This document shows positions 1 to 64,000 of a stretch of DNA of 64,000 nucleotides, in pieces (position 1 is the stretch's first letter; each line of letters starts with the position of its first letter). The DNA comes from a virus: IMG/VR virus record IMGVR_UViG_3300027714_000004, positions 81,427 through 145,426 of that record; one strand, 5' to 3'. The notes below the pieces were generated by a model that saw nothing but the letters and a program-made list of their open reading frames with translations, was not told the DNA's origin and made no database searches. A program made the position numbers and the translations under genes.

Positions 1-749
1 TCAACCATAGTCTGGTTGTCTTTCTCTTCACCATTGATCCACTTAACGGCAGATGATGCACCGTAGTAGATATCAATCATATCAAATTCTGGGGTACACA
101 TAGGTGCAAATATCTCACGGACTTGATCGTCTTCAAACCCTACTTCTTGGTCTTGCATAGGAACACCTAGGAATACGACTGCGTCGAACTTCTCGTGTTC
201 ACCTTCTAGAGACCAAGATGATTGTCCATGCTTGTACTGATGAGAACATGTTAATGTCTTATCAATCATACCTGAAGCCATATACATCTCATGCATAGCG
301 CCTTTGTACTTAGTCTCTGGTGGACGGACAATAGTGAACTTCGCATTGTATCCATACATGTCCATCACTAGAGGGATGCTCTGAGCGATAATGTTCATGT
401 CTGGGAAAGTTGTCATATGTGCACGTTCTGGAGGAAGTAGGTCAACCATTCTGTCAGCGCGATAACTTAACATCCAGTGACTCTGACCTTCGTTTACGTG
501 ACCAACAAACAATACATTCTTATATCCTTTGGACATAATTGCATTACAGAACATTGGTGCACGAGACAACATTTCTTCGGACATATTGATCTCGTCAGAC
601 TTATGACGTAGGTACTTACCTTTCTTGACAGTTGCTTGATTCAAGGCAGTATTCATCTGTAGAGCAAGATGCTCTTTCTTTCCTTTTGAAACGAATTTCT
701 GATTTTCTCCATCGGTTAAAATGGTTTCATCTGATGTGTTAAAAAACAT
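1..749 (-). CDS. Unknown phage protein, 3' end outside window
   Basis: The reading frame is open from ATG at 749 leftward to the window edge, giving 249 complete codons. The N-terminus reads MFFNTSDETILTDG. A central stretch (KNVLFVGHVNEGQSHWML) looks like a beta strand plus loop of a globular enzyme-like fold, and a later stretch (FDAVVFLGVPMQDQEVGFED) is similar, but I do not recognise a family. It starts three bases after the stop of the upstream small gene, so the two are probably co-transcribed from the late promoter at 1013-1020. Existence of the gene is well supported by the long frame and tight spacing; function is unknown. Confidence 0.8.
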   Translation of the reverse strand, partial: MFFNTSDETILTDGENQKFVSKGKKEHLALQMNTALNQATVKKGKYLRHKSDEINMSEEMLSRAPMFCNAIMSKGYKNVLFVGHVNEGQSHWMLSYRADRMVDLLPPERAHMTTFPDMNIIAQSIPLVMDMYGYNAKFTIVRPPETKYKGAMHEMYMASGMIDKTLTCSHQYKHGQSSWSLEGEHEKFDAVVFLGVPMQDQEVGFEDDQVREIFAPMCTPEFDMIDIYYGASSAVKWINGEEKDNQTMV

Positions 750-752
750 TGG

Positions 753-1007
753 TTAGGATCCCTTATAGATGTTTTGTATGTGTGTTTCGAATTGCTCGAT
801 CTTGTCCAATCGATTCGGCCATAAGATGTACTCCTTTTCAGGATTCGCCTTTAGGTTCGTCAATAACGGTTGAATCGCATTGAATAGGTTATCGAGTCGT
901 GTGTGGTAATCATCAGCATCAGAGGATATGGACTCTAACTGTTGGACAGCTTCGAGTTCCGACTCGTCTACTACTGTGAAACCGAAATCAAATAGTTCTG
1001 TATTCAT
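753..1007 (-). CDS. Conserved small phage protein, unknown function
   Basis: 84 residues starting MNTELFDFGFTVVDESELE, acidic, with a predicted helical middle. The N-terminal FDFGFT.VDE.ELE pattern is one I associate with small proteins of marine T4-like phages; no function is known to me. A longer frame from TTG at 1046 exists but would overlap the rightward promoter at 1040-1068. The ATG at 1007 is preferred because it follows a late promoter core. That core is so close that the mRNA would begin at or next to the ATG (see findings). No Shine-Dalgarno sequence is visible. Confidence 0.7.
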   Translation of the reverse strand: MNTELFDFGFTVVDESELEAVQQLESISSDADDYHTRLDNLFNAIQPLLTNLKANPEKEYILWPNRLDKIEQFETHIQNIYKGS

Positions 1008-1012
1008 AGGGT

Positions 1013-1020
1013 TATTTATA
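1013..1020 (-). promoter_or_regulatory. T4-type late promoter core TATAAATA
   Basis: Exact TATAAATA on the minus strand. It would drive the two leftward genes below 1007. The predicted transcription start falls at about 1007, essentially on the start codon. Confidence 0.65.
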
Positions 1021-1039
1021 CCTTTTTTTTGGTCAGCCC

Positions 1040-1068
1040 TTGACAAAGCTTGATATATCTGTTACAAT
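1040..1068 (+). promoter_or_regulatory. Sigma70-like early promoter
   Basis: TTGACA at 1040-1045, 17-base spacer, TACAAT at 1063-1068. It sits 28 bases before the ATG at 1097. Confidence 0.8.
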
Positions 1069-1096
1069 GTAGCTTCAGACCTAGAGGGGACTATAC

Positions 1097-1645
1097 ATGA
1101 ATATTTTTAGATTACACGATGATCCAGTCATATCTGCACAGATGATGTGTGACAAGCACGTAGTTAAAATGGTTACCGAGTACGGTCAACTACTCTCTAC
1201 TGCACACCGAGTTCTTGACGGTACTGTCGAGAGACGACCTTCCAAATCCGGAAAACGCATGGTAGACCATTATTTAGTCGCTGAACAAGCCCGAGAGAAT
1301 TTACTATACAAGGTTGCTCACAAGAACCACCCATCAGCAATCTGGTGTAGAGAGAACGATAAGAACTACCGATGGTTGTACAAACACTTTCAGGCAACTT
1401 CAAAAGAGTACACCAACCGTTACGGTCGTGTTCATATGACCTATGATAAGTTAGGTGGTATGTTATGGTTCGCACCGAAGAATATTGACATACAATTGAA
1501 AGAAACTAAAATGCCTGAGTGTATGCCTGACTACTGTAAGACAGACAGTGTACCTGAGAGTTACCGCAAGTACTATAACGAAGAGAAGAGTCACTTCGCA
1601 AAATGGTCTAACCGTGAGGTACCGGAGTGGTTTATAGAAAAGTAG
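1097..1645 (+). CDS. Conserved phage protein of the DP..(A)Q..CDKHVVKM family
   Basis: 182 residues. The N-terminus has the signature DPVISAQMMCDKHVVKM followed by QLLSTAHRVLDG, a pattern I recall from a widespread family of phage hypothetical proteins. The C-terminal half is rich in Trp, Tyr and Lys (for example CMPDYCKTDSVPESYRKYY). The conserved Cys, His and Lys residues suggest an enzymatic or nucleic-acid-binding role, but I know no proven function. Start ATG at 1097 follows a purine-rich site (gagggga) and its own early promoter. It is the first gene of the rightward early region. Confidence 0.85.
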   Translation: MNIFRLHDDPVISAQMMCDKHVVKMVTEYGQLLSTAHRVLDGTVERRPSKSGKRMVDHYLVAEQARENLLYKVAHKNHPSAIWCRENDKNYRWLYKHFQATSKEYTNRYGRVHMTYDKLGGMLWFAPKNIDIQLKETKMPECMPDYCKTDSVPESYRKYYNEEKSHFAKWSNREVPEWFIEK

Positions 1646-1665
1646 GACTGTGGTCACTACGGGTT

Positions 1666-1782
1666 ATGTTAATTATCTGGTTAAGTTTCTCCCAGAAGGC
1701 TGACGATGACCTATTCGGAGTACTTACCAGTATCCGACGATTTAATGAATGTAAGAGAGTTGTACACTTGACAACCCCCTAG
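1666..1782 (+). CDS. Possible 38-residue ORF
   Basis: An open frame from ATG at 1666 to TAG at 1782 in the gap between two firm genes, with an aliphatic start (MLIIWLSFSQ) and a basic C-terminal half. There is no clear ribosome binding site, and the next promoter (1768-1797) overlaps its end. It may be a chance ORF. Confidence 0.25.
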   Translation: MLIIWLSFSQKADDDLFGVLTSIRRFNECKRVVHLTTP

Positions 1783-1797
1783 AATGTATAGTATAAT
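1768..1797 (+). promoter_or_regulatory. Sigma70-like early promoter
   Basis: TTGACA at 1768-1773, 18-base spacer, TATAAT at 1792-1797. It drives the gene starting at 1836. Confidence 0.8.
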
Positions 1798-1835
1798 GTA
1801 CATTGTACAGTTTATGAAACATATTGAGGTTTATT

Positions 1836-2132
1836 ATGATGCACGGTTCAATGCGACATACAACCACTGGTCGCAAGAAGAGTTACAATGCTTGGTCAAC
1901 CAAGAAGAAAGTTGCCCCCAGATTCCAACCTATGGAAGTTGCTAGTGAGCCCTACAAAAGGGACAGTATAGTTTATAACTCAGTAGATTCAGGTACTATG
2001 AATACCGAACGAAAGGAAAGAATGACCTACACCGGAACCTTAGTCAAAGGTATCGGTACCATGCACAAGTCGAATGCGGTGCCCGTAATCGACGAACAAC
2101 AGATGAAAGATTTAGCGAGGATGAGTCAATGA
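1836..2132 (+). CDS. Conserved basic phage protein, unknown
   Basis: 98 residues starting MMHGSMRHTTTGRKKSYN. The N-terminal third is rich in Arg and Lys, then comes EPYKRDS and a polar middle. The MHG..RHTTTGRKK start is one I recall from small proteins of T4-like marine phages, with no known role. ATG at 1836 is chosen over the upstream in-frame TTG at 1824 because GAGGT lies five bases before it. The stop overlaps the ATG of the next gene by four bases, so the two are translationally coupled. Confidence 0.8.
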   Translation: MMHGSMRHTTTGRKKSYNAWSTKKKVAPRFQPMEVASEPYKRDSIVYNSVDSGTMNTERKERMTYTGTLVKGIGTMHKSNAVPVIDEQQMKDLARMSQ

Positions 2133-2332
2133 CATTACCCTGTGAGAGACGATGGGCGGTGAATAACACACGACAGTTCTTGATGGACTTACAAGATCCC
2201 AAGAAGACTCCAAGGATTCCGTCCGAGGTACGTAAACAGGCCTCTCGATGTCTTAGACACTACCCAGGCGAGTACTATATGGAACGTGCCGCAGAAGATG
2301 CACCTAATGTATTTGGAGACTGGGGTGAGTGA
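2129..2332 (+). CDS. BPSL0761-family small protein
   Basis: 67 residues. The layout MTLPCERRWAVNNTRQFL, then a short linker, IPSEVRKQASRCLRHYP and YYMERAAE matches the BPSL0761-type family found in proteobacteria and phages (M..P.ERT.A...T..FL....P..R..A..LLRHYP). Its biochemical role is unknown to me. It overlaps the upstream gene by ATGA and the downstream gene by eight bases, so it lies in the middle of a tight operon. Confidence 0.75.
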   Translation: MTLPCERRWAVNNTRQFLMDLQDPKKTPRIPSEVRKQASRCLRHYPGEYYMERAAEDAPNVFGDWGE

Positions 2333-2711
2333 CTATACACCAGACAATTGGGTTGTTATTAAGTTTACCCAACAAATGAAAAGTGGCAATACCGGATATG
2401 GTAGAACCGAAAAAGTATTTTACAAAGTACTTGGTGGATGGTCAGGTGGGTATCTTGGTAGTGATTCTTGGAGACTGAACAGTGGCATCGTTGACGTTGA
2501 AGAGACTACTGATTCTTTCATCTTTATCGGTCATAGTGGTAGTCGGTACATATGCGACAAGACTCAGGAACGTCTAAGAATGAATACTGCTGGTATATGG
2601 GAACAAATGCAGGAAGTTAGTGAATCGACGGCCGGGGATGTTAAACTTGAGCTGATGGAACCTGATGACGAAAGAACTCGTAAAGATTGGAAGGTAATGC
2701 TATGTCTATGA
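2325..2711 (+). CDS. Conserved phage protein, unknown
   Basis: 128 residues from a GTG start at 2325, with GGAG six bases upstream. The protein begins MSDYTPDNWVVIKF and continues with YKVLGGWSGGYLGSDSWRLNSGI, a Trp/Gly-rich stretch I recall from T4-like cyanophage hypothetical proteins. The upstream in-frame ATGs at 2286 and 2307 would add residues inside the preceding gene and lack a binding site. The fold looks small and beta-rich; function is unknown. Confidence 0.75.
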   Translation: MSDYTPDNWVVIKFTQQMKSGNTGYGRTEKVFYKVLGGWSGGYLGSDSWRLNSGIVDVEETTDSFIFIGHSGSRYICDKTQERLRMNTAGIWEQMQEVSESTAGDVKLELMEPDDERTRKDWKVMLCL

Positions 2712-3127
2712 ACGAAGACGAACGAGTTGCAAGAGTAGAGGGTCAACTTAGTCCCGAAGTTCAATCGGAGTTCTCGGGCAGTACAATGTCCAAGGCAGGG
2801 AGACTTGCTATGGAACTTAATGTCGAACGCAAACGTCTCAAGCAAGAGATGGAAGAACTACAATTAGAAGTCGAAGACCTGAAACCTGCAACACCTACGG
2901 GTACGATTGACAGTTATGTTAAGTGGGGAGCGACTGTACTTGGTGTGGTTGGAGTATTCGCTATGAGCGCAGGGTTTGGTATCACCGGACAGATATGTTA
3001 TGCGTCAGCCGCTACTGCATGGGTGTATGTCGGTCACTGTTGGAATGACAAAGCAATTATGATAGGAAGTGCTATATCAGGTACATCAGTACTAATGAAC
3101 CTAGTGGACACTCTAGTAGCATCGTGA
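2702..3127 (+). CDS. Membrane protein with N-terminal coiled coil
   Basis: 141 residues. Residues about 35-65 are charged and heptad-like (ELNVERKRLKQEMEELQLEV). They are followed by two hydrophobic segments (around WGATVLGVVGVFAMSAGFG and AIMIGSAISGTSVLMNLV) that are likely membrane-spanning. ATG at 2702 follows GGAAGG; the frame extends upstream but only inside the preceding gene. It is the last gene of the operon begun at 1836. No family recognised. Confidence 0.75.
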   Translation: MSMNEDERVARVEGQLSPEVQSEFSGSTMSKAGRLAMELNVERKRLKQEMEELQLEVEDLKPATPTGTIDSYVKWGATVLGVVGVFAMSAGFGITGQICYASAATAWVYVGHCWNDKAIMIGSAISGTSVLMNLVDTLVAS

Positions 3128-3147
3128 CCAACTATCGCTGATTGGTC
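3125..3147 (+). other. Short intercistronic hairpin
   Basis: GACCAA pairs with TTGGTC across an 11-base loop, beginning in the stop codon of the preceding gene and just upstream of the next early promoter. There is no U-run, so it is a weak terminator candidate or mRNA 3' end structure. Confidence 0.35.
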
Positions 3148-3158
3148 GAGCTTCTGCC

Positions 3159-3219
3159 TTGCATTATATCCAAACCTATGAGATAATAGCTACCTAATTG
3201 ACTGATAGAGAGATAGATT
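3159..3219 (+). promoter_or_regulatory. Early promoter and leader of the GATAATAGCTACCTAATTGA family
   Basis: TTGCAT at 3159-3164, 17-base spacer, GATAAT at 3182-3187, then the shared leader TAGCTACCTAATTGACTGAT and a GAGAGAGA-type binding site before the ATG at 3220. Confidence 0.8.
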
Positions 3220-3519
3220 ATGACTGCATTTACTAAAGAAAACTTCACTTGGGACGGCATGTACTTGATGTATCAAGGTATGTTCGAAGGTTCTCGCACT
3301 ATGGAGCAAGTTTCTCCTAACTGTCACTCATCTTGGCACGGTAAGCCAGAACGCACTTTCGTTGCACGATTCAAGTATGGTTCTAAGCCGTGGAAGTCGT
3401 GGATGAATCACCTAGTTAAAAACTGTACTGTTGAGCAGTACATTGAGTTGACTCGAAACACTAGTCCGATGGAAGCAATGGAAACCCTTGGTTTCAAACC
3501 ACGTAAGAGGAGAGCATAA
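3220..3519 (+). CDS. Unknown early protein
   Basis: 99 residues with an aromatic, polar N-terminus (FTWDGMYLMYQGMFEG), a single Cys within SPNCHSSWHG, and a basic C-terminus ending GFKPRKRRA. No known family. The leader-cassette promoter directly upstream and the purine-rich binding site support the start. The stop overlaps the next ATG by one base. Confidence 0.75.
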   Translation: MTAFTKENFTWDGMYLMYQGMFEGSRTMEQVSPNCHSSWHGKPERTFVARFKYGSKPWKSWMNHLVKNCTVEQYIELTRNTSPMEAMETLGFKPRKRRA

Positions 3520-3725
3520 TGATAATGTACGGTTCAGTTGGTGAGATACTTTTATGGGAGACTCCTACTGGGGTCTCTTCTGGTGAGATCATGTTCGTTC
3601 ATAAGGACATTGCGGGTGATGGTGTGGACTACTACAGTATTACATCTGGTTCCGAACCTATGGATCGATACTATCTAGACAGTGATGCGATGTCGAAGAT
3701 GAATGTGGTTAATCTATCTGCGTGA
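3519..3725 (+). CDS. Unknown small early protein
   Basis: 68 residues, acidic and beta-rich in appearance (MIMYGSVGEILLWETP ... VDYYSITSGSEPMDRYYLD). TAATG coupling to the gene before it. A second ATG two codons in is equally possible as start. No family recognised. Confidence 0.65.
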   Translation: MIMYGSVGEILLWETPTGVSSGEIMFVHKDIAGDGVDYYSITSGSEPMDRYYLDSDAMSKMNVVNLSA

Positions 3726-3749
3726 CTAGTTTCTTTGTTTGGGTCACGC
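3720..3749 (+). other. Intercistronic hairpin at operon end
   Basis: GCGTGAC at 3720-3726 pairs perfectly with GTCACGC at 3743-3749 across a 16-base loop, overlapping the stop codon of the gene ending at 3725. It lies just before the next promoter. No U-run follows. Confidence 0.45.
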
Positions 3750-3756
3750 TTATGCC

Positions 3757-3814
3757 TTGCATTCTACCCAAACCTATGAGATAATAGCTACCTAATTGAT
3801 TGAGAGAGTAGATT
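3757..3814 (+). promoter_or_regulatory. Early promoter and leader, same family
   Basis: TTGCAT at 3757-3762, 17-base spacer, GATAAT at 3780-3785, shared leader TAGCTACCTAATTGATTGAG and binding site before ATG 3815. Nearly identical to 3159-3219. Confidence 0.8.
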
Positions 3815-4072
3815 ATGAAAGACAGAATATTCGACTATGCCAAGACTGATGATACCCAGTTCTTCTACTTTAATCGTGTTGCAGACTGCTTCACTACCAA
3901 GATGGATTGGTATGACAATGATGACGTTGATATGATCGTTGTTGACGCAACTAATACCTCGCAAGAGACTGACAACATTTTCTCTTTCCTCTACCAAACA
4001 GAACCTAACGCGGATCAGGTCTGGATGCGATTTGCCCAAGAATTCTACGGAGATGCATATGTCAACGCTTAG
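3815..4072 (+). CDS. Unknown acidic early protein
   Basis: 85 residues, strongly acidic (MDWYDNDDVDMIVVDATN), with aromatic patches (QFFYFNRV, VWMRFAQEFYG). The small size, acidity and own strong early promoter recall phage host-takeover proteins, but this is only an impression; no homologue recognised. Its end overlaps the next gene by 14 bases. Confidence 0.7.
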   Translation: MKDRIFDYAKTDDTQFFYFNRVADCFTTKMDWYDNDDVDMIVVDATNTSQETDNIFSFLYQTEPNADQVWMRFAQEFYGDAYVNA

Positions 4073-4325
4073 TCTAGAAGAAGCCTGTCACTACTTGTGG
4101 CGCGAAGAGATTACGGATTGGGGTTCGTACACCTACGTCCAGAATCATATCTACATTAGTAAGGGTACCGACCTCGTAGGATTCGTTCCTCGCAGTACAG
4201 GTATCATTAAGATGTTCAATACCCCTAAGAAGTCTTGGTCAGTTGCTCGACGCAAGTTCCGCAAGTTTACCAAGAAAGATATAAAAAAGGTTATTGATAT
4301 GCAAAATGGTTCTAAACAGGACTAA
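4059..4325 (+). CDS. Unknown basic small protein
   Basis: 88 residues starting MSTLSLEEACHYLWREE. The C-terminal third is very basic (SVARRKFRKFTKKDIKKV), compatible with nucleic-acid binding. ATG at 4059 has GGAG six bases upstream; longer in-frame starts reach back into the preceding gene without a binding site. No family recognised. Confidence 0.7.
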   Translation: MSTLSLEEACHYLWREEITDWGSYTYVQNHIYISKGTDLVGFVPRSTGIIKMFNTPKKSWSVARRKFRKFTKKDIKKVIDMQNGSKQD

Positions 4326-4343
4326 CTATTTAGCTACACGCCC

Positions 4344-4404
4344 TTGCTTTTTTAAAACAAGTATGAGATAATAGCTACCTAATTGACTGATAGAGAAATG
4401 ACTT
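4344..4404 (+). promoter_or_regulatory. Early promoter and leader, same family
   Basis: TTGCTT at 4344-4349, 17-base spacer, GATAAT at 4367-4372, then TAGCTACCTAATTGACTGAT and GAGAAATG before ATG 4405. Confidence 0.78.
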
Positions 4405-4575
4405 ATGAAAATTATCCTTATTGATGACATAAAGAACGTTCGAAACTTCAAGTCTGGTTATGAGTTGGTCGAGTATGAAGCAGGTACTGACCCTATGGAC
4501 GGTTTCTGTCTACTGGGTTTCGATGAAGTCGGAATGTTCTGTACCAACCCTCGTTACGCTTTCCTTGGAGCTTAA
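4405..4575 (+). CDS. Unknown 56-residue early protein
   Basis: Reads MKIILIDDIKNVRNFKSGY and ends RYAFLGA, then TAA. It begins exactly where the shared early leader places a start codon (GATAGAGAAATGACTT-ATG). The next gene begins five bases after its stop. Acidic in the middle (EYEAGTDPMDGF). No family recognised. The regular leader makes expression likely despite the short length. Confidence 0.65.
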   Translation: MKIILIDDIKNVRNFKSGYELVEYEAGTDPMDGFCLLGFDEVGMFCTNPRYAFLGA

Positions 4576-4579
4576 TATA

Positions 4580-5254
4580 ATGTCAAACTACTTTAGTTAC
4601 CCAACCTACGGTTCTGATGAACACAAATACAATCAGTACCTTGGTAACCACGTCAACAAACAAAACAAGGGTAGTCGCGGTCAGGACTCTGAACGCCAGA
4701 AGACCTACCGAGCAGAGTGGACGTTCCAGTCTAAGGTAACCAACCCTAAGTTTGCGTCTATCGATGAGGCTCAGAAGTTCGCCAAGAAGATCTATAAGTC
4801 CAAGACTTGGGTTAAGTTATGGAACAAGTCGATAGAGAATGACGTTAGTCGCATCTTCGGTGCGCAACCTAAAGTTGTCGCGATGGGTAGTCGTACGAAA
4901 AAGTTAAGTGGATTCACCGATGGATTCACTGTGACACTAGACTTGGTCACTGGTCTGAACAAGTACACCCTGTTACACGAACTTGCGCATTGTCTTGGTC
5001 ATATGCACCACGGTCGTTCGTTTCGACAATGTCTCTTGGGTCTGGTCGGTACCTTCATGGGATCTGAAGAGAAGAAGATTCTTAAAGGAGAGTTTAAGAA
5101 AGCAAAGTTGAAGTGCGGTGATGCTCGGAAACCTCAGACGTTCGAAGTCTGGATGGAGTCAAAGAAACGTATGGCTGCAATGCGAGAAGCAAACGAAAGT
5201 ATGAAAGACGATATAAAGTTTTTACATAAGATGCGTAGCAAAGGTTGTATGTAA
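4580..5254 (+). CDS. Putative zinc metallopeptidase (HELAH)
   Basis: 224 residues. A zinc-binding motif HELAH is at about residues 133-137, followed by CLGHMHHGRSF, giving an HExxH...HG..F arrangement like SprT-type and related phage peptidases. The N-terminal 50 residues are polar and Lys/Gln-rich; the region 60-90 is basic and helical; the C-terminus is Lys- and Met-rich. The target is unknown. Host or virion protein processing and SprT-like DNA-protein crosslink handling are both possible. The start at 4580 fits the preceding stop; the longer upstream frame overlaps another gene. A second HExxH gene lies at 6702. Confidence 0.75.
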   Translation: MSNYFSYPTYGSDEHKYNQYLGNHVNKQNKGSRGQDSERQKTYRAEWTFQSKVTNPKFASIDEAQKFAKKIYKSKTWVKLWNKSIENDVSRIFGAQPKVVAMGSRTKKLSGFTDGFTVTLDLVTGLNKYTLLHELAHCLGHMHHGRSFRQCLLGLVGTFMGSEEKKILKGEFKKAKLKCGDARKPQTFEVWMESKKRMAAMREANESMKDDIKFLHKMRSKGCM

Positions 5255-5421
5255 TGAATGAACAAATAGATACGTGCGAAGACTGTCGTATAGAAATAAC
5301 CACCAAAGGTATCGAAGTTGACAGCAGTACAGGGAACTTATACCTAGAGGGAGTAGTTTTAGTGATAGTAATAGCAGTCTTATATATTGGTAAGAAACTA
5401 GTTGACAAATACATTAAATGA
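5254..5421 (+). CDS. Small single-pass membrane protein
   Basis: 55 residues starting MNEQIDTCEDCRIEI. A CxxC pair (C8, C11) precedes a hydrophobic segment (VVLVIVIAVLYIG) and a short basic tail (KKLVDKYIK). The ATG overlaps the stop of the metallopeptidase gene by one base, which supports coupled translation. The role may be at the cytoplasmic membrane; no family recognised. Confidence 0.6.
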   Translation: MNEQIDTCEDCRIEITTKGIEVDSSTGNLYLEGVVLVIVIAVLYIGKKLVDKYIK

Positions 5422-5438
5422 ATAGTTAGGTTTCCCTA

Positions 5439-5500
5439 GGTGGGGAAGGTATTACGGATATTGCTACTTATTGCTAAGTGTACTAACCCCACCATTTTTT
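5439..5500 (+). terminator. Possible terminator with long loop
   Basis: GGTGGGG at 5439-5445 pairs with CCCCACC at 5487-5493, followed at once by ATTTTTT. The 41-base loop is longer than usual, so this may be a terminator or a small structured RNA. It separates two early operons. Confidence 0.5.
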
Positions 5501-5535
5501 ATTCCAAATTGTTCTAAAGAAATGTGAAATAGCCC

Positions 5536-5594
5536 TTGTGTTTTCAAAAGAAGTGTGAGATAATAGCTACCTAATTGATTGATAGAGAGTGATT
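5536..5594 (+). promoter_or_regulatory. Early promoter and leader, same family
   Basis: TTGTGT at 5536-5541, 17-base spacer, GATAAT at 5559-5564, then TAGCTACCTAATTGATTGAT and GAGAG before ATG 5595. Confidence 0.78.
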
Positions 5595-5789
5595 ATGAAA
5601 AAAGACTTCCCAACCCTTTGCGGACTCCTCGGAGCGATTCTTATGGCAATCTTTGCCTTTCACATGAATCCCGTGATCGCGATAGTTGGATTGTCTTTGT
5701 TGTCTGTTCAATCAGTTAATGCAAAGTTGTGGAACCTTGTCGCTCTGAACGCGATAAGCATTTGTGGATTTGTTACTCAATTACTCTAA
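5595..5789 (+). CDS. Small two-segment membrane protein
   Basis: 64 residues starting MKKDFPTLCGLLGAIL. Hydrophobic segments cover about residues 8-40 (GAILMAIFAFHMN, AIVGLSLLSV) and 46-63 (LVALNAISICGFV). The basic N-terminus suggests membrane insertion. Start at ATG 5595 follows the shared early leader; the GTG at 5589 is less likely. Function unknown. Confidence 0.7.
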   Translation: MKKDFPTLCGLLGAILMAIFAFHMNPVIAIVGLSLLSVQSVNAKLWNLVALNAISICGFVTQLL

Positions 5790-5799
5790 GGAATTTATT

Positions 5800-6015
5800 A
5801 TGAATTTGATTGGTCAGAAAGTTGAAGCAAACTGGGGCGCAATGTACCCTATCGCAGAAGGTGTTGTATGCGGACACTTCGGTAAGAATAATGTTATCAT
5901 TCGATGGGAAGATGGTACCAAGAGTGAACTTGATGCCAATTCAATTCATGAACTTGGTTACCGTAGTGTGAATGGTTCACCTATCGGAGTATTCTTCGGT
6001 GAGGTCGCGGCATGA
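5800..6015 (+). CDS. Unknown small beta-rich protein
   Basis: 71 residues, MNLIGQKVEANWGAMYPIAEG, with alternating hydrophobic residues and glycine turns (VVCGHFGKNNVIIRWEDG), suggesting a small SH3-like barrel. AAGGA is eight bases before ATG 5800; the longer frame from 5764 overlaps the previous gene. ATGA overlap with the next gene. No family name can be assigned. Confidence 0.7.
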   Translation: MNLIGQKVEANWGAMYPIAEGVVCGHFGKNNVIIRWEDGTKSELDANSIHELGYRSVNGSPIGVFFGEVAA

Positions 6016-6227
6016 TCGATAATATTAGTGTAGACTCTGATGGACTAATTGAACTCTATAACGGTGACAATCTCCTCGCAGCAGGTCGGTCACCACATTT
6101 CCTATCCTATGCGATACGACAACATGATGGCCCTGCTCCGGTGATTCGTACCTCGACTGCATGGCAAGAGTCTGAGATACTTGAGGAACTGGATTATATT
6201 TGGCAACAAACTTGTGAGTTACTATAA
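6012..6227 (+). CDS. Unknown acidic small protein
   Basis: 71 residues, acidic (MIDNISVDSDGLIELYNGD), with a helical C-terminus rich in Glu and aromatic residues (ESEILEELDYIWQQTCELL). Coupled to both neighbours: ATGA overlap upstream, TAATG downstream. No family recognised. Confidence 0.7.
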   Translation: MIDNISVDSDGLIELYNGDNLLAAGRSPHFLSYAIRQHDGPAPVIRTSTAWQESEILEELDYIWQQTCELL

Positions 6228-6640
6228 TGGATAGGGTAGTCAAACTAAACTTCGACCGTAAGGTGAGGTACCTCAAGGACAAGGATACTGAGGAGTGTCG
6301 TCGACTCTTTGAGAAGATAATGGATCACTACGGTCAGTTCCTAGAATCGCCACACGGGTGGGATCTTCGCTCTATCGCAACGTATGAGAAGGTGGTACGC
6401 AATTGTGGACTATCGGTTAATGAGTTTCTGTCGGAGACCTTCACCATAGCAGCTCCCAAACCAAAGAAGAAGACCGCTGTCAAGAAACCTACCGTGACCA
6501 AGAAGAAGGTTCCGGTCAAGAAACCTATTGTCAAGAAGAAACCTGTAGTGAGAAAGAAACCCACTACCGTGACCAAAAAGAAGACCTCGGTCACTAAGAA
6601 GACCCTTCCTAAGAAGAAATCGATAAAAAAGGTCGCATAG
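6227..6640 (+). CDS. Lysine-tailed protein, possibly DNA-binding
   Basis: 137 residues in two parts. Residues 1-75 form a mixed helical domain (LFEKIMDHYGQFLESPHG). Residues about 76-137 are a low-complexity tail of KKP, TKKK and VKK units with almost no acidic residues, similar in composition to histone H1 and bacterial H1-like tails. Such tails usually bind DNA or RNA without sequence preference. No enzymatic domain is visible. TAATG coupling to the gene before; a new promoter follows immediately. Confidence 0.75.
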   Translation: MDRVVKLNFDRKVRYLKDKDTEECRRLFEKIMDHYGQFLESPHGWDLRSIATYEKVVRNCGLSVNEFLSETFTIAAPKPKKKTAVKKPTVTKKKVPVKKPIVKKKPVVRKKPTTVTKKKTSVTKKTLPKKKSIKKVA

Positions 6641-6644
6641 GCCC

Positions 6645-6701
6645 TTGACATTTCCCCTCAGTATGATATAATAGCTACCTAATTGATTGAGAGAGAACGT
6701 T
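6645..6701 (+). promoter_or_regulatory. Early promoter and leader, same family
   Basis: TTGACA at 6645-6650, 16-base spacer, TATAAT at 6667-6672, then TAGCTACCTAATTGATTGAG and GAGAG before ATG 6702. Confidence 0.82.
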
Positions 6702-7112
6702 ATGAATCCAGTAAATATCGCAGGTCGCATCCGAGAGAAGAAACGCATCGAAGCGTATATCCATGCTATCGCGAAAGAGTTAGGTATTCACCGACTCTAT
6801 AGCAAGGTTCTCCTTGTAACCTTCTCTACTAAACTCCCTGATGATGCCCAAGGTCTCTGCTGGGGTGACTATAAGAGTCACGCTGAGATCTCTATAGCCC
6901 GTACTTGTCAGGGTGAGGCATTCACCCTAGAAGAGATGATGCAGACCCTAGCGCACGAACTAGTTCACGCTAAACAGTATCTTCGACGTGAACTGTGTGG
7001 TTACAGTTTTGCTTGGAAGGGACGTAAACCTCGCAACTACAAGTACGAGAACGCTCCTTGGGAGAAAGAGGCATACGGCCTAGAAGAAGAATTATTCAAA
7101 AAACACTGGTAA
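6702..7112 (+). CDS. Putative zinc metallopeptidase (HELVH)
   Basis: 136 residues. HELVH at about residues 85-89 is followed some 34 residues later by PWEKEAYGLEEEL, where a Glu (E121 or E123) could be the third zinc ligand, giving a gluzincin-like HExxH...E layout. The compact size resembles short SprT/IrrE-like phage proteins. The substrate cannot be read from the sequence. Start ATG 6702 follows the shared early leader. It does not resemble the HELAH gene at 4580 outside the motif. Confidence 0.75.
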   Translation: MNPVNIAGRIREKKRIEAYIHAIAKELGIHRLYSKVLLVTFSTKLPDDAQGLCWGDYKSHAEISIARTCQGEAFTLEEMMQTLAHELVHAKQYLRRELCGYSFAWKGRKPRNYKYENAPWEKEAYGLEEELFKKHW

Positions 7113-7118
7113 TAAGAT

Positions 7119-7310
7119 ATGAATCAAATAATGGAAGCGCACCAAGAACTGTTGGGTGATCTGGAACTAATCATTGATACCCTATGCCATCCGGCTTACG
7201 AGACCTTTTCAGAAGAAGTTAAAGAGTCTATAACAAAAGAGCGCAATCGTCTGGAGATGTTACTCGAAGTTCTGGAAGAAGACCCGTTATATGAAAGGGG
7301 TTCTTTATAA
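7119..7310 (+). CDS. Unknown acidic helical small protein
   Basis: 63 residues, nearly all helix-forming and acidic (MNQIMEAHQELLGDLELIID, ERNRLEMLLEVLEEDPLYE). Starts six bases after the metallopeptidase stop, so probably the same operon. No family recognised; it might be a partner of the metallopeptidase. Confidence 0.65.
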   Translation: MNQIMEAHQELLGDLELIIDTLCHPAYETFSEEVKESITKERNRLEMLLEVLEEDPLYERGSL

Positions 7311-7331
7311 CAAAATGGTCTAAAGAATATG

Positions 7332-7394
7332 TTGACTTTTGTTTAGGAAACAAGTATAATAGCTACATAAAGTCGAGTTGAGAGAGGAAATATT
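7332..7394 (+). promoter_or_regulatory. Early promoter and leader
   Basis: TTGACT at 7332-7337, 17-base spacer, TATAAT at 7355-7360, then AGCTACATAAAG and GAGAGAGGA before ATG 7395. A diverged member of the repeated leader family. Confidence 0.82.
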
Positions 7395-7601
7395 ATGAAA
7401 GGTTTATTTGAAATAGTTTTTGGTGTTGCCGCGATGGTTGCCATTGGTTATGTCTTCGCTGCGCCGGGCATATGGGATACCCCTGATGTTCACTTCAGCA
7501 ATCTGACACAAGAATGTGTGAAGGTTATCAATTACAAAACTGCTGACGTTTACAGCTGTACGAACCTTCCAGACCTCTACACTCACGTGTGGGTGAGATA
7601 A
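7395..7601 (+). CDS. Small exported or membrane-anchored protein
   Basis: 68 residues with an N-terminal hydrophobic segment (IVFGVAAMVAIGYVFAAPG) that could be a signal peptide with an AxxA-like end or a membrane anchor. The rest is short and polar with two cysteines (C42, C55) that could form a disulfide in the periplasm. TAATG coupling to the next membrane protein. Function unknown. Confidence 0.65.
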   Translation: MKGLFEIVFGVAAMVAIGYVFAAPGIWDTPDVHFSNLTQECVKVINYKTADVYSCTNLPDLYTHVWVR

Positions 7602-7774
7602 TGGATATCCTACTTGAGGTTCTAGGGTGGTCTCTATTTAGTTTCCTTGCCTTCCTAATGTATATCAACCTTCATATGGAAAACGAGAAACATGAACAAG
7701 AGAGACTTCCACTGATGTGGGAAGAAGGCGGGTTTTTGAATGATTTTTGGCAATGGCTAAAAAAGTTCAAATAA
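7601..7774 (+). CDS. Small membrane protein
   Basis: 57 residues with a single hydrophobic segment (VLGWSLFSFLAFLMYIN) near the N-terminus and a charged C-terminus. ATG 7601 overlaps the preceding stop by one base. The longer frame from 7589 is inside the upstream gene. No family recognised. Confidence 0.6.
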   Translation: MDILLEVLGWSLFSFLAFLMYINLHMENEKHEQERLPLMWEEGGFLNDFWQWLKKFK

Positions 7775-7778
7775 TGCC

Positions 7779-7844
7779 TTGACTTTTGTTTCGAAAAGAA
7801 GTATAATAGGTACTTAGTTAATTGAGTTGAGAGAGAAAAAGATT
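7779..7844 (+). promoter_or_regulatory. Early promoter and leader
   Basis: TTGACT at 7779-7784, 17-base spacer, TATAAT at 7802-7807, GAGTTGAGAGAG leader before ATG 7845. Confidence 0.82.
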
Positions 7845-8228
7845 ATGGCACATGTAACCCAAGAAGACAAAAAGAAGTTAGCCCCCCAAATCAAAGCTGT
7901 CTTGAAGAAGTACAAGATGAAAGGTAGCATTGCGGTTAAACACCACAGCACTTTAGTCTGTAACATTAAGAGCGGTGCGTTAGACATCCTCAAGGCAGCT
8001 GATGCTGCTCAGTACGGACGCGACTACATTCAAGTCAACCCTTACTGGATTAAAGACAACTACAACTGCCCGACTGTTGTTGCGTTCTTGACTGAACTGA
8101 AAGCGGCAATGGAAGGAGAAGACTACTTCTGTGAAGACGACAGTCAGACTGACTACTTCTTCCGTAGCCACTACACCGATATCAACGTCGGAAACTACAA
8201 CACTCCTTATGTATTGGATGCAGCGTAA
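7845..8228 (+). CDS. Conserved phage protein, LPD29-like
   Basis: 127 residues. The N-terminal half (IKAVLKKYKMKGSIAVKHHS, then TLVCNIKSG) resembles domains in large polyvalent phage and plasmid proteins (LPD29-type) and stand-alone phage hypothetical proteins. The C-terminal half is acidic and aromatic (YFCEDDSQTDYFFRSHYTDI). I know no function. Strong promoter directly upstream and TAATG coupling downstream. The family assignment is from memory of the motif style and is tentative. Confidence 0.7.
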   Translation: MAHVTQEDKKKLAPQIKAVLKKYKMKGSIAVKHHSTLVCNIKSGALDILKAADAAQYGRDYIQVNPYWIKDNYNCPTVVAFLTELKAAMEGEDYFCEDDSQTDYFFRSHYTDINVGNYNTPYVLDAA

Positions 8229-8395
8229 TGACTGATATGACTTTTCGTGCGTGGAGCAATCAGATGTGGTATGATCATTGCGATGAGGTAGAGGTCTGGA
8301 CTGGTAAACTTCCGAACTACACTGCTAAAGAATACTTTGTGAAGTATAAGTGGTTCCTGAAACGTGAATACCAGTACGCTAAAAAGTTAAAATAA
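8228..8395 (+). CDS. Unknown 55-residue protein
   Basis: Reads MTDMTFRAWSNQMWYDH and ends YQYAKKLK before TAA at 8395, rich in Trp, Tyr and Lys. ATG 8228 overlaps the stop of the upstream gene (TAATG) and the next promoter starts three bases after its stop, so the frame exactly fills the gap between two firm elements. Confidence 0.6.
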   Translation: MTDMTFRAWSNQMWYDHCDEVEVWTGKLPNYTAKEYFVKYKWFLKREYQYAKKLK

Positions 8396-8398
8396 GCC

Positions 8399-8427
8399 TT
8401 GACAATTGTTTGTGAAACATGTATAAT
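8399..8427 (+). promoter_or_regulatory. Sigma70-like early promoter
   Basis: TTGACA at 8399-8404, 17-base spacer, TATAAT at 8422-8427. A near-consensus promoter for the operon starting at 8461. Confidence 0.85.
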
Positions 8428-8460
8428 ACTTGTATTGAATTGATAAAGAGAGAGATGATT

Positions 8461-8694
8461 ATGTTTTATGCGAAACCAAAGATGACCAATCACCATGACG
8501 CAGCTTACTTCAACACCGTTACCGAAGCTGTTTCATTCCTAAACGAGTACAACCAGTTAGGCCCTGAACATGAGAGTGACGGATTTTCCAATAGTGTCGC
8601 TAAACTTCAAGCCGAAGACTTTTGGATGCTAGGTAAGTTGACTGGCCCAGAGGGTGTCCAGTTTAAGAATAACAAAGTAGTGGAGGTAGCGTAA
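8461..8694 (+). CDS. Unknown early protein
   Basis: 77 residues starting MFYAKPKMTNHHDAAYFNT. Polar, with a helical middle and ending NNKVVEVA. ATG 8455 two codons upstream is an alternative start; the position after GAGAGAGATGATT matches the other early leaders. No family recognised. Confidence 0.7.
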   Translation: MFYAKPKMTNHHDAAYFNTVTEAVSFLNEYNQLGPEHESDGFSNSVAKLQAEDFWMLGKLTGPEGVQFKNNKVVEVA

Positions 8695-8695
8695 C

Positions 8696-9013
8696 ATGGG
8701 TATGATTGCTGAGATTTTTCGTTCTGATATGAGTGACTGTTCTAACGGTGGTATGAGTTCACAGTACACTGCGGTGACTGTAGTGAATGTTGATGGCCCG
8801 TTCGAACCTACTGTTGGTCGACCTGCCGTTGAGATAGTTAAAGGGTACCTAGAAGGTACATGTCACATTCGTCCAGTTTACTTAGCGGAAGACCGTCCTA
8901 TGATGGGTGGTACTTATATCGCGACATCAGATAGTCGATTCAATGAAAAGGTTAGAGAGATAACTGGTGGACGACACGCTGGTGCGGTTCCTTTCCACGA
9001 TAGGTCTGAATAA
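8696..9013 (+). CDS. Unknown early protein
   Basis: 105 residues. MGMIAEIFRSDMSDCSNGGM is followed by a region of likely beta strands (YTAVTVVNVDGPFEP) and a C-terminus with MMGGTYIATSDSRF. No recognised family. Lies between two coupled genes in one operon and shares a TAATG junction with the MazG-like gene. Confidence 0.7.
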   Translation: MGMIAEIFRSDMSDCSNGGMSSQYTAVTVVNVDGPFEPTVGRPAVEIVKGYLEGTCHIRPVYLAEDRPMMGGTYIATSDSRFNEKVREITGGRHAGAVPFHDRSE

Positions 9014-9273
9014 TGTTAAAACATAATGATTCCTCGACTGAACTGTTAACCATCTTACAAGAAGAATGTGCAGAGGTTATTGTAGAAGTTTCCAAAATAA
9101 AACGATTCGGTCAAGATCAACAGAACATTGACCGTCTCGCCAAAGAAGTGGGTGACTTAGTCTGTATGATTGAGTTGCTCCAAGAATGGGAAGTGGTATC
9201 TTATAGTGCGGTTGAAGATGCACGTCAAGAGAAGCTTCTTAAACTTGCCAAGTGGTCTGACCTTCCTTTATGA
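9013..9273 (+). CDS. MazG-like nucleotide pyrophosphohydrolase
   Basis: 86 residues. The all-alpha NTP pyrophosphohydrolase signature is present: EECAEVIVEVSKIKRFG at about 17-33 (EExxE metal ligands) and KEVGDLVCMIELL at about 44-56 (ExxD). These enzymes hydrolyse (d)NTPs or related nucleotides to monophosphates using Mg2+. Phage versions are thought to adjust nucleotide pools or stress signals of the host. The protein is shorter than full MazG (one domain only), which is usual for phages. Early expression fits a metabolic role. Confidence 0.85.
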   Translation: MLKHNDSSTELLTILQEECAEVIVEVSKIKRFGQDQQNIDRLAKEVGDLVCMIELLQEWEVVSYSAVEDARQEKLLKLAKWSDLPL

Positions 9274-9287
9274 TTCGGAGAACTGAT

Positions 9288-9440
9288 ATGTCAAAGAAAA
9301 CATCTGTAACAAGATCCAATCCGGTCGCGAAGTACGCGTCGAAGGTCAATCGTGCCGCTACTCACATGGATAGGAAGAAAGAATCCAAGAAGCAGGGGCA
9401 GTACTCTAAAGAAGAACTATATCCTAATAACGGATTTTAA
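9288..9440 (+). CDS. Conserved tiny basic protein
   Basis: 50 residues, MSKKTSVTRSNPVAKY, then RAATHMDRKKESKKQG and a polar end. The NPVAKY...RAATH.DRKK pattern is one I associate with small basic proteins of T4-like phages. CGGAG lies ten bases upstream of ATG 9288. Probably binds nucleic acid or a phage protein; no proven role. Confidence 0.65.
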   Translation: MSKKTSVTRSNPVAKYASKVNRAATHMDRKKESKKQGQYSKEELYPNNGF

Positions 9441-9453
9441 TTCTTCTTGCCCC

Positions 9454-9482
9454 TTGACACAAACCATATAATAAGGTATAAT
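9454..9482 (+). promoter_or_regulatory. Sigma70-like early promoter
   Basis: TTGACA at 9454-9459, 17-base spacer, TATAAT at 9477-9482. Confidence 0.8.
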
Positions 9483-9512
9483 ATGTCCATATCAAAAGAA
9501 GTACGTTATGCA

Positions 9513-9716
9513 ATGATTCGACGAGCAGCACTGAAGATTCAAAAGCATAATAAGCACAGTAAGATTATTAAATCAAATAAACGTCTTGCTGATGAAGTAG
9601 TAAGTCTTGATCGACAGGACTATAAGTCGAACGTACGTTGGAGTGACGAAGAGAGATATGTTGATGCTCACTTCTCCGATGTACATAAAGCCACCCAAAA
9701 TAAGGATTGGAATTAA
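9513..9716 (+). CDS. Unknown basic small protein
   Basis: 67 residues from ATG 9513 (MIRRAALKIQKHNKHSKIIK), basic in the first half and acidic in the second. The in-frame ATG at 9483 touches the -10 box of the promoter at 9454-9482 and would lie upstream of its RNA start, so it could be used only from read-through RNA; the inner start is therefore preferred. TAATG junction to the next gene. No family recognised. Confidence 0.6.
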   Translation: MIRRAALKIQKHNKHSKIIKSNKRLADEVVSLDRQDYKSNVRWSDEERYVDAHFSDVHKATQNKDWN

Positions 9717-10012
9717 TGTCTGAAGTACCAACAAACCTAATTGACCTAGGTCAATATCCGAAGAACGATGTAGAACTGATCGCACGAGAGTTCCTACGTT
9801 GTGTCTACTTGGATACTCTAGATCTCTACGTCAAAGACTATTCAAGTCTAGGCGAAGATGATGAGTCGCGTAAGAATGTTATCGCTAGTCTGCAAGCTTT
9901 TGAATATACAATTTCCGTATTAGACGGTAATCAAGACTTCCTTGATGCTATCCATACAGAAGCAGAAGCTGCTGCAGCTAAACCAGAAGATGAAGAATTT
10001 GAACGTTTCTAA
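9716..10012 (+). CDS. Unknown acidic protein upstream of gene 33
   Basis: 98 residues, MSEVPTNLIDLGQYPKNDVE, acidic and mostly helical, with an Ala/Glu-rich end (EAEAAAAKPEDEEFERF). It lies directly before the DUF2693-like gene, gp33 and gp32, where T4 carries transcription and replication accessory genes. The sequence gives no function. Confidence 0.7.
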   Translation: MSEVPTNLIDLGQYPKNDVELIAREFLRCVYLDTLDLYVKDYSSLGEDDESRKNVIASLQAFEYTISVLDGNQDFLDAIHTEAEAAAAKPEDEEFERF

Positions 10013-10022
10013 GGAGAAACAC

Positions 10023-10295
10023 ATGTATAGTTATGATAAAGTAATTGAACAATTGAAGACCAATGTACTTCAGGTTACCTTTGACAAGGTAAATGGAGAG
10101 CGAAGAATTATGCCATGTACCCTACAGATTGATTACATGACTGACCCTTCCAAAGAATTGTCCGAGTCTAAAGTAAGCCAAGTAGAGTCCAAGTCGGTGA
10201 ATAAATCTGTCATCCGTGCATTCGCAATTGATAAGCAATCTTGGAGATCTTTCCGAGTTGACAATATCTCAGCGATTGAGGTAATAAATGGATGA
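10023..10295 (+). CDS. DUF2693 / WYL_2-like small protein
   Basis: 90 residues. MYSYDKVIEQLKTNVLQVTF, followed by KVNGERRIMPCTL and a C-terminal VIRAFAIDKQSWRSFRVDNI, matches the DUF2693 (WYL_2, SH3-like barrel) family of small phage proteins in which a conserved ...WRSFR.D.I segment is diagnostic. Role unknown; the fold suggests ligand or nucleic-acid binding. AAGGAG is five bases before ATG 10023; the longer frame from 9942 lies within the previous gene. Overlaps gene 33 by eight bases, suggesting coupled expression with the late-transcription coactivator. Confidence 0.8.
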   Translation: MYSYDKVIEQLKTNVLQVTFDKVNGERRIMPCTLQIDYMTDPSKELSESKVSQVESKSVNKSVIRAFAIDKQSWRSFRVDNISAIEVING

Positions 10296-10527
10296 ATTAA
10301 AACTCGAAGATAAACTGATCACCAAGAAGTCCTTCTCTTCTATGACAGAGAGTTTCGTGTTCCGGAACAGAATGACCTATATGGATACTATAGTACATCT
10401 ATGTGAAAAGAATAACCTAGAGTTAGAAGATGTTAAAAAATACTTGTCTACCACAATTGTGGAACATCTAGAAAGTGAAGCACGTCAGTTGAATTTCCTG
10501 CCAAAACAGAATCAACTAGACGTATAA
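10288..10527 (+). CDS. 33: Late transcription coactivator gp33
   Basis: 79 residues. The central YMDTIVHLCEKNNLELEDV followed by KKYLSTTIVEHLESEA and the C-terminal LNFLPKQNQLDV match the short gp33 proteins of marine T4-like phages. In T4, gp33 bridges RNA polymerase and the gp45 sliding clamp so that the gp55 polymerase reads TATAAATA promoters. The position directly before gene 32 matches the T4 order 33-59-32, with gene 59 absent here. It is shorter than T4 gp33 (112 residues), as in cyanophages. The many TATAAATA cores in the window are its expected targets. Confidence 0.8.
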   Translation: MDELKLEDKLITKKSFSSMTESFVFRNRMTYMDTIVHLCEKNNLELEDVKKYLSTTIVEHLESEARQLNFLPKQNQLDV

Positions 10528-10554
10528 GTAGTACTGCCCTTATGGGTAATCTCA

Positions 10555-10576
10555 TACATTGTTTATACATTGTTTA
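10555..10576 (+). promoter_or_regulatory. Tandem TACATTGTTTA repeat in gene 32 leader
   Basis: Two perfect head-to-tail copies of the 11-mer TACATTGTTTA (10555-10565 and 10566-10576) in an A/T-rich, apparently unstructured leader ending in AAGGAAG before the gene 32 ATG. T4 gp32 represses its own mRNA by binding an unstructured leader; this repeat is a candidate for the same control. Confidence 0.45.
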
Positions 10577-10606
10577 TATTTAAGTTAATATTATTAAGGA
10601 AGTTTT

Positions 10607-11551
10607 ATGTCTTTTGCAAACCTCAAGTCCAAGTCTATGGACATCTCAAAGCTAGTCACCGCTGCAAACGTAGCAACCGGACAAGCAAGTAACACAAACA
10701 AATATCAAGACGATCGCAAGTGGAAGCCTACTGTTGATGAACAGGGTAATGGCTACGCAGTTATTCGTTTTCTTCCTGCTACTGAAGGTCAAGATCTTCC
10801 GTGGGTACGCTACTGGGATCACGCCTTTAAAGGTATTACCGGACAGTGGTACATCGAACGTTCATTGACTACACTAGGTCAGAACGATCCATTAGGTGAG
10901 TTGAACTCTCGTCTATGGAACTCAGGTATCGAAGAAGACAAGGAAACTGCACGTAAGCAGAAGCGCCGTCTGCACTACGTTACTAACATCCAAGTTATTA
11001 ACGACCCCGCAAACCCTGCCAACAACGGTAAGGTAATGATCTACGAGTTCGGTAAGAAGATCTTTGATAAGATCATGGATCAGATGCAACCAGAATTTCC
11101 TGGCGAGACTCCGGTCAATCCTTTCGACTTCTGGACAGGTGCTGATTTCGAACTGAAGATTCGTAAAGTTGCGGGTTACAGAAACTATGATAAGTCGGAC
11201 TTCAAGTCGCCTTCTGCATTCCTAGGATCAGATGAGACTCAGTTGGAATCAGTGTATAACTCACTGTATGACTTAAACGAGTTCATTATCCCCAACTACC
11301 CGAACGCGTTTGACTCGAACTGGTTCAAGTCTTATGACGATCTCAAGTCTAAGTTGGAAACTGTACTAGGTCTTGCGACTGGTGCTGGGTCAACACTGAA
11401 GAACGAAGCATTAGCACAGACTGCTGAAGCTGCTCCGATTCGATCAGCAGTTGAACCTACTGTTGTCGCTGCTGCTCCTGCTGCGGTTGCTGCTGTCGCA
11501 GAAGAAGATGACACACTGTCTTACTTCGCGCAGATGGCTGCCGAAGATTAA
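10607..11551 (+). CDS. 32: Single-stranded DNA-binding protein gp32
   Basis: 314 residues. Residues 1-20 (MSFANLKSKSMDISKLVTAA) form the basic N-terminal cooperativity arm (LKSKS resembles the LAST motif). The OB-fold core follows, with WKPTVDEQGNGYAVIRFLP and KRRLHYVTNIQVINDPANP and the strand GKVMIYEFGKKIFDKI. An Ala-rich linker leads to the acidic C-terminal tail (EEDDTLSYFAQMAAED) that recruits replication and recombination proteins. There are no cysteines, so the zinc site of T4 gp32 is missing. It coats ssDNA during replication, recombination and repair. AAGGAAG precedes the ATG; a strong terminator follows. Confidence 0.95.
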   Translation: MSFANLKSKSMDISKLVTAANVATGQASNTNKYQDDRKWKPTVDEQGNGYAVIRFLPATEGQDLPWVRYWDHAFKGITGQWYIERSLTTLGQNDPLGELNSRLWNSGIEEDKETARKQKRRLHYVTNIQVINDPANPANNGKVMIYEFGKKIFDKIMDQMQPEFPGETPVNPFDFWTGADFELKIRKVAGYRNYDKSDFKSPSAFLGSDETQLESVYNSLYDLNEFIIPNYPNAFDSNWFKSYDDLKSKLETVLGLATGAGSTLKNEALAQTAEAAPIRSAVEPTVVAAAPAAVAAVAEEDDTLSYFAQMAAED

Positions 11552-11576
11552 TAATCCCAGTGTAGTGTGAAACCGG

Positions 11577-11604
11577 AAAGGGACTCGAAAGAGTCCCTTT
11601 TTTT
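11577..11604. terminator. Bidirectional rho-independent terminator
   Basis: AAAGGGACTC and GAGTCCCTTT form a 10-base-pair stem with a GAAA loop. The plus strand continues with TTTT; read from the minus strand the stem also ends in a U-run. It separates gene 32 from the convergent tape-measure gene. Confidence 0.92.
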
Positions 11605-13105
11605 ATACTGATCTTCCTTGGTCGAAGGGATCCGCAGAATTATTCGAAGCTACGAGTACAGGGGCAGGAGCACTAGCAGCAGGTGCCGCAGATGTTCTAG
11701 AACTATTATCCATCATGACGATGTTAGCAGTCGCTTTAACTACATCGTTCTCCTTGACTGCACTATTTAACTGATTTGATCCAGTTGGTTTGTTGGTTGC
11801 TCCCGCCGCAGAAATATCGTCCTTACCATTGAGAAGGTAATCCAACCCCTTTCCAGACTCACCCCCCGAACCGATCAATATCGCTAAGTTCGCAAAGGAG
11901 AATACTTCCTTAGCTCTTTTAAATACTCTAGCCATCATTTCGGTCATATTGGTGAAGACTTCTTTCATAAACTCTACTGGCGAATCTATGAAGTTTGCAA
12001 TACCTTCTTTAATAGACTCGTACGCTGCACCGAAACTGAATGAGTCTAAGAACGCCGAGAATTTCTTGAATCCGAGTTTTTCGGATACCCAAGAGATTGC
12101 GTCCTTAACCATATCCGCAAGGTCGACAACAAAGAATTTTAATAGGTCGTCTATGATATTTTTGAGCGTACCGAAACCAAATTCACCGGACATTAAATCA
12201 CTAACAATATTCTTACCTACGATGAATGCAGCTGCTAGAGGGGCGAATATTTTTGATACTAGTTTAAAAACTGACCCAAAGGTTTTCGCGAAAGAACCAA
12301 ATTTAGTTCCTAGTTTCTGAAAGAACTCCATCACCTTTGCGATAGGGCCAGTAGTTTTACTTCCTCCTGCAAAGGAAAGGGTTTTCCCCAGAACTTCGAA
12401 GGGTTTCATGAATGACTTAAATCTCTCGCTCACCTTCGCTATAACTTGACCTAACTTACTTTCGGTGAACATGACCTTTAACTTAGTTCCCCATCCAGAT
12501 ATCATTTTACCGACAAAGGTGAAACCCTCTCTTACTTTACCGAGTCCAGTCATGAATACTTGTGTTATCGCCTTTCCGATTTCGATAGGGAATTTTACGA
12601 TCTTGGATATGAATTTAGGTGTCAGGAACTTGATAATCGCACCTAACGGTTTGAATAGTCCTGATATAGATCCTGCAAGAGTACCCATTGCAACTGCCGC
12701 AAGAGATGCGAACAGTCCTAATCTAGTTAGCATCTCCGATGGTTTGTCGTCTTTCTTCGGGTCGTCCTCTTCCTTCGAGGCACCTATATTTTGAATAGCT
12801 TCCAACAGGGAACTTTGCCAGATCTTAGTTTCGTTTCTACTTTCCAGATCATCTCCGGATGTATTAGATCCACCTTTAGATAGGTTTCTACGGATGTAAC
12901 CAAGATGACCAAACATCTGACTCAGAAGATTCTCGCTACGACCCACGCGCATAACGACATTTTCCATGACACCTTTCAGTGCCTCAGAATTGCTGGTCTG
13001 TACCTTAGTCTGGTTTTCTTGCCCGTCAATAAGCACTTTACTTTGTACGGACTGTCCATCGCGGACAGATTCTAGTTTACCAGATACTTCTTTGAGAGTT
13101 GCCAT
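11603..13105 (-). CDS. Tail tape-measure protein (gp29-type)
   Basis: 500 residues. The N-terminal 150 are polar and coiled-coil-like; the middle (about 130-420) has repeated amphipathic and hydrophobic helices with many Phe, Gly and Lys (LTRLGLFASLAAVAMG, FGSFAKTFGSVFKLVSKIF); the C-terminus is Ala/Ser-rich. The composition and the position just after the gp26/gp51-type genes fit the tape measure, which sets tail length in complex with chaperones and hub proteins. T4 gp29 is 590 residues, so a slightly shorter tail or a diverged protein is expected. No enzymatic domain seen. Last gene of the leftward operon. Confidence 0.75.
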   Translation of the reverse strand: MATLKEVSGKLESVRDGQSVQSKVLIDGQENQTKVQTSNSEALKGVMENVVMRVGRSENLLSQMFGHLGYIRRNLSKGGSNTSGDDLESRNETKIWQSSLLEAIQNIGASKEEDDPKKDDKPSEMLTRLGLFASLAAVAMGTLAGSISGLFKPLGAIIKFLTPKFISKIVKFPIEIGKAITQVFMTGLGKVREGFTFVGKMISGWGTKLKVMFTESKLGQVIAKVSERFKSFMKPFEVLGKTLSFAGGSKTTGPIAKVMEFFQKLGTKFGSFAKTFGSVFKLVSKIFAPLAAAFIVGKNIVSDLMSGEFGFGTLKNIIDDLLKFFVVDLADMVKDAISWVSEKLGFKKFSAFLDSFSFGAAYESIKEGIANFIDSPVEFMKEVFTNMTEMMARVFKRAKEVFSFANLAILIGSGGESGKGLDYLLNGKDDISAAGATNKPTGSNQLNSAVKENDVVKATANIVMMDNSSRTSAAPAASAPAPVLVASNNSADPFDQGRSV

Positions 13106-13108
13106 ATC

Positions 13109-13348
13109 TTACCCTTGTTGTTTTGCTCTTTCGTTTTTCTCTTTGATGTCTTCTATCAACATCGTCAAGTAAATCTCTCTCTCCCACGGAATCATTGTTT
13201 CGACCTCTTCCAACGAGTAACTAAAATTATTAAGAAGCTGGAAGTTAACCTGATAGTAATTCATCAGGTTATCGTGAGAGAGATTAACTAAAAAAAATCG
13301 TCCATCCCCTTCAATGTTCTTTCGTTCTTGTGGGAGCAAGACGTACAT
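13109..13348 (-). CDS. gp51-like small tail chaperone frame, probably a frameshift extension
   Basis: Open frame of 79 codons. The C-terminal NYYQVNFQLLNNFSYSLEEV and MIPWEREIYLTMLIEDI match the short proteins found before the tape measure in T4-like phages (often called gp51-like or tail assembly chaperone). It overlaps the end of gp26 by 61 bases. Neither its first ATG (13348) nor the ATG at residue 28 has a Shine-Dalgarno sequence. A run of eight T at the end of gp26 would allow a -1 slip into this frame, adding 60 residues to gp26 (see findings). Either an independent gene or the second half of a frameshift product. Confidence 0.65.
   Translation of the reverse strand: MYVLLPQERKNIEGDGRFFLVNLSHDNLMNYYQVNFQLLNNFSYSLEEVETMIPWEREIYLTMLIEDIKEKNERAKQQG
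13246..13271 (-). other. Stem-loop downstream of slippery U8
   Basis: TAACCTGAT at 13246-13254 and ATCAGGTTA at 13263-13271 form a perfect 9-base-pair stem with an 8-base loop. On the minus-strand mRNA it lies 18 bases after the U8 run at 13297-13290. Candidate stimulator of frameshifting. Confidence 0.5.
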
Positions 13349-13995
13349 TCAAATTCTATTGTTTGTGTTACTGAAGGTACCGAACTAATGAAGTTGGTGA
13401 TCTTCTCGAACTGTTCTGAAGACATCGAATCTATGAATCCCATGACCTCTTCCTTGGACTCATCTTTCATAGAAATTCTTTCTTCTTCGGTTAAGACTGA
13501 GTCGATACATGCTATGGAGAGCTGTAACATACTTTCCATTTCTGACTTTGAATCTAACAGGGTATCATTCGACAAGAAATCTTCGTATGATGGGTACTTC
13601 ATCTTGATAGATATTTTATCGTTGAGTGCAATTACGCTATCTACAACTTCCCCTACTACTTCGACCTTGTCTATATCAACTTTGACTTCGTTCTCGGTTT
13701 CACATTCAGAGCATTTAGCATTTATATCTGCTGACTCACCGACAGATTTTGCACGTATCTTAGTGAATAGGTAATCTACATCGAAAGTTGCCAAAGTTCC
13801 TTTAATAGGTTCTTCTATACAAGCTTCAATAGTATTCACCACAGAACGCAACATGTCCTTACGGTCTTGTGTTTCGTATGCGATCATCAGTGCTTTCTGT
13901 TCTTTAACTAGGAAGGGACGAAAGGTCGTCTGCTGTCCAGTTGATGGTACGGTAACAGTATAACTTGGGGTATCATTCAGTTTTGGTAATGCCAT
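13288..13995 (-). CDS. 26: Baseplate hub / tail assembly protein gp26
   Basis: 235 residues. MALPKLNDTPSYTVTVPSTG and FRPFLVKEQKALMIAYET match the T4_baseplate (gp26) family. Two CxxC pairs (C95/C98 in AKCSECE and C217/C220 in ECTSCS) form a likely zinc ribbon. In T4, gp26 takes part in assembling the central hub. In other tailed phages the gene in this position is a tail assembly chaperone made in two forms by frameshift. Here the frame ends in MDDFF at a run of eight T, directly overlapping the gp51-like frame. Co-directional with the tube-like gene upstream and the tape measure downstream. Confidence 0.85.
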   Translation of the reverse strand: MALPKLNDTPSYTVTVPSTGQQTTFRPFLVKEQKALMIAYETQDRKDMLRSVVNTIEACIEEPIKGTLATFDVDYLFTKIRAKSVGESADINAKCSECETENEVKVDIDKVEVVGEVVDSVIALNDKISIKMKYPSYEDFLSNDTLLDSKSEMESMLQLSIACIDSVLTEEERISMKDESKEEVMGFIDSMSSEQFEKITNFISSVPSVTQTIEFECTSCSHKNERTLKGMDDFF

Positions 13996-14017
13996 GATTT
14001 ATCCTATAATGTAATAA

Positions 14018-14638
14018 TTAAATATATTTTCCGAGATTGAGACTTATCTTGGGTTTTATCAGTTCTCTTTCATCCTTCACTACTTTCCATTTGGTGTAGG
14101 ACAATTGTACCGAGAATTCTACTAGTTGGTCTGCTTCGTTAGACAAAGAGATCGCGTTCAATGATGTTGGGAACGCATCTTCTAGTTCTACTGAGTATAT
14201 AGAACTTCCTAATATATCGAAATCTATACTCAGTGGGCCGAGATCGAATCCGATCCTCATCTGAGGTTTGACAAGTTGATGTAAGGTGACCTTCTTCTGG
14301 TACTGATCCTTATATGCAATATTGCCTCTCTCTTCGTCAATCATCAACGATGTCCACTCGTCGAAGTACTTCTTCACGCCATAGTCGTTTAACATAATGA
14401 AGGTAAGGTTAACGTCCTCCATTAGAAACCCGTTAACGACCTTTTCATTGTACACTCCGACATTCCAATCAAGGGTTGTCAGTTGCTTGCCGGGCAGGTC
14501 AATAGACTTACATAGGACGTTAATGTCACGCCCACCCATGTCTTCTGTCAATGACGGTAAACCAATAGCAAACTGATTCGCCATGGCCATGCCATTTTTC
14601 TGTGCCAGTTTACTTTTTAAATCTTCTATCCCAGACAT
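14018..14638 (-). CDS. Tail-tube-like protein (gp19/gp54 type)
   Basis: 206 residues. QFAIGLPSLTEDMGG, then INVLCKSIDLPGKQLTTLDW and VNLTFIMLNDYGVKKYFDEW follow the pattern of T4-type tail tube proteins, where SxxLPG and a strand ending in ...FxxW occur. Because the major tube gene gp19 normally sits beside the sheath gene and this one lies in the hub operon, it is more likely the tube initiator (gp54-like) or another tube paralogue. It forms part of the inner tube or its junction with the baseplate. ATG 14638 is three bases after the upstream stop. Confidence 0.7.
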   Translation of the reverse strand: MSGIEDLKSKLAQKNGMAMANQFAIGLPSLTEDMGGRDINVLCKSIDLPGKQLTTLDWNVGVYNEKVVNGFLMEDVNLTFIMLNDYGVKKYFDEWTSLMIDEERGNIAYKDQYQKKVTLHQLVKPQMRIGFDLGPLSIDFDILGSSIYSVELEDAFPTSLNAISLSNEADQLVEFSVQLSYTKWKVVKDERELIKPKISLNLGKYI

Positions 14639-14641
14639 CGA

Positions 14642-15232
14642 TTAACCACCTATCATTTTCTTGGAGTCGCTGTAGACTTTCTTAGAGTTCGCCTTCTTGA
14701 ACTGTGCGGTTGGTAAGAACGTAGCAATCTCCCACTCAGGTGCGGGTACCATTGCGAACTTACTTTGCACATGATCAGTTAGGTAGTGCTTGAAACATGG
14801 TTTAAAATATTTCAACTTACTTGTTCTTGCCAACAACTCATATGACATCTTAAATCGAGTGGAGTTATTAAACTTATTGTTGTTAGTAATATCCATCAAC
14901 GCATCCAACATCTTAGCACGTAGGATAGGTGGAAGGTAATGTAGGTTCAACCCATAGAACCCACCCTCGGCAGGCCCTACAACTATCACTAATGGAAACG
15001 TATCGTAGTACGGTAGTGTGTCCTTATGCTTGGGATCATAGAAGAACATGTACATACTACCAATAGTTTCTTGTGCAGTCTGTTGTAAAGGTTCTTCCTT
15101 CATCAGAGCATCTCTCTTGATACTACGAAGGTTCTTTATCTTATTCCGGAACCAATCACGCGATTCTTTGGTGCGAGGAGTGATACCTGCACGAAACGCT
15201 TGTAGTTCTAATCGTTGAAATATGTTAGACAT
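14642..15232 (-). CDS. Conserved T4-like phage protein, unknown
   Basis: 196 residues. IFQRLELQAFRAGITPRTKESRDWF, basic N-terminus, then GSMYMFFYDPKHKDTLPYYD, GFYGLNLHYLPPILRAKMLD and a C-terminal APEWEIATFLPTAQF. The high conservation style and the ...GLN..YLPP..R... motif suggest a DNA- or neck-associated phage protein widely kept in T4-like genomes. I cannot give it a T4 gene number with confidence. Its neighbour gp4 acts in head completion, so a role at the DNA end or head-tail joining is a reasonable guess. Own late promoter at 15260-15267. Confidence 0.8.
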   Translation of the reverse strand: MSNIFQRLELQAFRAGITPRTKESRDWFRNKIKNLRSIKRDALMKEEPLQQTAQETIGSMYMFFYDPKHKDTLPYYDTFPLVIVVGPAEGGFYGLNLHYLPPILRAKMLDALMDITNNNKFNNSTRFKMSYELLARTSKLKYFKPCFKHYLTDHVQSKFAMVPAPEWEIATFLPTAQFKKANSKKVYSDSKKMIGG

Positions 15233-15259
15233 GAATGATTCCGTTAAAATTCTTACTTC

Positions 15260-15267
15260 TATTTATA
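15260..15267 (-). promoter_or_regulatory. T4-type late promoter core TATAAATA
   Basis: Exact TATAAATA on the minus strand, 28 bases before the ATG at 15232. It lies across the stop codon of the upstream sulfotransferase-like gene. Confidence 0.85.
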
Positions 15268-15841
15268 CAGAAAACATCCATTGATTTGAATCAAGTGTGT
15301 AGTCTTTCGATACAAAGTTGACTAACTTACTGATATCGTCGTATGCTACATCTAATACTAGGAACTGTTTATTCCTAATAGGGTCACTGGTGAACCACTT
15401 TATGGCTGTTGATTGATGTTGAACTCTATATGTCATCCACTCCCACACTACTTCTCTGGGGGTGAGGGGTTTCCCTGCAACCATTACCTGCTGACACTTC
15501 TCCAGTAGAGGAGAACTCATCCTACTCGCTAACCAACTCGCTTCGGTAACATAGTTTAATATAAAGTATGCATCCGGATACGCCTCGTACAGTTGTCGGT
15601 AGTATTGGTTACCTTCGATGTAGTCGTCGTTTTCAAAATAAGTCATCTCGGTATAGACAACACTGTCACTGATGGTGAGTAGTGGATCGTTACCTGCTAC
15701 GAGGTTACGTTTGATAGTCTTCGCAAGATTTCTTCTGCCCGAACTTACGCTTGCGACAGAGCAACCGCTGTCTCGCATAAGATCGCTTAATGGTTGGTTG
15801 GCTGAATGATCCATACCAATGAAGAATATTTTAGGGTTCAT
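15263..15841 (-). CDS. Sulfotransferase-like protein with altered P-loop
   Basis: 192 residues. KIFFIGMDHSANQPLSDLMRDSG sits where sulfotransferases have their IFIIGxxKTGTTSL...G PAPS-binding loop. YYRQLYEAYPDAYFILNYVTEASWLASR matches the second conserved element (YPdAkFILt.Rd...Wl.S). Both key loops have changed: the Lys-Thr-Gly core is absent and the TRD Arg is replaced by YVT. It may bind a different ligand, be inactive, or be a structural relic of the fold. ATGA overlap with gp4 ties it to head and tail assembly timing. The fold is moderately sure; the activity is doubtful. Confidence 0.6.
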   Translation of the reverse strand: MNPKIFFIGMDHSANQPLSDLMRDSGCSVASVSSGRRNLAKTIKRNLVAGNDPLLTISDSVVYTEMTYFENDDYIEGNQYYRQLYEAYPDAYFILNYVTEASWLASRMSSPLLEKCQQVMVAGKPLTPREVVWEWMTYRVQHQSTAIKWFTSDPIRNKQFLVLDVAYDDISKLVNFVSKDYTLDSNQWMFSV

Positions 15842-16350
15842 TTCTTTTTCTTTCTAAAAGGTGCTAGTTTCTTTAGGGGTTTCTTGGTACGCATCTTCTG
15901 GGTAGACTTGGGCATGATGCCCATAGCAGTCAGTTCCTTCTCAGTCCATATCTCGAAGTGGTACCCACGATCATCTGCATACTTCTTAGCAGCCTTCCAC
16001 TTGGATTGGTTCTTGATGTATGTCATACCTTCGTTCAGGATGGTTCGACGAGACTTACCTTGTTTACGTTCAGGTACCTTAGTCTCCTTGAAAGGTTTGA
16101 CTTCAACTAGAACAACACGACCAGACTTGTACTTGATAACAAAGTCCATGAAGTATCGGTGTGGTCGGTTGTCTGTTTCGCAGATGTAAGGTAGCACGAG
16201 CTCCTCGGACATCCATTGTACTACGTCCAAACTGTCGTCACACCACTTCATTACGTAGCGTTCCCACCCCGAACGGTAGACAACGTTGTCCGCATCCCCA
16301 GCATACTTCTCAGGGTTCTTTGGTTTGTATCTACCTTTATATGTTTTCAT
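15838..16350 (-). CDS. 4: Head completion nuclease gp4
   Basis: 170 residues. The pattern SGWERYVMKWCD, EELVLPYICETDNRPHRYFMDF, then VLVEVKPFKE, shows a PD-(D/E)xK nuclease-like core with likely residues E30, D69, E83 and K85. T4 gp4 (about 150 residues) acts at head completion before tail joining. The C-terminal 20 residues are Lys-rich, consistent with DNA contact. First gene of the leftward operon, read from the late promoter at 16381-16388. Confidence 0.88.
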   Translation of the reverse strand: MKTYKGRYKPKNPEKYAGDADNVVYRSGWERYVMKWCDDSLDVVQWMSEELVLPYICETDNRPHRYFMDFVIKYKSGRVVLVEVKPFKETKVPERKQGKSRRTILNEGMTYIKNQSKWKAAKKYADDRGYHFEIWTEKELTAMGIMPKSTQKMRTKKPLKKLAPFRKKKK

Positions 16351-16363
16351 TCTGAATTATATG

Positions 16364-16371
16364 TATAAATA
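16364..16371 (+). promoter_or_regulatory. T4-type late promoter core TATAAATA (rightward)
   Basis: Exact TATAAATA, 35 bases before the ATG of gene 48, giving a leader of about 29 bases. It faces the leftward core at 16381-16388. Confidence 0.88.
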
Positions 16372-16380
16372 GTGTAACTA

Positions 16381-16388
16381 TATTTATA
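16381..16388 (-). promoter_or_regulatory. T4-type late promoter core TATAAATA (leftward)
   Basis: Exact TATAAATA on the minus strand, 31 bases before the ATG of gp4 at 16350. Confidence 0.88.
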
Positions 16389-16405
16389 AACATAGGTTTA
16401 CCCTT

Positions 16406-17473
16406 ATGGCAGATCCAAAAGAACCAGAAGTAAAGAAAAGAGACCTTAAAGAGACGGAGTCTCTATATTACCCCTTTCATAAGAATGAGAGGTATGGTGC
16501 CTGTATCACATTCCATCCTAAAATTCTAATTGCACCAGAAGTCGATGGGACAATGGATGAGCAAGGCCTTCGTGAAATGATTGCCGATAAGAAGCGGAAA
16601 GACAAAAAGGCATTAGATGAACTCGAAGAGAAAGTGAAAAACGGGGAAGCGACTCAGGAACAACTTGATGAAGCTCGTATAGCGATGGAGAACAAGTACT
16701 CTTCTATTGCGAATGTCTCTAAAAGCAGTCTTCTTCAAAAAACCAAGACAGATTCTAATAAGAGAGTGAAGTTGTACCTACCTGTTGGGTTATCGACTAC
16801 CGATGGTCTATCGTACACCAATGTTGATTTGGGTATGACTGGTGCCGCCGGTCTTGCGGCATTAGAAAGTGGTTCTGGATTGTCCGGAATGGTTGGTAGT
16901 GCTCTGAAAAATGGATTCCAGTCCGTTACTGATTTATTCGCAGGGAATATCGGTGGTAACGATTTAGGTAAGTTGGCTGCGGTTCGAGGTTCACAGAGTC
17001 TACTAGGTAAGGCAATGCCCGAAGAGTTGAGAAATGCGGTCACCCTTGCAGCTGGTGTTACGATCAACCCTAACACCCGTGCCATGTTCAAGGGAGTTGC
17101 TTTGAGGGAATTTCAATTCCAGTTCAAGTTCATCCCTAGATCAGCGGAAGAGGCGCGAGAGGTTGAAGCGATCATCTATAGGTTTAGAGAGTTTGCATAT
17201 CCCGAAAGTCTGGAACTGACTAGTGGTGTTAGTGCGGGTTACAAATACCCCAACATGTTTTCAATAAACCTAGACTACTATAATGGAGAAAATCCAGAAG
17301 GTATTCCTATTGGTACCAAAATAAAAGATTGCTACTTGAAGTCTATCACTACGAACTACAACTCCTCTTCTCAGGCATACCACAAAGATGGTAAACCAGT
17401 AGAGTACGATTTGACTCTAAGTTTCACAGAAGATGTAGCACTCAACAAGAAAGATATTAAGGACGGTTACTAA
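16406..17473 (+). CDS. 48: Baseplate tail tube cap gp48
   Basis: 355 residues, close to T4 gp48 (364). The C-terminal half has the tube-like domain: TINPNTRAMFKGVALREFQF, FKFIPRSAEEAREVE, FREFAYPESLEL and the final KPVEYDLTLSFTED. The N-terminal region about 55-95 is charged and coiled-coil-like. gp48 sits on the hub and starts tube polymerisation. First gene of the rightward tail operon under the late promoter at 16364; TAATG junction to gene 53. Confidence 0.9.
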   Translation: MADPKEPEVKKRDLKETESLYYPFHKNERYGACITFHPKILIAPEVDGTMDEQGLREMIADKKRKDKKALDELEEKVKNGEATQEQLDEARIAMENKYSSIANVSKSSLLQKTKTDSNKRVKLYLPVGLSTTDGLSYTNVDLGMTGAAGLAALESGSGLSGMVGSALKNGFQSVTDLFAGNIGGNDLGKLAAVRGSQSLLGKAMPEELRNAVTLAAGVTINPNTRAMFKGVALREFQFQFKFIPRSAEEAREVEAIIYRFREFAYPESLELTSGVSAGYKYPNMFSINLDYYNGENPEGIPIGTKIKDCYLKSITTNYNSSSQAYHKDGKPVEYDLTLSFTEDVALNKKDIKDGY

Positions 17474-18198
17474 TGTCATATTTCAGATCCTTTCCCACAG
17501 TAGCGTACGTGTACGGTGATGGTAATAGTATATCCTTGACGGATAACCTTGCTGCCTATGCAGAGATCATCGATACCGTGAAAGACAATACGTCATTCTA
17601 TCAAGATTATTATATCCAGATAGGGGAAAGACCCGACCACGCTGCGTACACGTTGTACAAAAACCCTCTACTACACTGGACATTCTTTTTGATGAATCCT
17701 AAGTTGAGGGAGAGAGGATGGCCTGAACTCCAACATAAAGTGTTGGAGAAGGTTAAGTTGGACTATCCTAATATTGTACTGACTACTCGTGACGAGATAT
17801 TTGCTACGTTCAAAGTAGGTCAAGAGGTGACGGGACAAACGTCATTGGCGACTGGTGTGGTGGTTAGTAAGAATCTGGATCTAGGTCAAGTTGTTATCAA
17901 AACAATCCTAGGTACCTTCGATCCCACCGGAGAACAAGTGAACTCCGTTGTGGGTCTCGACATAGAGATACTCCATACTGTTTCTGTTGGCCCTGAGTAC
18001 CTGTCTGCGAAACACTATACCGTGGATGGTGAACAGGTTAGTATCAATCCTTATATCGGCCCTAGTATAACTGATTATGAAGTTACTCACTATGAGCACT
18101 ACATATCCGAAAACGATGAACTAAAGCAAATACGAGCTTTAAAACCATCTACTATAAGGTCTATATCAAGGGCGTTTGCTGACGCTTTGGAGTCATAA
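17473..18198 (+). CDS. 53: Baseplate wedge protein gp53
   Basis: 241 residues, longer than T4 gp53 (196). The N-terminus (YFRSFPTVAYVYG, then YAEIIDTVKDNTSFYQDYYI) and the typical HAAYTLYKNPLLHWTFFLMN match gp53, which links wedges around the hub. The extra length comes from an inserted beta domain at about 115-160 (FKVGQEVTGQTSLATGVVVS), a small module common in marine phage structural proteins. TAATG coupling on both sides. Confidence 0.88.
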   Translation: MSYFRSFPTVAYVYGDGNSISLTDNLAAYAEIIDTVKDNTSFYQDYYIQIGERPDHAAYTLYKNPLLHWTFFLMNPKLRERGWPELQHKVLEKVKLDYPNIVLTTRDEIFATFKVGQEVTGQTSLATGVVVSKNLDLGQVVIKTILGTFDPTGEQVNSVVGLDIEILHTVSVGPEYLSAKHYTVDGEQVSINPYIGPSITDYEVTHYEHYISENDELKQIRALKPSTIRSISRAFADALES

Positions 18199-19514
18199 TG
18201 GCATCTAGTGAAAATAGTACACCCTTTTCTTTTGAAAGTATACAATTGGTTTCAAGTCACGAGAAGAAAATACCCTTCGAGATATCTGGTCTCGTGACCG
18301 ATCTAGATGTGTTCGAACATCTGGACAAACCATACCTGACTGCAATGATGGTATTCCAAGACACTCGAAACATTGTCAATGGCGGCAATATACGGGGAGG
18401 GGATACTGTAAAGGTTAAGATACGCAACAATGATAACACCTCTGGTAGTATGTTCGTTGATAAATCTTTTCGTATCGATAAGGTGATATCTTCAACTAGA
18501 ATGGAACAGAATGAGAATAGCGAAAGCGTTGTCTTTCACCTGATAGAGAACCACTGGTACGAATCTAACCTATACAATGTCAATAAATCCTATAGCGGAT
18601 CTACCACTGAGATCCTATCTAAGATATCATCGGAGTTCCTATCCAACCGAAAGATAGAATCGTCTAAGACTGACATACAGAGCTTCAAAGTTATTGTACC
18701 TAACCTCACCCCAATCGAATCTATGTCTTGGTTGAAGAATAGATCGACCACAGATGGGGGATATCCGTTCTACCTGTTCTCCACACTCGTAGACAATGAC
18801 CTACACTTCAAAGATCTGAAGACCATGATGTCCGAAAAACCTTGGAACGAGTTGATACCACACTCATTCGCAGCCTCCAATCAGGGTTCAGGTGAGGTCG
18901 AGATGAGAAGAACAATCAAGACGTACTCTCACAAAAACAGTGATAACCTGTTGACTCTTATCAATAAGGGATTGATCGGTGCTAAACATCAGTACTTGAA
19001 TGTCACTAAGAATATCTTGGATGAGGTCAAGTTCGATATACAGAAAGATGTTATTACTAAACTTAATACAGACGGGATCTCTAATGAAGATCGACCTTTG
19101 TATTCCGAAGACTTCAAGATAGGGGAAGACTCCTTCAATAAAATAGAGAGTCGTTTAATATCTCAAGTCAATGCGACTTCTGCATACCCTAAAGATAAAA
19201 GTTACTCGGAAAGTGATACTGTGGGTGAGTACAGAAGAGATATAATAAGTCGAACAGTACTAAATTTGATGCAAAGTGGCCCAATGACCATAACAGTCAA
19301 TGGATTCGACTTTGCTAACAAGAACTATAATAGTGTGGGTAGTGTTATGCGTATAGCATTCCTTCTAACGAGTTACAACGAAAATACATCTAAAACCTTT
19401 GATGGTAAGAAATCTGGCGACTACCTAGTATATTCTGCGAAACATTCGTTTAAGTCTGAAGGTTATGATGTTACTGTATCTTGCATAAAATTGACAGATG
19501 GAGACTTTGAATGA
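18198..19514 (+). CDS. 27: Baseplate hub protein, gp27-like
   Basis: 438 residues. The order of beta-rich domains (FEISGLVTDLDVFEHLDKPY near residue 25, SMSWLKNRSTTDGGYPFYLF near 175-195, and GDYLVYSAKHSFKSEGYDVT near the end) is that of the gp27/gpD-type hub, a trimer joining the tube to the spike. Position between gp53 and the gp5-like gene and the ATGA overlap with the latter support this. T4 gp27 is 391 residues. Confidence 0.82.
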   Translation: MASSENSTPFSFESIQLVSSHEKKIPFEISGLVTDLDVFEHLDKPYLTAMMVFQDTRNIVNGGNIRGGDTVKVKIRNNDNTSGSMFVDKSFRIDKVISSTRMEQNENSESVVFHLIENHWYESNLYNVNKSYSGSTTEILSKISSEFLSNRKIESSKTDIQSFKVIVPNLTPIESMSWLKNRSTTDGGYPFYLFSTLVDNDLHFKDLKTMMSEKPWNELIPHSFAASNQGSGEVEMRRTIKTYSHKNSDNLLTLINKGLIGAKHQYLNVTKNILDEVKFDIQKDVITKLNTDGISNEDRPLYSEDFKIGEDSFNKIESRLISQVNATSAYPKDKSYSESDTVGEYRRDIISRTVLNLMQSGPMTITVNGFDFANKNYNSVGSVMRIAFLLTSYNENTSKTFDGKKSGDYLVYSAKHSFKSEGYDVTVSCIKLTDGDFE

Positions 19515-20203
19515 TACCGAATACCTTTATAGACTTTTACGGTGACCAGACTCGTTGGTTCCTAGGTACAGTAGTCGATCTTAAAGATCCTATGGAACTC
19601 GGTAGGGTGAAGGTCGACGTATTTGGTATGTACGATAATATCAAAGATGAGGATCTACCTTGGGCTCAGATCGTTATGCCTGTCACCGAAGGTGGTACAA
19701 AAGGATTCGGTAAGAACCTAGGTATCCAGATTGGTGCTCAAGTATTCGGAATGTTCCTTGACGGAAAGAACTCTCAGTTACCTCTAGTTATGGGGTCAGT
19801 CCCTAAAGTAGAGGGAGAAGAACTGTCTACCAACGATTCGACGCGTGGTACCAACCCATATGATCCTGACCTGTTCGTAGGTTCGGACGAGGTGCCTGTA
19901 CCCTATGGTGCAAAGTACCCTACCAACCAAGTCTCGGAGACTGCGGGCGGTCACCTAAAAGAGTACGATGATACCGAGGGTGCTAAACGTATTCGCGAAC
20001 GTCATGCGAACGGTACATTCTACCAGATGAACGATGATGGTGATATGGTCACACACGTGGTCAAGGATCGGTACACAGTCGTCGCTGGGGAAGATAAGAT
20101 ACATGTGAGTGGAAACGTGAAGGTTATTGTAGGCGGGGATGTAGACCTCTCTGCGACTGGTACCGTATCTATCAATGCCGCAAACATTAAACTGAATTCG
20201 TAA
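19511..20203 (+). CDS. Baseplate spike OB-fold protein, gp5-like without lysozyme
   Basis: 230 residues. The N-terminal OB-like domain (TRWFLGTVVDLKDPMELGRV to DLPWAQIVMPV, then QLPLVMGSVP) is followed by a linker and a C-terminal beta-helix-like stretch (DRYTVVAGEDKIHVSGNVKV, then VDLSATGTVSINAANIKL). T4 gp5 (575 residues) carries a lysozyme domain between these parts; here it is absent. The protein would form the central spike below the hub. Cell-wall digestion must come from another protein or be unnecessary. ATGA overlap with the hub gene. Confidence 0.85.
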   Translation: MIPNTFIDFYGDQTRWFLGTVVDLKDPMELGRVKVDVFGMYDNIKDEDLPWAQIVMPVTEGGTKGFGKNLGIQIGAQVFGMFLDGKNSQLPLVMGSVPKVEGEELSTNDSTRGTNPYDPDLFVGSDEVPVPYGAKYPTNQVSETAGGHLKEYDDTEGAKRIRERHANGTFYQMNDDGDMVTHVVKDRYTVVAGEDKIHVSGNVKVIVGGDVDLSATGTVSINAANIKLNS

Positions 20204-21582
20204 TGACACCTGAGATGCCAACCATCAGTCTAGAGTTACCTTGCTCTGATTCTCTCCTTCCTACTAAAGCGGAGTACGTCCAATTCTATAATGATATTGC
20301 GATGATCCCTAGTAAGTTGAAGGCATACAAGTCAAGCATCGATCTCAATAAGATTGCTGCGGATAAGAAGAAACAACTAGAAGACGAAGCCGCTAAACTT
20401 GAAGGAGAGGTAGATAAACTCTCGGAGAAAGACATAGAGGCTGAGGTAAAGAAAGAGGTTGACAAGTACCTGACCCAACTGACTGGTATAGAAGATATCA
20501 TCGGACAGGTAGAAGAGTTCATGGAGATGCAAGAGACTATCCTATCTCCTTGGTGGTCGACAGGTAACATACGTAATTGGCAAAAAGAAGCTAACGATGC
20601 ATGGTCGGAACTTATCGACGAGTTCCATATCTACATCCCCGTCAAGATGCTAGAACTGATATCGAGTGTAGTTCCCGTGGATTTCAAGGTATCTATAATG
20701 GGTATCAGTGTTGATATACTGAAGATACTGGAGAAGGAAGAACAGGAACGTCTGAAGACACAGATTACAGAACAGGTAGAACTCTATTATAACATGGTTC
20801 CTGCTGGATATCAATACCATAAAGGTGAATTTGGTATTAAGTGTGATGAATGGAAGGGTAAACTAACTTGGGCTTATTTCAAAAACGAAGTACTCAAGTG
20901 GTGCACCAACCTATTACAATCAACCTTCGGTGCATTGATCGATGCATTCAAAGAGATATGGGACACCTTGGGTCTACCTAGTCTACCTACTCTATTGAAC
21001 TTCGATGTAGAGACTTTCATCCGTGAACAAATAGACTTGATCAAAGAACAAGCGTTGGGTCAAAAGGCATCCCTTGAAGCAGAGCTAGAACGACTCAAGA
21101 AGGACGCCGAGACACTGGAGGCAGATGCTAAGAAATTAGCGGAGGACACCAAGAAGGACGTAGAGAAATTAGCGGAGGACACCAAGAAGGATGCCCAAGA
21201 AAAGATTGCTAAGTTGGAAGAGGATATCGCAAACTTCACTATCAATGGATTCATCGTCGACGAACTCAAAAAAGTATCCTTGTTCGGTGTGACTCTTATA
21301 GATGTCATTGGGGGTGAGATCGATACCAATGTTGTGGTACCTGAAGAACAGATAAACGAAATGGTACGTGCGGCTAGAGATTGGTTTGCACAATGGCAGA
21401 AAGAACTGATCAACATGTGGATCAATGAGATCAAATCATTCCTAGATGCTATAGGACTAGGTGCGGTCTTAGATTTCCTAACCCTCACCTTCTGTGATGT
21501 ATTGAAGTTAATTGGGGTTCCGATGTCAATAGATTTAACTTTACCTGAATTACCTCAGATAGACGTTGCGGTTTCTGTATAA
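20203..21582 (+). CDS. Tail/baseplate protein with coiled coils, unknown
   Basis: 459 residues, TAATG-coupled to the spike gene. Two long helical stretches: about 45-110 (KKKQLEDEAAKLEGEVDKLS) and about 285-350, the latter with an 11-residue tandem repeat KLAEDTKKD(V/A). Trp-rich segments (ILSPWWSTGNIRNWQKEAND, WFAQWQKELINMWIN) and a proline-rich C-terminus (LTLPELPQIDVAV). No homologue recognised. Its place between spike and gp25 suggests a virion component near the hub. Confidence 0.75.
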   Translation: MTPEMPTISLELPCSDSLLPTKAEYVQFYNDIAMIPSKLKAYKSSIDLNKIAADKKKQLEDEAAKLEGEVDKLSEKDIEAEVKKEVDKYLTQLTGIEDIIGQVEEFMEMQETILSPWWSTGNIRNWQKEANDAWSELIDEFHIYIPVKMLELISSVVPVDFKVSIMGISVDILKILEKEEQERLKTQITEQVELYYNMVPAGYQYHKGEFGIKCDEWKGKLTWAYFKNEVLKWCTNLLQSTFGALIDAFKEIWDTLGLPSLPTLLNFDVETFIREQIDLIKEQALGQKASLEAELERLKKDAETLEADAKKLAEDTKKDVEKLAEDTKKDAQEKIAKLEEDIANFTINGFIVDELKKVSLFGVTLIDVIGGEIDTNVVVPEEQINEMVRAARDWFAQWQKELINMWINEIKSFLDAIGLGAVLDFLTLTFCDVLKLIGVPMSIDLTLPELPQIDVAVSV

Positions 21583-21585
21583 ATA
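21578..21585 (+). promoter_or_regulatory. T4-type late promoter core TATAAATA
   Basis: Exact TATAAATA overlapping the stop codon of the upstream gene, 30 bases before the gene 25 ATG. Confidence 0.85.
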
Positions 21586-21607
21586 GTATGAAAAGAGTTT
21601 AATCATT

Positions 21608-22048
21608 ATGGCAAAAGAATTCTCAATACAAGACGGTAACCTTTCTAATAGACCAATCACGGTTAGCATACCCCATGTTAATAGTGATGTTGATTGTTCT
21701 TTTGAAAAGAAACCTTCGGGCGACATATATAAAAAGACAGAGGCAGCTGCCGTTCGTCAATCAGTAAAGAACTTATTGATGACTAACTACGGTTCCGTGC
21801 CATTCCGACCTCTTCTCGGTGCTAACCTAGGAGATCTTCTGTTTAACCTGTCGACCAACTTAGAAAGTGAAGACGTACGTATTGCCATACGAGAAACTTT
21901 ACGAGATCACGAACCTAGAGTTAGAGTAAAAAAGGTTGACGTGAATATTAAAGACGAATATAATAGTGTTAGTATACAAGTGACTTTTGAAGTAATTAGT
22001 ACATCAGTGACTGACTCTGTGAACGTGAACATCGCGAGGATACGATAA
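21608..22048 (+). CDS. 25: Baseplate wedge protein gp25
   Basis: 146 residues (T4 gp25 is 132). VRQSVKNLLMTNYGSVPFRP, then LLGANLGDLLFN and IRETLRDHEPRVRVKKVDV are the hallmark of the gp25-like family shared with P2 gpW and type VI TssE. It links wedges to the tail sheath and is the sheath polymerisation nucleus. Own late promoter; the next gene starts immediately after the stop. Confidence 0.93.
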   Translation: MAKEFSIQDGNLSNRPITVSIPHVNSDVDCSFEKKPSGDIYKKTEAAAVRQSVKNLLMTNYGSVPFRPLLGANLGDLLFNLSTNLESEDVRIAIRETLRDHEPRVRVKKVDVNIKDEYNSVSIQVTFEVISTSVTDSVNVNIARIR

Positions 22049-23821
22049 ATGACAATAAAAACTTCTGATCTAGATTTTGCAAACATTAAACAAAGTCTAA
22101 TAGAACACTTCCAACAGAGTGACGATTTCAATGATTACGATTTTGATGGTAGTGGACTCTCTAGTCTCCTAGATGTACTTGCGTACAATACACACATCAA
22201 TGGATTGACAGCCAACATGGCGATCAATGAATCCTTTCTGTCTTCATCTCAGATACGATCTTCAGTACTTGCTCACGCCGAAGCGTTGGGGTACACTACG
22301 AAGTCTCGTACAGGTTCAACTGCTCTAGTTAACTTAACTATCGATGCACTACCCCTCGAAGATGTTTTGACAATACCTTTGTACCACAGATTCTCAGCAG
22401 ACGTTGATGAAGTAGCCTTCACCTTCTCTACTCAGGAACAGTTTACCGCATACAAAGAAAATGACCAGTTCTTTTTCGAAAATGTTCGGATTCATGAGGG
22501 TGCTACTAAATCAAACACCTTTATCGTATCTGACGAAGACTCTGCATATGTGATAGCAGATAAGAACATAGATACGTCTACCATGCTCGTTAAGGTATTC
22601 GAGAACTTCAACACGACATCTTACACCACATACATCAATATCGAAAGTTCGGTTACTATCGGTGACGAGTCTAGAGTGTACATTGTAAAGGAAGTCTCGA
22701 ATGGTTATTTCGAAATCTTCTTCAGTGATGGTAACGTATTGGGTACGACTCCTGCGGTAGGTAGTAAGGTTCAGGTAGAATATTTACAGACCCGTGGCCC
22801 AGAGTCTAACGGTGCTACTCTATTCTCCGCTGAATTCCTGAATGGAAGACCGATTACTGTCGAAACTGTATCTAAGTCGTCAGGAGGTTCCGAGAGAGAA
22901 TCCCTATCTCAGATAAAGAAGAATGCTCCTAGAGTATACACTGCACAGCAGAGACTCGTCACTGCGGCAGATTACGAGAATTTGATTAAGAGTAAGTTTT
23001 CAGAATATATAAACGATGTTGTTGCATGGGGTGGCCACGATAATATACCACCTGAGTTCGGTAAAGTCTTTGTTAGTCTAAACTTCAATGAGGGTACTGA
23101 CGAACAGAAGAAAACAGCGACCGAGACTCTTATCCAAGATAATCTGACCTCTAACCTCGCTATTATGTCAATCGATACCAAATTCGTTGACCCACAAGAG
23201 ACGTTCCTCGAACTAACGTGTAGATTCAACCTAGACCCTACTAAGTCAGAGACCCCTGAGGCTATGCAGGTAGCGGTGAAGAATATCATCAAGACACACT
23301 TCAATTCCTCACTAGAGACCTTCGACGCAGTCTTCCGTAGATCCAATCTATTGAAAGATATCGACGATCTGAGTTCTGCTATACTGAACTCTCGTTTGGA
23401 CGTTGTAGGTCAACAGAGAGTATTGATAGAAAATAATAACCAAAGGGACTATACAATAAATTTCCCTTATGCGATTGCTGCTCCGGACAAAGACGACTAT
23501 ACTGTAAAGACCTCTATATTCAAATATCAGGGTCAGGATGTGTATATCAAGAATGTTCTTGGGTCAAACCGACTACAGATATTCGACCTAAGTAATGTTG
23601 TTAGAGAGAGAAACATAGGATGTTATGAACCCGCGACAGGAGAGGTTTTCTTCACGGCACTTTCAGTAGACACTCTGAACCCCATTACATTGAAAGTATC
23701 TGTGACTCCTGCTAATACTAGTACAGTACGTCCACTAAGAAATTATATCATCATGTTGGACGAAGACGCATTATCTGCCAATGCAGTAATTGACACTCAG
23801 TCTACCAGAGTATTATTGTAA
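22049..23821 (+). CDS. 6: Baseplate wedge protein gp6
   Basis: 590 residues (T4 gp6 is 660). N-terminal DLDFANIKQSLIEHFQQSDD and YDFDGSGLSSLLDVLAYNTH, then INESFLSSSQIRSSVLAHAE, are typical gp6/gpJ-like motifs. TAADYENLIKSKF and VVAWGGHDNIPPEFGKVF occur in the middle. gp6 dimers form the ring that ties the six wedges into the hexagonal baseplate. Start ATG directly after the gp25 stop. Confidence 0.92.
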   Translation: MTIKTSDLDFANIKQSLIEHFQQSDDFNDYDFDGSGLSSLLDVLAYNTHINGLTANMAINESFLSSSQIRSSVLAHAEALGYTTKSRTGSTALVNLTIDALPLEDVLTIPLYHRFSADVDEVAFTFSTQEQFTAYKENDQFFFENVRIHEGATKSNTFIVSDEDSAYVIADKNIDTSTMLVKVFENFNTTSYTTYINIESSVTIGDESRVYIVKEVSNGYFEIFFSDGNVLGTTPAVGSKVQVEYLQTRGPESNGATLFSAEFLNGRPITVETVSKSSGGSERESLSQIKKNAPRVYTAQQRLVTAADYENLIKSKFSEYINDVVAWGGHDNIPPEFGKVFVSLNFNEGTDEQKKTATETLIQDNLTSNLAIMSIDTKFVDPQETFLELTCRFNLDPTKSETPEAMQVAVKNIIKTHFNSSLETFDAVFRRSNLLKDIDDLSSAILNSRLDVVGQQRVLIENNNQRDYTINFPYAIAAPDKDDYTVKTSIFKYQGQDVYIKNVLGSNRLQIFDLSNVVRERNIGCYEPATGEVFFTALSVDTLNPITLKVSVTPANTSTVRPLRNYIIMLDEDALSANAVIDTQSTRVLL

Positions 23822-23822
23822 A

Positions 23823-24845
23823 ATGTATAATATAGAAATCAACCCTAAGAGGAATAAGATATCCTTCCATAATTCTAAAGTTGTTGAAGCGTTACCTGAT
23901 TTCTATGATACCGAGTATCCATTATTCATTAAGTTCTTAGAAACTTACTATGACTATATGGATGGTGATGCCGATGGGTCTTTTTCTAGAGTTATACGTG
24001 ACCTATTCCACGGACGAAATATCTCCGCGTTAACATCTACAGTAGACGATCAAGGGAATCCCGTATATAACGACTTCCTCGATCTGTTGTTCGATGAGAT
24101 AGGGGATGGATTAAATTCGTCATCCTTCCATGACAACCCAAGAATGATGGCTCGGTTAATCTCTGACTTCTATCGTTCTAAAGGTACACAGATATCTGCT
24201 GAACAGTTCTTCAAAGCATTCTTCAATGAAGATGTCGAAGTAACGTATCCAAAGAGAAACATCTTCATACTGAATGACCAACCCGGCGGTTCCTTAATTG
24301 GGCCAGAGTCGTTGAAGTACATTCAAGATGATAAGAGATACCAGATATTCTCGGTTCTTTTGAAAACAGGTCTATCGTTCAGTGACTACGAAGACTTGTA
24401 TAAGAGAATGGTACATCCTGCTGGATTCTACCTATCGGCAGACGTAGTTATCAATGGTCACGCTATAATGGGTGTACGTGCAGGTCTACCTACAGATCCA
24501 CTCGCTCCCGCTGAATACCCAATGCAACTTGTCAGTCAGTCATCAGGTGCAAATGTTGTTCCAGAGTTCAACTTATTGAACATGGCACATCCATCAGGGG
24601 CAGGTGGTATATCTCAGTTCAACTTACTGACTGCGTCAGATCCAGTTGACAGTCAATTACTGATCAGTTCTATGAAGATACTCGATCAGTATCATGATAT
24701 GTCTCTAAGTAGATTGCAAGAGATCCACGGAACTATTGCTGAGTGGGGATCACCGAATTCGGTCACTATGGACGACCAAAACATTCTCATGTCAGATACC
24801 GCTTATTGTAAAGATGCTGATGAAGCAGAAGATACACTACCATGA
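23823..24845 (+). CDS. Putative baseplate wedge component
   Basis: 340 residues. ALPDFYDTEYPLFIKFLETY near residue 28 is a motif of wedge-associated proteins of marine T4-like phages and ViI-type phages. RLISDFYRSKGTQISAEQFF and PAGFYLSADVVING follow. It begins two bases after gp6 ends, so probably a structural partner in the wedge, in the place where T4 has gp7. It is much smaller than T4 gp7 (1032 residues) and not clearly homologous. The first in-frame ATG is used. Confidence 0.75.
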   Translation: MYNIEINPKRNKISFHNSKVVEALPDFYDTEYPLFIKFLETYYDYMDGDADGSFSRVIRDLFHGRNISALTSTVDDQGNPVYNDFLDLLFDEIGDGLNSSSFHDNPRMMARLISDFYRSKGTQISAEQFFKAFFNEDVEVTYPKRNIFILNDQPGGSLIGPESLKYIQDDKRYQIFSVLLKTGLSFSDYEDLYKRMVHPAGFYLSADVVINGHAIMGVRAGLPTDPLAPAEYPMQLVSQSSGANVVPEFNLLNMAHPSGAGGISQFNLLTASDPVDSQLLISSMKILDQYHDMSLSRLQEIHGTIAEWGSPNSVTMDDQNILMSDTAYCKDADEAEDTLP

Positions 24846-24881
24846 AATTAAACAAACATAACAGAAATTTAGGGAAGTATA

Positions 24882-27074
24882 ATGACTAGACAAATCATAG
24901 GATTAGGTGCTGCTGCCAACAATAATAGTGGTGATACCCTACGAGCAGCTGGTAATAAGATTAATGATAATTTCAATGAAATCTATTCCCTACTTGAACT
25001 TACAGGTACAGATGGGACTGGAGTAACTCTTGCAGACTTAGAGTCTCTTATTGGTACATCGGTAGATAGCGCCCTAGGTTCTAGTAACTTGACTGGTGAC
25101 CTCGCAGCACTTGTTGAGACCAACCAAGCAGACATTACGTATATCTTATCACAACTTACCACTGTTCAAGGATTGATTGATAGTGATACAGATGCGAGTG
25201 CCACAGCACGTGCAGATTTGTTAACCTATATCGATGTTAATGGAATCGACATCACGGTACTTTCTCAAGACATCGTAGACCTTAAAGTAACTCTAGAGAA
25301 TAGTATTGCCGCTGCAAACAGTACTCTAACTGCACGTATCGACCAAACCGAAGATTCTCTTACTGTACTTGCATCTGATGTAACTGCATTGGAAGTACAA
25401 ACATCGACCGACCTTGGTGATGCAGTGTCTGCCGCAACAAGTTCATTGACTACCCGTATTGATGCAACTGATGAATCGTATTCAGTCATAGCGTCCGATG
25501 TCACTGACTTGAAAGTTGGTTTAGCACTAATTGACTCCGACTTCATATCTGGGATCGCAGGCGCTACTGCTAACACCACACTCTTAGCTCGTCTTGACGC
25601 TAACTCTGATTCGATAAGTACGCTATCCGGACAATACACAAACCTCGGTACGACTCTTGATATCTTGGATAGTGGTGCAGTAACAACAATAGCCGCAGAT
25701 GCGGATAAGGTACTGGAAGCAAGCATCACCGTGACAACAGATGGTAAAATAGCTGTAGTTAGTAAAAGTGTAACCGATCTTACAACTATTCTGAAGGATA
25801 GTGAAAACGGAACTGTTTTAACAGGTAGTGCTGTAAACGCACTATCTACTCGTCTTGACGCAGATAGTAACAAGATGTCTAGTGTAAGTGAGTCCTTAAC
25901 CACTCTTACCGCTACTTTGAAGGATAGTCCTAATGGTACAATCCTCACTGGTAGTGCATTATCTTCACTATCTGCCGCAGTGTATGATTCTGAAAATGGT
26001 ATTGGGTCTTTAAGTTCGGACATCGTCAGTCTAAACAATTCGTTAAAAGACAGTCCTAATGGAACTCTCATTAGTGCTAGTGCGGTATCTAGTTTAACTT
26101 CAGCAGTATTTCATGACTCCACTGGTCTTTCATCATTAAACAGTGACTTCACTGAGTTGAAGGGAACCCTAGGAGATTCGACAGGTGGAATTATTGCTAG
26201 TGTAGCAGCATTCGAAAGATTATCAGCTGACCTAAATTACAACTCTGATACTGGTACCACTTCCATAGATGCTAGTAAACTAACTAACTTGTCAGCTGCG
26301 ATTGGAGACACAGTAAACGCAAGCGGTAGTGATGAATTATCAATATTATTATATGATAATTCTGATGGTGTTGGTGCACTGGGTACAAAGTTAACTACTC
26401 TAACCAATACCCTGAAGGATAGTCCTAATGGTACAGTACTCTCTGGTAGTGCGGTATCAGGACTTACCTCTCGTATGGATGCGGATAGTGCTAGCCTTTC
26501 AGTATTAAACAGCGACTACACTAGGTTGAAGGGTACCCTAGAAGATTTGTCAACTGGACTTTTTGCTGAGGTCGAAGCACTAGAAGAATTGACTTCTAAG
26601 ATAGTATTGGACTCTGCCGGAAACCTCGTAGTATCTGCTTCGAGTATTACTGACCTATCATCAACGATTGGTGGTGTTGTTTCTTCGGCAACATCTGGTA
26701 TGATTACTTCTGCCACTTTAGCGGCAGCATTAGATAGTGGTGATCACGTTCCAGACCTAACATCCAAATACTTCGTCAACTTGAATGCCGGAGTCTTTGC
26801 AGGGTTCGAACTATTAAGTGGTGCTTCGGTATCATCTCTCGTTATGAGTGTAAATGACTTTAAGGTACAGACACCAAGTGGTGACAACACCCCCTTTAGT
26901 GTTAACACTGAGGACGGTATTGTTGAGATGGAGAATGTACGACTTAAAGGTGAACTAGATATTGAACAAACGGTTGCTGGCGAAGGTACGTTGAAGATAG
27001 ACAATCAGACGATAGTAATCAAAGACGCTTTGGGAAATGATCGTGTTAGATTCGGTAAACTAACACCAACTTAA
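24882..27074 (+). CDS. Tail fibre/structural protein with repeated helical modules
   Basis: 730 residues. The N-terminus IIGLGAAANNNSGDTLRAAG and NKINDNFNEIYSLLE is a common attachment module of marine phage fibres. Residues 50-600 consist of repeats with TDLTxxLKDSxNGT(V/I)L(T/S)GSAV and LxSDxxxLxxxL, giving an amphipathic stalk. The C-terminus (TSKYFVNLNAGVFAGFELLS, then IVIKDALGNDRVRFGKLTP) resembles the end of the fibre at 38900. Likely a trimeric side or baseplate fibre. AGGGA precedes the ATG. Confidence 0.75.
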   Translation: MTRQIIGLGAAANNNSGDTLRAAGNKINDNFNEIYSLLELTGTDGTGVTLADLESLIGTSVDSALGSSNLTGDLAALVETNQADITYILSQLTTVQGLIDSDTDASATARADLLTYIDVNGIDITVLSQDIVDLKVTLENSIAAANSTLTARIDQTEDSLTVLASDVTALEVQTSTDLGDAVSAATSSLTTRIDATDESYSVIASDVTDLKVGLALIDSDFISGIAGATANTTLLARLDANSDSISTLSGQYTNLGTTLDILDSGAVTTIAADADKVLEASITVTTDGKIAVVSKSVTDLTTILKDSENGTVLTGSAVNALSTRLDADSNKMSSVSESLTTLTATLKDSPNGTILTGSALSSLSAAVYDSENGIGSLSSDIVSLNNSLKDSPNGTLISASAVSSLTSAVFHDSTGLSSLNSDFTELKGTLGDSTGGIIASVAAFERLSADLNYNSDTGTTSIDASKLTNLSAAIGDTVNASGSDELSILLYDNSDGVGALGTKLTTLTNTLKDSPNGTVLSGSAVSGLTSRMDADSASLSVLNSDYTRLKGTLEDLSTGLFAEVEALEELTSKIVLDSAGNLVVSASSITDLSSTIGGVVSSATSGMITSATLAAALDSGDHVPDLTSKYFVNLNAGVFAGFELLSGASVSSLVMSVNDFKVQTPSGDNTPFSVNTEDGIVEMENVRLKGELDIEQTVAGEGTLKIDNQTIVIKDALGNDRVRFGKLTPT

Positions 27075-27091
27075 TCTAAGGAGATTATACG

Positions 27092-27406
27092 ATGTCTAAT
27101 TATGGAATGGAAATTATAAGTCCAGATAGTGACGGTAATGGTAACTCGATAGTATCGCGAGTTGTTTTCTCCGATAGTATTAGAACCTCCAATATCCAAC
27201 TACACGAGACAATATCCTTGGCCAAGAATACAAGTACATTTATCTCTTGTCTAGATGCTAACGATCCCTCTAAAATAATAATCACCTTTGAACAGGCCCG
27301 TGGTTTTGTTATAAGTAACAAGACCCCTCTTGGGTTTACAGTAACTAATGAATACCAGTACATGAACACTCTTACTGGTACAGTCATCGCAGTGAGAATT
27401 GGATAA
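27092..27406 (+). CDS. Small MSxYGxxI fibre-associated protein
   Basis: 104 residues, MSNYGMEIISPDSDGNGNS. It shares the (S/N)YG(L/M)xI start followed by a beta-rich body with the proteins at 27406, 39981 and 40352, like small tail proteins that follow lambda-J-like fibres (DUF6453-style). AAGGAG precedes the ATG; TAATG junction to the giant gene. Possibly a tip or adaptor. Confidence 0.7.
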   Translation: MSNYGMEIISPDSDGNGNSIVSRVVFSDSIRTSNIQLHETISLAKNTSTFISCLDANDPSKIIITFEQARGFVISNKTPLGFTVTNEYQYMNTLTGTVIAVRIG

Positions 27407-30400
27407 TGTCATACGGATTAAAAATTACGGGAAACGATGATGGCGGTAACTTCACGGTTGCCGACACTGATCTAGGCATGGTCAACTTAGTAGTTACCGA
27501 TGTCGGTAGAGCATCGTCCTTCAATCTTGTAGGGGGTATTCAGCCGGGCGACTATATTTACGTGAGATATCCTTCTGCGCCTGGCGGTGGAGGGTATACT
27601 CCTATACAGATGGGAGAAGGTCTATCAGCGGTTCAGATAGATAGACCTTTAATCTATAATATAGATGCTGTCTTAGTTGCGGGTTCCCCTACCTCAGACA
27701 TGACCATAAACTTTAAAGGTTCCGCATGGAAGTGGCTTAATTCTCCTAATTCATATCAATCTGATACACTCTACACATACAATGATTTCGTAGTAGATAT
27801 GGATTACTTTGTAGTCCGTAAGGCTTCTACCATCAATGCACTGGGATTGGACACCTCAGAGGATTACGGTTTCCAACTACTCAACGTAGACAGTGTATCT
27901 GGTGCTAGTGAAATCGCACTTGATTCCAGAAGTTTTACCTCTGACAAAACCTTTTACATAGAAGGGTATCTGCCCCCAGACAATAACTTCGGCGAGATAA
28001 ATGGCAATTCTACCACGTTATCCTATACAGATGGTTGTTACGTCAATCTAGAATGGTCTGCCAGATCAGCGGTTCCTTTCTTTCCGTCCTTCGGAGCAGC
28101 ACCCCTTCTCGGACTTTCTATCACGGATACTATGGCATATAGTATTGACGGAGATACTACTATAGTAGGTGGTGGTGGAGAACCAGAATTACGAATCTGG
28201 TCTAGTTATAATGCAATATTTGCAGCTAAACTAGGAGCGGGTATATCTTCTTCCACACCACCCAATGAGTCAGGTGGTGGTACTGTAACTCCTCCACCAA
28301 CTGAACCCAACGAAATCACAGGTACAATCGACTACGTATCTGGAAACACTGTGACCGAAGGTAACACAATATCCTTTAACGCAGTAACGTCTGTATCATC
28401 CAATTACCACACTCGCGTCTTTAGACTGTCTGGGTCGGCAGGGGATGCAGGAAAAGATTTCAATACCGTAACATCTCCATTCACCGGAACCTCCCATACC
28501 GTGACGTTGAGCACATATGACACGAGCTCTGGTCAACAGACATTTAATAATATCTATAGTCAGGGTTATGTCGGAACTTACTCTAGAGACAGAGTATCTG
28601 CCTACACAAGAGAAGTAGCAGCTTCGTATAGTAGAACCTTCGTTGGCAACTTCATTGGTAACTATTCAGGTACTACTTCTTACCAGACCGACTTCTCTAG
28701 TAACTATAATCAAACGGTTGATTACACAAGAACTATTTCGCGTACCGAATCATTCATCGGTAACTATTCACGTTCGAGATTAGCGGTATCCACACGAACT
28801 TCTATATACTCTAGAAATATATCGTATACCGGAAACTTCCTAGGGAACTATGCAGGAGCATACTCAAGAACTCGTACAAAAACTTCCTCCTACACCAGAG
28901 ATTTTTCTAGGACGGACTCATATACGGGTAATTATGAAGCTTCGCGGGTGCTTTATGAAGGTGGTGATGAAGTTACCTTCCCACTATTCTTCGTTTCATA
29001 TTACTCTAGAGTCAGACCCTCTTCATTTGCGGGTACCTACACACGAAATAGAGCAGACAGTAATTCATACACAGGGTACTATAGTAGAACCAGTACCAGA
29101 ACAGTACCTGCTTCATATCTAGGAACGTACAGTAGAAACAGAGTAAGTACATATGCTAGGTCTAGAGCAACCAGTGGTTCCCAAGTATTGACCTTCAATG
29201 GTACATACACTCGATACTTTTCTGGTGCTTACAGTCGGACAGGTTACTATTCAGGAGCATACACAGCATTTTATACCGGAAACTTTGGGCAGACAGCAGA
29301 TTACTCTAGATTTCGTCAAGTATCCTTTACAGGAAACTATAGCAGGAACGTTACATCTACCAATACCTTCTCTCGTAGTTTCACTAATACTACCCCGTAC
29401 TCGTCGGCGTATAGTCGTACGACCACGGGTACCATTACGGATCCAGCGTCCACGAGGAACGTTAATTACTCTAGGTCTTTCGTAGGGGACTATGCGAACA
29501 CTGGTACCTTTATGGGTAACTTTGTAGGAAACTACCTTAGGTATTTTACAAGAAACGTAGGTTACGCTAGAACCACCGTTGGATATCAGTATCTCCCAAC
29601 TCCTAGAACCTACTGGTACGAGTATCCACATGCAGAACAGATTGACGAGCCAGGGGGCCCTCCCGCTATTCTCCTACGACATATCGTAGTTTATGTCGGT
29701 AACGTAATTGTTGCAACAGGAATATCTTCGAGCCTTAATCCCACAACATATCTTTTATCGGGTGGTGTATATTACCATAAAGGTTCTCTTAATTATTCTT
29801 CAGCAGGTGATCAGACTTACTTTAGTATTGGTCAGAGTCTTGATGGTGGGCCACCGTCAGCGGGAACATCGTATTACACTAGAACCGGATACTATGCAAG
29901 TTCTTACGCGGGTGCCTATGCAAGAACATTTGCTGGGACTGGTACCTTTTCAAGATCTCGTCTAATGGAATATTCAAGAGTCGTTCCATATACTTTGGTT
30001 CGTACTAGTACCTATACTGGGTATTACTCTAGAAGTTATACCTCAGGCGCAGTGAGAACTGCTTCATATACTGCGTACTATGCTGGCACAGCATCATATA
30101 CTAGAAACCGTGCGGCTACCTACGGAGGAAACTACACGGGTGCTGCTGTAAGTTACATATATGATCCCGAATCTGGACAGTCAAGAGTTGTATCTCCATT
30201 CTCATCACGTCAACGTATTGCTTACTATTCGGGTACCTACACAAGAGGTCTTAGTTATAGCAGAAATAGACCAATGTCCTATGCAGGAGCATACACCAGA
30301 ACTAGCGCATACTCTGCAAGTTACGTAGGGAACTACAGCAGAACTTTATCGGATAGTTATTCGGGGACATATGCCAATACCTATATCGGTAACTATACTG

Positions 30401-31452
30401 GAGCATACTCTAGAACTATCACTCAAGGTACGACATTCACAGGTAACTATGCGGGTACAGGAACACAGAACTTCACGGGTACATATTCTAGATGGACTAC
30501 GAATAGCTTCACCCGAACCCGATTACATACTATTACCAGAACCAGTTCATACTCAAGAGGCCTTTCCTTCATAGGGGAGTATACCGGAATGTATACGCGG
30601 GATAGTGTGATAACTAGACCATCTACTCTGGACTACAATGGAATTGCAATATTCACAGAGAATTTTGCGGGAGAATACACCAGAAATAGTGGTAGTGGAT
30701 TTACGAAACTCTCTACGTATTCTAGAACAAATAGTTTTCTGGGTAATTATATCGGAAACTTTTCTAGAACAGAAACTGGTACTCCAGAGTCTACTAGAAA
30801 CAGAACCAGTTCATACACAAGGACTGGGGGAGCTAGTTACGAGAGAAATATAGTAGACAGTTATGTGGGTACATACATTGGTAATTACACGGGCGCATCA
30901 ACTCGCACACCATCCAATACTTCTGAGATTGGTTGGCAGGGAGAGAGGTTCGTTATCGAATTGAGAAGAGGTTCGGACGCTACTTCTATAGCTGCGGCAA
31001 GAGGGACTATACCAGCATTGGATTCAAAGGAGTTTACTCTTATTGATAATGATACTGGTCTATTTGTAGCTATGTCTCCTCAAGTGTTGCACCATACCGC
31101 AACCCAACACGAACTTGTATTTGACTTCTTCACCGAAGGTACGTCAGTGGTTCCTGCTAGAATTTATAGAGGTTCCTCAATACTAGTTAACTCGTTCAAC
31201 TTGGTATCTAATCAAAGAAATTCGGTGATGGTGAATGAAGTCCCACCGGAAGGTTCTAATTACATTTACACTCTGAAGGTGTTCGATGGTTCGAGTTGGG
31301 TATTGTCGTCATACTATCAGGTAACTAAAGTAACCGATACTGACTATACACCCCCAACAGATGGCGGTGGCGCCCCGACTCCGACCTATACTGCTCCCAC
31401 TCCTGCTTATTATACGGGTGGTACACCCTCACCACCAAGCAACGAAAATTAA
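27406..31452 (+). CDS. Giant tetrapeptide-repeat structural protein A
   Basis: 1348 residues. Residues 1-300 form a beta-rich domain starting MSYGLKITGNDDGG, ending in a Gly/Pro linker (GGGTVTPPPTEPNE). A domain to about 385 leads into a repeat region of about 785 residues in which Tyr, Phe or Arg recurs every four residues in units such as YSRT, FVGN, YTGN and RVSA, with occasional two-residue phase shifts. A non-repeat island near 730-830 interrupts it. The C-terminus (about 1170-1348) is a mixed beta domain ending in a Pro/Thr/Tyr-rich tail. Similar repeats occur in marine T4-like structural proteins; structure and function are not known to me. Probably a long virion fibre or sheath. Confidence 0.8.
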   Translation: MSYGLKITGNDDGGNFTVADTDLGMVNLVVTDVGRASSFNLVGGIQPGDYIYVRYPSAPGGGGYTPIQMGEGLSAVQIDRPLIYNIDAVLVAGSPTSDMTINFKGSAWKWLNSPNSYQSDTLYTYNDFVVDMDYFVVRKASTINALGLDTSEDYGFQLLNVDSVSGASEIALDSRSFTSDKTFYIEGYLPPDNNFGEINGNSTTLSYTDGCYVNLEWSARSAVPFFPSFGAAPLLGLSITDTMAYSIDGDTTIVGGGGEPELRIWSSYNAIFAAKLGAGISSSTPPNESGGGTVTPPPTEPNEITGTIDYVSGNTVTEGNTISFNAVTSVSSNYHTRVFRLSGSAGDAGKDFNTVTSPFTGTSHTVTLSTYDTSSGQQTFNNIYSQGYVGTYSRDRVSAYTREVAASYSRTFVGNFIGNYSGTTSYQTDFSSNYNQTVDYTRTISRTESFIGNYSRSRLAVSTRTSIYSRNISYTGNFLGNYAGAYSRTRTKTSSYTRDFSRTDSYTGNYEASRVLYEGGDEVTFPLFFVSYYSRVRPSSFAGTYTRNRADSNSYTGYYSRTSTRTVPASYLGTYSRNRVSTYARSRATSGSQVLTFNGTYTRYFSGAYSRTGYYSGAYTAFYTGNFGQTADYSRFRQVSFTGNYSRNVTSTNTFSRSFTNTTPYSSAYSRTTTGTITDPASTRNVNYSRSFVGDYANTGTFMGNFVGNYLRYFTRNVGYARTTVGYQYLPTPRTYWYEYPHAEQIDEPGGPPAILLRHIVVYVGNVIVATGISSSLNPTTYLLSGGVYYHKGSLNYSSAGDQTYFSIGQSLDGGPPSAGTSYYTRTGYYASSYAGAYARTFAGTGTFSRSRLMEYSRVVPYTLVRTSTYTGYYSRSYTSGAVRTASYTAYYAGTASYTRNRAATYGGNYTGAAVSYIYDPESGQSRVVSPFSSRQRIAYYSGTYTRGLSYSRNRPMSYAGAYTRTSAYSASYVGNYSRTLSDSYSGTYANTYIGNYTGAYSRTITQGTTFTGNYAGTGTQNFTGTYSRWTTNSFTRTRLHTITRTSSYSRGLSFIGEYTGMYTRDSVITRPSTLDYNGIAIFTENFAGEYTRNSGSGFTKLSTYSRTNSFLGNYIGNFSRTETGTPESTRNRTSSYTRTGGASYERNIVDSYVGTYIGNYTGASTRTPSNTSEIGWQGERFVIELRRGSDATSIAAARGTIPALDSKEFTLIDNDTGLFVAMSPQVLHHTATQHELVFDFFTEGTSVVPARIYRGSSILVNSFNLVSNQRNSVMVNEVPPEGSNYIYTLKVFDGSSWVLSSYYQVTKVTDTDYTPPTDGGGAPTPTYTAPTPAYYTGGTPSPPSNEN

Positions 31453-31477
31453 TTTGAAAATCTATTGTTAAAACTGT

Positions 31478-31485
31478 TATAAATA
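31478..31485 (+). promoter_or_regulatory. T4-type late promoter core TATAAATA
   Basis: Exact TATAAATA, 37 bases before the ATG at 31515. Confidence 0.82.
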
Positions 31486-31514
31486 GTATAATGAAAAATG
31501 TAAGGTAACCCCTG

Positions 31515-31994
31515 ATGAACTTGAAACTTGTAGTATATGTAACAATCGATACTGGAAAGATATCTAGAATCGCATTACCCAACCATAATATAGATGCCGA
31601 AGGTGTCTCTGAAGATGGAACTTTGCGTATTATCCATATACATGAAGGTAATGTACCTGAAGGATGTAATGATCTAAGATACTTCCTAGACTATCACTGG
31701 TACGACCAAGAGACCGAATCTTTTGAGTTTATCGGACTACCACCTAATCGTCATGCTGAATGGAGTTCTGCGGACGGTTGGACTTGGGACGAAGATCTAC
31801 TGTTGCAAGACATTCTCCTAGAAAGAACCAAATTCTTATTTGCCTCCGATTGGACTCAGGCATTAGACGTTCCCCTAACAGAATCCAAACTCCAAGAGTG
31901 GAGAGACTATAGACAGGCATTGAGAGATCTCTCGACTAATGTCGGAAGTGTGTCTTCAGTGTCAGAAGTTGTTTGGCCAACAGTACCGAATTAA
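31515..31994 (+). CDS. Putative fibre chaperone (SDWTQ...YRQALRDL family), copy 1
   Basis: 159 residues. The N-terminal half is a beta-rich domain with Trp-rich turns (WSSADGWTWDEDLLLQD). The C-terminal half has RTKFLFASDWTQALDVPL and EWRDYRQALRDLS and ends WPTVPN, the signature of Phage_tail_APC-like fibre assembly proteins. Such proteins usually help a neighbouring fibre trimerise. It follows the giant repeat protein and precedes gp8. Related copies lie at 41111, 54714 and 56048. Confidence 0.78.
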   Translation: MNLKLVVYVTIDTGKISRIALPNHNIDAEGVSEDGTLRIIHIHEGNVPEGCNDLRYFLDYHWYDQETESFEFIGLPPNRHAEWSSADGWTWDEDLLLQDILLERTKFLFASDWTQALDVPLTESKLQEWRDYRQALRDLSTNVGSVSSVSEVVWPTVPN

Positions 31995-32010
31995 ATAATA
32001 GGAATATACA

Positions 32011-33339
32011 ATGCTAGCCATCGTAAGACAAACAATGAGATCCCGTTTAGCAAAGGACTTATTACAAAGCGCCCAAGATATATCAAACCATTACTTTATT
32101 GGTATTGGTAAGTCTGACATTTTCAACGAGACCGACACAGTAATTGCTGCTGTCGACACGTCGAATGAAGAGAAAGAATTCAGAAACAATCTACAATCTG
32201 TTAAAAGTCTTGAAGCATCATCATTGGTGATCCCTCGTGTCAATTGGTCTAGTGGTTCATTGTACTCTGCTTGGTCGGATAAAGAGACTACATACCCATC
32301 CTATGTGATGAATGAACAGAAAGAAGTGTACCTTTGTTTGGCACAGGGTGGTACTAAAGATAATCCAAACTTGTCGACTGTATCTCCAAACTATGGTCTT
32401 GTTGGGCCAGATGCTTATCTAACTCCTTTTGTGACTTCTGATAACTATGAGTGGAAATATATGTTTTCGCTATCACCAGAACGAGTAGTTAGTTTCCTAT
32501 CTGCTAACTACATTCCCGTACTGGTATCAGACAAACTACCTGCCGAAGCAGGCCCATTCGAAGATCTATTGATCGAAGTTCAAGATTCTGCCATTCCAAG
32601 ACAATTGGTTTCCGTAGAGATTGTTGAAGATGGAACTGGTTATGTCGATGGAGACCTTCCATTAATCATCGATGGTGATGGAGCAGATGCTGCTGGTACT
32701 GTTACTATATTAGGTAATAAGGCAGTTAGAGTTACCATGACTAATCGTGGAACCGACTACAGACATGCGAGTGTCAGTATTGGCGGTGTAGGAACAGGAT
32801 GCGTATTAAGAGCTGTTCTATCCGATAGTAATGGACTGGGCAATGATCAGGCAAATGATTTTAAAACAAGTTCAGTTATGTTCACCATAAAACCAAATGG
32901 CGTTGAGGGTGATACTTTTATTGTAGAGAACACTTTCCGTCAAATGGGTTTGTTGAAAGATCTTAACAATTCTGCTGACGATACTCCGTTCATGGGTACG
33001 GGACTCAAAGTACTACCTTATGTAAGATTGACCGCAGCTTCTGGATTTACTTCGGGTAACCAAATTCAAGGTACCGATTCAAACGCAGTTGGGTACATTA
33101 ATGAATCTGTAAACAACAACGTATACTTCCACCAGAATGAAAGTACTGGATTTAAGTCTTTCACTATAGGTGAACAAGTCACTGAAATTGGTGGATCTGC
33201 TAGTGGTGTCGTCTCTCTTGTATACGCAGACAATGGCGTAGATCGGTTCTCTGGCGAAGTCCTATATATTGAGAACAGACACAGAATACAACGTGACGCA
33301 CAACAACAAGAAGACATTAAGTTAGTAATCACCGTTTAA
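32011..33339 (+). CDS. 8: Baseplate wedge protein gp8
   Basis: 442 residues (T4 gp8 is 334). TMRSRLAKDLLQSAQDISNH and YFIGIGKSDIFNETDTV, then LVIPRVNWSSGSLYSAWSDK and VYLCLAQGG, are typical of gp8 in marine T4-like phages. The extra length lies in C-terminal beta modules (FTSGNQIQGTDSNAVGYIN, FTIGEQVTEIGGSASGVVS). gp8 dimers are part of the wedge arm that binds gp10 and gp7. Start at ATG 32011. Confidence 0.88.
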   Translation: MLAIVRQTMRSRLAKDLLQSAQDISNHYFIGIGKSDIFNETDTVIAAVDTSNEEKEFRNNLQSVKSLEASSLVIPRVNWSSGSLYSAWSDKETTYPSYVMNEQKEVYLCLAQGGTKDNPNLSTVSPNYGLVGPDAYLTPFVTSDNYEWKYMFSLSPERVVSFLSANYIPVLVSDKLPAEAGPFEDLLIEVQDSAIPRQLVSVEIVEDGTGYVDGDLPLIIDGDGADAAGTVTILGNKAVRVTMTNRGTDYRHASVSIGGVGTGCVLRAVLSDSNGLGNDQANDFKTSSVMFTIKPNGVEGDTFIVENTFRQMGLLKDLNNSADDTPFMGTGLKVLPYVRLTAASGFTSGNQIQGTDSNAVGYINESVNNNVYFHQNESTGFKSFTIGEQVTEIGGSASGVVSLVYADNGVDRFSGEVLYIENRHRIQRDAQQQEDIKLVITV

Positions 33340-33354
33340 GGTTTAGGATTAATC

Positions 33355-36300
33355 ATGGCAGAATTTACAAATAAAACGTTCGAAGAAACATATCGCGATT
33401 TTTATAAGGCCGAAGACGGTTATCATAAGGTATTGTTTAACTCCGGACGTGCACTACAAGCACGTGAACTTATCGAGTCACAGACAATCATCCAAGAAGA
33501 GATTGCACGGTTCGGTCGTAACATATTCAAAGAAGGTGCTCTGGTAAATCCAGGCGGCGCCACCGTGAATAACCAACTAGAATATATTCGTCTAACGGCA
33601 GCTGCTGTTATCGATACGGACTTGGTGGGCAAAACGCTAACCAACGGAACTATCGAAATGAAAGTTCTAGAAGTTGTTGAAGCTGACCTCATTGATCCCG
33701 TTACTACTTTGTACGTACAGTACACAGACACATCTCTTATCGTCGATACTACTAAAGCACCTCGTGTATCTTCACTAGACATCTTGCTTCGCGTTGATGC
33801 TCTGACCACCACGGTTCTTACTGTCATTGATGATAGCAGTGATCCTATTCCTGCATCTGGACTCGGAACTAAAGCATACTTCTCTGCGGGTGACTTCTTT
33901 GTTCAAGGACACTTTGTCTATATGGAAGGTGGTAGTTCTTTCATCGACAAGTATAGCAAATCTCCTACAACTGATATTGGTTTCTTAATCGAACAGAATA
34001 TCATCACTGAAGGTGAAGATGTTGACCTATACGACAATCAGGGTCAGGTTCCTAACCAGACTGCGCCTGGCGCACATCGTTATCAGATCAAGTTGGTTCC
34101 TACTACTAGAGATCAAGTTCTGGTAGAAGAGAACTTTGTATTCATAGCACGTGTTGTTGACGGTGTCATTACTCGTGAAGTCAGTACATTCGACGGATAC
34201 AACCGAATCAATGACCTTCTCGCCCAGCGCACAAAAGAAGAATCTGGTAACTACGTTGTCGATGAGTTCAAAGCAATCTTTGAAGAGAATGTTCTTGACG
34301 ATACTCTACTCACCCTAGATGTGACCGAAGGTATCGCTTATGTTGATGGTTACAGACTAGAGATTGGTACGACTGATATTCCTGTTGATAAAGCAAGAGA
34401 TCTTATTACCAAAACAAACGAACCAGTACCTGCCGCATATGGTAACTATGTTTATATTGACGAGGCTGCCTCTGAAGGTTTTGGTCGATTTGACGAGTTC
34501 GGTTATGTAAGACTCAAGACTTCTTTAAATAATACCATAGGTTATGCTAACGTACGTGGCGTACAACGAGATGCAGTTGGTACAAGAGTATATATCTTCA
34601 ACATCCGTATGAATGACATTTTCGACGGTGGTACTGGTGACAAGATTGGTGTAGAGAGTTTCTCTAATGTTACTCAGTTTGATGATCCTTTCCCCGGCTA
34701 TGCTGGTACTCCTCCAGTAACAGTCTTGGTAAATAGTATTATATACGAAGCATCAGATAATAGCTTGTTGTTCCCTTTACCTAGGACTAGTCCTTCGACA
34801 ACCCCCTTCACTAGTAACTACACAGTTCAGCGATATACTAGACAGATTGCATCCGGTAGTGGTGAGATTAGTCTCTCAGGTGTTGAATCTACTGGATGGG
34901 TAATTTGTGAGACTGCTGGGCCAATCCTGGCTGTCTCTCCGAGCATATCGGGTACATATACCGGACTAACTCCTAACCTATCACACGATATTGCTTATTA
35001 CGTAGAACTCAGTAATGTCCAATCACGTACTAAACAAATTACTACGATAGAGACGGTGACATCTCTTCCAAGTGTAGACTATCAAAAAAGACCTATATTC
35101 ACTGGAGAGGTTGATGGTATCGCCCTACAATCTGTTAAGTTCCGAGACAGTGTTGCTACTGCTTGGGTAGATGCAGAAGACATCACTCACCAGTTCATCT
35201 TCGATGGTGGTCAACGTGATAACTTCTATGACCAAGTAGTTGTGTACCTTAAATCAGGATACTTACTCCCTACAGGAGCAAATCATGAGACACAGGCAAT
35301 CTTCACTCACTATGATCATCAAGACGACGGAGTGTACTTTTCGTCAAGTTCATATGTAGATGATACATATGAAACTATTCCAGACCATACTACTGCAACA
35401 GGTACAGTGATTTCTCTACGTGACGTATTGGATTTCCGTCCTACAAGAAAATTTACTTACACCGGAGAGTTTGATGTAACCGCAGAACTTCCTCAGAACG
35501 CGTCTGCTATCACGATCAACACTATACAATATTATCTATCTCGTATTGACATCCTCGTTGCCAATGCAACTGATAGTCGAGGAGAGATCGGATTTGGTGA
35601 GCTACAGGTTATTCGAGGGGAATCTAACATAGACCCACGTGAACCCGAAATACCAACGGGTTCTATGGCATTGTACAAGTTCCGATTGAATCCATATACC
35701 TTTAATTCATCTGATCTCGTAAGCACTTATATTCCAAACAAGCGTTTCACGATGAAAGATATCGGTAAACTGGAACGCCGCGTCGAAGACCTATACGAAC
35801 TGACCACGTTGAGTCTACTAGAGTCTAACACTAACTCATTGACTGTATTGGATGCCAATGGTAATGCAAGAACCAAAGCTGGTTTCATCGCAGATAACTT
35901 TAGCACATTCACTTTTTCTGATATTGATAATCCGCAATACCGAGCATCTATAGATCCACAGGGTCTATTGAAACCGTCATTCCGTGAAAACTCAGTTCGA
36001 CTGGCGTACAGTACCGACAATGTTAATGCTGTTGAGAAACATGGTGACCTAGTAACCCTACCATATTCGGATGCTCCTCTGGTATCACAGTTGCTTGCGA
36101 CCGATACTATGAATGTAAATCCATTTGCGGTTCTTACACAAACTGGACACATGGATCTTTCTCCATCTTCGGATGAGTGGGTAGAGACACGTAACCTACC
36201 AAATGTTATGCAAACTACGGTACGTCGATTCGAGACTCCACGTACACGTCCTGCTTTAAGGAATAATAGAAATAGTAACAACTTCACAAACGATGGTCTG

Positions 36301-38667
36301 TTTACTACGATATCCAGAGACATTTCGTTCAGAGAGACAAACCTCAGTATCCAAGACTTCATTGGCGAACAGATATTGGACGTTGAGATTATCCCGTTCA
36401 TGAGATCTCGTGTAGTTAACTTTGCGGCCAAAGGACTACGTCCAAACACTAAGATGTTCGCATTCTTAGGTAATAAGGACATGAGTTCATGGGTAAGACA
36501 AGAAACCTCTTCATCTAGATTCTCGGATAACCCCCAAGAGTTCGGTAGTCAGTATGCGAACGCAACTGAATATCCTGCTGTATTTGGTGGCCCAACTCTT
36601 CTAGTGACAGATGCCAACGGTGAATTATCAGGTAGTTTCTTCGTACCTAATACAACCGCCATTAACTTCCGAACTGGTAAGCAAGAGTTTAAACTCCTTG
36701 ACATTAGTGTTAATGACAATGATGAATCAACATCGTTGACTCGTGCAACCTATACCTCTACAGGTTCAATTGAGGGTGTACAGCGAACTGTACGTTCCAC
36801 ACGACTTGTTGATCTCCGTGCTGGTAGATTAGATCCTCTTGCACAGACATTCTTTGTCGACCAAATAGAGAACCCTAACGGACTGTTTATAACTAAGGCA
36901 CGTGTCTTTGTAGATACTAAAGATGACACTATCCCTTTACAGGTACAGATTCGTTCGGTAGAGAACGGTATACCGACCACACGTATCATTCCAGGCTCAG
37001 TTAAGTTCATCGATCCTAGTTCAATATCAATCCCAACTAACAGTGTTAGTGGTGATGGAACAAGCGTTGCGACTACAATTGAAGATGTTCAGGCATCTCC
37101 GACAATAGTTGAATTTGACGAACCAATTTACTTGACAAGTGGCGAAGAATATGCGATAATACTACTCGCTGAGTCGGAGCAGTATAACGTATACATTGCT
37201 GAGACTTATCAGAATGTATTCGGTTCACGTGAAGATAGAATAACAAAACAACCTACTCTAGGTTCTCTATTCTTATCACAGAACGGATTCACTTGGACAC
37301 CAGACCAAACTAAAGACTTAATGTTCGAATTAGATCGTGCAGAGTTTGTTGCTTCAGGTGATCTAATTCTTGACAATTCTCCGTTACCGAAAGTTACTCT
37401 AGGAAGTGATCCACTCGAAACTACTTCTGGTAGTCCAACAGTCAGAGTATACCACGAAGGTCATGGTCTAAGTCACAATGATAGTGTTTCTATCGCAGAC
37501 GTAGCCAATGCAATCGGTGGACTAGCTTCTTCGGTATTCGAAGGTACCTTTACCGTATCTACCCCATCATGGGATGGTTATAACATCACTGTTGCATCTA
37601 ACGCAACTTCATCAGCAAAAGGTGGTGGTGATGATGTAACACTTTCTCAACAAGTAGTGTATGATGATTTCGTACCACAGATACAGACTATTGTACCTAA
37701 CTCCACAAGCATTACTGCGAAGTTGTTACAACCAACCGTCTCGTCTTATGGCAGTACTCGATCAACTACGCGGTTTTTATATGGTTTACCTGCTGGATGG
37801 TCATTCGCAAAGTCAGTCTTCTTGAACAACTACAACTCTAATGTATCACCGAGTGTTGTTGCATCGTCAGAGAACGCTGGTGGTTCAGAGACTATGAAGT
37901 TTAACTTGAGTATGTCTACAGACGATACCAAGGTCTCTCCGGTAGTTGATCTTCAACGAGTATCTGTATTAGCTCTAGAGAATGTCATTGACACTATCGA
38001 TGCTGCACAACATATTACAGTACCTGTTATCATAGATGAATCTTCGGCGGGGGTGAAAGTTATATTTTCCGCTAATCGACCATCAACTGCCAACTTCGAA
38101 GTGTATATGAAATCCGCAGTAAACGAAGATGCATTGGTCTCAACAGACGACGATGGTGTATTTACAACAGAATGGGTACAAGCTAGTATAGACAAAGAAT
38201 TACCTTCGGACGATAACCCAGAAACTTTCCGTGACTACGAATATACACTTGACACAAACCAGTTCACTGCGTTCCAAGTTAAGATTGTAATGCACTCTAC
38301 TAACAGTTCTAAGTCTCCGGTCATAAGAGACTTACGTGCTATTGCATTGATAACAGGTAGTGGTGGAACTATTGGAGATCCTGCTCCACTCCAGAGTTTA
38401 AGTCTAGCTCCGCAGAATACCGCATTAGGAACTACTGTAGCTGATCCTGCTATTGATCCTGCTATTGATCCAGTAGTTGATCCAGTAGTCGATCCAGTAG
38501 TCGATCCAGTAGTCGATCCAGTAGTCGATCCAGTAGTCGATCCAGTCGATACTGGAACAACCCCTGACGGCGGTGGAGACTCTGGTGATGATGGAGAGGG
38601 GGAAACTCCTATTGAGGATGAAGGACTACCCACAGACCCCGTTAGCGGAGACCTAAACCCAGATTAA
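33355..38667 (+). CDS. Giant DUF4815-type virion structural protein
   Basis: 1770 residues. The N-terminus (YHKVLFNSGRALQARELIES, QEEIARFGRNIFKEGALV) is the start of the DUF4815 family of large phage structural proteins. A region near 800-860 has the helical KLERRVEDLYELTTLSLLES. Later parts contain beta-sandwich-like pieces (ESEQYNVYIAETYQ, FEVYMKSAVNED). The C-terminus carries eight DP(A/V)(I/V) units encoded by 12-base DNA repeats and then an acidic Gly/Asp tail. In marine T4-like phages such proteins are baseplate or fibre components. AGGA precedes ATG 33355. Confidence 0.85.
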   Translation: MAEFTNKTFEETYRDFYKAEDGYHKVLFNSGRALQARELIESQTIIQEEIARFGRNIFKEGALVNPGGATVNNQLEYIRLTAAAVIDTDLVGKTLTNGTIEMKVLEVVEADLIDPVTTLYVQYTDTSLIVDTTKAPRVSSLDILLRVDALTTTVLTVIDDSSDPIPASGLGTKAYFSAGDFFVQGHFVYMEGGSSFIDKYSKSPTTDIGFLIEQNIITEGEDVDLYDNQGQVPNQTAPGAHRYQIKLVPTTRDQVLVEENFVFIARVVDGVITREVSTFDGYNRINDLLAQRTKEESGNYVVDEFKAIFEENVLDDTLLTLDVTEGIAYVDGYRLEIGTTDIPVDKARDLITKTNEPVPAAYGNYVYIDEAASEGFGRFDEFGYVRLKTSLNNTIGYANVRGVQRDAVGTRVYIFNIRMNDIFDGGTGDKIGVESFSNVTQFDDPFPGYAGTPPVTVLVNSIIYEASDNSLLFPLPRTSPSTTPFTSNYTVQRYTRQIASGSGEISLSGVESTGWVICETAGPILAVSPSISGTYTGLTPNLSHDIAYYVELSNVQSRTKQITTIETVTSLPSVDYQKRPIFTGEVDGIALQSVKFRDSVATAWVDAEDITHQFIFDGGQRDNFYDQVVVYLKSGYLLPTGANHETQAIFTHYDHQDDGVYFSSSSYVDDTYETIPDHTTATGTVISLRDVLDFRPTRKFTYTGEFDVTAELPQNASAITINTIQYYLSRIDILVANATDSRGEIGFGELQVIRGESNIDPREPEIPTGSMALYKFRLNPYTFNSSDLVSTYIPNKRFTMKDIGKLERRVEDLYELTTLSLLESNTNSLTVLDANGNARTKAGFIADNFSTFTFSDIDNPQYRASIDPQGLLKPSFRENSVRLAYSTDNVNAVEKHGDLVTLPYSDAPLVSQLLATDTMNVNPFAVLTQTGHMDLSPSSDEWVETRNLPNVMQTTVRRFETPRTRPALRNNRNSNNFTNDGLFTTISRDISFRETNLSIQDFIGEQILDVEIIPFMRSRVVNFAAKGLRPNTKMFAFLGNKDMSSWVRQETSSSRFSDNPQEFGSQYANATEYPAVFGGPTLLVTDANGELSGSFFVPNTTAINFRTGKQEFKLLDISVNDNDESTSLTRATYTSTGSIEGVQRTVRSTRLVDLRAGRLDPLAQTFFVDQIENPNGLFITKARVFVDTKDDTIPLQVQIRSVENGIPTTRIIPGSVKFIDPSSISIPTNSVSGDGTSVATTIEDVQASPTIVEFDEPIYLTSGEEYAIILLAESEQYNVYIAETYQNVFGSREDRITKQPTLGSLFLSQNGFTWTPDQTKDLMFELDRAEFVASGDLILDNSPLPKVTLGSDPLETTSGSPTVRVYHEGHGLSHNDSVSIADVANAIGGLASSVFEGTFTVSTPSWDGYNITVASNATSSAKGGGDDVTLSQQVVYDDFVPQIQTIVPNSTSITAKLLQPTVSSYGSTRSTTRFLYGLPAGWSFAKSVFLNNYNSNVSPSVVASSENAGGSETMKFNLSMSTDDTKVSPVVDLQRVSVLALENVIDTIDAAQHITVPVIIDESSAGVKVIFSANRPSTANFEVYMKSAVNEDALVSTDDDGVFTTEWVQASIDKELPSDDNPETFRDYEYTLDTNQFTAFQVKIVMHSTNSSKSPVIRDLRAIALITGSGGTIGDPAPLQSLSLAPQNTALGTTVADPAIDPAIDPVVDPVVDPVVDPVVDPVVDPVVDPVDTGTTPDGGGDSGDDGEGETPIEDEGLPTDPVSGDLNPD
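38443..38538 (+). repeat. 12-bp tandem repeat (DPVV coding)
   Basis: Eight 12-base units in frame: two GATCCTGCTATT followed by six GATCCAGTAGT(T/C), coding DPAI and DPVV. The last five are identical. Copy number is likely to vary by slippage without breaking the frame. Confidence 0.9.
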
Positions 38668-38670
38668 ACT

Positions 38671-38910
38671 ATGAATAATCATCAAAGAGTAGAAGGTCAT
38701 AACAACTTAGTACGGGATAGGCGAACTGGTGTTGTCCTAAATAACAATAAGACTGAAATCGAAAACGCAAGAAAACTAAGTATAATACAACAAGAAAAAG
38801 AGGATCATATCAACACTCTTACTAATGAGATAGACTCACTAAGAACAGATATGGATCAAATAAAAGAATTGCTTTTTCGTTTAGTAAAGGATAAAGAAGA
38901 TGGCAGATAA
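38671..38910 (+). CDS. Small coiled-coil protein
   Basis: 79 residues. An N-terminal segment VRDRRTGVVLNNNKTEIENA is followed by a heptad-rich helix (NTLTNEIDSLRTDMDQIKEL). It overlaps the next gene by 11 bases. Similar (V)RD..TG.I(V)..N(K) small proteins occur next to fibres in marine T4-like phages; likely virion-associated. Function unknown. Confidence 0.7.
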   Translation: MNNHQRVEGHNNLVRDRRTGVVLNNNKTEIENARKLSIIQQEKEDHINTLTNEIDSLRTDMDQIKELLFRLVKDKEDGR

Positions 38911-39979
38911 TATACAAGTAGTACATCTCGCAGATAACATCAATGCGGCATTCGATAAGATCAATGAGAACTTTGAATTGGTTGCGACAGGTGCCTTTGG
39001 TGGGGGTGGTGATAGTAGTAGTACAGATTACTCCGATCTAGAAGCTGGCATTCTAGCAAACGCAACTGCGATCACTGGGATAGGGACAAGTATCACCAAT
39101 ATAGGTGGGAACATTAGTATTGTTTCCTCTCAGTACACTGACTTGAGTGCTACCGTTGGCGGTCTGGTATTTGGTGGAATTGATTCCGGTGTTCTTACTA
39201 GTGCGATTGCTACTGCCAACACTCAACTCGTTGCACGAATAGATGCCACTGAGAACAGTATCTCTGTATTGTCTGGAGACTACACTAACCTAAATGTGTC
39301 ATTGAATCAAATTCTCTCGGATGGTATTACCCTTACTCCAGAACAGGTAACCTCAGCCGTTGGTGGTGCTCTAGAAGCACTGACTACACGTATAAATCTA
39401 GATAGTGATAGGCTAGTGATCGAAGGACAAAAGATTGTAAATCTTACCGCAGAAGTATTTACTGTTGATGCTGGTGGTAATACAGTTAACGCAATTAGTA
39501 ATGCTACTAATCTTCTGCAACAGTCTATCAACATTGTCAACGGAAGAATATATGCAGCAGACGCAATAATGAAGACCGAATTAGAAACTAAGATCGGTAC
39601 TGACATTGCGACTGCGTCTTCAACTCTACAGACTCAGATCAATAACTTGGGTGGAACAACTGCAACATGGAATCTTGACCTAGTTGCTGGTACAGAGTCC
39701 AACCCACACATTGCTGGTATAAAGTTCGGTAATGACGGTGCAACCGCAGATTTCGCGTTGACCGCAGACACCTTCCGAATTGTAAATGCTACTAATAATG
39801 AGATTCAACCATTCACTGTTTCTGGTAATGAAGTCCAATTGTCAAATGCAACAGTTACGGGAAATCTAAATATAGGTTCAAACCTCAGTGGTGCGCATAC
39901 CGAAATTAAAGATGATGTCATCAAGGTGTTTGACCCAACTGGACAACTACGAGTTAAACTAGGCAACTTGGCCGGATAA
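38900..39979 (+). CDS. Lambda-J-like (DUF1983) tail fibre
   Basis: 359 residues. N-terminal ADNINAAFDKINENFELVAT is a short attachment module like that at 24882. The centre has helical stalk modules (LVARIDATENSISVLSGDYT). The C-terminus has the J-type DUF1983 pattern: ADFALTADTFRIVNATNNEI, PFTVSGNEVQLSNATVTGNL, then IKVFDPTGQLRVKLGNLAG. Such ends form a trimeric beta-helical tip carrying host-contact proteins. Followed directly by two MSYGL proteins. Confidence 0.82.
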   Translation: MADNIQVVHLADNINAAFDKINENFELVATGAFGGGGDSSSTDYSDLEAGILANATAITGIGTSITNIGGNISIVSSQYTDLSATVGGLVFGGIDSGVLTSAIATANTQLVARIDATENSISVLSGDYTNLNVSLNQILSDGITLTPEQVTSAVGGALEALTTRINLDSDRLVIEGQKIVNLTAEVFTVDAGGNTVNAISNATNLLQQSINIVNGRIYAADAIMKTELETKIGTDIATASSTLQTQINNLGGTTATWNLDLVAGTESNPHIAGIKFGNDGATADFALTADTFRIVNATNNEIQPFTVSGNEVQLSNATVTGNLNIGSNLSGAHTEIKDDVIKVFDPTGQLRVKLGNLAG

Positions 39980-39980
39980 T

Positions 39981-40355
39981 ATGAGTTATGGATTAGAAAT
40001 ACGCAATTCGTCAGGGACTGTTATAGTCAACGAATTTAGCAATCTAGGGTCTCTTGTGGCACATGGTGTCATTTCAGCAGACAATGCTAAATACGATTCC
40101 GCGGCTGCCGCTAATCCTAATTGGGCATTAAATCCTATCTGGTTTGCTCCTGCTTGGTTCGCTTATGGTGAACGTGCTGCTATAACTATAAGTGTTCCTG
40201 ATTATATAAATGATGCTCAGTATCATGCAATCGTCTCAGGCCCGTCATCTTTATTTGTTTCGGGAGCAGAAGTTATAAGTACGTCCACTGGTAGTATAAC
40301 CGTTAAAAGAAATGATAAATTTGATGCATATTTTTATATTGTGAGAAAGGGATGA
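39981..40355 (+). CDS. Small MSYGLEI fibre-tip protein
   Basis: 124 residues, MSYGLEIRNSSGTVIVNEFS, beta-rich with Trp-rich turns (NWALNPIWFAPAWFAYGERA). The start matches DUF6453-like proteins that follow J-type fibres in other phages. It begins one base after the fibre stop, so probably a co-assembled tip or adaptor. ATGA overlap with the next paralogue. Confidence 0.72.
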   Translation: MSYGLEIRNSSGTVIVNEFSNLGSLVAHGVISADNAKYDSAAAANPNWALNPIWFAPAWFAYGERAAITISVPDYINDAQYHAIVSGPSSLFVSGAEVISTSTGSITVKRNDKFDAYFYIVRKG

Positions 40356-41074
40356 GTTACGGACTACAGATAAAAAACGGATCCAATAATATTATTATTG
40401 ACGAAGCCTTTAAGAATTTTCAGATTGCTGCGATTGGTACATCAGCAGCCGGTACAGCTTTGCCAATCACAGGCAACCTTATGACGGAGGGTGGTTTGGT
40501 CTTTGCTAAACCAAGTGGAGTTAACACAAGCGATTCCGCTGGATGGCATATCGGTATAGAGATGAACTTTTACTCTGCTCACACAGGACAGTTCGATGTG
40601 AACCTGACCAGTACGTATTCTGGTGGTGTTGATAGATCAACCTCTGCAATAACATCCCCCAATCTTGGTAAGCAAGCTCCTAATATAGATTGGATATACA
40701 TAAAACCTTCGGCAACCCCAACAAGTACGGAATATGGATTGGAAGTATATGCCGCAGATGGCACTATGTCTTTCTCATCTGAAGTTAGTGGTATGTTCAA
40801 TATAATTTCAACTGCGGTAAGTAACCCCAGTACTAAGTCCGGTAACCACTTTTTCACTCCTTGGTACGCAGGATCTGGACGAGACGTGTTTGATTGTTAC
40901 GTATGTATCGGGAACTTCCTACACTTCCATATCTCCTCGACGACTTGGGGATGGGCGCATACTGCGAAGTGGCAGTCATCCGGTAATAAGTTGACATTGA
41001 TTCAACCAGACTGGGTGTATCCTAATAACACAGTCCCTGCAATGTATCTCATGGGACAACTGTCGGGTAACTAA
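40352..41074 (+). CDS. MSYGLQI fibre-tip protein, larger paralogue
   Basis: 240 residues. MSYGLQIKNGSNNIIIDEA is the same start as the preceding gene. The body has two apparent beta domains; the second begins TEYGLEVYAADGTMSFSS, a repeat of the same (Y)GLEV..ADG motif, so the protein looks like a two-domain fusion of the family. Probably part of the receptor-contact layer. Confidence 0.72.
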   Translation: MSYGLQIKNGSNNIIIDEAFKNFQIAAIGTSAAGTALPITGNLMTEGGLVFAKPSGVNTSDSAGWHIGIEMNFYSAHTGQFDVNLTSTYSGGVDRSTSAITSPNLGKQAPNIDWIYIKPSATPTSTEYGLEVYAADGTMSFSSEVSGMFNIISTAVSNPSTKSGNHFFTPWYAGSGRDVFDCYVCIGNFLHFHISSTTWGWAHTAKWQSSGNKLTLIQPDWVYPNNTVPAMYLMGQLSGN

Positions 41075-41110
41075 TTCGACAAATTAATTTAGTAAAGGAA
41101 CGTTTTAAAA

Positions 41111-41566
41111 ATGAGTAAAATATTAGCATACACGCATAAAGATACTGGAGAAGTTACTTCGGTAGTTACAATGTCTCTAGACGGTGGTTGTCCGGAAGAT
41201 GGTGAAAGTGTAGGTGATTCTATTGTAAGAGACATTACCGACATTGCTCAAGATGATTGGGCTTCGTACTCTGAAACTAAGTACTGGGATAATGGTTGGG
41301 TTACCCGTGGAGAGAAACCTTCGTCAAATCATATATGGCAAGACGGTGAATGGGTATTCAATGTAGTACACTTCTCTTTTCAAGTTCGTATAAGAAGACT
41401 AGAACTTCTAAATCAAAGTGACTGGACTCAAATGCCAGACAGTCCTCTATCCGAAGAGATGAAGACTGCATGGGGAGAGTATCGACAAGAACTCCGTGAT
41501 ATGACCATACTTCTTTCGGATATAGTCTCCGAAGAAGAACTTGATTGGCCTGCAACCCCAGAATAA
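41111..41566 (+). CDS. Putative fibre chaperone, copy 2
   Basis: 151 residues. C-terminal RRLELLNQSDWTQMPDSPLS, then WGEYRQELRDM and WPATPE match the family at 31515. The N-terminus is a beta domain with Trp-rich turns (ETKYWDNGWVTRGEKPSSNH). It lies after the J-like fibre and its tip proteins, and is followed by a terminator, so it closes that operon. Likely aids assembly of the adjacent fibre. AAAGGAACG precedes the ATG. Confidence 0.78.
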   Translation: MSKILAYTHKDTGEVTSVVTMSLDGGCPEDGESVGDSIVRDITDIAQDDWASYSETKYWDNGWVTRGEKPSSNHIWQDGEWVFNVVHFSFQVRIRRLELLNQSDWTQMPDSPLSEEMKTAWGEYRQELRDMTILLSDIVSEEELDWPATPE

Positions 41567-41592
41567 AAAACTATATTGTAATAACTACTAAT

Positions 41593-41628
41593 AAATGTGC
41601 ATAGTCTTAGATCATGCACATTTTTTTT
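41593..41628 (+). terminator. Rho-independent terminator
   Basis: AAATGTGCAT and ATGCACATTT form a 10-base-pair stem around an 11-base loop, followed by a run of T. It lies immediately before a late promoter. Confidence 0.88.
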
Positions 41629-41629
41629 G

Positions 41630-41637
41630 TATAAATA
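41630..41637 (+). promoter_or_regulatory. T4-type late promoter core TATAAATA
   Basis: Exact TATAAATA directly after the U-run of the terminator; 56 bases before the GTG start at 41686. Confidence 0.85.
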
Positions 41638-41685
41638 CCATTAAGAAATACTACATTAACTGATAATTAATAGAGAGAGTCATCC

Positions 41686-44325
41686 GTGTCCGCATCCAGT
41701 ATACCCCTAAAAATTAAAAATAGCGCAGGTGACCTACAGGAATTCAGCCCCGAAGAAGAAATGTTTCTTGCGGTAAAATTGGGAGAGTCTTTATCAGAGT
41801 CTTCTGCTGGTGATATCGGAGACATTAGTCTAACGGGTGATGTTAATATAGGATCGTTTGTAGACACGTACTACAACGAAGTTACGGGTACTCACCCAGC
41901 ATCAAACATTACAGGAACTACCGTTACTACTACATTAAAACAGGTAGGTGGTTCTGCGTCAGAGACTGGATCAGATTTCATAAGACCTATAGGTTATTAT
42001 CAAAGCAGTTCAAATGCTGGATTCTACGATATGGTAGATCTAGATTTGAATAATTTAACAACTCGTGCACTGAGAACTGTTGAGACATTAGGTCTTCAGG
42101 GTACATTCGAATTATCATCAACTACGCCAGGCACTGATTGGGTAAAACATGTAGATAACGTGTTTACAGATACCATCGGTGACGGTACCTCGGTAGTATA
42201 CCATATTTGGAAACGTGTGACACTAGCAACTCCACCAGCGGGTCTAGCCACCGTACGACCAATGGCAACAACTTATGACGGATCTACCTTTGATGGGTTT
42301 AAAGAAATGTCAGACGATCAGATCAAGGCTACCCTTGGTCAACGTGCTAAAACTCTTCGAGCAACAGTAGGATCTATTGGTTCTTATCAGTTGCGTTCAT
42401 CCGCTCAAGGAGCTCCCACTTCAGCAGGTACTTGGGATGCACGTGGTTCTGCTACTAATACTCAACGAACCCTTGTTGACGCCGACTATTCTCGTACTCG
42501 TAATTCTGCATATACTCGCACTAGAGTTTCTGCATATTCACGTGATCGACAGTCTACATATACCCTAGACCGCACAGAATCATTCTCAAGGAATTTTACT
42601 GGTGACTTCGCTGGTACATATACTAGAGACTTCGCTGGTACATATACTAGCGATTTTACTGGAGTATATTCTAGAACTCGTCCTTCAACATATAGTCGTA
42701 GTAGACTAGAGGCATTCACTGGTTATTTTGCGGGTACTTATAATCGTGCACGAGTATCTACCTATACTAGTGATAGGATAGAAGGGTTCTCTTCAGCATA
42801 TTCACGTGCACGAGTATCTACCTATACACGTAGTCGTATTACCGACTTCGCTGGAAACTTCGTTGCAGGATATTCTAGAGGATTTGCTTCAGATTATTCG
42901 CGAACCTTTATCGGTGCATATTCATCTTCTTACTTTGGTGATTTTGTAGGAAACTATGCTCGTACTTCTACTCTAGTTTCCACACGCACTCGGTACTCTA
43001 CATACACACGAAATAGTATAACTAACACTCCCGTCTCTTATATGGGTAATTTCGTAGGGTATTATACTGGAGATTTCGCAAGTTCATACTCAAGAACTAC
43101 ATCGGGCACATATGCTCGGACGTTAGCATACTCTCGTACACTGTATTATACTGTTAGTTTCGTAGGAAACTTTTCTCGCGCAGCTGCGGGGTATTACACC
43201 GGAAACTATGCTCGTACACGAGATATGTCATATTGGGCATATTACGCTCGTAATATTGCTTACACAGGGTATTACTCTCGCAGCGCCAGTCAAGGTGCAT
43301 CATATTTCAGAAACATGGTGTCTACTCGTTTCCGATATGGTACTACCAGAAACGCTCAGGCATTTCCCAGCGACACCTCTCTCGACGGTAATTTAATTAT
43401 ACCTTGGTATTTTGCGGGGGACTTTGCAACTGCATTTGAATATGTTGCATACTACCCAGGCGGCACCTACACACGTTCAAGACTTGTCTCTAACACTTAT
43501 GCCAGAGTCATCCCCCTCTACTACGTGGGAAATTATAGTAGGACTGTAGGCGTTAACTACGTAGGTAACTATGCGAGAACGCGTGTAGCAAGCAGTCAAG
43601 GTACTGGTTACTATGCGACCACCTCAAACTACTCTTCTTCATACACGGGATATTACTCTAGAAACCAGACTCTTACTTATGCTGGTGCTTATGCACGAGC
43701 TCGTGCGAGTGTTGTACAAGATACATTTGTAGGTGACTACGCAAGAACATTTGCAGGTGCCTTCTCTAGTCAATTTGTTGGCGAATATACCACAACATCT
43801 ACAAGAACTCGATTAGCTTCGTTTGTCAGAAATAGAGTGCAGGCGTATACGAACACACGATCTTCGACATATTCTCGTGATCGTGTTGCTAATTTTGCAG
43901 GAGAGTTTACTGGTAACTACACAACAACATTCTCTGGAGACTATTCTCGAACCTTTGCTGGTAACTTTGTAGGTAACTATACCACAACCTTTATTGGTGA
44001 CTTTGCAGGAGCATATGCTAATACCTTTACAGGAGAATTTGTTGGAGACTTCACTACTAATTATGTAGGCAACTATAGTCGTGTACGTGTATCTGCGTAC
44101 GCTCGACTACGTACCTCAACCTATACTGGCCCTTACACAAGTGACCGCGCATCGACGTACATCGGAAATTTCACTTCGGACTACACGCGTGAATTTGTTG
44201 GAAACTATTCGAGAGATTTTGCTGGTCAATATTCACGTGCTTACCTCGGAAACTATACTGGTACAACTATTAGTGATGTGATCTATACCCCAGAAACATA
44301 TACCTTATACGTAAGGATTGCATAA
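41686..44325 (+). CDS. Giant tetrapeptide-repeat structural protein B
   Basis: 879 residues from a GTG start with GAGAGAG upstream. Residues 1-265 are non-repetitive (SIPLKIKNSAGDLQEFSPEE near the start), a type of N-terminus seen in marine phage fibre proteins. Residues about 266-863 are units of four with Tyr, Phe or Arg leading each unit: FAGT YTRD FAGT YTSD FTGV YSRT RPST. The phase is kept over long stretches. A non-repeat island lies near 545-590. The same repeat occurs in the protein at 27406, which has a different N-terminus. Probably a second fibre with the same shaft type. Confidence 0.82.
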   Translation: MSASSIPLKIKNSAGDLQEFSPEEEMFLAVKLGESLSESSAGDIGDISLTGDVNIGSFVDTYYNEVTGTHPASNITGTTVTTTLKQVGGSASETGSDFIRPIGYYQSSSNAGFYDMVDLDLNNLTTRALRTVETLGLQGTFELSSTTPGTDWVKHVDNVFTDTIGDGTSVVYHIWKRVTLATPPAGLATVRPMATTYDGSTFDGFKEMSDDQIKATLGQRAKTLRATVGSIGSYQLRSSAQGAPTSAGTWDARGSATNTQRTLVDADYSRTRNSAYTRTRVSAYSRDRQSTYTLDRTESFSRNFTGDFAGTYTRDFAGTYTSDFTGVYSRTRPSTYSRSRLEAFTGYFAGTYNRARVSTYTSDRIEGFSSAYSRARVSTYTRSRITDFAGNFVAGYSRGFASDYSRTFIGAYSSSYFGDFVGNYARTSTLVSTRTRYSTYTRNSITNTPVSYMGNFVGYYTGDFASSYSRTTSGTYARTLAYSRTLYYTVSFVGNFSRAAAGYYTGNYARTRDMSYWAYYARNIAYTGYYSRSASQGASYFRNMVSTRFRYGTTRNAQAFPSDTSLDGNLIIPWYFAGDFATAFEYVAYYPGGTYTRSRLVSNTYARVIPLYYVGNYSRTVGVNYVGNYARTRVASSQGTGYYATTSNYSSSYTGYYSRNQTLTYAGAYARARASVVQDTFVGDYARTFAGAFSSQFVGEYTTTSTRTRLASFVRNRVQAYTNTRSSTYSRDRVANFAGEFTGNYTTTFSGDYSRTFAGNFVGNYTTTFIGDFAGAYANTFTGEFVGDFTTNYVGNYSRVRVSAYARLRTSTYTGPYTSDRASTYIGNFTSDYTREFVGNYSRDFAGQYSRAYLGNYTGTTISDVIYTPETYTLYVRIA

Positions 44326-44359
44326 TACCCTTTATTGTGGTATAATGAGAGATAGAGAG

Positions 44360-44380
44360 GTGGGTCTACTAATGACCCAC
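44360..44380 (+). other. Hairpin between fibre B and next operon
   Basis: GTGGGTC and GACCCAC form a 7-base-pair stem with a 7-base loop, with flanking GATA/TATC able to extend it. It has only a weak U-rich tail, so a possible terminator or processing site. Confidence 0.5.
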
Positions 44381-44434
44381 TTATCTAAGTACTATATACA
44401 TTATAATTTGAATTGAACTCTCTGGAGATATTTA

Positions 44435-44896
44435 ATGAGTCGTAAGCAGTGGATGGATAATGCATTCTGGGAAACGGATGAAAAGAAAGAACTGAACTGT
44501 ATCCTAGAACTTGAAGATGATGTTGGTCGTGTAACACGTCAACAGATGCTTTTACACCGAACTAACAAAGATGGTAGTGATAACGATCTTTTCAATGAAG
44601 TTATTGAATCGGTAGGTGAAGCATCTATTGATAAGGAAACAACTGATCGAGTTATCCGTAAAACTGCCGAAGTTGAAGAAGAGAAGTTGCGAGACGATGA
44701 GCATCAAAAAGCACGTAAGCTCGAAAAACTTTTTAATTATAAGATGGAAGCTTTCGAAGTGGATGAGATTAAACTCTCCAAAAACCGAAAGTTAAAGGCT
44801 AAGTTGCGCCGTGCTAAGTCAAAGATTGAAGTCGATCTATACTCAATCATGATTCTACAAGAGCAACTAGAGGCCACGGAAGATGGAAAAAAGTAA
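44435..44896 (+). CDS. Unknown charged helical protein
   Basis: 153 residues, MSRKQWMDNAFWETDEKKEL, largely helical and charged, with a basic region near 115-130 (LSKNRKLKAKLRRAKSKI). TGGAG precedes the ATG. It overlaps the glycosyltransferase gene by 14 bases, so it belongs to the same operon as the two modification enzymes and may be their adaptor or substrate. No family recognised. Confidence 0.7.
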   Translation: MSRKQWMDNAFWETDEKKELNCILELEDDVGRVTRQQMLLHRTNKDGSDNDLFNEVIESVGEASIDKETTDRVIRKTAEVEEEKLRDDEHQKARKLEKLFNYKMEAFEVDEIKLSKNRKLKAKLRRAKSKIEVDLYSIMILQEQLEATEDGKK

Positions 44897-45620
44897 AGGA
44901 TTTCTAATAGTTGCGTCTAAGAAACGTAACTTCTACTTATACGCTATTAATCTTGCAGAGTCTCTTAGGGATTACTATGATCCTGAAGATGAATGTAAAA
45001 TTTGTTTAGTGACAGAGGAACAGTTCCTAGACGACCGTGGTAGAGACGTTGCGGACGATATCATCTTTTGTGATGACCATTATCGCGCTAAGTTATGGGG
45101 AATGTCTCAGTCTCCATATGACGTGACAATGTATATTGATGCCGACATGGAATGTGAACACGAAGATATTATCAAAGTATGGGATGAGATGAAAGACCAT
45201 GATTTGGTATTCACTGCTCTCACTGATGACCGTGATTATATTTACGCGGAACGGGATTTCTCCACACCAGAAGGTATGTCGAAATTTACTTTGTGCGGTG
45301 GTGTATGTTTGTATGATATGTCTAAACCAATAGTCCGTGAGTTCATGGATGATTGGTGGGACTTAACATATCGACAGATGAACAATACTTGGTGGCCCAA
45401 GGGTTATATAGAAAGTCTCAAAGCTTGGGATCAGTTCTCACTTTGGTGGTTGACCGAGAAAGAAGACAAATATAAAGATCTCAAGATCGGTATCTTTGAT
45501 GACGACTTGAGGTGGAACTATTATAACGCTCTGAACTGGGCGATCACAAAACCGGAGAACGGGCCAGTGATTCTGCGTCACTTCTCTGCGGGTTTAAATA
45601 AGGATACTCCAATAGTATGA
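44883..45620 (+). CDS. Putative GT-A glycosyltransferase (GT8-like)
   Basis: 245 residues. A Rossmann-like start (SKGFLIVASKKRNFYLYAIN, LAESLRD) is followed by CKICLVTEEQF and the metal-binding motif YIDADME (D86-A-D88). TLCGGVCLYDM near 136-146 and the late LRHFSAG (H233) fit the GT8-like layout, where DxD and a C-terminal His bind Mn2+ and the nucleotide sugar. The acceptor is unknown; the location among fibre genes suggests virion proteins. It overlaps the oxygenase gene by four bases (ATGA). Confidence 0.78.
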   Translation: MEKSKGFLIVASKKRNFYLYAINLAESLRDYYDPEDECKICLVTEEQFLDDRGRDVADDIIFCDDHYRAKLWGMSQSPYDVTMYIDADMECEHEDIIKVWDEMKDHDLVFTALTDDRDYIYAERDFSTPEGMSKFTLCGGVCLYDMSKPIVREFMDDWWDLTYRQMNNTWWPKGYIESLKAWDQFSLWWLTEKEDKYKDLKIGIFDDDLRWNYYNALNWAITKPENGPVILRHFSAGLNKDTPIV

Positions 45621-46324
45621 TACAGGTAAACGACCAATATCTCAAACATGTCGAGGTTAATAACCCTGAACTACTTGAGATTCTAGAACAGTACTCCAAG
45701 TTACATACCACAGAAGGTTTTGAAGAAAACTGTCACTTGAATTCTGCTCAACATATTCGACAACGCGCATACTATGTGGGCGAAGATCATAAGAATGAAA
45801 TTGTTGGTAAGGGAAACAAACACGAAGGGTTTCCGGACGAACTAGTTGGATACAACTTCAAACTTTCTGAGAAAGCGCATAAGATGTTTGCACCGGATGC
45901 AGATCCAGTTTTCAAACGTGATATGACTCTACATCTCCGTGACCTAAACGATAAGATGATGAACTTCTTGTCCGTTAAACACAATGCACTTGCAGCAGTA
46001 TATCCGCCTGGCGGATTCATCTCGTGGCACAACAATGCAAATGCACCTGGCTTTAACTTAATCTTCTCCTACTCAGAAGACGGTTCTGGTTACTTCGAAT
46101 ACATCCACCCTGAGACTAAAGAAGTCATTCGTTGTCAAGATGAATCGGGTAAGTGGACTTGTAAGGCAGCGTACTTCGGTCACTACGGTGAAGAAGATAA
46201 GGTTATGTACCATGCTGCGTCTACAGAAGACTGGCGTTGTACTGTATCATATGTCTTTGATCGAACAGAAGCGTCTATAGACTTCCGTGAAATGGTCGTG
46301 ACAGATATTGAATCTGCGGAATAG
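45617..46324 (+). CDS. 2-oxoglutarate/Fe(II)-type oxygenase
   Basis: 235 residues. The double-stranded beta-helix pattern is present: AAVYPPGGFISWHNNANAPG holds the first metal ligand His138 with Asn140 in the place of the usual Asp, followed by FNLIFSYSEDGSGYFEYIHP, then YHAASTEDWRCTVSYVFD with His199 and Arg207 as second His and 2OG-binding Arg. Such enzymes hydroxylate proteins, nucleic acids or small molecules. Coupled to the glycosyltransferase by ATGA. The Asn in HxN is unusual and may change activity. Substrate unknown; fibre Pro or Lys residues are candidates. Confidence 0.78.
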   Translation: MIQVNDQYLKHVEVNNPELLEILEQYSKLHTTEGFEENCHLNSAQHIRQRAYYVGEDHKNEIVGKGNKHEGFPDELVGYNFKLSEKAHKMFAPDADPVFKRDMTLHLRDLNDKMMNFLSVKHNALAAVYPPGGFISWHNNANAPGFNLIFSYSEDGSGYFEYIHPETKEVIRCQDESGKWTCKAAYFGHYGEEDKVMYHAASTEDWRCTVSYVFDRTEASIDFREMVVTDIESAE

Positions 46325-46339
46325 TAAAATATATCAAAA

Positions 46340-46399
46340 CTAGAACCTTAAAGTGTTATAAATAGAGGAAGACAATCTATAAACAGTTTAAGGTTCTAG
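46340..46399 (+). repeat. 13-bp perfect inverted repeat around a late promoter
   Basis: CTAGAACCTTAAA at 46340-46352 and TTTAAGGTTCTAG at 46387-46399 flank the TATAAATA at 46357-46364; the right arm ends five bases before the ATG at 46405. Confidence 0.85.
46357..46364 (+). promoter_or_regulatory. T4-type late promoter core TATAAATA
   Basis: Exact TATAAATA, 40 bases before ATG 46405, inside the loop of the 13-base inverted repeat. Confidence 0.85.
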
Positions 46400-46404
46400 A
46401 GAAT

Positions 46405-46761
46405 ATGGCAATTTACGAAGATTTTACAATTGATCAAGGTGCGGATGTAGCTCTACAAATAGAGTTAGTCAACCCTGATGGGTCAACAAAAGACCTTACC
46501 GGATATTCTGTTGCTGCTAAAATGAAGAAGACCTTCAAAAGCGAAGCGAATAATACTCTAGATTTCACCGCTATCGTCGCACAACCTTCGGTAGATGGTA
46601 TCGTCACTATATCCCTCAATAACGTTCAGACAGATACTTTAGCTACTCGTGGTAGATATGTCTATGATGTCGAAATTAGTTATGTAGACGAAGACGAAAA
46701 TACTATCATAGAACGAATTCTAGAAGGTAAGATTAAAGTCAATCCTTCGGTAACAAGGTAA
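46405..46761 (+). CDS. Small beta-sandwich virion protein
   Basis: 118 residues. EDFTIDQGADVALQIELVNP and DGSTKDLTGYSVAAKMKKTF, then ATRGRYVYDVEISYVDEDEN and a final EGKIKVNPSVTR form a single beta-sandwich pattern (QGA...I.L...G...DLTG) I recall from conserved marine phage virion proteins. Probably an attachment or connector piece for fibres. First gene of the operon under the promoter at 46357. Confidence 0.75.
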   Translation: MAIYEDFTIDQGADVALQIELVNPDGSTKDLTGYSVAAKMKKTFKSEANNTLDFTAIVAQPSVDGIVTISLNNVQTDTLATRGRYVYDVEISYVDEDENTIIERILEGKIKVNPSVTR

Positions 46762-46765
46762 GATT

Positions 46766-47635
46766 ATGCCTATTCGAAAGGTCGGTGGTATTACAACCTC
46801 TCTTACTGGAAGCAGTAATTCCGGTACTACTAAAATAAAACGAGTCACTGTGGGTCGTCCAGTAACTCGTGTCCAGTCAAGTAGAGAAATCAAAACCTTT
46901 GACGGTCTTGGGGATATCCCGAACATATCAGAGTTGCAACTCGGTGAGTTGGGTATCAACACGGTTGACGGAAAACTATACTTAAAGAAAATTTACGACA
47001 ACGGTATCGAAGCTGTTGTTGAGGTAGGTAAGCACACCCTCGCGGATGAACTATCTGCATCCACTACCTTTAATTCATACATTTACACTTCTGACGGAAC
47101 ATTAGAAGTGATCAGCGGAGAAGATGATCTAGGTAATTCACTCTCTTACGACCCGAATCCAGACTCCCCGTCAAGGATTCAAATATACCTCAACGGAGTT
47201 TTACTCCAACCAGAAATAGATTATACTGCTACTGGTGGGGATATTATCACCCTAACATCTTCTGTAGATGCGGAACAAGTTGTTCAGGTTGCGGCCTACA
47301 ACTCAACAGGCATTTCTTTTGGAAACGACATCATCCTAGATGATCACTACTCATTTACAGTAGGCACAAACGAGGAAACCAGATTTTATCATAACGGGAT
47401 CGACACCATTATTAAACATATGGGGTTCGATGATAGTAAATTTAAGATACAATATCTTAGTGATGATAAATTCGTAATGGACGACTCAGGTGTTCAACTT
47501 CTTGGACACTACACTTTAAACAGCGAAACTATATCAACTCAATCTGATTTAGACCAGATTAACACTAGACTTGACTCTCTAGACAGTGATATCCAAGAAA
47601 TTAAGTCTATATTAGTAGGACTGTTACAAAATTAA
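46766..47635 (+). CDS. Fibre connector protein
   Basis: 289 residues. A basic N-terminus (KIKRVTVGRPVTRV) is followed by LQLGELGINTVDGKLYLKK at about 56-74, a GELaIN..DGKLY motif common to fibre attachment domains. RIQIYLNGVLLQPEIDYTAT at about 145-164 is a small beta-module also found, in variant form, at the ends of the proteins at 47705 and 48129. The C-terminus is a coiled coil (INTRLDSLDSDIQEIKSILV). Likely joins a long fibre to the baseplate. Confidence 0.75.
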   Translation: MPIRKVGGITTSLTGSSNSGTTKIKRVTVGRPVTRVQSSREIKTFDGLGDIPNISELQLGELGINTVDGKLYLKKIYDNGIEAVVEVGKHTLADELSASTTFNSYIYTSDGTLEVISGEDDLGNSLSYDPNPDSPSRIQIYLNGVLLQPEIDYTATGGDIITLTSSVDAEQVVQVAAYNSTGISFGNDIILDDHYSFTVGTNEETRFYHNGIDTIIKHMGFDDSKFKIQYLSDDKFVMDDSGVQLLGHYTLNSETISTQSDLDQINTRLDSLDSDIQEIKSILVGLLQN

Positions 47636-47659
47636 TTATCAAGTCAGGTTTCGTTTAGT

Positions 47660-47667
47660 TATAAATA
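47660..47667 (+). promoter_or_regulatory. T4-type late promoter core TATAAATA
   Basis: Exact TATAAATA, 45 bases before ATG 47705. Confidence 0.82.
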
Positions 47668-47704
47668 TAATCGTTCATTCACTATTATAAAGAACTACTC
47701 AACT

Positions 47705-48064
47705 ATGATCAATAATAAATCTTTTAATCGGGTGCTTGCAGAAAGTCTATTCAACTTAGCGAAAGCTAAGCAAGTAGAAGTAACGGAAACCCCTGGCAAG
47801 GAGACGATTCTTTTTGATCTTATTGAGGGAACCTCATCATCTACGTCAGATCGCTCAGTGATTCCAGAAGCACAATCTATCATTGCAGTTGGCGACACAG
47901 CACTGTTCACCTTGAACGGATCACCTACACGAGATGATTTGATCGACGTGTGGGTAAACGATGTTCTTCAGCATCCTGAAGAGATCTACGAAACTATTGA
48001 TAATACTATACAGTTTTTTGAAATCCCTCCGAAAGGAACGGACATCTACATTAAATTTCGTTAG
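47705..48064 (+). CDS. Small virion protein with NDVLQ beta-module
   Basis: 119 residues. Helical N-terminus (FNRVLAESLFNLAKAKQVEV), then DLIDVWVNDVLQHPEEIYET and TIQFFEIPPKGTDIYIKFR, a beta-module of the VxVNgvLQ.P...Y type used in fibre and baseplate proteins. Probably a partner of the long fibre at 48129. Function not proven. Confidence 0.7.
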   Translation: MINNKSFNRVLAESLFNLAKAKQVEVTETPGKETILFDLIEGTSSSTSDRSVIPEAQSIIAVGDTALFTLNGSPTRDDLIDVWVNDVLQHPEEIYETIDNTIQFFEIPPKGTDIYIKFR

Positions 48065-48128
48065 TATATTATTAAACGTTTAAATTATAAAACACAACCA
48101 ATAAACTCAAACCTAGGAGATACACCTA

Positions 48129-51100
48129 ATGGCATTTAGGCAGATTAAATCCCCCGCATTAGCGGATAAAGCAGTACTTAATACCAAACTGGACGAAAGT
48201 GCAGTACAGGGTCAAGCCACCCTAACAGGTATGATAAACCCAGCGGATTGTTTCACCCTTCTCTATGATGTCGGTACAGACTCATTGAAGAAGATTGGCG
48301 CAGATGCATTCTTCGCATCATTCTCAACAGATGATTTGCAAGAAGGTGATTCACAATACTTTACGCCTGCACGTGCACAATCAGCAGTTGCTCCGGATAT
48401 CGCAGCTGCGGTACTTACGGAAACTAACCGTGCTTCGGCAGCAGAGACTCTACTTCAGAGCAACATTCAAGCTGAAACTTCAGCTCGCACTCAAGCAGAT
48501 ATCACTCTACAATCTAACATTACCGCAGAAGAAACTCGTGCTAAGTTGCGTGAAGATTCTATCGAAGCATCTTCTCAAACTGCTGACACTGCTCTTTCTG
48601 GTCGTCTTGACGACATTCTAAGCAATACTGATTCTGCTGCTATCGATTCGTTCGTAGAAGTAATCACTGCTTTCCAGAGTGCTGACTCAGTACTAACTGC
48701 ATCAACAATCGCTAACTCATCTGCAATCACTTCAGAAGTTAACCGTGCGACTGGTGTAGAAACTGCAAATGCTAGTGCAATCAGTGTTGAAACTGCTCGT
48801 GCAACAGCTGCAGAAGTTGCTCTTGCTTCTCTACTTAGCGCAGAAGAAGTTGCTCGTATCGCTGCTGACGCTGCGTTAACTGCTCGTGTTTCAACTGAAG
48901 AAGGTCTTTCGGTATCACTTCAGTCACAGATTACTACAGAAGCTGCTCGTGCAGCTGCGGCAGAAGGTGTTAACTCATCTGCAATCGCATCTGAAGTTAC
49001 TCGTGCTACTGGCGCAGAAGCTGCAAACGCATCTAACCTAACAGACGAAATCAATGCTCGTGCTGTTGCTGATACTCAAGTACGTGTTGATCTAAACGCT
49101 GCTATCGTATCTGGTGATAACGCTGCTAAAGCTCACGCTGATGCCGCAGACGCACTTCTAATGGGTGACGCAACTATCGACGGTACTCCATCGAATAGTG
49201 TTGCTGAACGTATCGAATCTGCTAAGACTGGCGCTGTATCTGAAGCTGCTATTGACGCTGCTGAGAAAGTTGCTGTTGAAACTACAAACCGTCTTCTTGC
49301 TGAAGCGCAGTTCCAGACTCAGATCACTGCTAATGATGGTGACATCACTGCACTACAAGCTGCTGATACAGCAGAAGCTTCTGCTCGTACCACTGGCGAT
49401 GCTGGTCTACAGTCACAAATTGACTTCATCACTAACAACACTGATTCTGCTGCTCTAGACTCACTAACAGAAATCGTTGCTGCATTCCAAAATGCTGATA
49501 GCGACATGTCTGCTCTTGTTGGTTCTAACACTGCTGCAATCTCTACTGAGAAAGCACGTGCAGAAGGTATTGAGTCGGCTCTATCGACAGCAATCTCTAC
49601 TGAAGCATCAACTCGTGGAACTGCTGACCAAGGTCTACAGTCACAGATTACTGCTGAAGAAACTGCTCGTATCGCTGCTGACGCTACAACTCTTGCATCT
49701 GCAAAGTCTTACACAGACGCAGAAGCAGACTCACATCAAGCAGCTGCTCAGTCACACGCTGATGCACAAGATACTGCACTAGTCGGTGACGCATCTGTAA
49801 ACGGTACTTCTGGTAACACTATTACTGCTCGTATCGCAACTGCTAAAGCATTAGCATTTGGTTACACAGATACTCAAGTTACTGCTGAAGCTGCTTCTCG
49901 TACTGCTGCTGATACCGCACAATCTCTACGTACTACAGTACTAGAATCAGATATGGACGATGTCGAAGCACTTGCTGCTCAAAACGAAATCGATCTACGT
50001 GCAGAAGAAGTTGCTCGTACTACTGGTGATGCTGGACTACAAGGTCAAATCACCGCAGAAGCGACTACTCGTGCTGCTGCCGATACTGCTCTAACATCTA
50101 GTCTAGCGACTGAAGTTGCTCGTGCTCAAGGTGTTGAATCAACTAATGCTGCTGCTGTCGTTACTGAACGTCAACGTGCAGAAGCGGTTGAAGCTGGTCT
50201 ACGTACAGATGCTAACACTAACACAGTAAATATCTCATCTAACTTGGGTGCTATTAATGTTGAACGTACTCGTGCATTGGGTGCTGAACTTGCTCTTGAA
50301 CTCTCGATCGGTGATGAATATGATCGTGCAGTGGCTGCGGAAGGCGTACTAACTACTGGTTTGAACACTCTTTCTGGTACAGTAAGCAATATCCTTTCTA
50401 ACACTGACTCTTCTGCTCTAGACTCACTAACAGAAATCGTTGGTGCTTTCCAGAATGCTGACTCGGATCTATCTGGTATTATCACTGCTAACTCTGGTCG
50501 TTTGACTAGCGTTGAAGGTCGTGCACTAACTCTAGAAACAGAAATGGACGCGGTCGAAGGTCGTGCTACTGCTGTTGAAGGTCGTGCTACTGCACTTGAG
50601 ACAGAACAGGGTCTACAAGCTGCTCGTATCACAGCTAGCGAATCTGACGTTTCTGGTCTAGAAACTAAGTTGGGTGACGGTGTATTTGACACTACTTCTC
50701 AATCTATCACTGGTGCAATCGGTGAACTTCACACAGAAGCAACTGCTAACACTTCTGGTCTTGTATCTGCTGTTGCTCGTGCTGACGCTGATAGTGATGC
50801 ACTTGCATCAGAAATCGTATCACGAACTGCTGCTGACACATCTATCCGTACAGATATCGCAAGCTATCGTTCAACTGACACTGCTGACTACATCGCACGT
50901 GATGGTGTTGTTCTTGCATCTGCACAGACTTACGCAGAAACTGAAGCAAATGACGCAGAAGCTGCTGCTAAGACTTACGCAGACGGAATCGTTGCTAGTG
51001 AAGCAACTCTACGTGACAACGCTGACATCGTACTTGCTGGTCAGATCACTTCTGAAGCGACTGCTCGTATTACTGCCGATAATCAACTAGATTCTCGTGC

Positions 51101-52718
51101 TACAGTCCTAGAAGGCGAAATGTCTGCAACTCAACTTGCTGCTGGCGTAAATGCTGATGGAACATATGCTGCTCCATCAGGTACTAACTACATTGATCTA
51201 TCTACATCTCTAGCAGATGCAGACAAGAAGTTAGACACCGCAATCAAGTCTGCTGACACTGCTCGTATCGCTGGTGACACTAACTTGCAATCACAGATGA
51301 CTGCCGAAGTTGCTCGTGCAACTGCTGCTGAAGGTTTACTATCTACTAACCTAACTGCTGAATCTACTCGTGCAACTGCTGCTGAAGCTGCTAACGGTGT
51401 ATTGATCGTTGCTAACGCAACTGCAATCGCAGCTGAAGCGTCACGTGCTCAAACAATAGAAGGTGATCTACAAACTCAGCTCAACTTCTTTGTTTCTAAC
51501 ACTGATTCTGCTTCACTAGATTCACTAACAGAAATCGTTACTGCATTCCAAAATGCAGATGGTACTCTAACTGGTCTGATCACTCAGAACCAAGTAGACA
51601 TTACTACTAACGCAACTGGTTTAGGTAATGAAATCTCAGCTCGAATTGCAGGTGATACTGCGGTACGTGGTGAATTTGCTGCTGCTGATGCTGTTCTACT
51701 AACTCAAGTAGATGCTCGAATCAAGAAAGCTGGTGACTTTATGTCTGGTGACCTAGCAATGTCTGGAAACAAGGTTTCTAATATTGCTGACGGTACAGAC
51801 GCTGCTGACGCGACTAACAAAGGTCAGTTGGATACAGGTCTTGCTGCACAACATATCTCTCAGTTCTCATCTACTGATCTTTCAGAAGGTAATAATCAGT
51901 TCTTCACTCCACTACGTGCTCGTGCCTCTATCTCGGTAACTGACGTTTCGGGTGAAGGTAAAGTATCTTTTGACCCATCAACTGGTGTTATTGCTGCTGA
52001 TACTGCTAAATCGTTTGTCGAGATGACTGATGTTGTAGATACAGACCTAGTCAATAAGGAAGGTTTTGTTGCTCGTGTTAAGACTGATGGTACAGCTATC
52101 GAACTAGTAGATCCTAAAGAATTGCAGTTTAACAATGCAAAACGTCAGGTTATTGCTGGTGACGGTGCACAGACTACTTTCGCACTAGACTTCTACACAG
52201 CAGAATCTAACGCAATGGTATTTGTTGGTGGTGTTATTCAGGATCCATCTGCTCACTATACAATTGATGCTGTTAACCAACAGATCACTTTCAACGCATC
52301 TATCCCAGTTGGTACTCAGGCGGTTGTAATCGCTCAGTCTACTAACTCTGTTGGTGTACTAGATCCTAAGTCTGTTGGTCTAGAGACTCTTGCTGATAAC
52401 ATTAAGGTATTTGAACAAGGTACTGACGTTATTGCTGGAACTTCTATGACAGTCGTTTCTTCATTCAACAAAGCACTATACCGTTCTGCTAAGTACGTAG
52501 TAACTGTAGAAAGCAATGGTCAGTTCGAAACTCGCGAATGTCTAGTTATTCACGATGGAACAAATGCTTATATTACTGAATATGGTATCATCTTCACAGG
52601 TTCTGATCTGTTAGGTGACACTGATGTTCGTATCAGTGGTTCAAGTGTAGAACTTATGTACACATCAGTTAGCGCTGGTTCAGTAGTATCTGTAGCTGCT
52701 TCATACGTCGATTGTTAA
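48129..52718 (+). CDS. Long Ala-rich coiled-coil tail fibre
   Basis: 1529 residues. The N-terminus has ALADKAVLNTKLDESAVQGQ and QYFTPARAQSAVAPD, a fibre attachment style. Residues about 100-1200 are a very long Ala/Glu/Thr-rich heptad region of units like TARAxAAExAL. It is punctuated by four copies of a module near 160, 435, 755 and 1120 (NTDSAALDSLTEIVAAFQNA and variants). The last about 300 residues are beta-rich (FMSGDLAMSGNKVSNIADGT, GVIQDPSAHYTID, final VVSVAASYVDC) and likely form the tip or connector. Probably a trimeric long tail fibre. Confidence 0.82.
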   Translation: MAFRQIKSPALADKAVLNTKLDESAVQGQATLTGMINPADCFTLLYDVGTDSLKKIGADAFFASFSTDDLQEGDSQYFTPARAQSAVAPDIAAAVLTETNRASAAETLLQSNIQAETSARTQADITLQSNITAEETRAKLREDSIEASSQTADTALSGRLDDILSNTDSAAIDSFVEVITAFQSADSVLTASTIANSSAITSEVNRATGVETANASAISVETARATAAEVALASLLSAEEVARIAADAALTARVSTEEGLSVSLQSQITTEAARAAAAEGVNSSAIASEVTRATGAEAANASNLTDEINARAVADTQVRVDLNAAIVSGDNAAKAHADAADALLMGDATIDGTPSNSVAERIESAKTGAVSEAAIDAAEKVAVETTNRLLAEAQFQTQITANDGDITALQAADTAEASARTTGDAGLQSQIDFITNNTDSAALDSLTEIVAAFQNADSDMSALVGSNTAAISTEKARAEGIESALSTAISTEASTRGTADQGLQSQITAEETARIAADATTLASAKSYTDAEADSHQAAAQSHADAQDTALVGDASVNGTSGNTITARIATAKALAFGYTDTQVTAEAASRTAADTAQSLRTTVLESDMDDVEALAAQNEIDLRAEEVARTTGDAGLQGQITAEATTRAAADTALTSSLATEVARAQGVESTNAAAVVTERQRAEAVEAGLRTDANTNTVNISSNLGAINVERTRALGAELALELSIGDEYDRAVAAEGVLTTGLNTLSGTVSNILSNTDSSALDSLTEIVGAFQNADSDLSGIITANSGRLTSVEGRALTLETEMDAVEGRATAVEGRATALETEQGLQAARITASESDVSGLETKLGDGVFDTTSQSITGAIGELHTEATANTSGLVSAVARADADSDALASEIVSRTAADTSIRTDIASYRSTDTADYIARDGVVLASAQTYAETEANDAEAAAKTYADGIVASEATLRDNADIVLAGQITSEATARITADNQLDSRATVLEGEMSATQLAAGVNADGTYAAPSGTNYIDLSTSLADADKKLDTAIKSADTARIAGDTNLQSQMTAEVARATAAEGLLSTNLTAESTRATAAEAANGVLIVANATAIAAEASRAQTIEGDLQTQLNFFVSNTDSASLDSLTEIVTAFQNADGTLTGLITQNQVDITTNATGLGNEISARIAGDTAVRGEFAAADAVLLTQVDARIKKAGDFMSGDLAMSGNKVSNIADGTDAADATNKGQLDTGLAAQHISQFSSTDLSEGNNQFFTPLRARASISVTDVSGEGKVSFDPSTGVIAADTAKSFVEMTDVVDTDLVNKEGFVARVKTDGTAIELVDPKELQFNNAKRQVIAGDGAQTTFALDFYTAESNAMVFVGGVIQDPSAHYTIDAVNQQITFNASIPVGTQAVVIAQSTNSVGVLDPKSVGLETLADNIKVFEQGTDVIAGTSMTVVSSFNKALYRSAKYVVTVESNGQFETRECLVIHDGTNAYITEYGIIFTGSDLLGDTDVRISGSSVELMYTSVSAGSVVSVAASYVDC

Positions 52719-52736
52719 TCTAAAAGTACCAAATGG

Positions 52737-52760
52737 GGGGGTGGGAAACCACCTCCTTTC
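52737..52760 (+). other. GAAA-tetraloop hairpin, copy 1
   Basis: GGGGGTGG and CCACCTCC pair (one G-U) around a GAAA loop; TTTC follows. It lies between the long fibre and the collagen-like fibre. It could be a weak terminator. Confidence 0.65.
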
Positions 52761-52769
52761 AATCAATAA

Positions 52770-52827
52770 TTCTAAAAGGTAATAGAATAATGAGCTTTAA
52801 CAAAAAATTTAGAATACAAAATGGTGC
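52770..52827 (+). repeat. 58-bp identical repeat, copy 1 (start of fibre gene)
   Basis: Identical to 56331-56388. Covers the ribosome binding site (AAAAGGTAATAGAATA), the ATG and the first 12-13 codons ([13 protein letters not shown]) of the fibre genes. The gene at 58449 carries a diverged copy. Confidence 0.95.
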
Positions 52828-53641
52828 GGACATTACTGGTAGCGTATACGTAGGCAACCAGTTAGTAATCGACTCTGACGGTAAAATCTCTCTAGCATCA
52901 GTAACTGACGCAGTTTCATCTGCTGTATCTTCGGATATTGCTTCACTGCAATCGCAGATCACTGCAATGTTAGGAACTTCACCAGAATCTTTGGACACGT
53001 TACAAGAAATTGTTTCTACTTTCCAAAGTGCTGATGGAGATCTACAAACTTTAATCACGAACACTTCTTCTGCCGTTGCATCTTTACAATCTACTATGGG
53101 GTCAGGTTCTTTAGATACTGACGCTAGTACTATTGTTGGTGCCGTCAATGAACTTCATACATCAGTATTAAATATTCCTGCTGGCCCAACTGGCCCAACA
53201 GGCCCTGCTGGTGCAGAAGGTCAACAAGGTATCCAAGGTATCCAAGGTATCGCAGGCCCTGATGGTGCACAAGGACTACAAGGCATACACGGTGTTCAAG
53301 GTATTCAAGGCGAAACTGGAACTCCCTTTGATGTACAGGGCAATCTGATTGTTGCAGGAAAATTAACTTCTGACAAAAAGACCAGTGTTACTGCAACATC
53401 TACGACTGTAGTAAAAGGTACTCACCTCTATGTTAGTGCATCGGGACAAACAATTACGTTACCTGCTTCTCCGGTAATGGGAGATTCTGCACACATAACT
53501 GTAGGTGAATTTGCAGATACAGTTGTAGCTGGAAATGGCGAAAAGATTATGGGCGATGCGTCTAATTTCACAATGGACGCGGCTTGTCTTTCAATTAACT
53601 TCGTATATACTGAAGTTGCTAAAGGGTGGGTGATGTCATGA
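52790..53641 (+). CDS. Collagen-like tail fibre 1
   Basis: 283 residues. [20 protein letters not shown] is the shared attachment start. [20 protein letters not shown] near 66-85 is a stalk module. Residues about 132-177 are some fifteen Gly-X-Y triplets ([20 protein letters not shown]...) predicting a collagen-like triple helix. The C-terminus (about 180-283) is a beta domain ([20 protein letters not shown]) typical of fibre heads. No S74 chaperone. ATGA overlap with the next adhesin gene suggests one functional unit. Confidence 0.82.
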
Positions 53642-54714
53642 GTAATTTTTCGGACTTCATCGGAAGTAGCGGCGGTGGCGGTGGCGGTTCTCAAGTCAAC
53701 GATGCTAAGTATATTGTTAACGACGTTAACTTGATTGTAACAGCAGATGGCGAACACTGGCAGAAGTCGGGTGTTACAAACTCGAACACCGTTACCTATC
53801 CCGATGCTTCTACTGCTGCTGGCCCCATTGGTACTGCTACAGATGCAGAAGTGATTTTACCAGACACTCACGATCGTCCCATCGCTGGGCAATCGACTAC
53901 TAACGGAAAATGGCTTTGGTACACAAATGCGTCAGGATCGATGCAAATCCGAGCAACTCGGTTGGATGGTACAGGTTCATCGGTTGAGGCATATAATGGC
54001 CCCGACTATGCAAACATGAATGGTCGGCTCTTCATACACGCGGATGGTGATGGTTACATGTACACATTGCATGCTCACGGTTATGGAAACGGTTTCCAAT
54101 CAAGATACCACCAGATAAGACGTTACACTATTAATCAAAGTACTGGTCAGCTGACCCATAATGGTAACGTTGGGGGAAGCCATCTAGATTTTGGGCCCCA
54201 TTGGTGCTATGGCCTCATGTCAAATGATATTGTCGGCCGAGACTCATACTTTCGTGTAATGGCTCAAGCCCAGGATGGTTCGCAGAGATCATTTTATGTG
54301 AATAAAAGCACCGGCGCTATGGGTGTTGAAAGAACCTTCTACACCGCAGATAGTGGTGTAAAAATGCCCGGTGATATTGCGAGCGTTCATGAATTTAACG
54401 GAGAAATTTGGATAAAAGGCTTTGATGGGTACATGTACGTTTGGAATTCAGGACTTACAACCTTCCGGATAAAAGTTGATGTAGGTACTTCGGGTTCGTT
54501 CTTCTCAAAGACTGACAGTATTAGCTCACAGGCATTGGAAACTGATACATACGCTTCTATGCCTAACGGCAGTGTTAGCGGTGTTCATAACTATCAGCGT
54601 ATGTATGAGATGACCACTAATGGTTATAAAAACCACCCGCCAACCACAATTATTGGAATTCAGAATAATCAGACTGAAAGTGCAGGCGTTAACTTATATA
54701 TGAGGATAAAGTAA
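53638..54714 (+). CDS. MSNFSDFI adhesin 1
   Basis: 358 residues. [20 protein letters not shown] is a short N-terminal module plus Gly linker, then [20 protein letters not shown] and a beta-rich body with many aromatic turns ([20 protein letters not shown]), a propeller-like pattern. The C-terminus ends NLYMRIK. A paralogue with the same start and end lies at 54999. Likely a receptor-binding head. ATGA overlap with collagen-like fibre 1 and TAATG to the small chaperone. Confidence 0.78.
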
Positions 54715-54935
54715 TGTATAACGAAGATTTACCGGCAAACAACCTTACCCCAGAGCAACAAGCGGAAAATGATATCAGTGTTGGACGCTTTTGGCGAGAT
54801 CAGGAACTAAAAAACAGCGACTGGATTGCAGCCATACCAGATCATGGATTACATGCTGATTACATGACCTACCGTACAGCTCTACGTAACTGGCCTTCAA
54901 CCGAAGACTTCCCAGCTACTAAACCAGAAATGTAA
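54714..54935 (+). CDS. Putative fibre chaperone, copy 3 (short)
   Basis: 73 residues. FWRDQELKNSDWIAAIPDHG, then YMTYRTALRNWPS and a final PATKPEM are the minimal form of the family at 31515 and 41111, without the N-terminal beta domain. TAATG coupling to the adhesin before it suggests it assists that protein. A terminator-like hairpin follows. Confidence 0.75.
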   Translation: MYNEDLPANNLTPEQQAENDISVGRFWRDQELKNSDWIAAIPDHGLHADYMTYRTALRNWPSTEDFPATKPEM

Positions 54936-54942
54936 TACTAAA

Positions 54943-54973
54943 ATGAAAGAGGTGGGAAACCACCTCTTTTCAT
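54943..54973 (+). terminator. GAAA-tetraloop terminator, copy 2
   Basis: ATGAAAGAGGTGG and CCACCTCTTTTCAT form a stem of at least ten base pairs with a GAAA loop and a U-run. Strongest member of the hairpin family at 52737, 54943 and 56301. Confidence 0.85.
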
Positions 54974-54998
54974 AACATTTAAAAATAAGGAAAAAAGT

Positions 54999-56048
54999 AT
55001 GAGTAATTTTTCAGACTTTATTAGTAGTAGCAGCGATGATAGCACAACTGCTGGAAGTACACCGTTAAATGGATTGACTATTTTTTCATCGGATCAACCA
55101 GAATTCGTAGTTACGGAATCAGGAGAGCACTATGTAAAAACTGGTGTTACCAGTGATAATTTCACTGATTACCCAGATCAAGTTATAAAAGGATTTTCGA
55201 AAACTTCCACCCCAGAAGTTGGTGAAGGCTCAAATTTTGGTACAATCTACGGTAATCGAAAATACACTTTTAGAAAGCATGGGCAGTATTTAAGCTACCT
55301 ATTTAACTGGAATGGCACTACGGGAGATCTTTACACATCTTCTCCTAATGGTTCAAACAATAATGGTTCGGTTGACTATAACTGGCGTTGGAATAGTATC
55401 TCTACCCATAATAACACAAGGACGTTTGGATTTAGAGACAACTATGTAGATTACATGACTCATACAGATTCTTGGGGAAGCGTCAGCAAGTATAACTATT
55501 ATACTGGAGTATCTTTTACTCAAGGATTTTATGATCACGAACTTGCTTATGACCAAGATAGTCAGAGAGTCTACGCATATACCTATAGTCTTGATAGAAT
55601 GGTAGTATTTAACGTATCAGGTACACCATATGTGGAAGCGAACTACACCTTTGGTCGTCCTACAGATAATAGTTTCACTTCTTGCACAGGAATGTCTTAC
55701 GGCGATGGAGCTTTGCATTTCTGTGGCCAAAATGATGTTTTGGGCGGTAATATGATCTCGAAAGTCCCCATCACTGGTGGTGGCGACACTTCTAAAACAT
55801 GGGGAGCAGGCGGGACTGTAACCGTAGGACTAAAAAGATATGAATCGACTATAGGGGTGTCTGCTCATTTGGTTCAGTGGAGTCACTTTGATACAACTAC
55901 TGGGAAAGATGTGTATTGTGGATTTCATGCCACTCAAGATGGATTGAAGTTCTTTGCCGAAGGATTGACATGGGACTCTGGTACTACTCGTCAGTATATG
56001 ACTCACGGTCAGTCAGGATCACCAACACTATATAAGAGGATCAAGTAA
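54999..56048 (+). CDS. MSNFSDFI adhesin 2
   Basis: 349 residues. [20 protein letters not shown], then QPEFVVTESGEHYVKTGVTS align with the start of adhesin 1; the bodies then diverge while keeping beta-rich, Tyr/Trp-rich character and ending LYKRIK. This pattern, conserved ends and a variable middle, is expected of alternative receptor-binding proteins. AAGGAAAAAAG precedes the ATG. TAATG to the next small chaperone. Confidence 0.78.
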   Translation: MSNFSDFISSSSDDSTTAGSTPLNGLTIFSSDQPEFVVTESGEHYVKTGVTSDNFTDYPDQVIKGFSKTSTPEVGEGSNFGTIYGNRKYTFRKHGQYLSYLFNWNGTTGDLYTSSPNGSNNNGSVDYNWRWNSISTHNNTRTFGFRDNYVDYMTHTDSWGSVSKYNYYTGVSFTQGFYDHELAYDQDSQRVYAYTYSLDRMVVFNVSGTPYVEANYTFGRPTDNSFTSCTGMSYGDGALHFCGQNDVLGGNMISKVPITGGGDTSKTWGAGGTVTVGLKRYESTIGVSAHLVQWSHFDTTTGKDVYCGFHATQDGLKFFAEGLTWDSGTTRQYMTHGQSGSPTLYKRIK

Positions 56049-56287
56049 TGAACCAGCAAATCGATAATTCTAACTTGGTAGGAAAAGAGTGGCGTGATGC
56101 CGAACTTAATAATACTGACTGGGTCTCGATGATCCCAGATCATCCCCAGCACGAATCCTATAAGAAATATAGACAGGAACTTCGCGACTGGCCAGTCTGG
56201 GTTGAAGATGTAGTAGACTCAGAAGGTATTATTGTACAACATGGTGAACATCCTAACGGATACCCATCTACTAAACCAGAAATGTAA
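56048..56287 (+). CDS. Putative fibre chaperone, copy 4 (short)
   Basis: 79 residues. EWRDAELNNTDWVSMIPDHP, then YKKYRQELRDWPV and the final YPSTKPEM make it a paralogue of the gene at 54714. TAATG coupling to adhesin 2. Contains a short insert (WVEDVVDSEGIIVQHGEHPN) absent from copy 3. Confidence 0.75.
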   Translation: MNQQIDNSNLVGKEWRDAELNNTDWVSMIPDHPQHESYKKYRQELRDWPVWVEDVVDSEGIIVQHGEHPNGYPSTKPEM

Positions 56288-56291
56288 CCCT

Positions 56292-56299
56292 TATAAATA
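56292..56299 (+). promoter_or_regulatory. T4-type late promoter core TATAAATA
   Basis: Exact TATAAATA, 59 bases before ATG 56351; the GAAA hairpin lies at the predicted start of its transcript. Confidence 0.82.
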
Positions 56300-56300
56300 C

Positions 56301-56320
56301 GGGGGTGGGAAACCACCTCC
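56301..56320 (+). other. GAAA-tetraloop hairpin, copy 3
   Basis: GGGGGTGG and CCACCTCC pair around GAAA (one G-U). Because the late promoter is upstream, the hairpin would sit at the very 5' end of the mRNA. Confidence 0.65.
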
Positions 56321-56330
56321 ATACAATTAC

Positions 56331-56388
56331 TTCTAAAAGGTAATAGAATAATGAGCTTTAACAAAAAATTTAGAATACAAAATGGTGC
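56331..56388 (+). repeat. 58-bp identical repeat, copy 2 (start of fibre gene)
   Basis: Identical to 52770-52827, covering the binding site, ATG and first codons. Confidence 0.95.
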
Positions 56389-57271
56389 AGATATCACAGG
56401 TCAAGTATTCGTAGGCAATCAGTTAGTAATTGATGCAGACGGTACAATACTTCTTCCTGCAATCACTGATGCAGTCGCAGCAGCGGTTGCTTCAGATATC
56501 TTTACTCTACAGACACAAGTAGATGCCATTCTTGGTAGTTCTCCAGAAACTTTAGATACACTTCAAGAAATCGTTGCTACCTTTTCATCGGCAGACGGCG
56601 ATCTACAAACTTTAATCACTAACACTTCTTCGGCAGTCTCTACTTTACAGGCTACCGTAGGTTCAGGTGCTTTGTCAACTAGTTCAAATACTCTAGTTGC
56701 AGCGGTTAACGAAATCCACACTTCGGTTCAGAATATTCCTGCTGGCCCTACTGGTGCTACTGGCCCACAAGGTATTCAGGGTGTTAAAGGCGATACTGGA
56801 GCTACAGGTGCTGCTGGCCCAACTGGTCAAACAGGTACTCAAGGCCCATCAGGTCAAACAGGTGCACAGGGTGCAACTGGCGCCACAGGAACTACGTCAG
56901 GTACTCCTAGTGATGTACAACTGTCTAGTCTGTACAACAACGGCAACAATGTTAGCGGTTCGTTCACAGCAACAGGTGACATCACTGCATACTCTGACAG
57001 ATCTTTGAAAGAGAATATCGAAGTTATTGCTAACCCTCTTGAAGTACTGAAAGGTATGAGAGGTGTAACATATAACCGTATCGATATGAACGGTAGAGAG
57101 CAGGTAGGTGTTATTGCACAAGAAGTTGAAGCAGTTCTGCCTCAAGTTGTTCATACTGATGGAAATGGAATCAAACATGTTGCTTATGGTAACATAGTTG
57201 CTTTGTTGATAGAAGCAGTAAAAGATCTTCAGGGGCAGGTTGAGGAGATGAAAGATGGCTCTTCAAAGTAG
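56351..57271 (+). CDS. Collagen-like tail fibre 2 with S74 chaperone
   Basis: 306 residues. N-terminal [20 protein letters not shown] as in fibre 1, stalk module near 66-85, and Gly-X-Y triplets at about 132-180 ([19 protein letters not shown]...), including a Lys in the Y position (K146). From S215 the protein is a Peptidase_S74 intramolecular chaperone ([39 protein letters not shown]) with the expected Ser215 and Lys220 for self-cleavage after trimerisation. Overlaps the tip gene by 17 bases. Confidence 0.9.
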
Positions 57272-57857
57272 TGGTGCGATATCAATCGGGAGTCTTCGTA
57301 GTGAGTATAGTGACGACGGTTCTTCATCTTTAAGCGAGTTTTATCGTGGCGGTTCTAGAGTAGTTTCTTCAGTTACTGTATCAGTAGCAACACCTTACAG
57401 TTACTACACTACTTCGTATGAGAATCAGACTACATATACTTCACAGGCTCAGACATCTTACAGTACGCATGGTGAGTATGGGTGGGATAACTACAGTGGT
57501 GCTCAGACCTTCTGGTATGGTAGTGCGAATAACGCAAGGTACTTTATCATTTGGGCAGGTTCGTACAAGCGTTACCTTTCTTCGTACTTCACATCGTATG
57601 CTCACGCTGATGGTTGGACATATAGTCTACAGAGTGTAATGTACGTAATTGGAGCGGACATATATATTGGTGACGTTTACAGAACACGGCAGGTAGCAAC
57701 TACTACCTATATACAAGTACCAACAACAGTTCAGGTTGCGGTTCAGAACGGCCCGTACACCGGATATAACTATAGTAACCAATCCGAAAACCGAAATACA
57801 GGTGTGCCACAAACAGGTACTCTATCATTATCAAACTTTTATGGAGGACATAACTAA
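57255..57857 (+). CDS. Fibre tip/receptor-binding protein
   Basis: 200 residues. The N-terminal [20 protein letters not shown] and [10 protein letters not shown] and the C-terminal [15 protein letters not shown] are paired motifs that frame phage adhesin tips (SGxIsl.di..E....slsdyYrgG ... P.sGtIslsnFyG). The middle is Tyr/Ser/Thr-rich ([20 protein letters not shown]) and would be the variable receptor surface. Overlaps the S74 fibre gene; TAATG to the next gene. Confidence 0.8.
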
Positions 57858-58246
57858 TGTCTTTGCAACACACTAGCGAAATCAAAAGAATTGAAGTGCT
57901 ACCAACTTTAGGCGAATTTACTAATGTCATAAAGAGAGTAGTCCTAGAAGTAACTTTCACTGACCCTGATCTGGCACATCCAGTAGAGTCTAAAACAATG
58001 ATGGTATCAGTATTATCATCCGAAGACATGTCAGATTTTGTTCAAATCTCTGATGTAACAGAATCTCAGATCATAAAGTGGACGTTTGACTACCACGGCG
58101 GAGAAGAGAAATTTGTTGAAATGACTTCTAAACAGCATGGTGAAGAATTGGCTCGTCGAGTTGAATCTTACGGTCTAAAGAAGTTCGACTTAGATTCACA
58201 ATCAATTGTCGATGTCGCTGACGAATATGACGACTTTTTAAACTAG
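57857..58246 (+). CDS. Unknown small virion-associated protein
   Basis: 129 residues, [20 protein letters not shown], beta-rich in the first half (VIKRVVLEVTFTDPD) and acidic and helical at the C-terminus (VDVADEYDDFLN). TAATG coupling to the tip gene suggests a partner or chaperone for the tip. No family recognised. Confidence 0.7.
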   Translation: MSLQHTSEIKRIEVLPTLGEFTNVIKRVVLEVTFTDPDLAHPVESKTMMVSVLSSEDMSDFVQISDVTESQIIKWTFDYHGGEEKFVEMTSKQHGEELARRVESYGLKKFDLDSQSIVDVADEYDDFLN

Positions 58247-58254
58247 TATAAATA
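58247..58254 (+). promoter_or_regulatory. T4-type late promoter core TATAAATA
   Basis: Exact TATAAATA, 195 bases before the giant fibre ATG, with four hairpins in between. Confidence 0.82.
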
Positions 58255-58262
58255 GTAATATT

Positions 58263-58294
58263 GGGAAATATAGTAACCTTTAATTTCCCTTTTT
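58263..58294 (+). terminator. Terminator-like hairpin in giant fibre leader
   Basis: GGGAAAT (58263-58269) and ATTTCCC (58283-58289) pair, followed by TTTTT. It is downstream of the late promoter start, so it would be transcribed first. Confidence 0.65.
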
Positions 58295-58302
58295 AAACTT
58301 AT

Positions 58303-58417
58303 CCCTCAGTCCATAATGGGCTGGGGGGTATTAAAAATACGTTCTGGTCTTCAGAGCATATTACAAACTGAGAATAGAGTCCTTCTATTCTCATTCAATC
58401 GGGAGTGGAATCACTCC
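58303..58417 (+). other. Three further hairpins in giant fibre leader
   Basis: CCCTCAGTCCA/TGGGCTGGGG with G-U pairs (58303-58326), GAGAATAGA/TCTATTCTC (58370-58392), and GGAGTG/CACTCC with GAAT loop (58402-58417). No ORF of any size is seen in 58255-58448. Confidence 0.7.
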
Positions 58418-58448
58418 ACCTCTCATATTATAATTCTAAGGTGTACAA

Positions 58449-61400
58449 ATGAGTACTAATAAGAAATTTAGAATACAAAATGGCGTCGACATTACTGGTG
58501 AAGTAGTAGTCGGTGGTCAGATTGTAATTACCGCCGAAGGCAAGATTAATCTACCCGCACTACCTGATGATTTGCAATCTGCAAGTTCAGCTGATATAAC
58601 AGCACTTCAGGCGCAAGTAGATGCGATCCTTGGTTCTTCTCCGGAAAGCTTGGATACTCTCCAAGAAATCGTTTCACTAATTCAAAGCGAAGACGGTAGC
58701 ATACAAAATTTAATCACAAACAATTCCACCGCTATTACTGCATTGCAGACTCAACTCAACCAGGCGATGTATCTCAAATCCGACAAAACAGTTAACTTTA
58801 ATATCTCAGGTTCCGCTTCTAGCGGAAGTCCGGTTATTATAAATGAAGATGGTACTATTACTGCTATTGGCGAGTCCATTCCTGTTGCAGAACTTTCCGA
58901 GCTGGTAACCTCAGATACGATGGAGATAACTAACCAAGTAGTGCATTGGGAAAATGTCTCTAATATGACTGGTGACTATGCTAATAATAGTCACTATTCT
59001 TATCAACGTCAGATGCTTACGGCAGAACCTGTACAGATATCTAATGATGTAAATGGAAACGAAAGATTCCTACACGCATTTACCGAAGGTGATAAGACCC
59101 ATTTGGCGGTATATGCCGTTATAGATGGTGTGTTGACATTTGTATCTAGAAGTGTGTCTCATCTAAGTCCAGGCTGGATTCAGGACATGGCATATAACAG
59201 CACTTCTGATAAAGTACTGGCAATAGGTAGAAATCACCACACGAGCAAAATGCTTTACACTGGTGTGACCGTATCTGAGTCGGGAGTTATCCAATTAAGT
59301 AATTCAATGTACTCAACTCAAAACAGGACTCAGTTCACCCGTACTGGTAATAGTGTAATTGTAGAACCTATTGCTGATAGATTTGTATGTGTTAGTTTGG
59401 ACAGTGAGGATTACTATACCGTTATAGATCAGATCAATGTCACGCTTGGTGCCGAGACATATATCTCGTTAGAGAAAACGCAACAGATATATTCCTCTGG
59501 AGTGACTAAAACTCCTAATACAAATGGAGGCAAACTTTTCTCAGCGGCCAGTTCGATCGGCGGCGGAAACTCTATTTATTTTGGTGGTAACGACACGCTT
59601 CGGATGACTCAAGACAATAATAATGATGGTGATCCCGCTTGGAAACAAAGATACATTTACACGTACGGTGCAAAGGCTGGTGTGATCACGTGGAACTCGT
59701 CTACTCAAGAGTTTAATGACTTCAATGGTAGATGGACTCAGATCGACGGTGGTGTTGGAATAGACCATGTCGCTGGAATTACTGTGGGTTCCGATGGTAG
59801 TATACACATGATAGGTTTCAAAGGAAGTCCTCTCAGTGGTTCCGCTGATAATAATTTGGATAATATGGTCATCGTTAATGGACTTACCAACTTAAATTAT
59901 TCCCATCCATTAACTCTAGGAACTAATACTCCTAGTGCATCAGAATCGATGTTTGTCGACGGAAATGCAAAAAGCCCTCGTTGGTTTGCTTCCGAATTCC
60001 ACGGTAGTACATTTGCCCGATTGTCTGATGGTTCATTCGTTATATCTTTTGCTTACCATAATGAAAACGTATCTATCGCAACAATTAGTGCAGAAGGTGT
60101 TGTTACTGGTGTTGTAGATACTGGTTATGCGGTTGGTTCAGGACATGATAATAAACAGTGGTACCCTTCGGATATACAGTCTAAGTCATTCGTAACATCT
60201 GATGATGAAATGTATCACATCATAGCGAGAAGCGGATATAATTCGTCTTCTACTGATGGTAACCCACTAACTGGTTGGGCAACTCATAAACTTGGTTCCA
60301 CGATTCCAGACCCTTCTCTATACCTAGGTATCGCACAAGGTGGTGGTGACGTTGTTGTTTCTGGTGGTATTGCGACCAATTTGTCTGGTCTTACTCCATC
60401 AACAGTTTACTACGTACAGTCTGACGGTTCTTTGTCGACTACTGTAACAAACATTAAAGCTGGTGTTGCAATTAGTGAAACTGCGATTTTGGTATCTGAT
60501 AATCTAGACGATGCTAAACAAGACCTATCTTCGTATGCAACTAAACTATATGTTGACTCTAATGTTGCTGGTGGTGTTGCTGGTGTTGATCTTTCTGGTT
60601 ACACTGATACTTCAGGTATGACTTCAGCGATTGCAACTGCACAGTCTGCCGCTGAAGTAACTGCTGCTGCTGATGCAACTAGTAAAGCAGATGCCGCACA
60701 AGCTTCCGCAATCGCTGCTGCTGGAACTGCCGCAACACAAGCAATCGCTGATACCATTGATGCTGCCCCTGCCGCACTAGACACTCTTAACGAGTTAGCT
60801 GCTGCTCTAGGTGATGATGCAAACTTCGCATCTACTGTTACTGCATCTATCGCAACTAAAGTTGGTATAGCTGAAGTTGATGTTCGAATGGAACCAATCA
60901 AGCAACTAGCAGAATCTGCGCTACAACCAGCAGACCTTGGTGATGGTATTTCTGCTGTAACAGGTAATGGAATTATAGACGCATCTAGTATTGACGGTTC
61001 AGCATTTACTTCTGTAGGGCCTGCTGGTTCTGGTGAAATCTATGAACAAGTACAATATCCACTAGGTCTAGTGAGTGACGATAACCATGTCGCAACCTTG
61101 TCTTGGAATGACAGCGCTGCCGATCTTTGGGTCATTGTACATACCAAAATCGGAACTCACGTTAAAAGCTTTAAAGTTTCTGACGCAGGCGAAAATGCTA
61201 CTTGGGGAGGAGGTCACCTATCTCATATATCTCTAGAAGACAATATAATTTGTGTCAGTAGATCAGAAGGTTATGTGAAAGTCTATGATATTGCTAATAT
61301 TGCGGATGCAGATCATGGTCTTATCGCTCACATCGCCGACCCCTCTCTCCGAAAAACTTTCTACATCGGTGATAATAAGTTAGTTTCTACGGCATCAGCT

Positions 61401-64000
61401 TACTGGTATACTCAGGATTCTGTGAAGTGGTATGACCTATTAACTTCATCTGTTATCCACACCGAAACCGTTTCTCAAAGCAGCGAGGTCGGTCTTTTTG
61501 GAAGAACCTTTGTAGCCAGAACCCAGAAACAGCTCCATATGTGGGATGTAGACACTTATGCGTATAGTAGCTTACACCCGTCACATGATGGTGAATCATC
61601 TACAGACGATGATAGGTCTGTCTATGGTACTCGAGCTGTAATTTCTGGTGACAACATAGTATTTGCTTCTATAGATATGGATAACGGTAACTCACCCGTA
61701 ATGCACTTATTCAACAAGTCGGACTTGTCATACGTTAGAACATTTGACCCGATTGTACAGGATGACCCTGACAGCACTTACTCGATTAGTATACCTACTG
61801 ATGGTGGGAATAAAGGTATAGGGATTGGTGCACAAATCGTAGGAGATCATGTCCTACTAGCAATGTCATCTAACCACGTATCAACTGGTTCTGCCTTTTG
61901 GGGAGCTTACATTGGAATATGGAAACTTTCTACAGGTGAATTCGTCAAATTGGCATACGCTGGCGAAATCACAAAGTTTAGCACCTTAAATTTGGCAGTA
62001 AGTAACGAAAATCTTTTCCTTGGTACCGCTGGCACCGCTCAAGGCCTTGTAAGTTGTCTTTACCATCTAACTATACCTGTTGTCGTAGGCGCTACTACTT
62101 ACAGTATCGATACTTCTACTATTGCTACTAAAGCATATGTTGACTCTGGTGTTGCTGGTGTAGATCTTTCTGGTTACAGTGATACTACACAGATGGATTC
62201 TGCAATTGCTGTTGAAACTGCTGCTAGAACTGCTGCTATTGCTGCAATTCCTTCTACAGATTTGACTCCGTACTCAACTACTGCACAGATGGACTCATCT
62301 ATTGCAACTGCTAAAACAGAAGCACAGACATATGCAGACCAAGTTGTTGCATCGACTATTGATGCTGCTCCTGCTGCATTGGATACGTTGAATGAACTAG
62401 CTGCTGCTTTGGGTGACGATGCAAACTTTGCATCAACAGTAACCGCAAGTCTTGCTACTAAAGCAGACGCTGTTGCAACTGCTGCATCTATCGCATCTAA
62501 AGTTGGTCTAAGTGAAGTAGATACATTACTGCAACCTGTTAAGGAATTAGCAGAATCTGCACTCCAAGTATCAGATCTAGGTGAGGGATTCTCTCCATCA
62601 TTTACTTCTACTGTAGACTGGTCGGTATTAAGTTCGGATAGTTTTGGAACTCTTCAATGGCCTGGTGGTAATGCGCCAATTAACGTGTATAATATGGCAT
62701 TGAACTCGACACACATTGTTTATTCTCACGATAATGGCTGGACGGCCGGGGGACAAGATACATGGATAACAGTTTTCCTAAGAGATGGTACCTTTGTGAA
62801 AGATTGGCAGATTGGTACTGATGTCCAGATTCGAGACTCTACTCTGCGACTTAACGATACCCACCTAGCATATGTCCAACGTCAAGATACAGGGACTGGC
62901 GGTGGAACTACAGTATATCTCATGGAAAACATAGCAGACAATGATCACGGTCTGGTAGGAACTCTATCAGGTGTACATTTAGCAACAGTCGCTATACCTT
63001 ACGGTAATAAGTTGATTGTTGGTAAAAAAGGTGCTGATACACCGTCTTACGAAAGATCCGCTAAGACTTTCTCAATTTATGACATGGACAATCTTAATAC
63101 GGGAAGCGAACTTAATACATACACTGTTTCCGGTAAAGGTTCTCATGATGCTACTATCTCTGGAGACTCTCTCTATATTACAGCATATAATATAGATGAC
63201 GAATGGGGGGTCGAAGACGGTGATGTTATAGTATTGGATTTGTCAAGCTTCACTCCAACCTCTACGATTTCGGGTGCAGGTGGTCATATTGGTAATACCA
63301 ATGGAGACGTGTTTATTTCTCAGTTCAGTAACGGACGGCCGACCGCTTTTGATGTGTATAGTGTTTCTACGGGAGAATTTCTACGTACTCTAACTCATGA
63401 CTCAGTGAGTGCAATAGGATCAACATTCCCCAGAAATTTCACTTTGGCTAGAAATGTTCAAATTGATGGTGATTTCGCATTTTACTATATTGCGCATGCT
63501 TTTACAGCAACGCCAGGATTGTCCCAAGTTGTTATCTGGAGAATATCGACTGGTGAAGTTGTAGATGTAGTAGAGGTAACTCCTGCAAGCGGCCCTTTAA
63601 CTGGGATACCTTTATTTGCCATAAAAGATGGATTCGTAATCGCATCGGCAGTATCAAATAACTTCCCAAGATTTGGTTCTATTCCGCTAGTCCAAACGGC
63701 AAGTTATGGTGTAGATGACACACTATTTGCTACCAAAACATATGTTGATTCTGGTTACACTGATACTTCAGGTATGAATTCAGCGATTGCTGTTGAGACT
63801 GCTGCTAGAACTGCTGCTATCGCCGCAATTCCTGCAACTGACTTAACTCCATACTCAACTACTGCACAGATGGACTCATCTATTGCTGTTGAGACTGCTG
63901 CTAGAACTGCTGCTATCGCCGCAATTCCTGCAACTGACTTAACTCCATACTCAACTACTGCACAGATGGACTCATCTATTGCTGTTGAGACTTCATCTAG
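58449..64000 (+). CDS. Giant modular tail fibre/adhesin, 3' end outside window
   Basis: The frame is open for 1850 codons to the window edge. [20 protein letters not shown] is the third copy of the fibre start. A stalk module ([20 protein letters not shown]) is followed by a large beta-rich domain (about 160-610), a linker with Ala-rich helices and APAALDTLNELAAALGDDAN, a second beta domain (about 870-1225), a second copy of the linker, a third beta domain (about 1390-1760) and then further linker repeats. The beta domains carry propeller-like repeats (SIHMIGFKG, NKLVSTASAYWYTQDSVKWY). Likely a very long fibre with several adhesive domains in series. Confidence 0.85.
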   Translation, partial: MSTNKKFRIQNGVDITGEVVVGGQIVITAEGKINLPALPDDLQSASSADITALQAQVDAILGSSPESLDTLQEIVSLIQSEDGSIQNLITNNSTAITALQTQLNQAMYLKSDKTVNFNISGSASSGSPVIINEDGTITAIGESIPVAELSELVTSDTMEITNQVVHWENVSNMTGDYANNSHYSYQRQMLTAEPVQISNDVNGNERFLHAFTEGDKTHLAVYAVIDGVLTFVSRSVSHLSPGWIQDMAYNSTSDKVLAIGRNHHTSKMLYTGVTVSESGVIQLSNSMYSTQNRTQFTRTGNSVIVEPIADRFVCVSLDSEDYYTVIDQINVTLGAETYISLEKTQQIYSSGVTKTPNTNGGKLFSAASSIGGGNSIYFGGNDTLRMTQDNNNDGDPAWKQRYIYTYGAKAGVITWNSSTQEFNDFNGRWTQIDGGVGIDHVAGITVGSDGSIHMIGFKGSPLSGSADNNLDNMVIVNGLTNLNYSHPLTLGTNTPSASESMFVDGNAKSPRWFASEFHGSTFARLSDGSFVISFAYHNENVSIATISAEGVVTGVVDTGYAVGSGHDNKQWYPSDIQSKSFVTSDDEMYHIIARSGYNSSSTDGNPLTGWATHKLGSTIPDPSLYLGIAQGGGDVVVSGGIATNLSGLTPSTVYYVQSDGSLSTTVTNIKAGVAISETAILVSDNLDDAKQDLSSYATKLYVDSNVAGGVAGVDLSGYTDTSGMTSAIATAQSAAEVTAAADATSKADAAQASAIAAAGTAATQAIADTIDAAPAALDTLNELAAALGDDANFASTVTASIATKVGIAEVDVRMEPIKQLAESALQPADLGDGISAVTGNGIIDASSIDGSAFTSVGPAGSGEIYEQVQYPLGLVSDDNHVATLSWNDSAADLWVIVHTKIGTHVKSFKVSDAGENATWGGGHLSHISLEDNIICVSRSEGYVKVYDIANIADADHGLIAHIADPSLRKTFYIGDNKLVSTASAYWYTQDSVKWYDLLTSSVIHTETVSQSSEVGLFGRTFVARTQKQLHMWDVDTYAYSSLHPSHDGESSTDDDRSVYGTRAVISGDNIVFASIDMDNGNSPVMHLFNKSDLSYVRTFDPIVQDDPDSTYSISIPTDGGNKGIGIGAQIVGDHVLLAMSSNHVSTGSAFWGAYIGIWKLSTGEFVKLAYAGEITKFSTLNLAVSNENLFLGTAGTAQGLVSCLYHLTIPVVVGATTYSIDTSTIATKAYVDSGVAGVDLSGYSDTTQMDSAIAVETAARTAAIAAIPSTDLTPYSTTAQMDSSIATAKTEAQTYADQVVASTIDAAPAALDTLNELAAALGDDANFASTVTASLATKADAVATAASIASKVGLSEVDTLLQPVKELAESALQVSDLGEGFSPSFTSTVDWSVLSSDSFGTLQWPGGNAPINVYNMALNSTHIVYSHDNGWTAGGQDTWITVFLRDGTFVKDWQIGTDVQIRDSTLRLNDTHLAYVQRQDTGTGGGTTVYLMENIADNDHGLVGTLSGVHLATVAIPYGNKLIVGKKGADTPSYERSAKTFSIYDMDNLNTGSELNTYTVSGKGSHDATISGDSLYITAYNIDDEWGVEDGDVIVLDLSSFTPTSTISGAGGHIGNTNGDVFISQFSNGRPTAFDVYSVSTGEFLRTLTHDSVSAIGSTFPRNFTLARNVQIDGDFAFYYIAHAFTATPGLSQVVIWRISTGEVVDVVEVTPASGPLTGIPLFAIKDGFVIASAVSNNFPRFGSIPLVQTASYGVDDTLFATKTYVDSGYTDTSGMNSAIAVETAARTAAIAAIPATDLTPYSTTAQMDSSIAVETAARTAAIAAIPATDLTPYSTTAQMDSSIAVETSS
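63789..64000 (+). repeat. 96-bp direct repeat in giant fibre linker
   Basis: Units start at 63789, 63885 and 63981 (third cut by the window edge), each coding a 32-residue unit with AVETAARTAAIAAIPATDLT followed by PYSTTAQMDSSI. The first two units are nearly identical at DNA level. A related unit lies near 62210. Confidence 0.9.

Follow-up and report, generated by a model that had tools for sequence, protein, structure and literature searches.

A T4-like phage gene that very probably yields two tail assembly chaperones by −1 ribosomal frameshifting

Introduction

At the 3′ end of gene 26 in the 64,000-nucleotide stretch of DNA from an uncultured T4-type phage analysed here (the window), a short gp51-like reading frame continues in the −1 phase, and the question arises whether it constitutes a gene of its own or the end of a longer protein that is reached by a shift of the translating ribosome. 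In phage lambda, the chaperone pair gpG/gpGT arises from a −1 shift close to where the short form ends, with slippage on G GGA AAG, and the genes follow the order tail tube, short chaperone, shifted part and tape measure. The preliminary description had cast gp26 and the gp51-like part as the G and T equivalents of such a pair, joined by frameshifting. This assignment is supported by a U-run that is universal in the clade of the window, by an invariant −1 relation and by selection on the T frame, and we consider it very probable from these sequence comparisons that gp26 and the gp51-like frame form one tail assembly chaperone gene with two products arising by −1 ribosomal frameshifting.

Results

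The minus strand at the 3′ end of gp26 reads ...ACA TTG AAG GGG ATG GAC GAT TTT TTT TAG TTA ATC TCT..., exactly the GAT TTT TTT TAG ending with a run of eight T (13297-13290) that had been described. The gp26 frame (13995-13288, minus strand, 235 aa, Pfam T4_baseplate) terminates with the TAG at 13290-13288, and the phased heptamer T_TTT_TTT (U_UUU_UUU in the mRNA; 13297-13291, minus strand) is located within the T8 run directly 5′ of this stop. A −1 slip, by which base 13291 is read twice, leads as previously noted into the open gp51-like frame (F F L V N L S H D...), which extends to the stop at 13111-13109 and adds 60 residues after the two phenylalanines (LVNLSHD...KQQG; T or TAC-C part, 13109-13291 with its stop, minus strand). 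The predicted long product of gp26 plus T comprises 295 aa and contains the junction peptide ..GMDDFFLVNLSHD.., the −1 reading continuing as FF-LVNLSHDNLMNYYQVN... up to that stop. Among the window reading frames of at least 120 aa (17,042 codons), the gp26 site is the only in-frame T_TTT_TTN, and T8 runs occur just three times in the whole window, counting both strands.

Profile searches identified gp26 as a member of PF12322 (E=3.7e-58) and phrog_150 (E=2.9e-60). It is the one PF12322 gene in the 145,426-base virus record, which therefore holds no second gene to supply the long form. The gp51-like ORF of 79 aa matches phrog_634, annotated as baseplate hub assembly catalyst (E=2.4e-23), and, in addition, phrog_150 at its C-terminal end (E=3.7e-11); since phrog_150 is matched by both ORFs, the profile itself evidently includes joined forms. 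Directly upstream of gp26 lies the tail tube protein gene (14018-14638, minus strand; phrog_45, E=3.1e-28), preceded by a gp2-type DNA end protector gene (phrog_429). On the other side follows a 500-aa gene (11603-13105, minus strand) with a weak match to phrog_27688, a family of not known function (E=1.2e-5), and no firm tape measure match in the family search; it sits in the tape measure place and, on gene order, is probably the tape measure protein gene. The order of tail tube, gp26, T and tape-measure-like gene fits a gpG/gpGT-type chaperone.

Farther upstream, a weakly sulfotransferase-like gene (15263-15841, minus strand; PF17784, E 2.5e-4, just under the curated cut-off) lies between the DNA end protector gene and a gene for a TnsA-like N-terminal domain (15838-16350, PF08722), the latter taking the position of the gp4 head closure gene. 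The relative C48C1 carries no annotated gene at the position of the sulfotransferase-like gene.

A sequence search for solved structures related to gp26 gave none. The AlphaFold2 model of gp26, a confident one (pLDDT 87.8), likewise produced no significant match among the listed Foldseek hits in the PDB. The most probable of these, and the sole ones to combine sensible geometry with an appreciable probability, were the HK97 tail assembly chaperone 2ob9 (prob 0.41, E 2.8, 2.4 Å over 54 columns) and 3fgx (prob 0.33, below significance). The leading hits by E-value (GTP cyclohydrolase, rmsd 20 Å) are meaningless. In the viral library the model matched gp26 proteins of Vibrio, Acidovorax, Rhizobium, Campylobacter and Bacillus phages. 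Superposition onto 2ob9 covers part of the gp26 fold with a low score, and the model is thus weakly suggestive of an HK97-like chaperone of the gpG/gpGT type.

The conservation of the junction was analysed on 156 loci from two scans of viral contigs, plus named phages. The gp51-like frame lies at −1 to gp26 in all 155 sequences in which both halves matched, and this relation is likewise invariant in the 87 distinct junctions left after removal of duplicates. Each of the 87 carries a phased U_UUU_UUN, as UUUUUUU (44), UUUUUUC (40), UUUUUUA (2) or UUUUUUG (1). The same arrangement is present in named phages of Synechococcus, Prochlorococcus, Pelagibacter, Vibrio, Aeromonas and Rhizobium as well as of Sinorhizobium, Agrobacterium, Stenotrophomonas, Delftia, Xanthomonas and Acidovorax, those from Vibrio onwards being members of distant groups. 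In the T region, LSHDxLxNYY followed by PWERxIY forms a conserved motif. The sole exception seen is Vibrio phage D509 (L179, about 2160), which reads CTT TTC AAG TAA without a heptamer.

These counts bear on the possibility that RNA polymerase slippage on T8, rather than the ribosome, produces the shift, the length of this run being close to that at which such slippage is generally known. In 40 of the 87 junctions, however, the sequence is TTTTTTC, whose six T are too few for the polymerase to slip efficiently, yet as a heptamer it remains ideal for the ribosome and keeps the same phase; what has been kept is the codon phase and not the run length. Polymerase slippage is accordingly very unlikely.

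Ribosomal frameshifting should be reflected in selection on the −1 frame ahead of any start codon. Over codons 2-8 past the slip, pN/pS in this frame amounts to 0.097 in the clade of the window, compared to 2.05 and 2.12 in the other frames, and to 0.234 in the UUUUUUC group. The T region contains no stop in the −1 frame, compared with per-junction counts of 8.0 and 5.3 for the two alternative frames. At 86 of the 87 junctions the −1 frame has no ATG, GTG or TTG upstream of the slip, and at 78 there is none as far as the sixth codon past it, counting from the upstream stop. Moreover, a −1-frame stop immediately precedes the heptamer at 24 junctions, so that the heptamer is the sole entrance to the T frame there. 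As judged from these substitution patterns, purifying selection on the −1 frame is strong and sets in just past the slip, ahead of any usable start. Selection on codons that are readable only via a shift at the heptamer constitutes strong evidence for programmed frameshifting.

The same data decide about the reading that corresponds to current GenBank-style annotation, namely a separate small gp51-like gene translated either from an ATG belonging to it or by ribosomes that re-initiate once gp26 has terminated. Many records indeed annotate this frame as its own CDS, e.g. as “baseplate hub assembly catalyst”; in some distant groups a −1-frame ATG overlaps the stop as TGATG or TAATG, as in Stenotrophomonas YB07, Delftia PhiW-14, Rhizobium RHph_I9 and Vibrio V07, and Vibrio D509 has a stop-overlapping ATG without a slippery site. 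Yet the codons following the slip are selected as protein although 78 of 87 junctions are startless as far as six codons beyond it. In the window, neither of the two −1-frame ATGs from which a free gp51-like protein could be made with most of its domain has a Shine-Dalgarno sequence, as the preliminary description had stated: the calculated pairing energies are +0.2 kcal/mol (ATG at 13348) and +0.3 kcal/mol (ATG at 13264), while the starts of gp26 and the tube gene reach −4.0 and −6.5, respectively. The ATG at 13348 is private to the window phage, which accounts for the single junction of the 87 with any start codon upstream of the slip, and that at 13264 falls within the conserved T domain. 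On start codons, selection and Shine-Dalgarno pairing, a separate gp51 gene is rejected for the window as extremely unlikely. The gp51-like frame is, by these sequence criteria, the C-terminal half of a frameshift protein. That the overlap is a mere accident of Phe-Phe coding with gp26 alone expressed, a reading to which the Phe-Phe end kept in T4 gp26 in the non-slippery codons TTC TTT might lend itself, has practically no probability left and is refuted by the selection test, by the absence of a T-frame stop from all 83 junctions of the two main groups and by the slippery Phe pair retained in the UUUUUUC group, though only 35 of the 381 Phe codons in the remainder of these genes are TTC.

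Two accessory elements had been suggested besides the heptamer. The Shine-Dalgarno-like AAGGGG is located at 13306-13311 (minus strand), 8 nt upstream of the heptamer as described. Its pairing with the anti-Shine-Dalgarno sequence has a mean of −5.9 kcal/mol in the clade versus −5.4 for synonymous codons, and −6.1 versus −5.1 for synonymous alternatives in a second comparison. Ahead of Gly, Glu is mostly encoded by GAG in the UUUUUUC group, though GAA is almost fourfold commoner in these genes (617 to 163). Pairing and codon preference, in sequences that are related to one another, provide moderate evidence that AAGGGG is probably a frameshift stimulator.

The second element, described as a perfect 9-bp stem-loop at 13246-13271 (minus strand), does fold in the window, where RNAfold predicts 10 bp with arms at 13271-13262 and 13255-13246 and −11.8 kcal/mol for the 70-nt stretch, but is not a conserved part of the signal. 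No conservation was found among relatives: the stem is largely lost in several (e.g. 0.0 kcal/mol in L137 and L153), its pairing of 75.3% compares with 73.9% in synonymous shuffles, and 26 of 40 relatives have a C-A mismatch at the loop-side pair. In structure-stimulated −1 frameshifting a conserved structure is usually placed 5–9 nt downstream, whereas this stem starts 19 nt past the end of the heptamer (18 nt past that of the T-run). With energies of about zero in several relatives and pairing barely above that of the shuffles, a conserved stimulator is ruled out and the role of the stem is doubtful. Alignment of the related junctions has thus upheld the U-run, universal in the clade of the window, together with the invariant −1 relation, and not the stem. 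The signal that can be named would consist of the heptamer and perhaps the Shine-Dalgarno-like element, and of nothing else.

Discussion

Based on these data we propose the following scenario for the expression of the window gene. The majority of ribosomes would terminate at the TAG at 13290-13288 and release the 235-aa short form (G or TAC-N), while a minority would slip back by one base with both tRNAs on U_UUU_UUU, continue with LVNLSHD... and produce the 295-aa long form (GT or TAC-NC). The slippery site, the open and selected −1 frame, conservation, gene order and homology are seen in the sequences, and from them we infer that slippage takes place; its frequency is likewise inferred. By analogy with lambda, coating of the tape measure protein would fall to the short form and recruitment of tail tube subunits to the T part, and the ratio of short to long form would set correct tail assembly; the division of labour between the two forms might be expected to follow this model. 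The signal is clean and testable, being composed of one heptamer and at most a Shine-Dalgarno-like helper.

In some relatives the gp26 stop itself offers a start codon. Four loci (L167, L169, L181 and L182) show TGATG or TAATG at the gp26 stop in the −1 frame alongside U_UUU_UUN and may in addition make a free T protein by re-initiation. In Vibrio phage D509 the T-frame ATG overlaps the gp26 stop (TAATG), and in its lineage the T domain may be expressed unfused. A more general scenario, which we regard as rather unlikely, would be that part of the gp26/T family makes T both fused by frameshifting and free by re-initiation where an ATG overlaps the stop (TGATG/TAATG), with the free T protein acting as a third component in the assembly of the tail, and that lineages such as that of D509 kept only re-initiation. 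The window itself has the frameshift arrangement only.

Frameshifting also has consequences for annotation. In L157, L159, L162, L163 and others, the GenBank CDSs named “baseplate hub assembly catalyst” start at internal codons of the T domain and thereby lose its conserved start, and several records (S-WAM1, ACG-2014d and ACG-2014e; L158, L171 and L175) have no annotation at all at the T domain. The junction data indicate that what very many marine T4-like phage records list as “baseplate hub assembly catalyst gp51” is, for the most part, the wrongly delimited C-terminal portion of a frameshift protein.

Compared to lambda, the succession of tail tube, gp26, T and the following long gene in the window corresponds to the order V-G-T-H, although the slip sequences differ (G GGA AAG versus U_UUU_UUU); the likeness claimed here is one of arrangement. 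In addition, window gp26 with its 235 aa and a Cys-rich, zinc-ribbon-like C-terminal end is larger than the lambda short form.

In the preliminary description, T4 itself was taken to express genes 26 and 51 separately. Two genes are indeed present, but their products are related to each other: T4 gp26 and gp51 are, like window gp26, both full-length members of PF12322 and share 20% identity over 161 columns (E 2e-6). Only gp51 bears the T domain, at its C-terminus, and the T part of the window aligns with its residues 200-245 (33% identity, hhalign E 2.9e-6). Both window halves are thus homologous to the T4 gp26/gp51 family, and phrog_634 joins both. By sequence, T4 gp26 and gp51 are paralogues, gp51 being a fused long form that already holds both halves, so that frameshifting appears to have been replaced: short and long forms originate in T4 from two separate paralogous genes on opposite strands and in the window from one frameshifted gene. 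T4 gp26 (gene at L161:7803-8429) ends with ...RGLKEFFELL, and its Phe-Phe in non-slippery codons (TTC TTT) resembles a relict. A tree of the G domain for dating the 26/51 duplication was set aside, the T4 26 and 51 clades being on long branches.

Vladimirov, Gautam and Davidson reportedly described in 2022 that frameshifting is conserved in several groups of T4-like phages and that separate genes are present in T4's own group. The PRFect article (PMC10885494) cites Vladimirov et al. 2022 (Virology 566:9-15, doi 10.1016/j.virol.2021.11.003) for T4-like phages in which a short and a fused long chaperone gene replace frameshifting, and the phage Adele article (PMC12846349) cites them for T4-like phages whose TAC-N genes bear a poly-T signal for the −1 shift. 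As far as these citations portray the 2022 examples, no basic difference from the window is apparent, since the gene is of the same kind, the poly-T signal lies in TAC-N and the long form is TAC-NC. In the chaperones of Vandenendeviridae and Andersonviridae (phage Adele, PMC12846349), TAC-N likewise carries a poly-T at its 3′ end for a conserved −1 shift, with GTTTTT as signal and in myovirus families other than that of the window phage. The present results fit what was reportedly proposed in 2022, namely that genes 26 and 51 of T4, classically assigned to hub assembly, encode tail assembly chaperones. The window gene would accordingly be a new and well-supported example of a mechanism and concept which, on the same account, had already been proposed for many T4-like phages. 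To these the present analysis adds a quantified signal, the finding that the stem is not a conserved element, and the recognition of many marine “gp51” entries as fragments.
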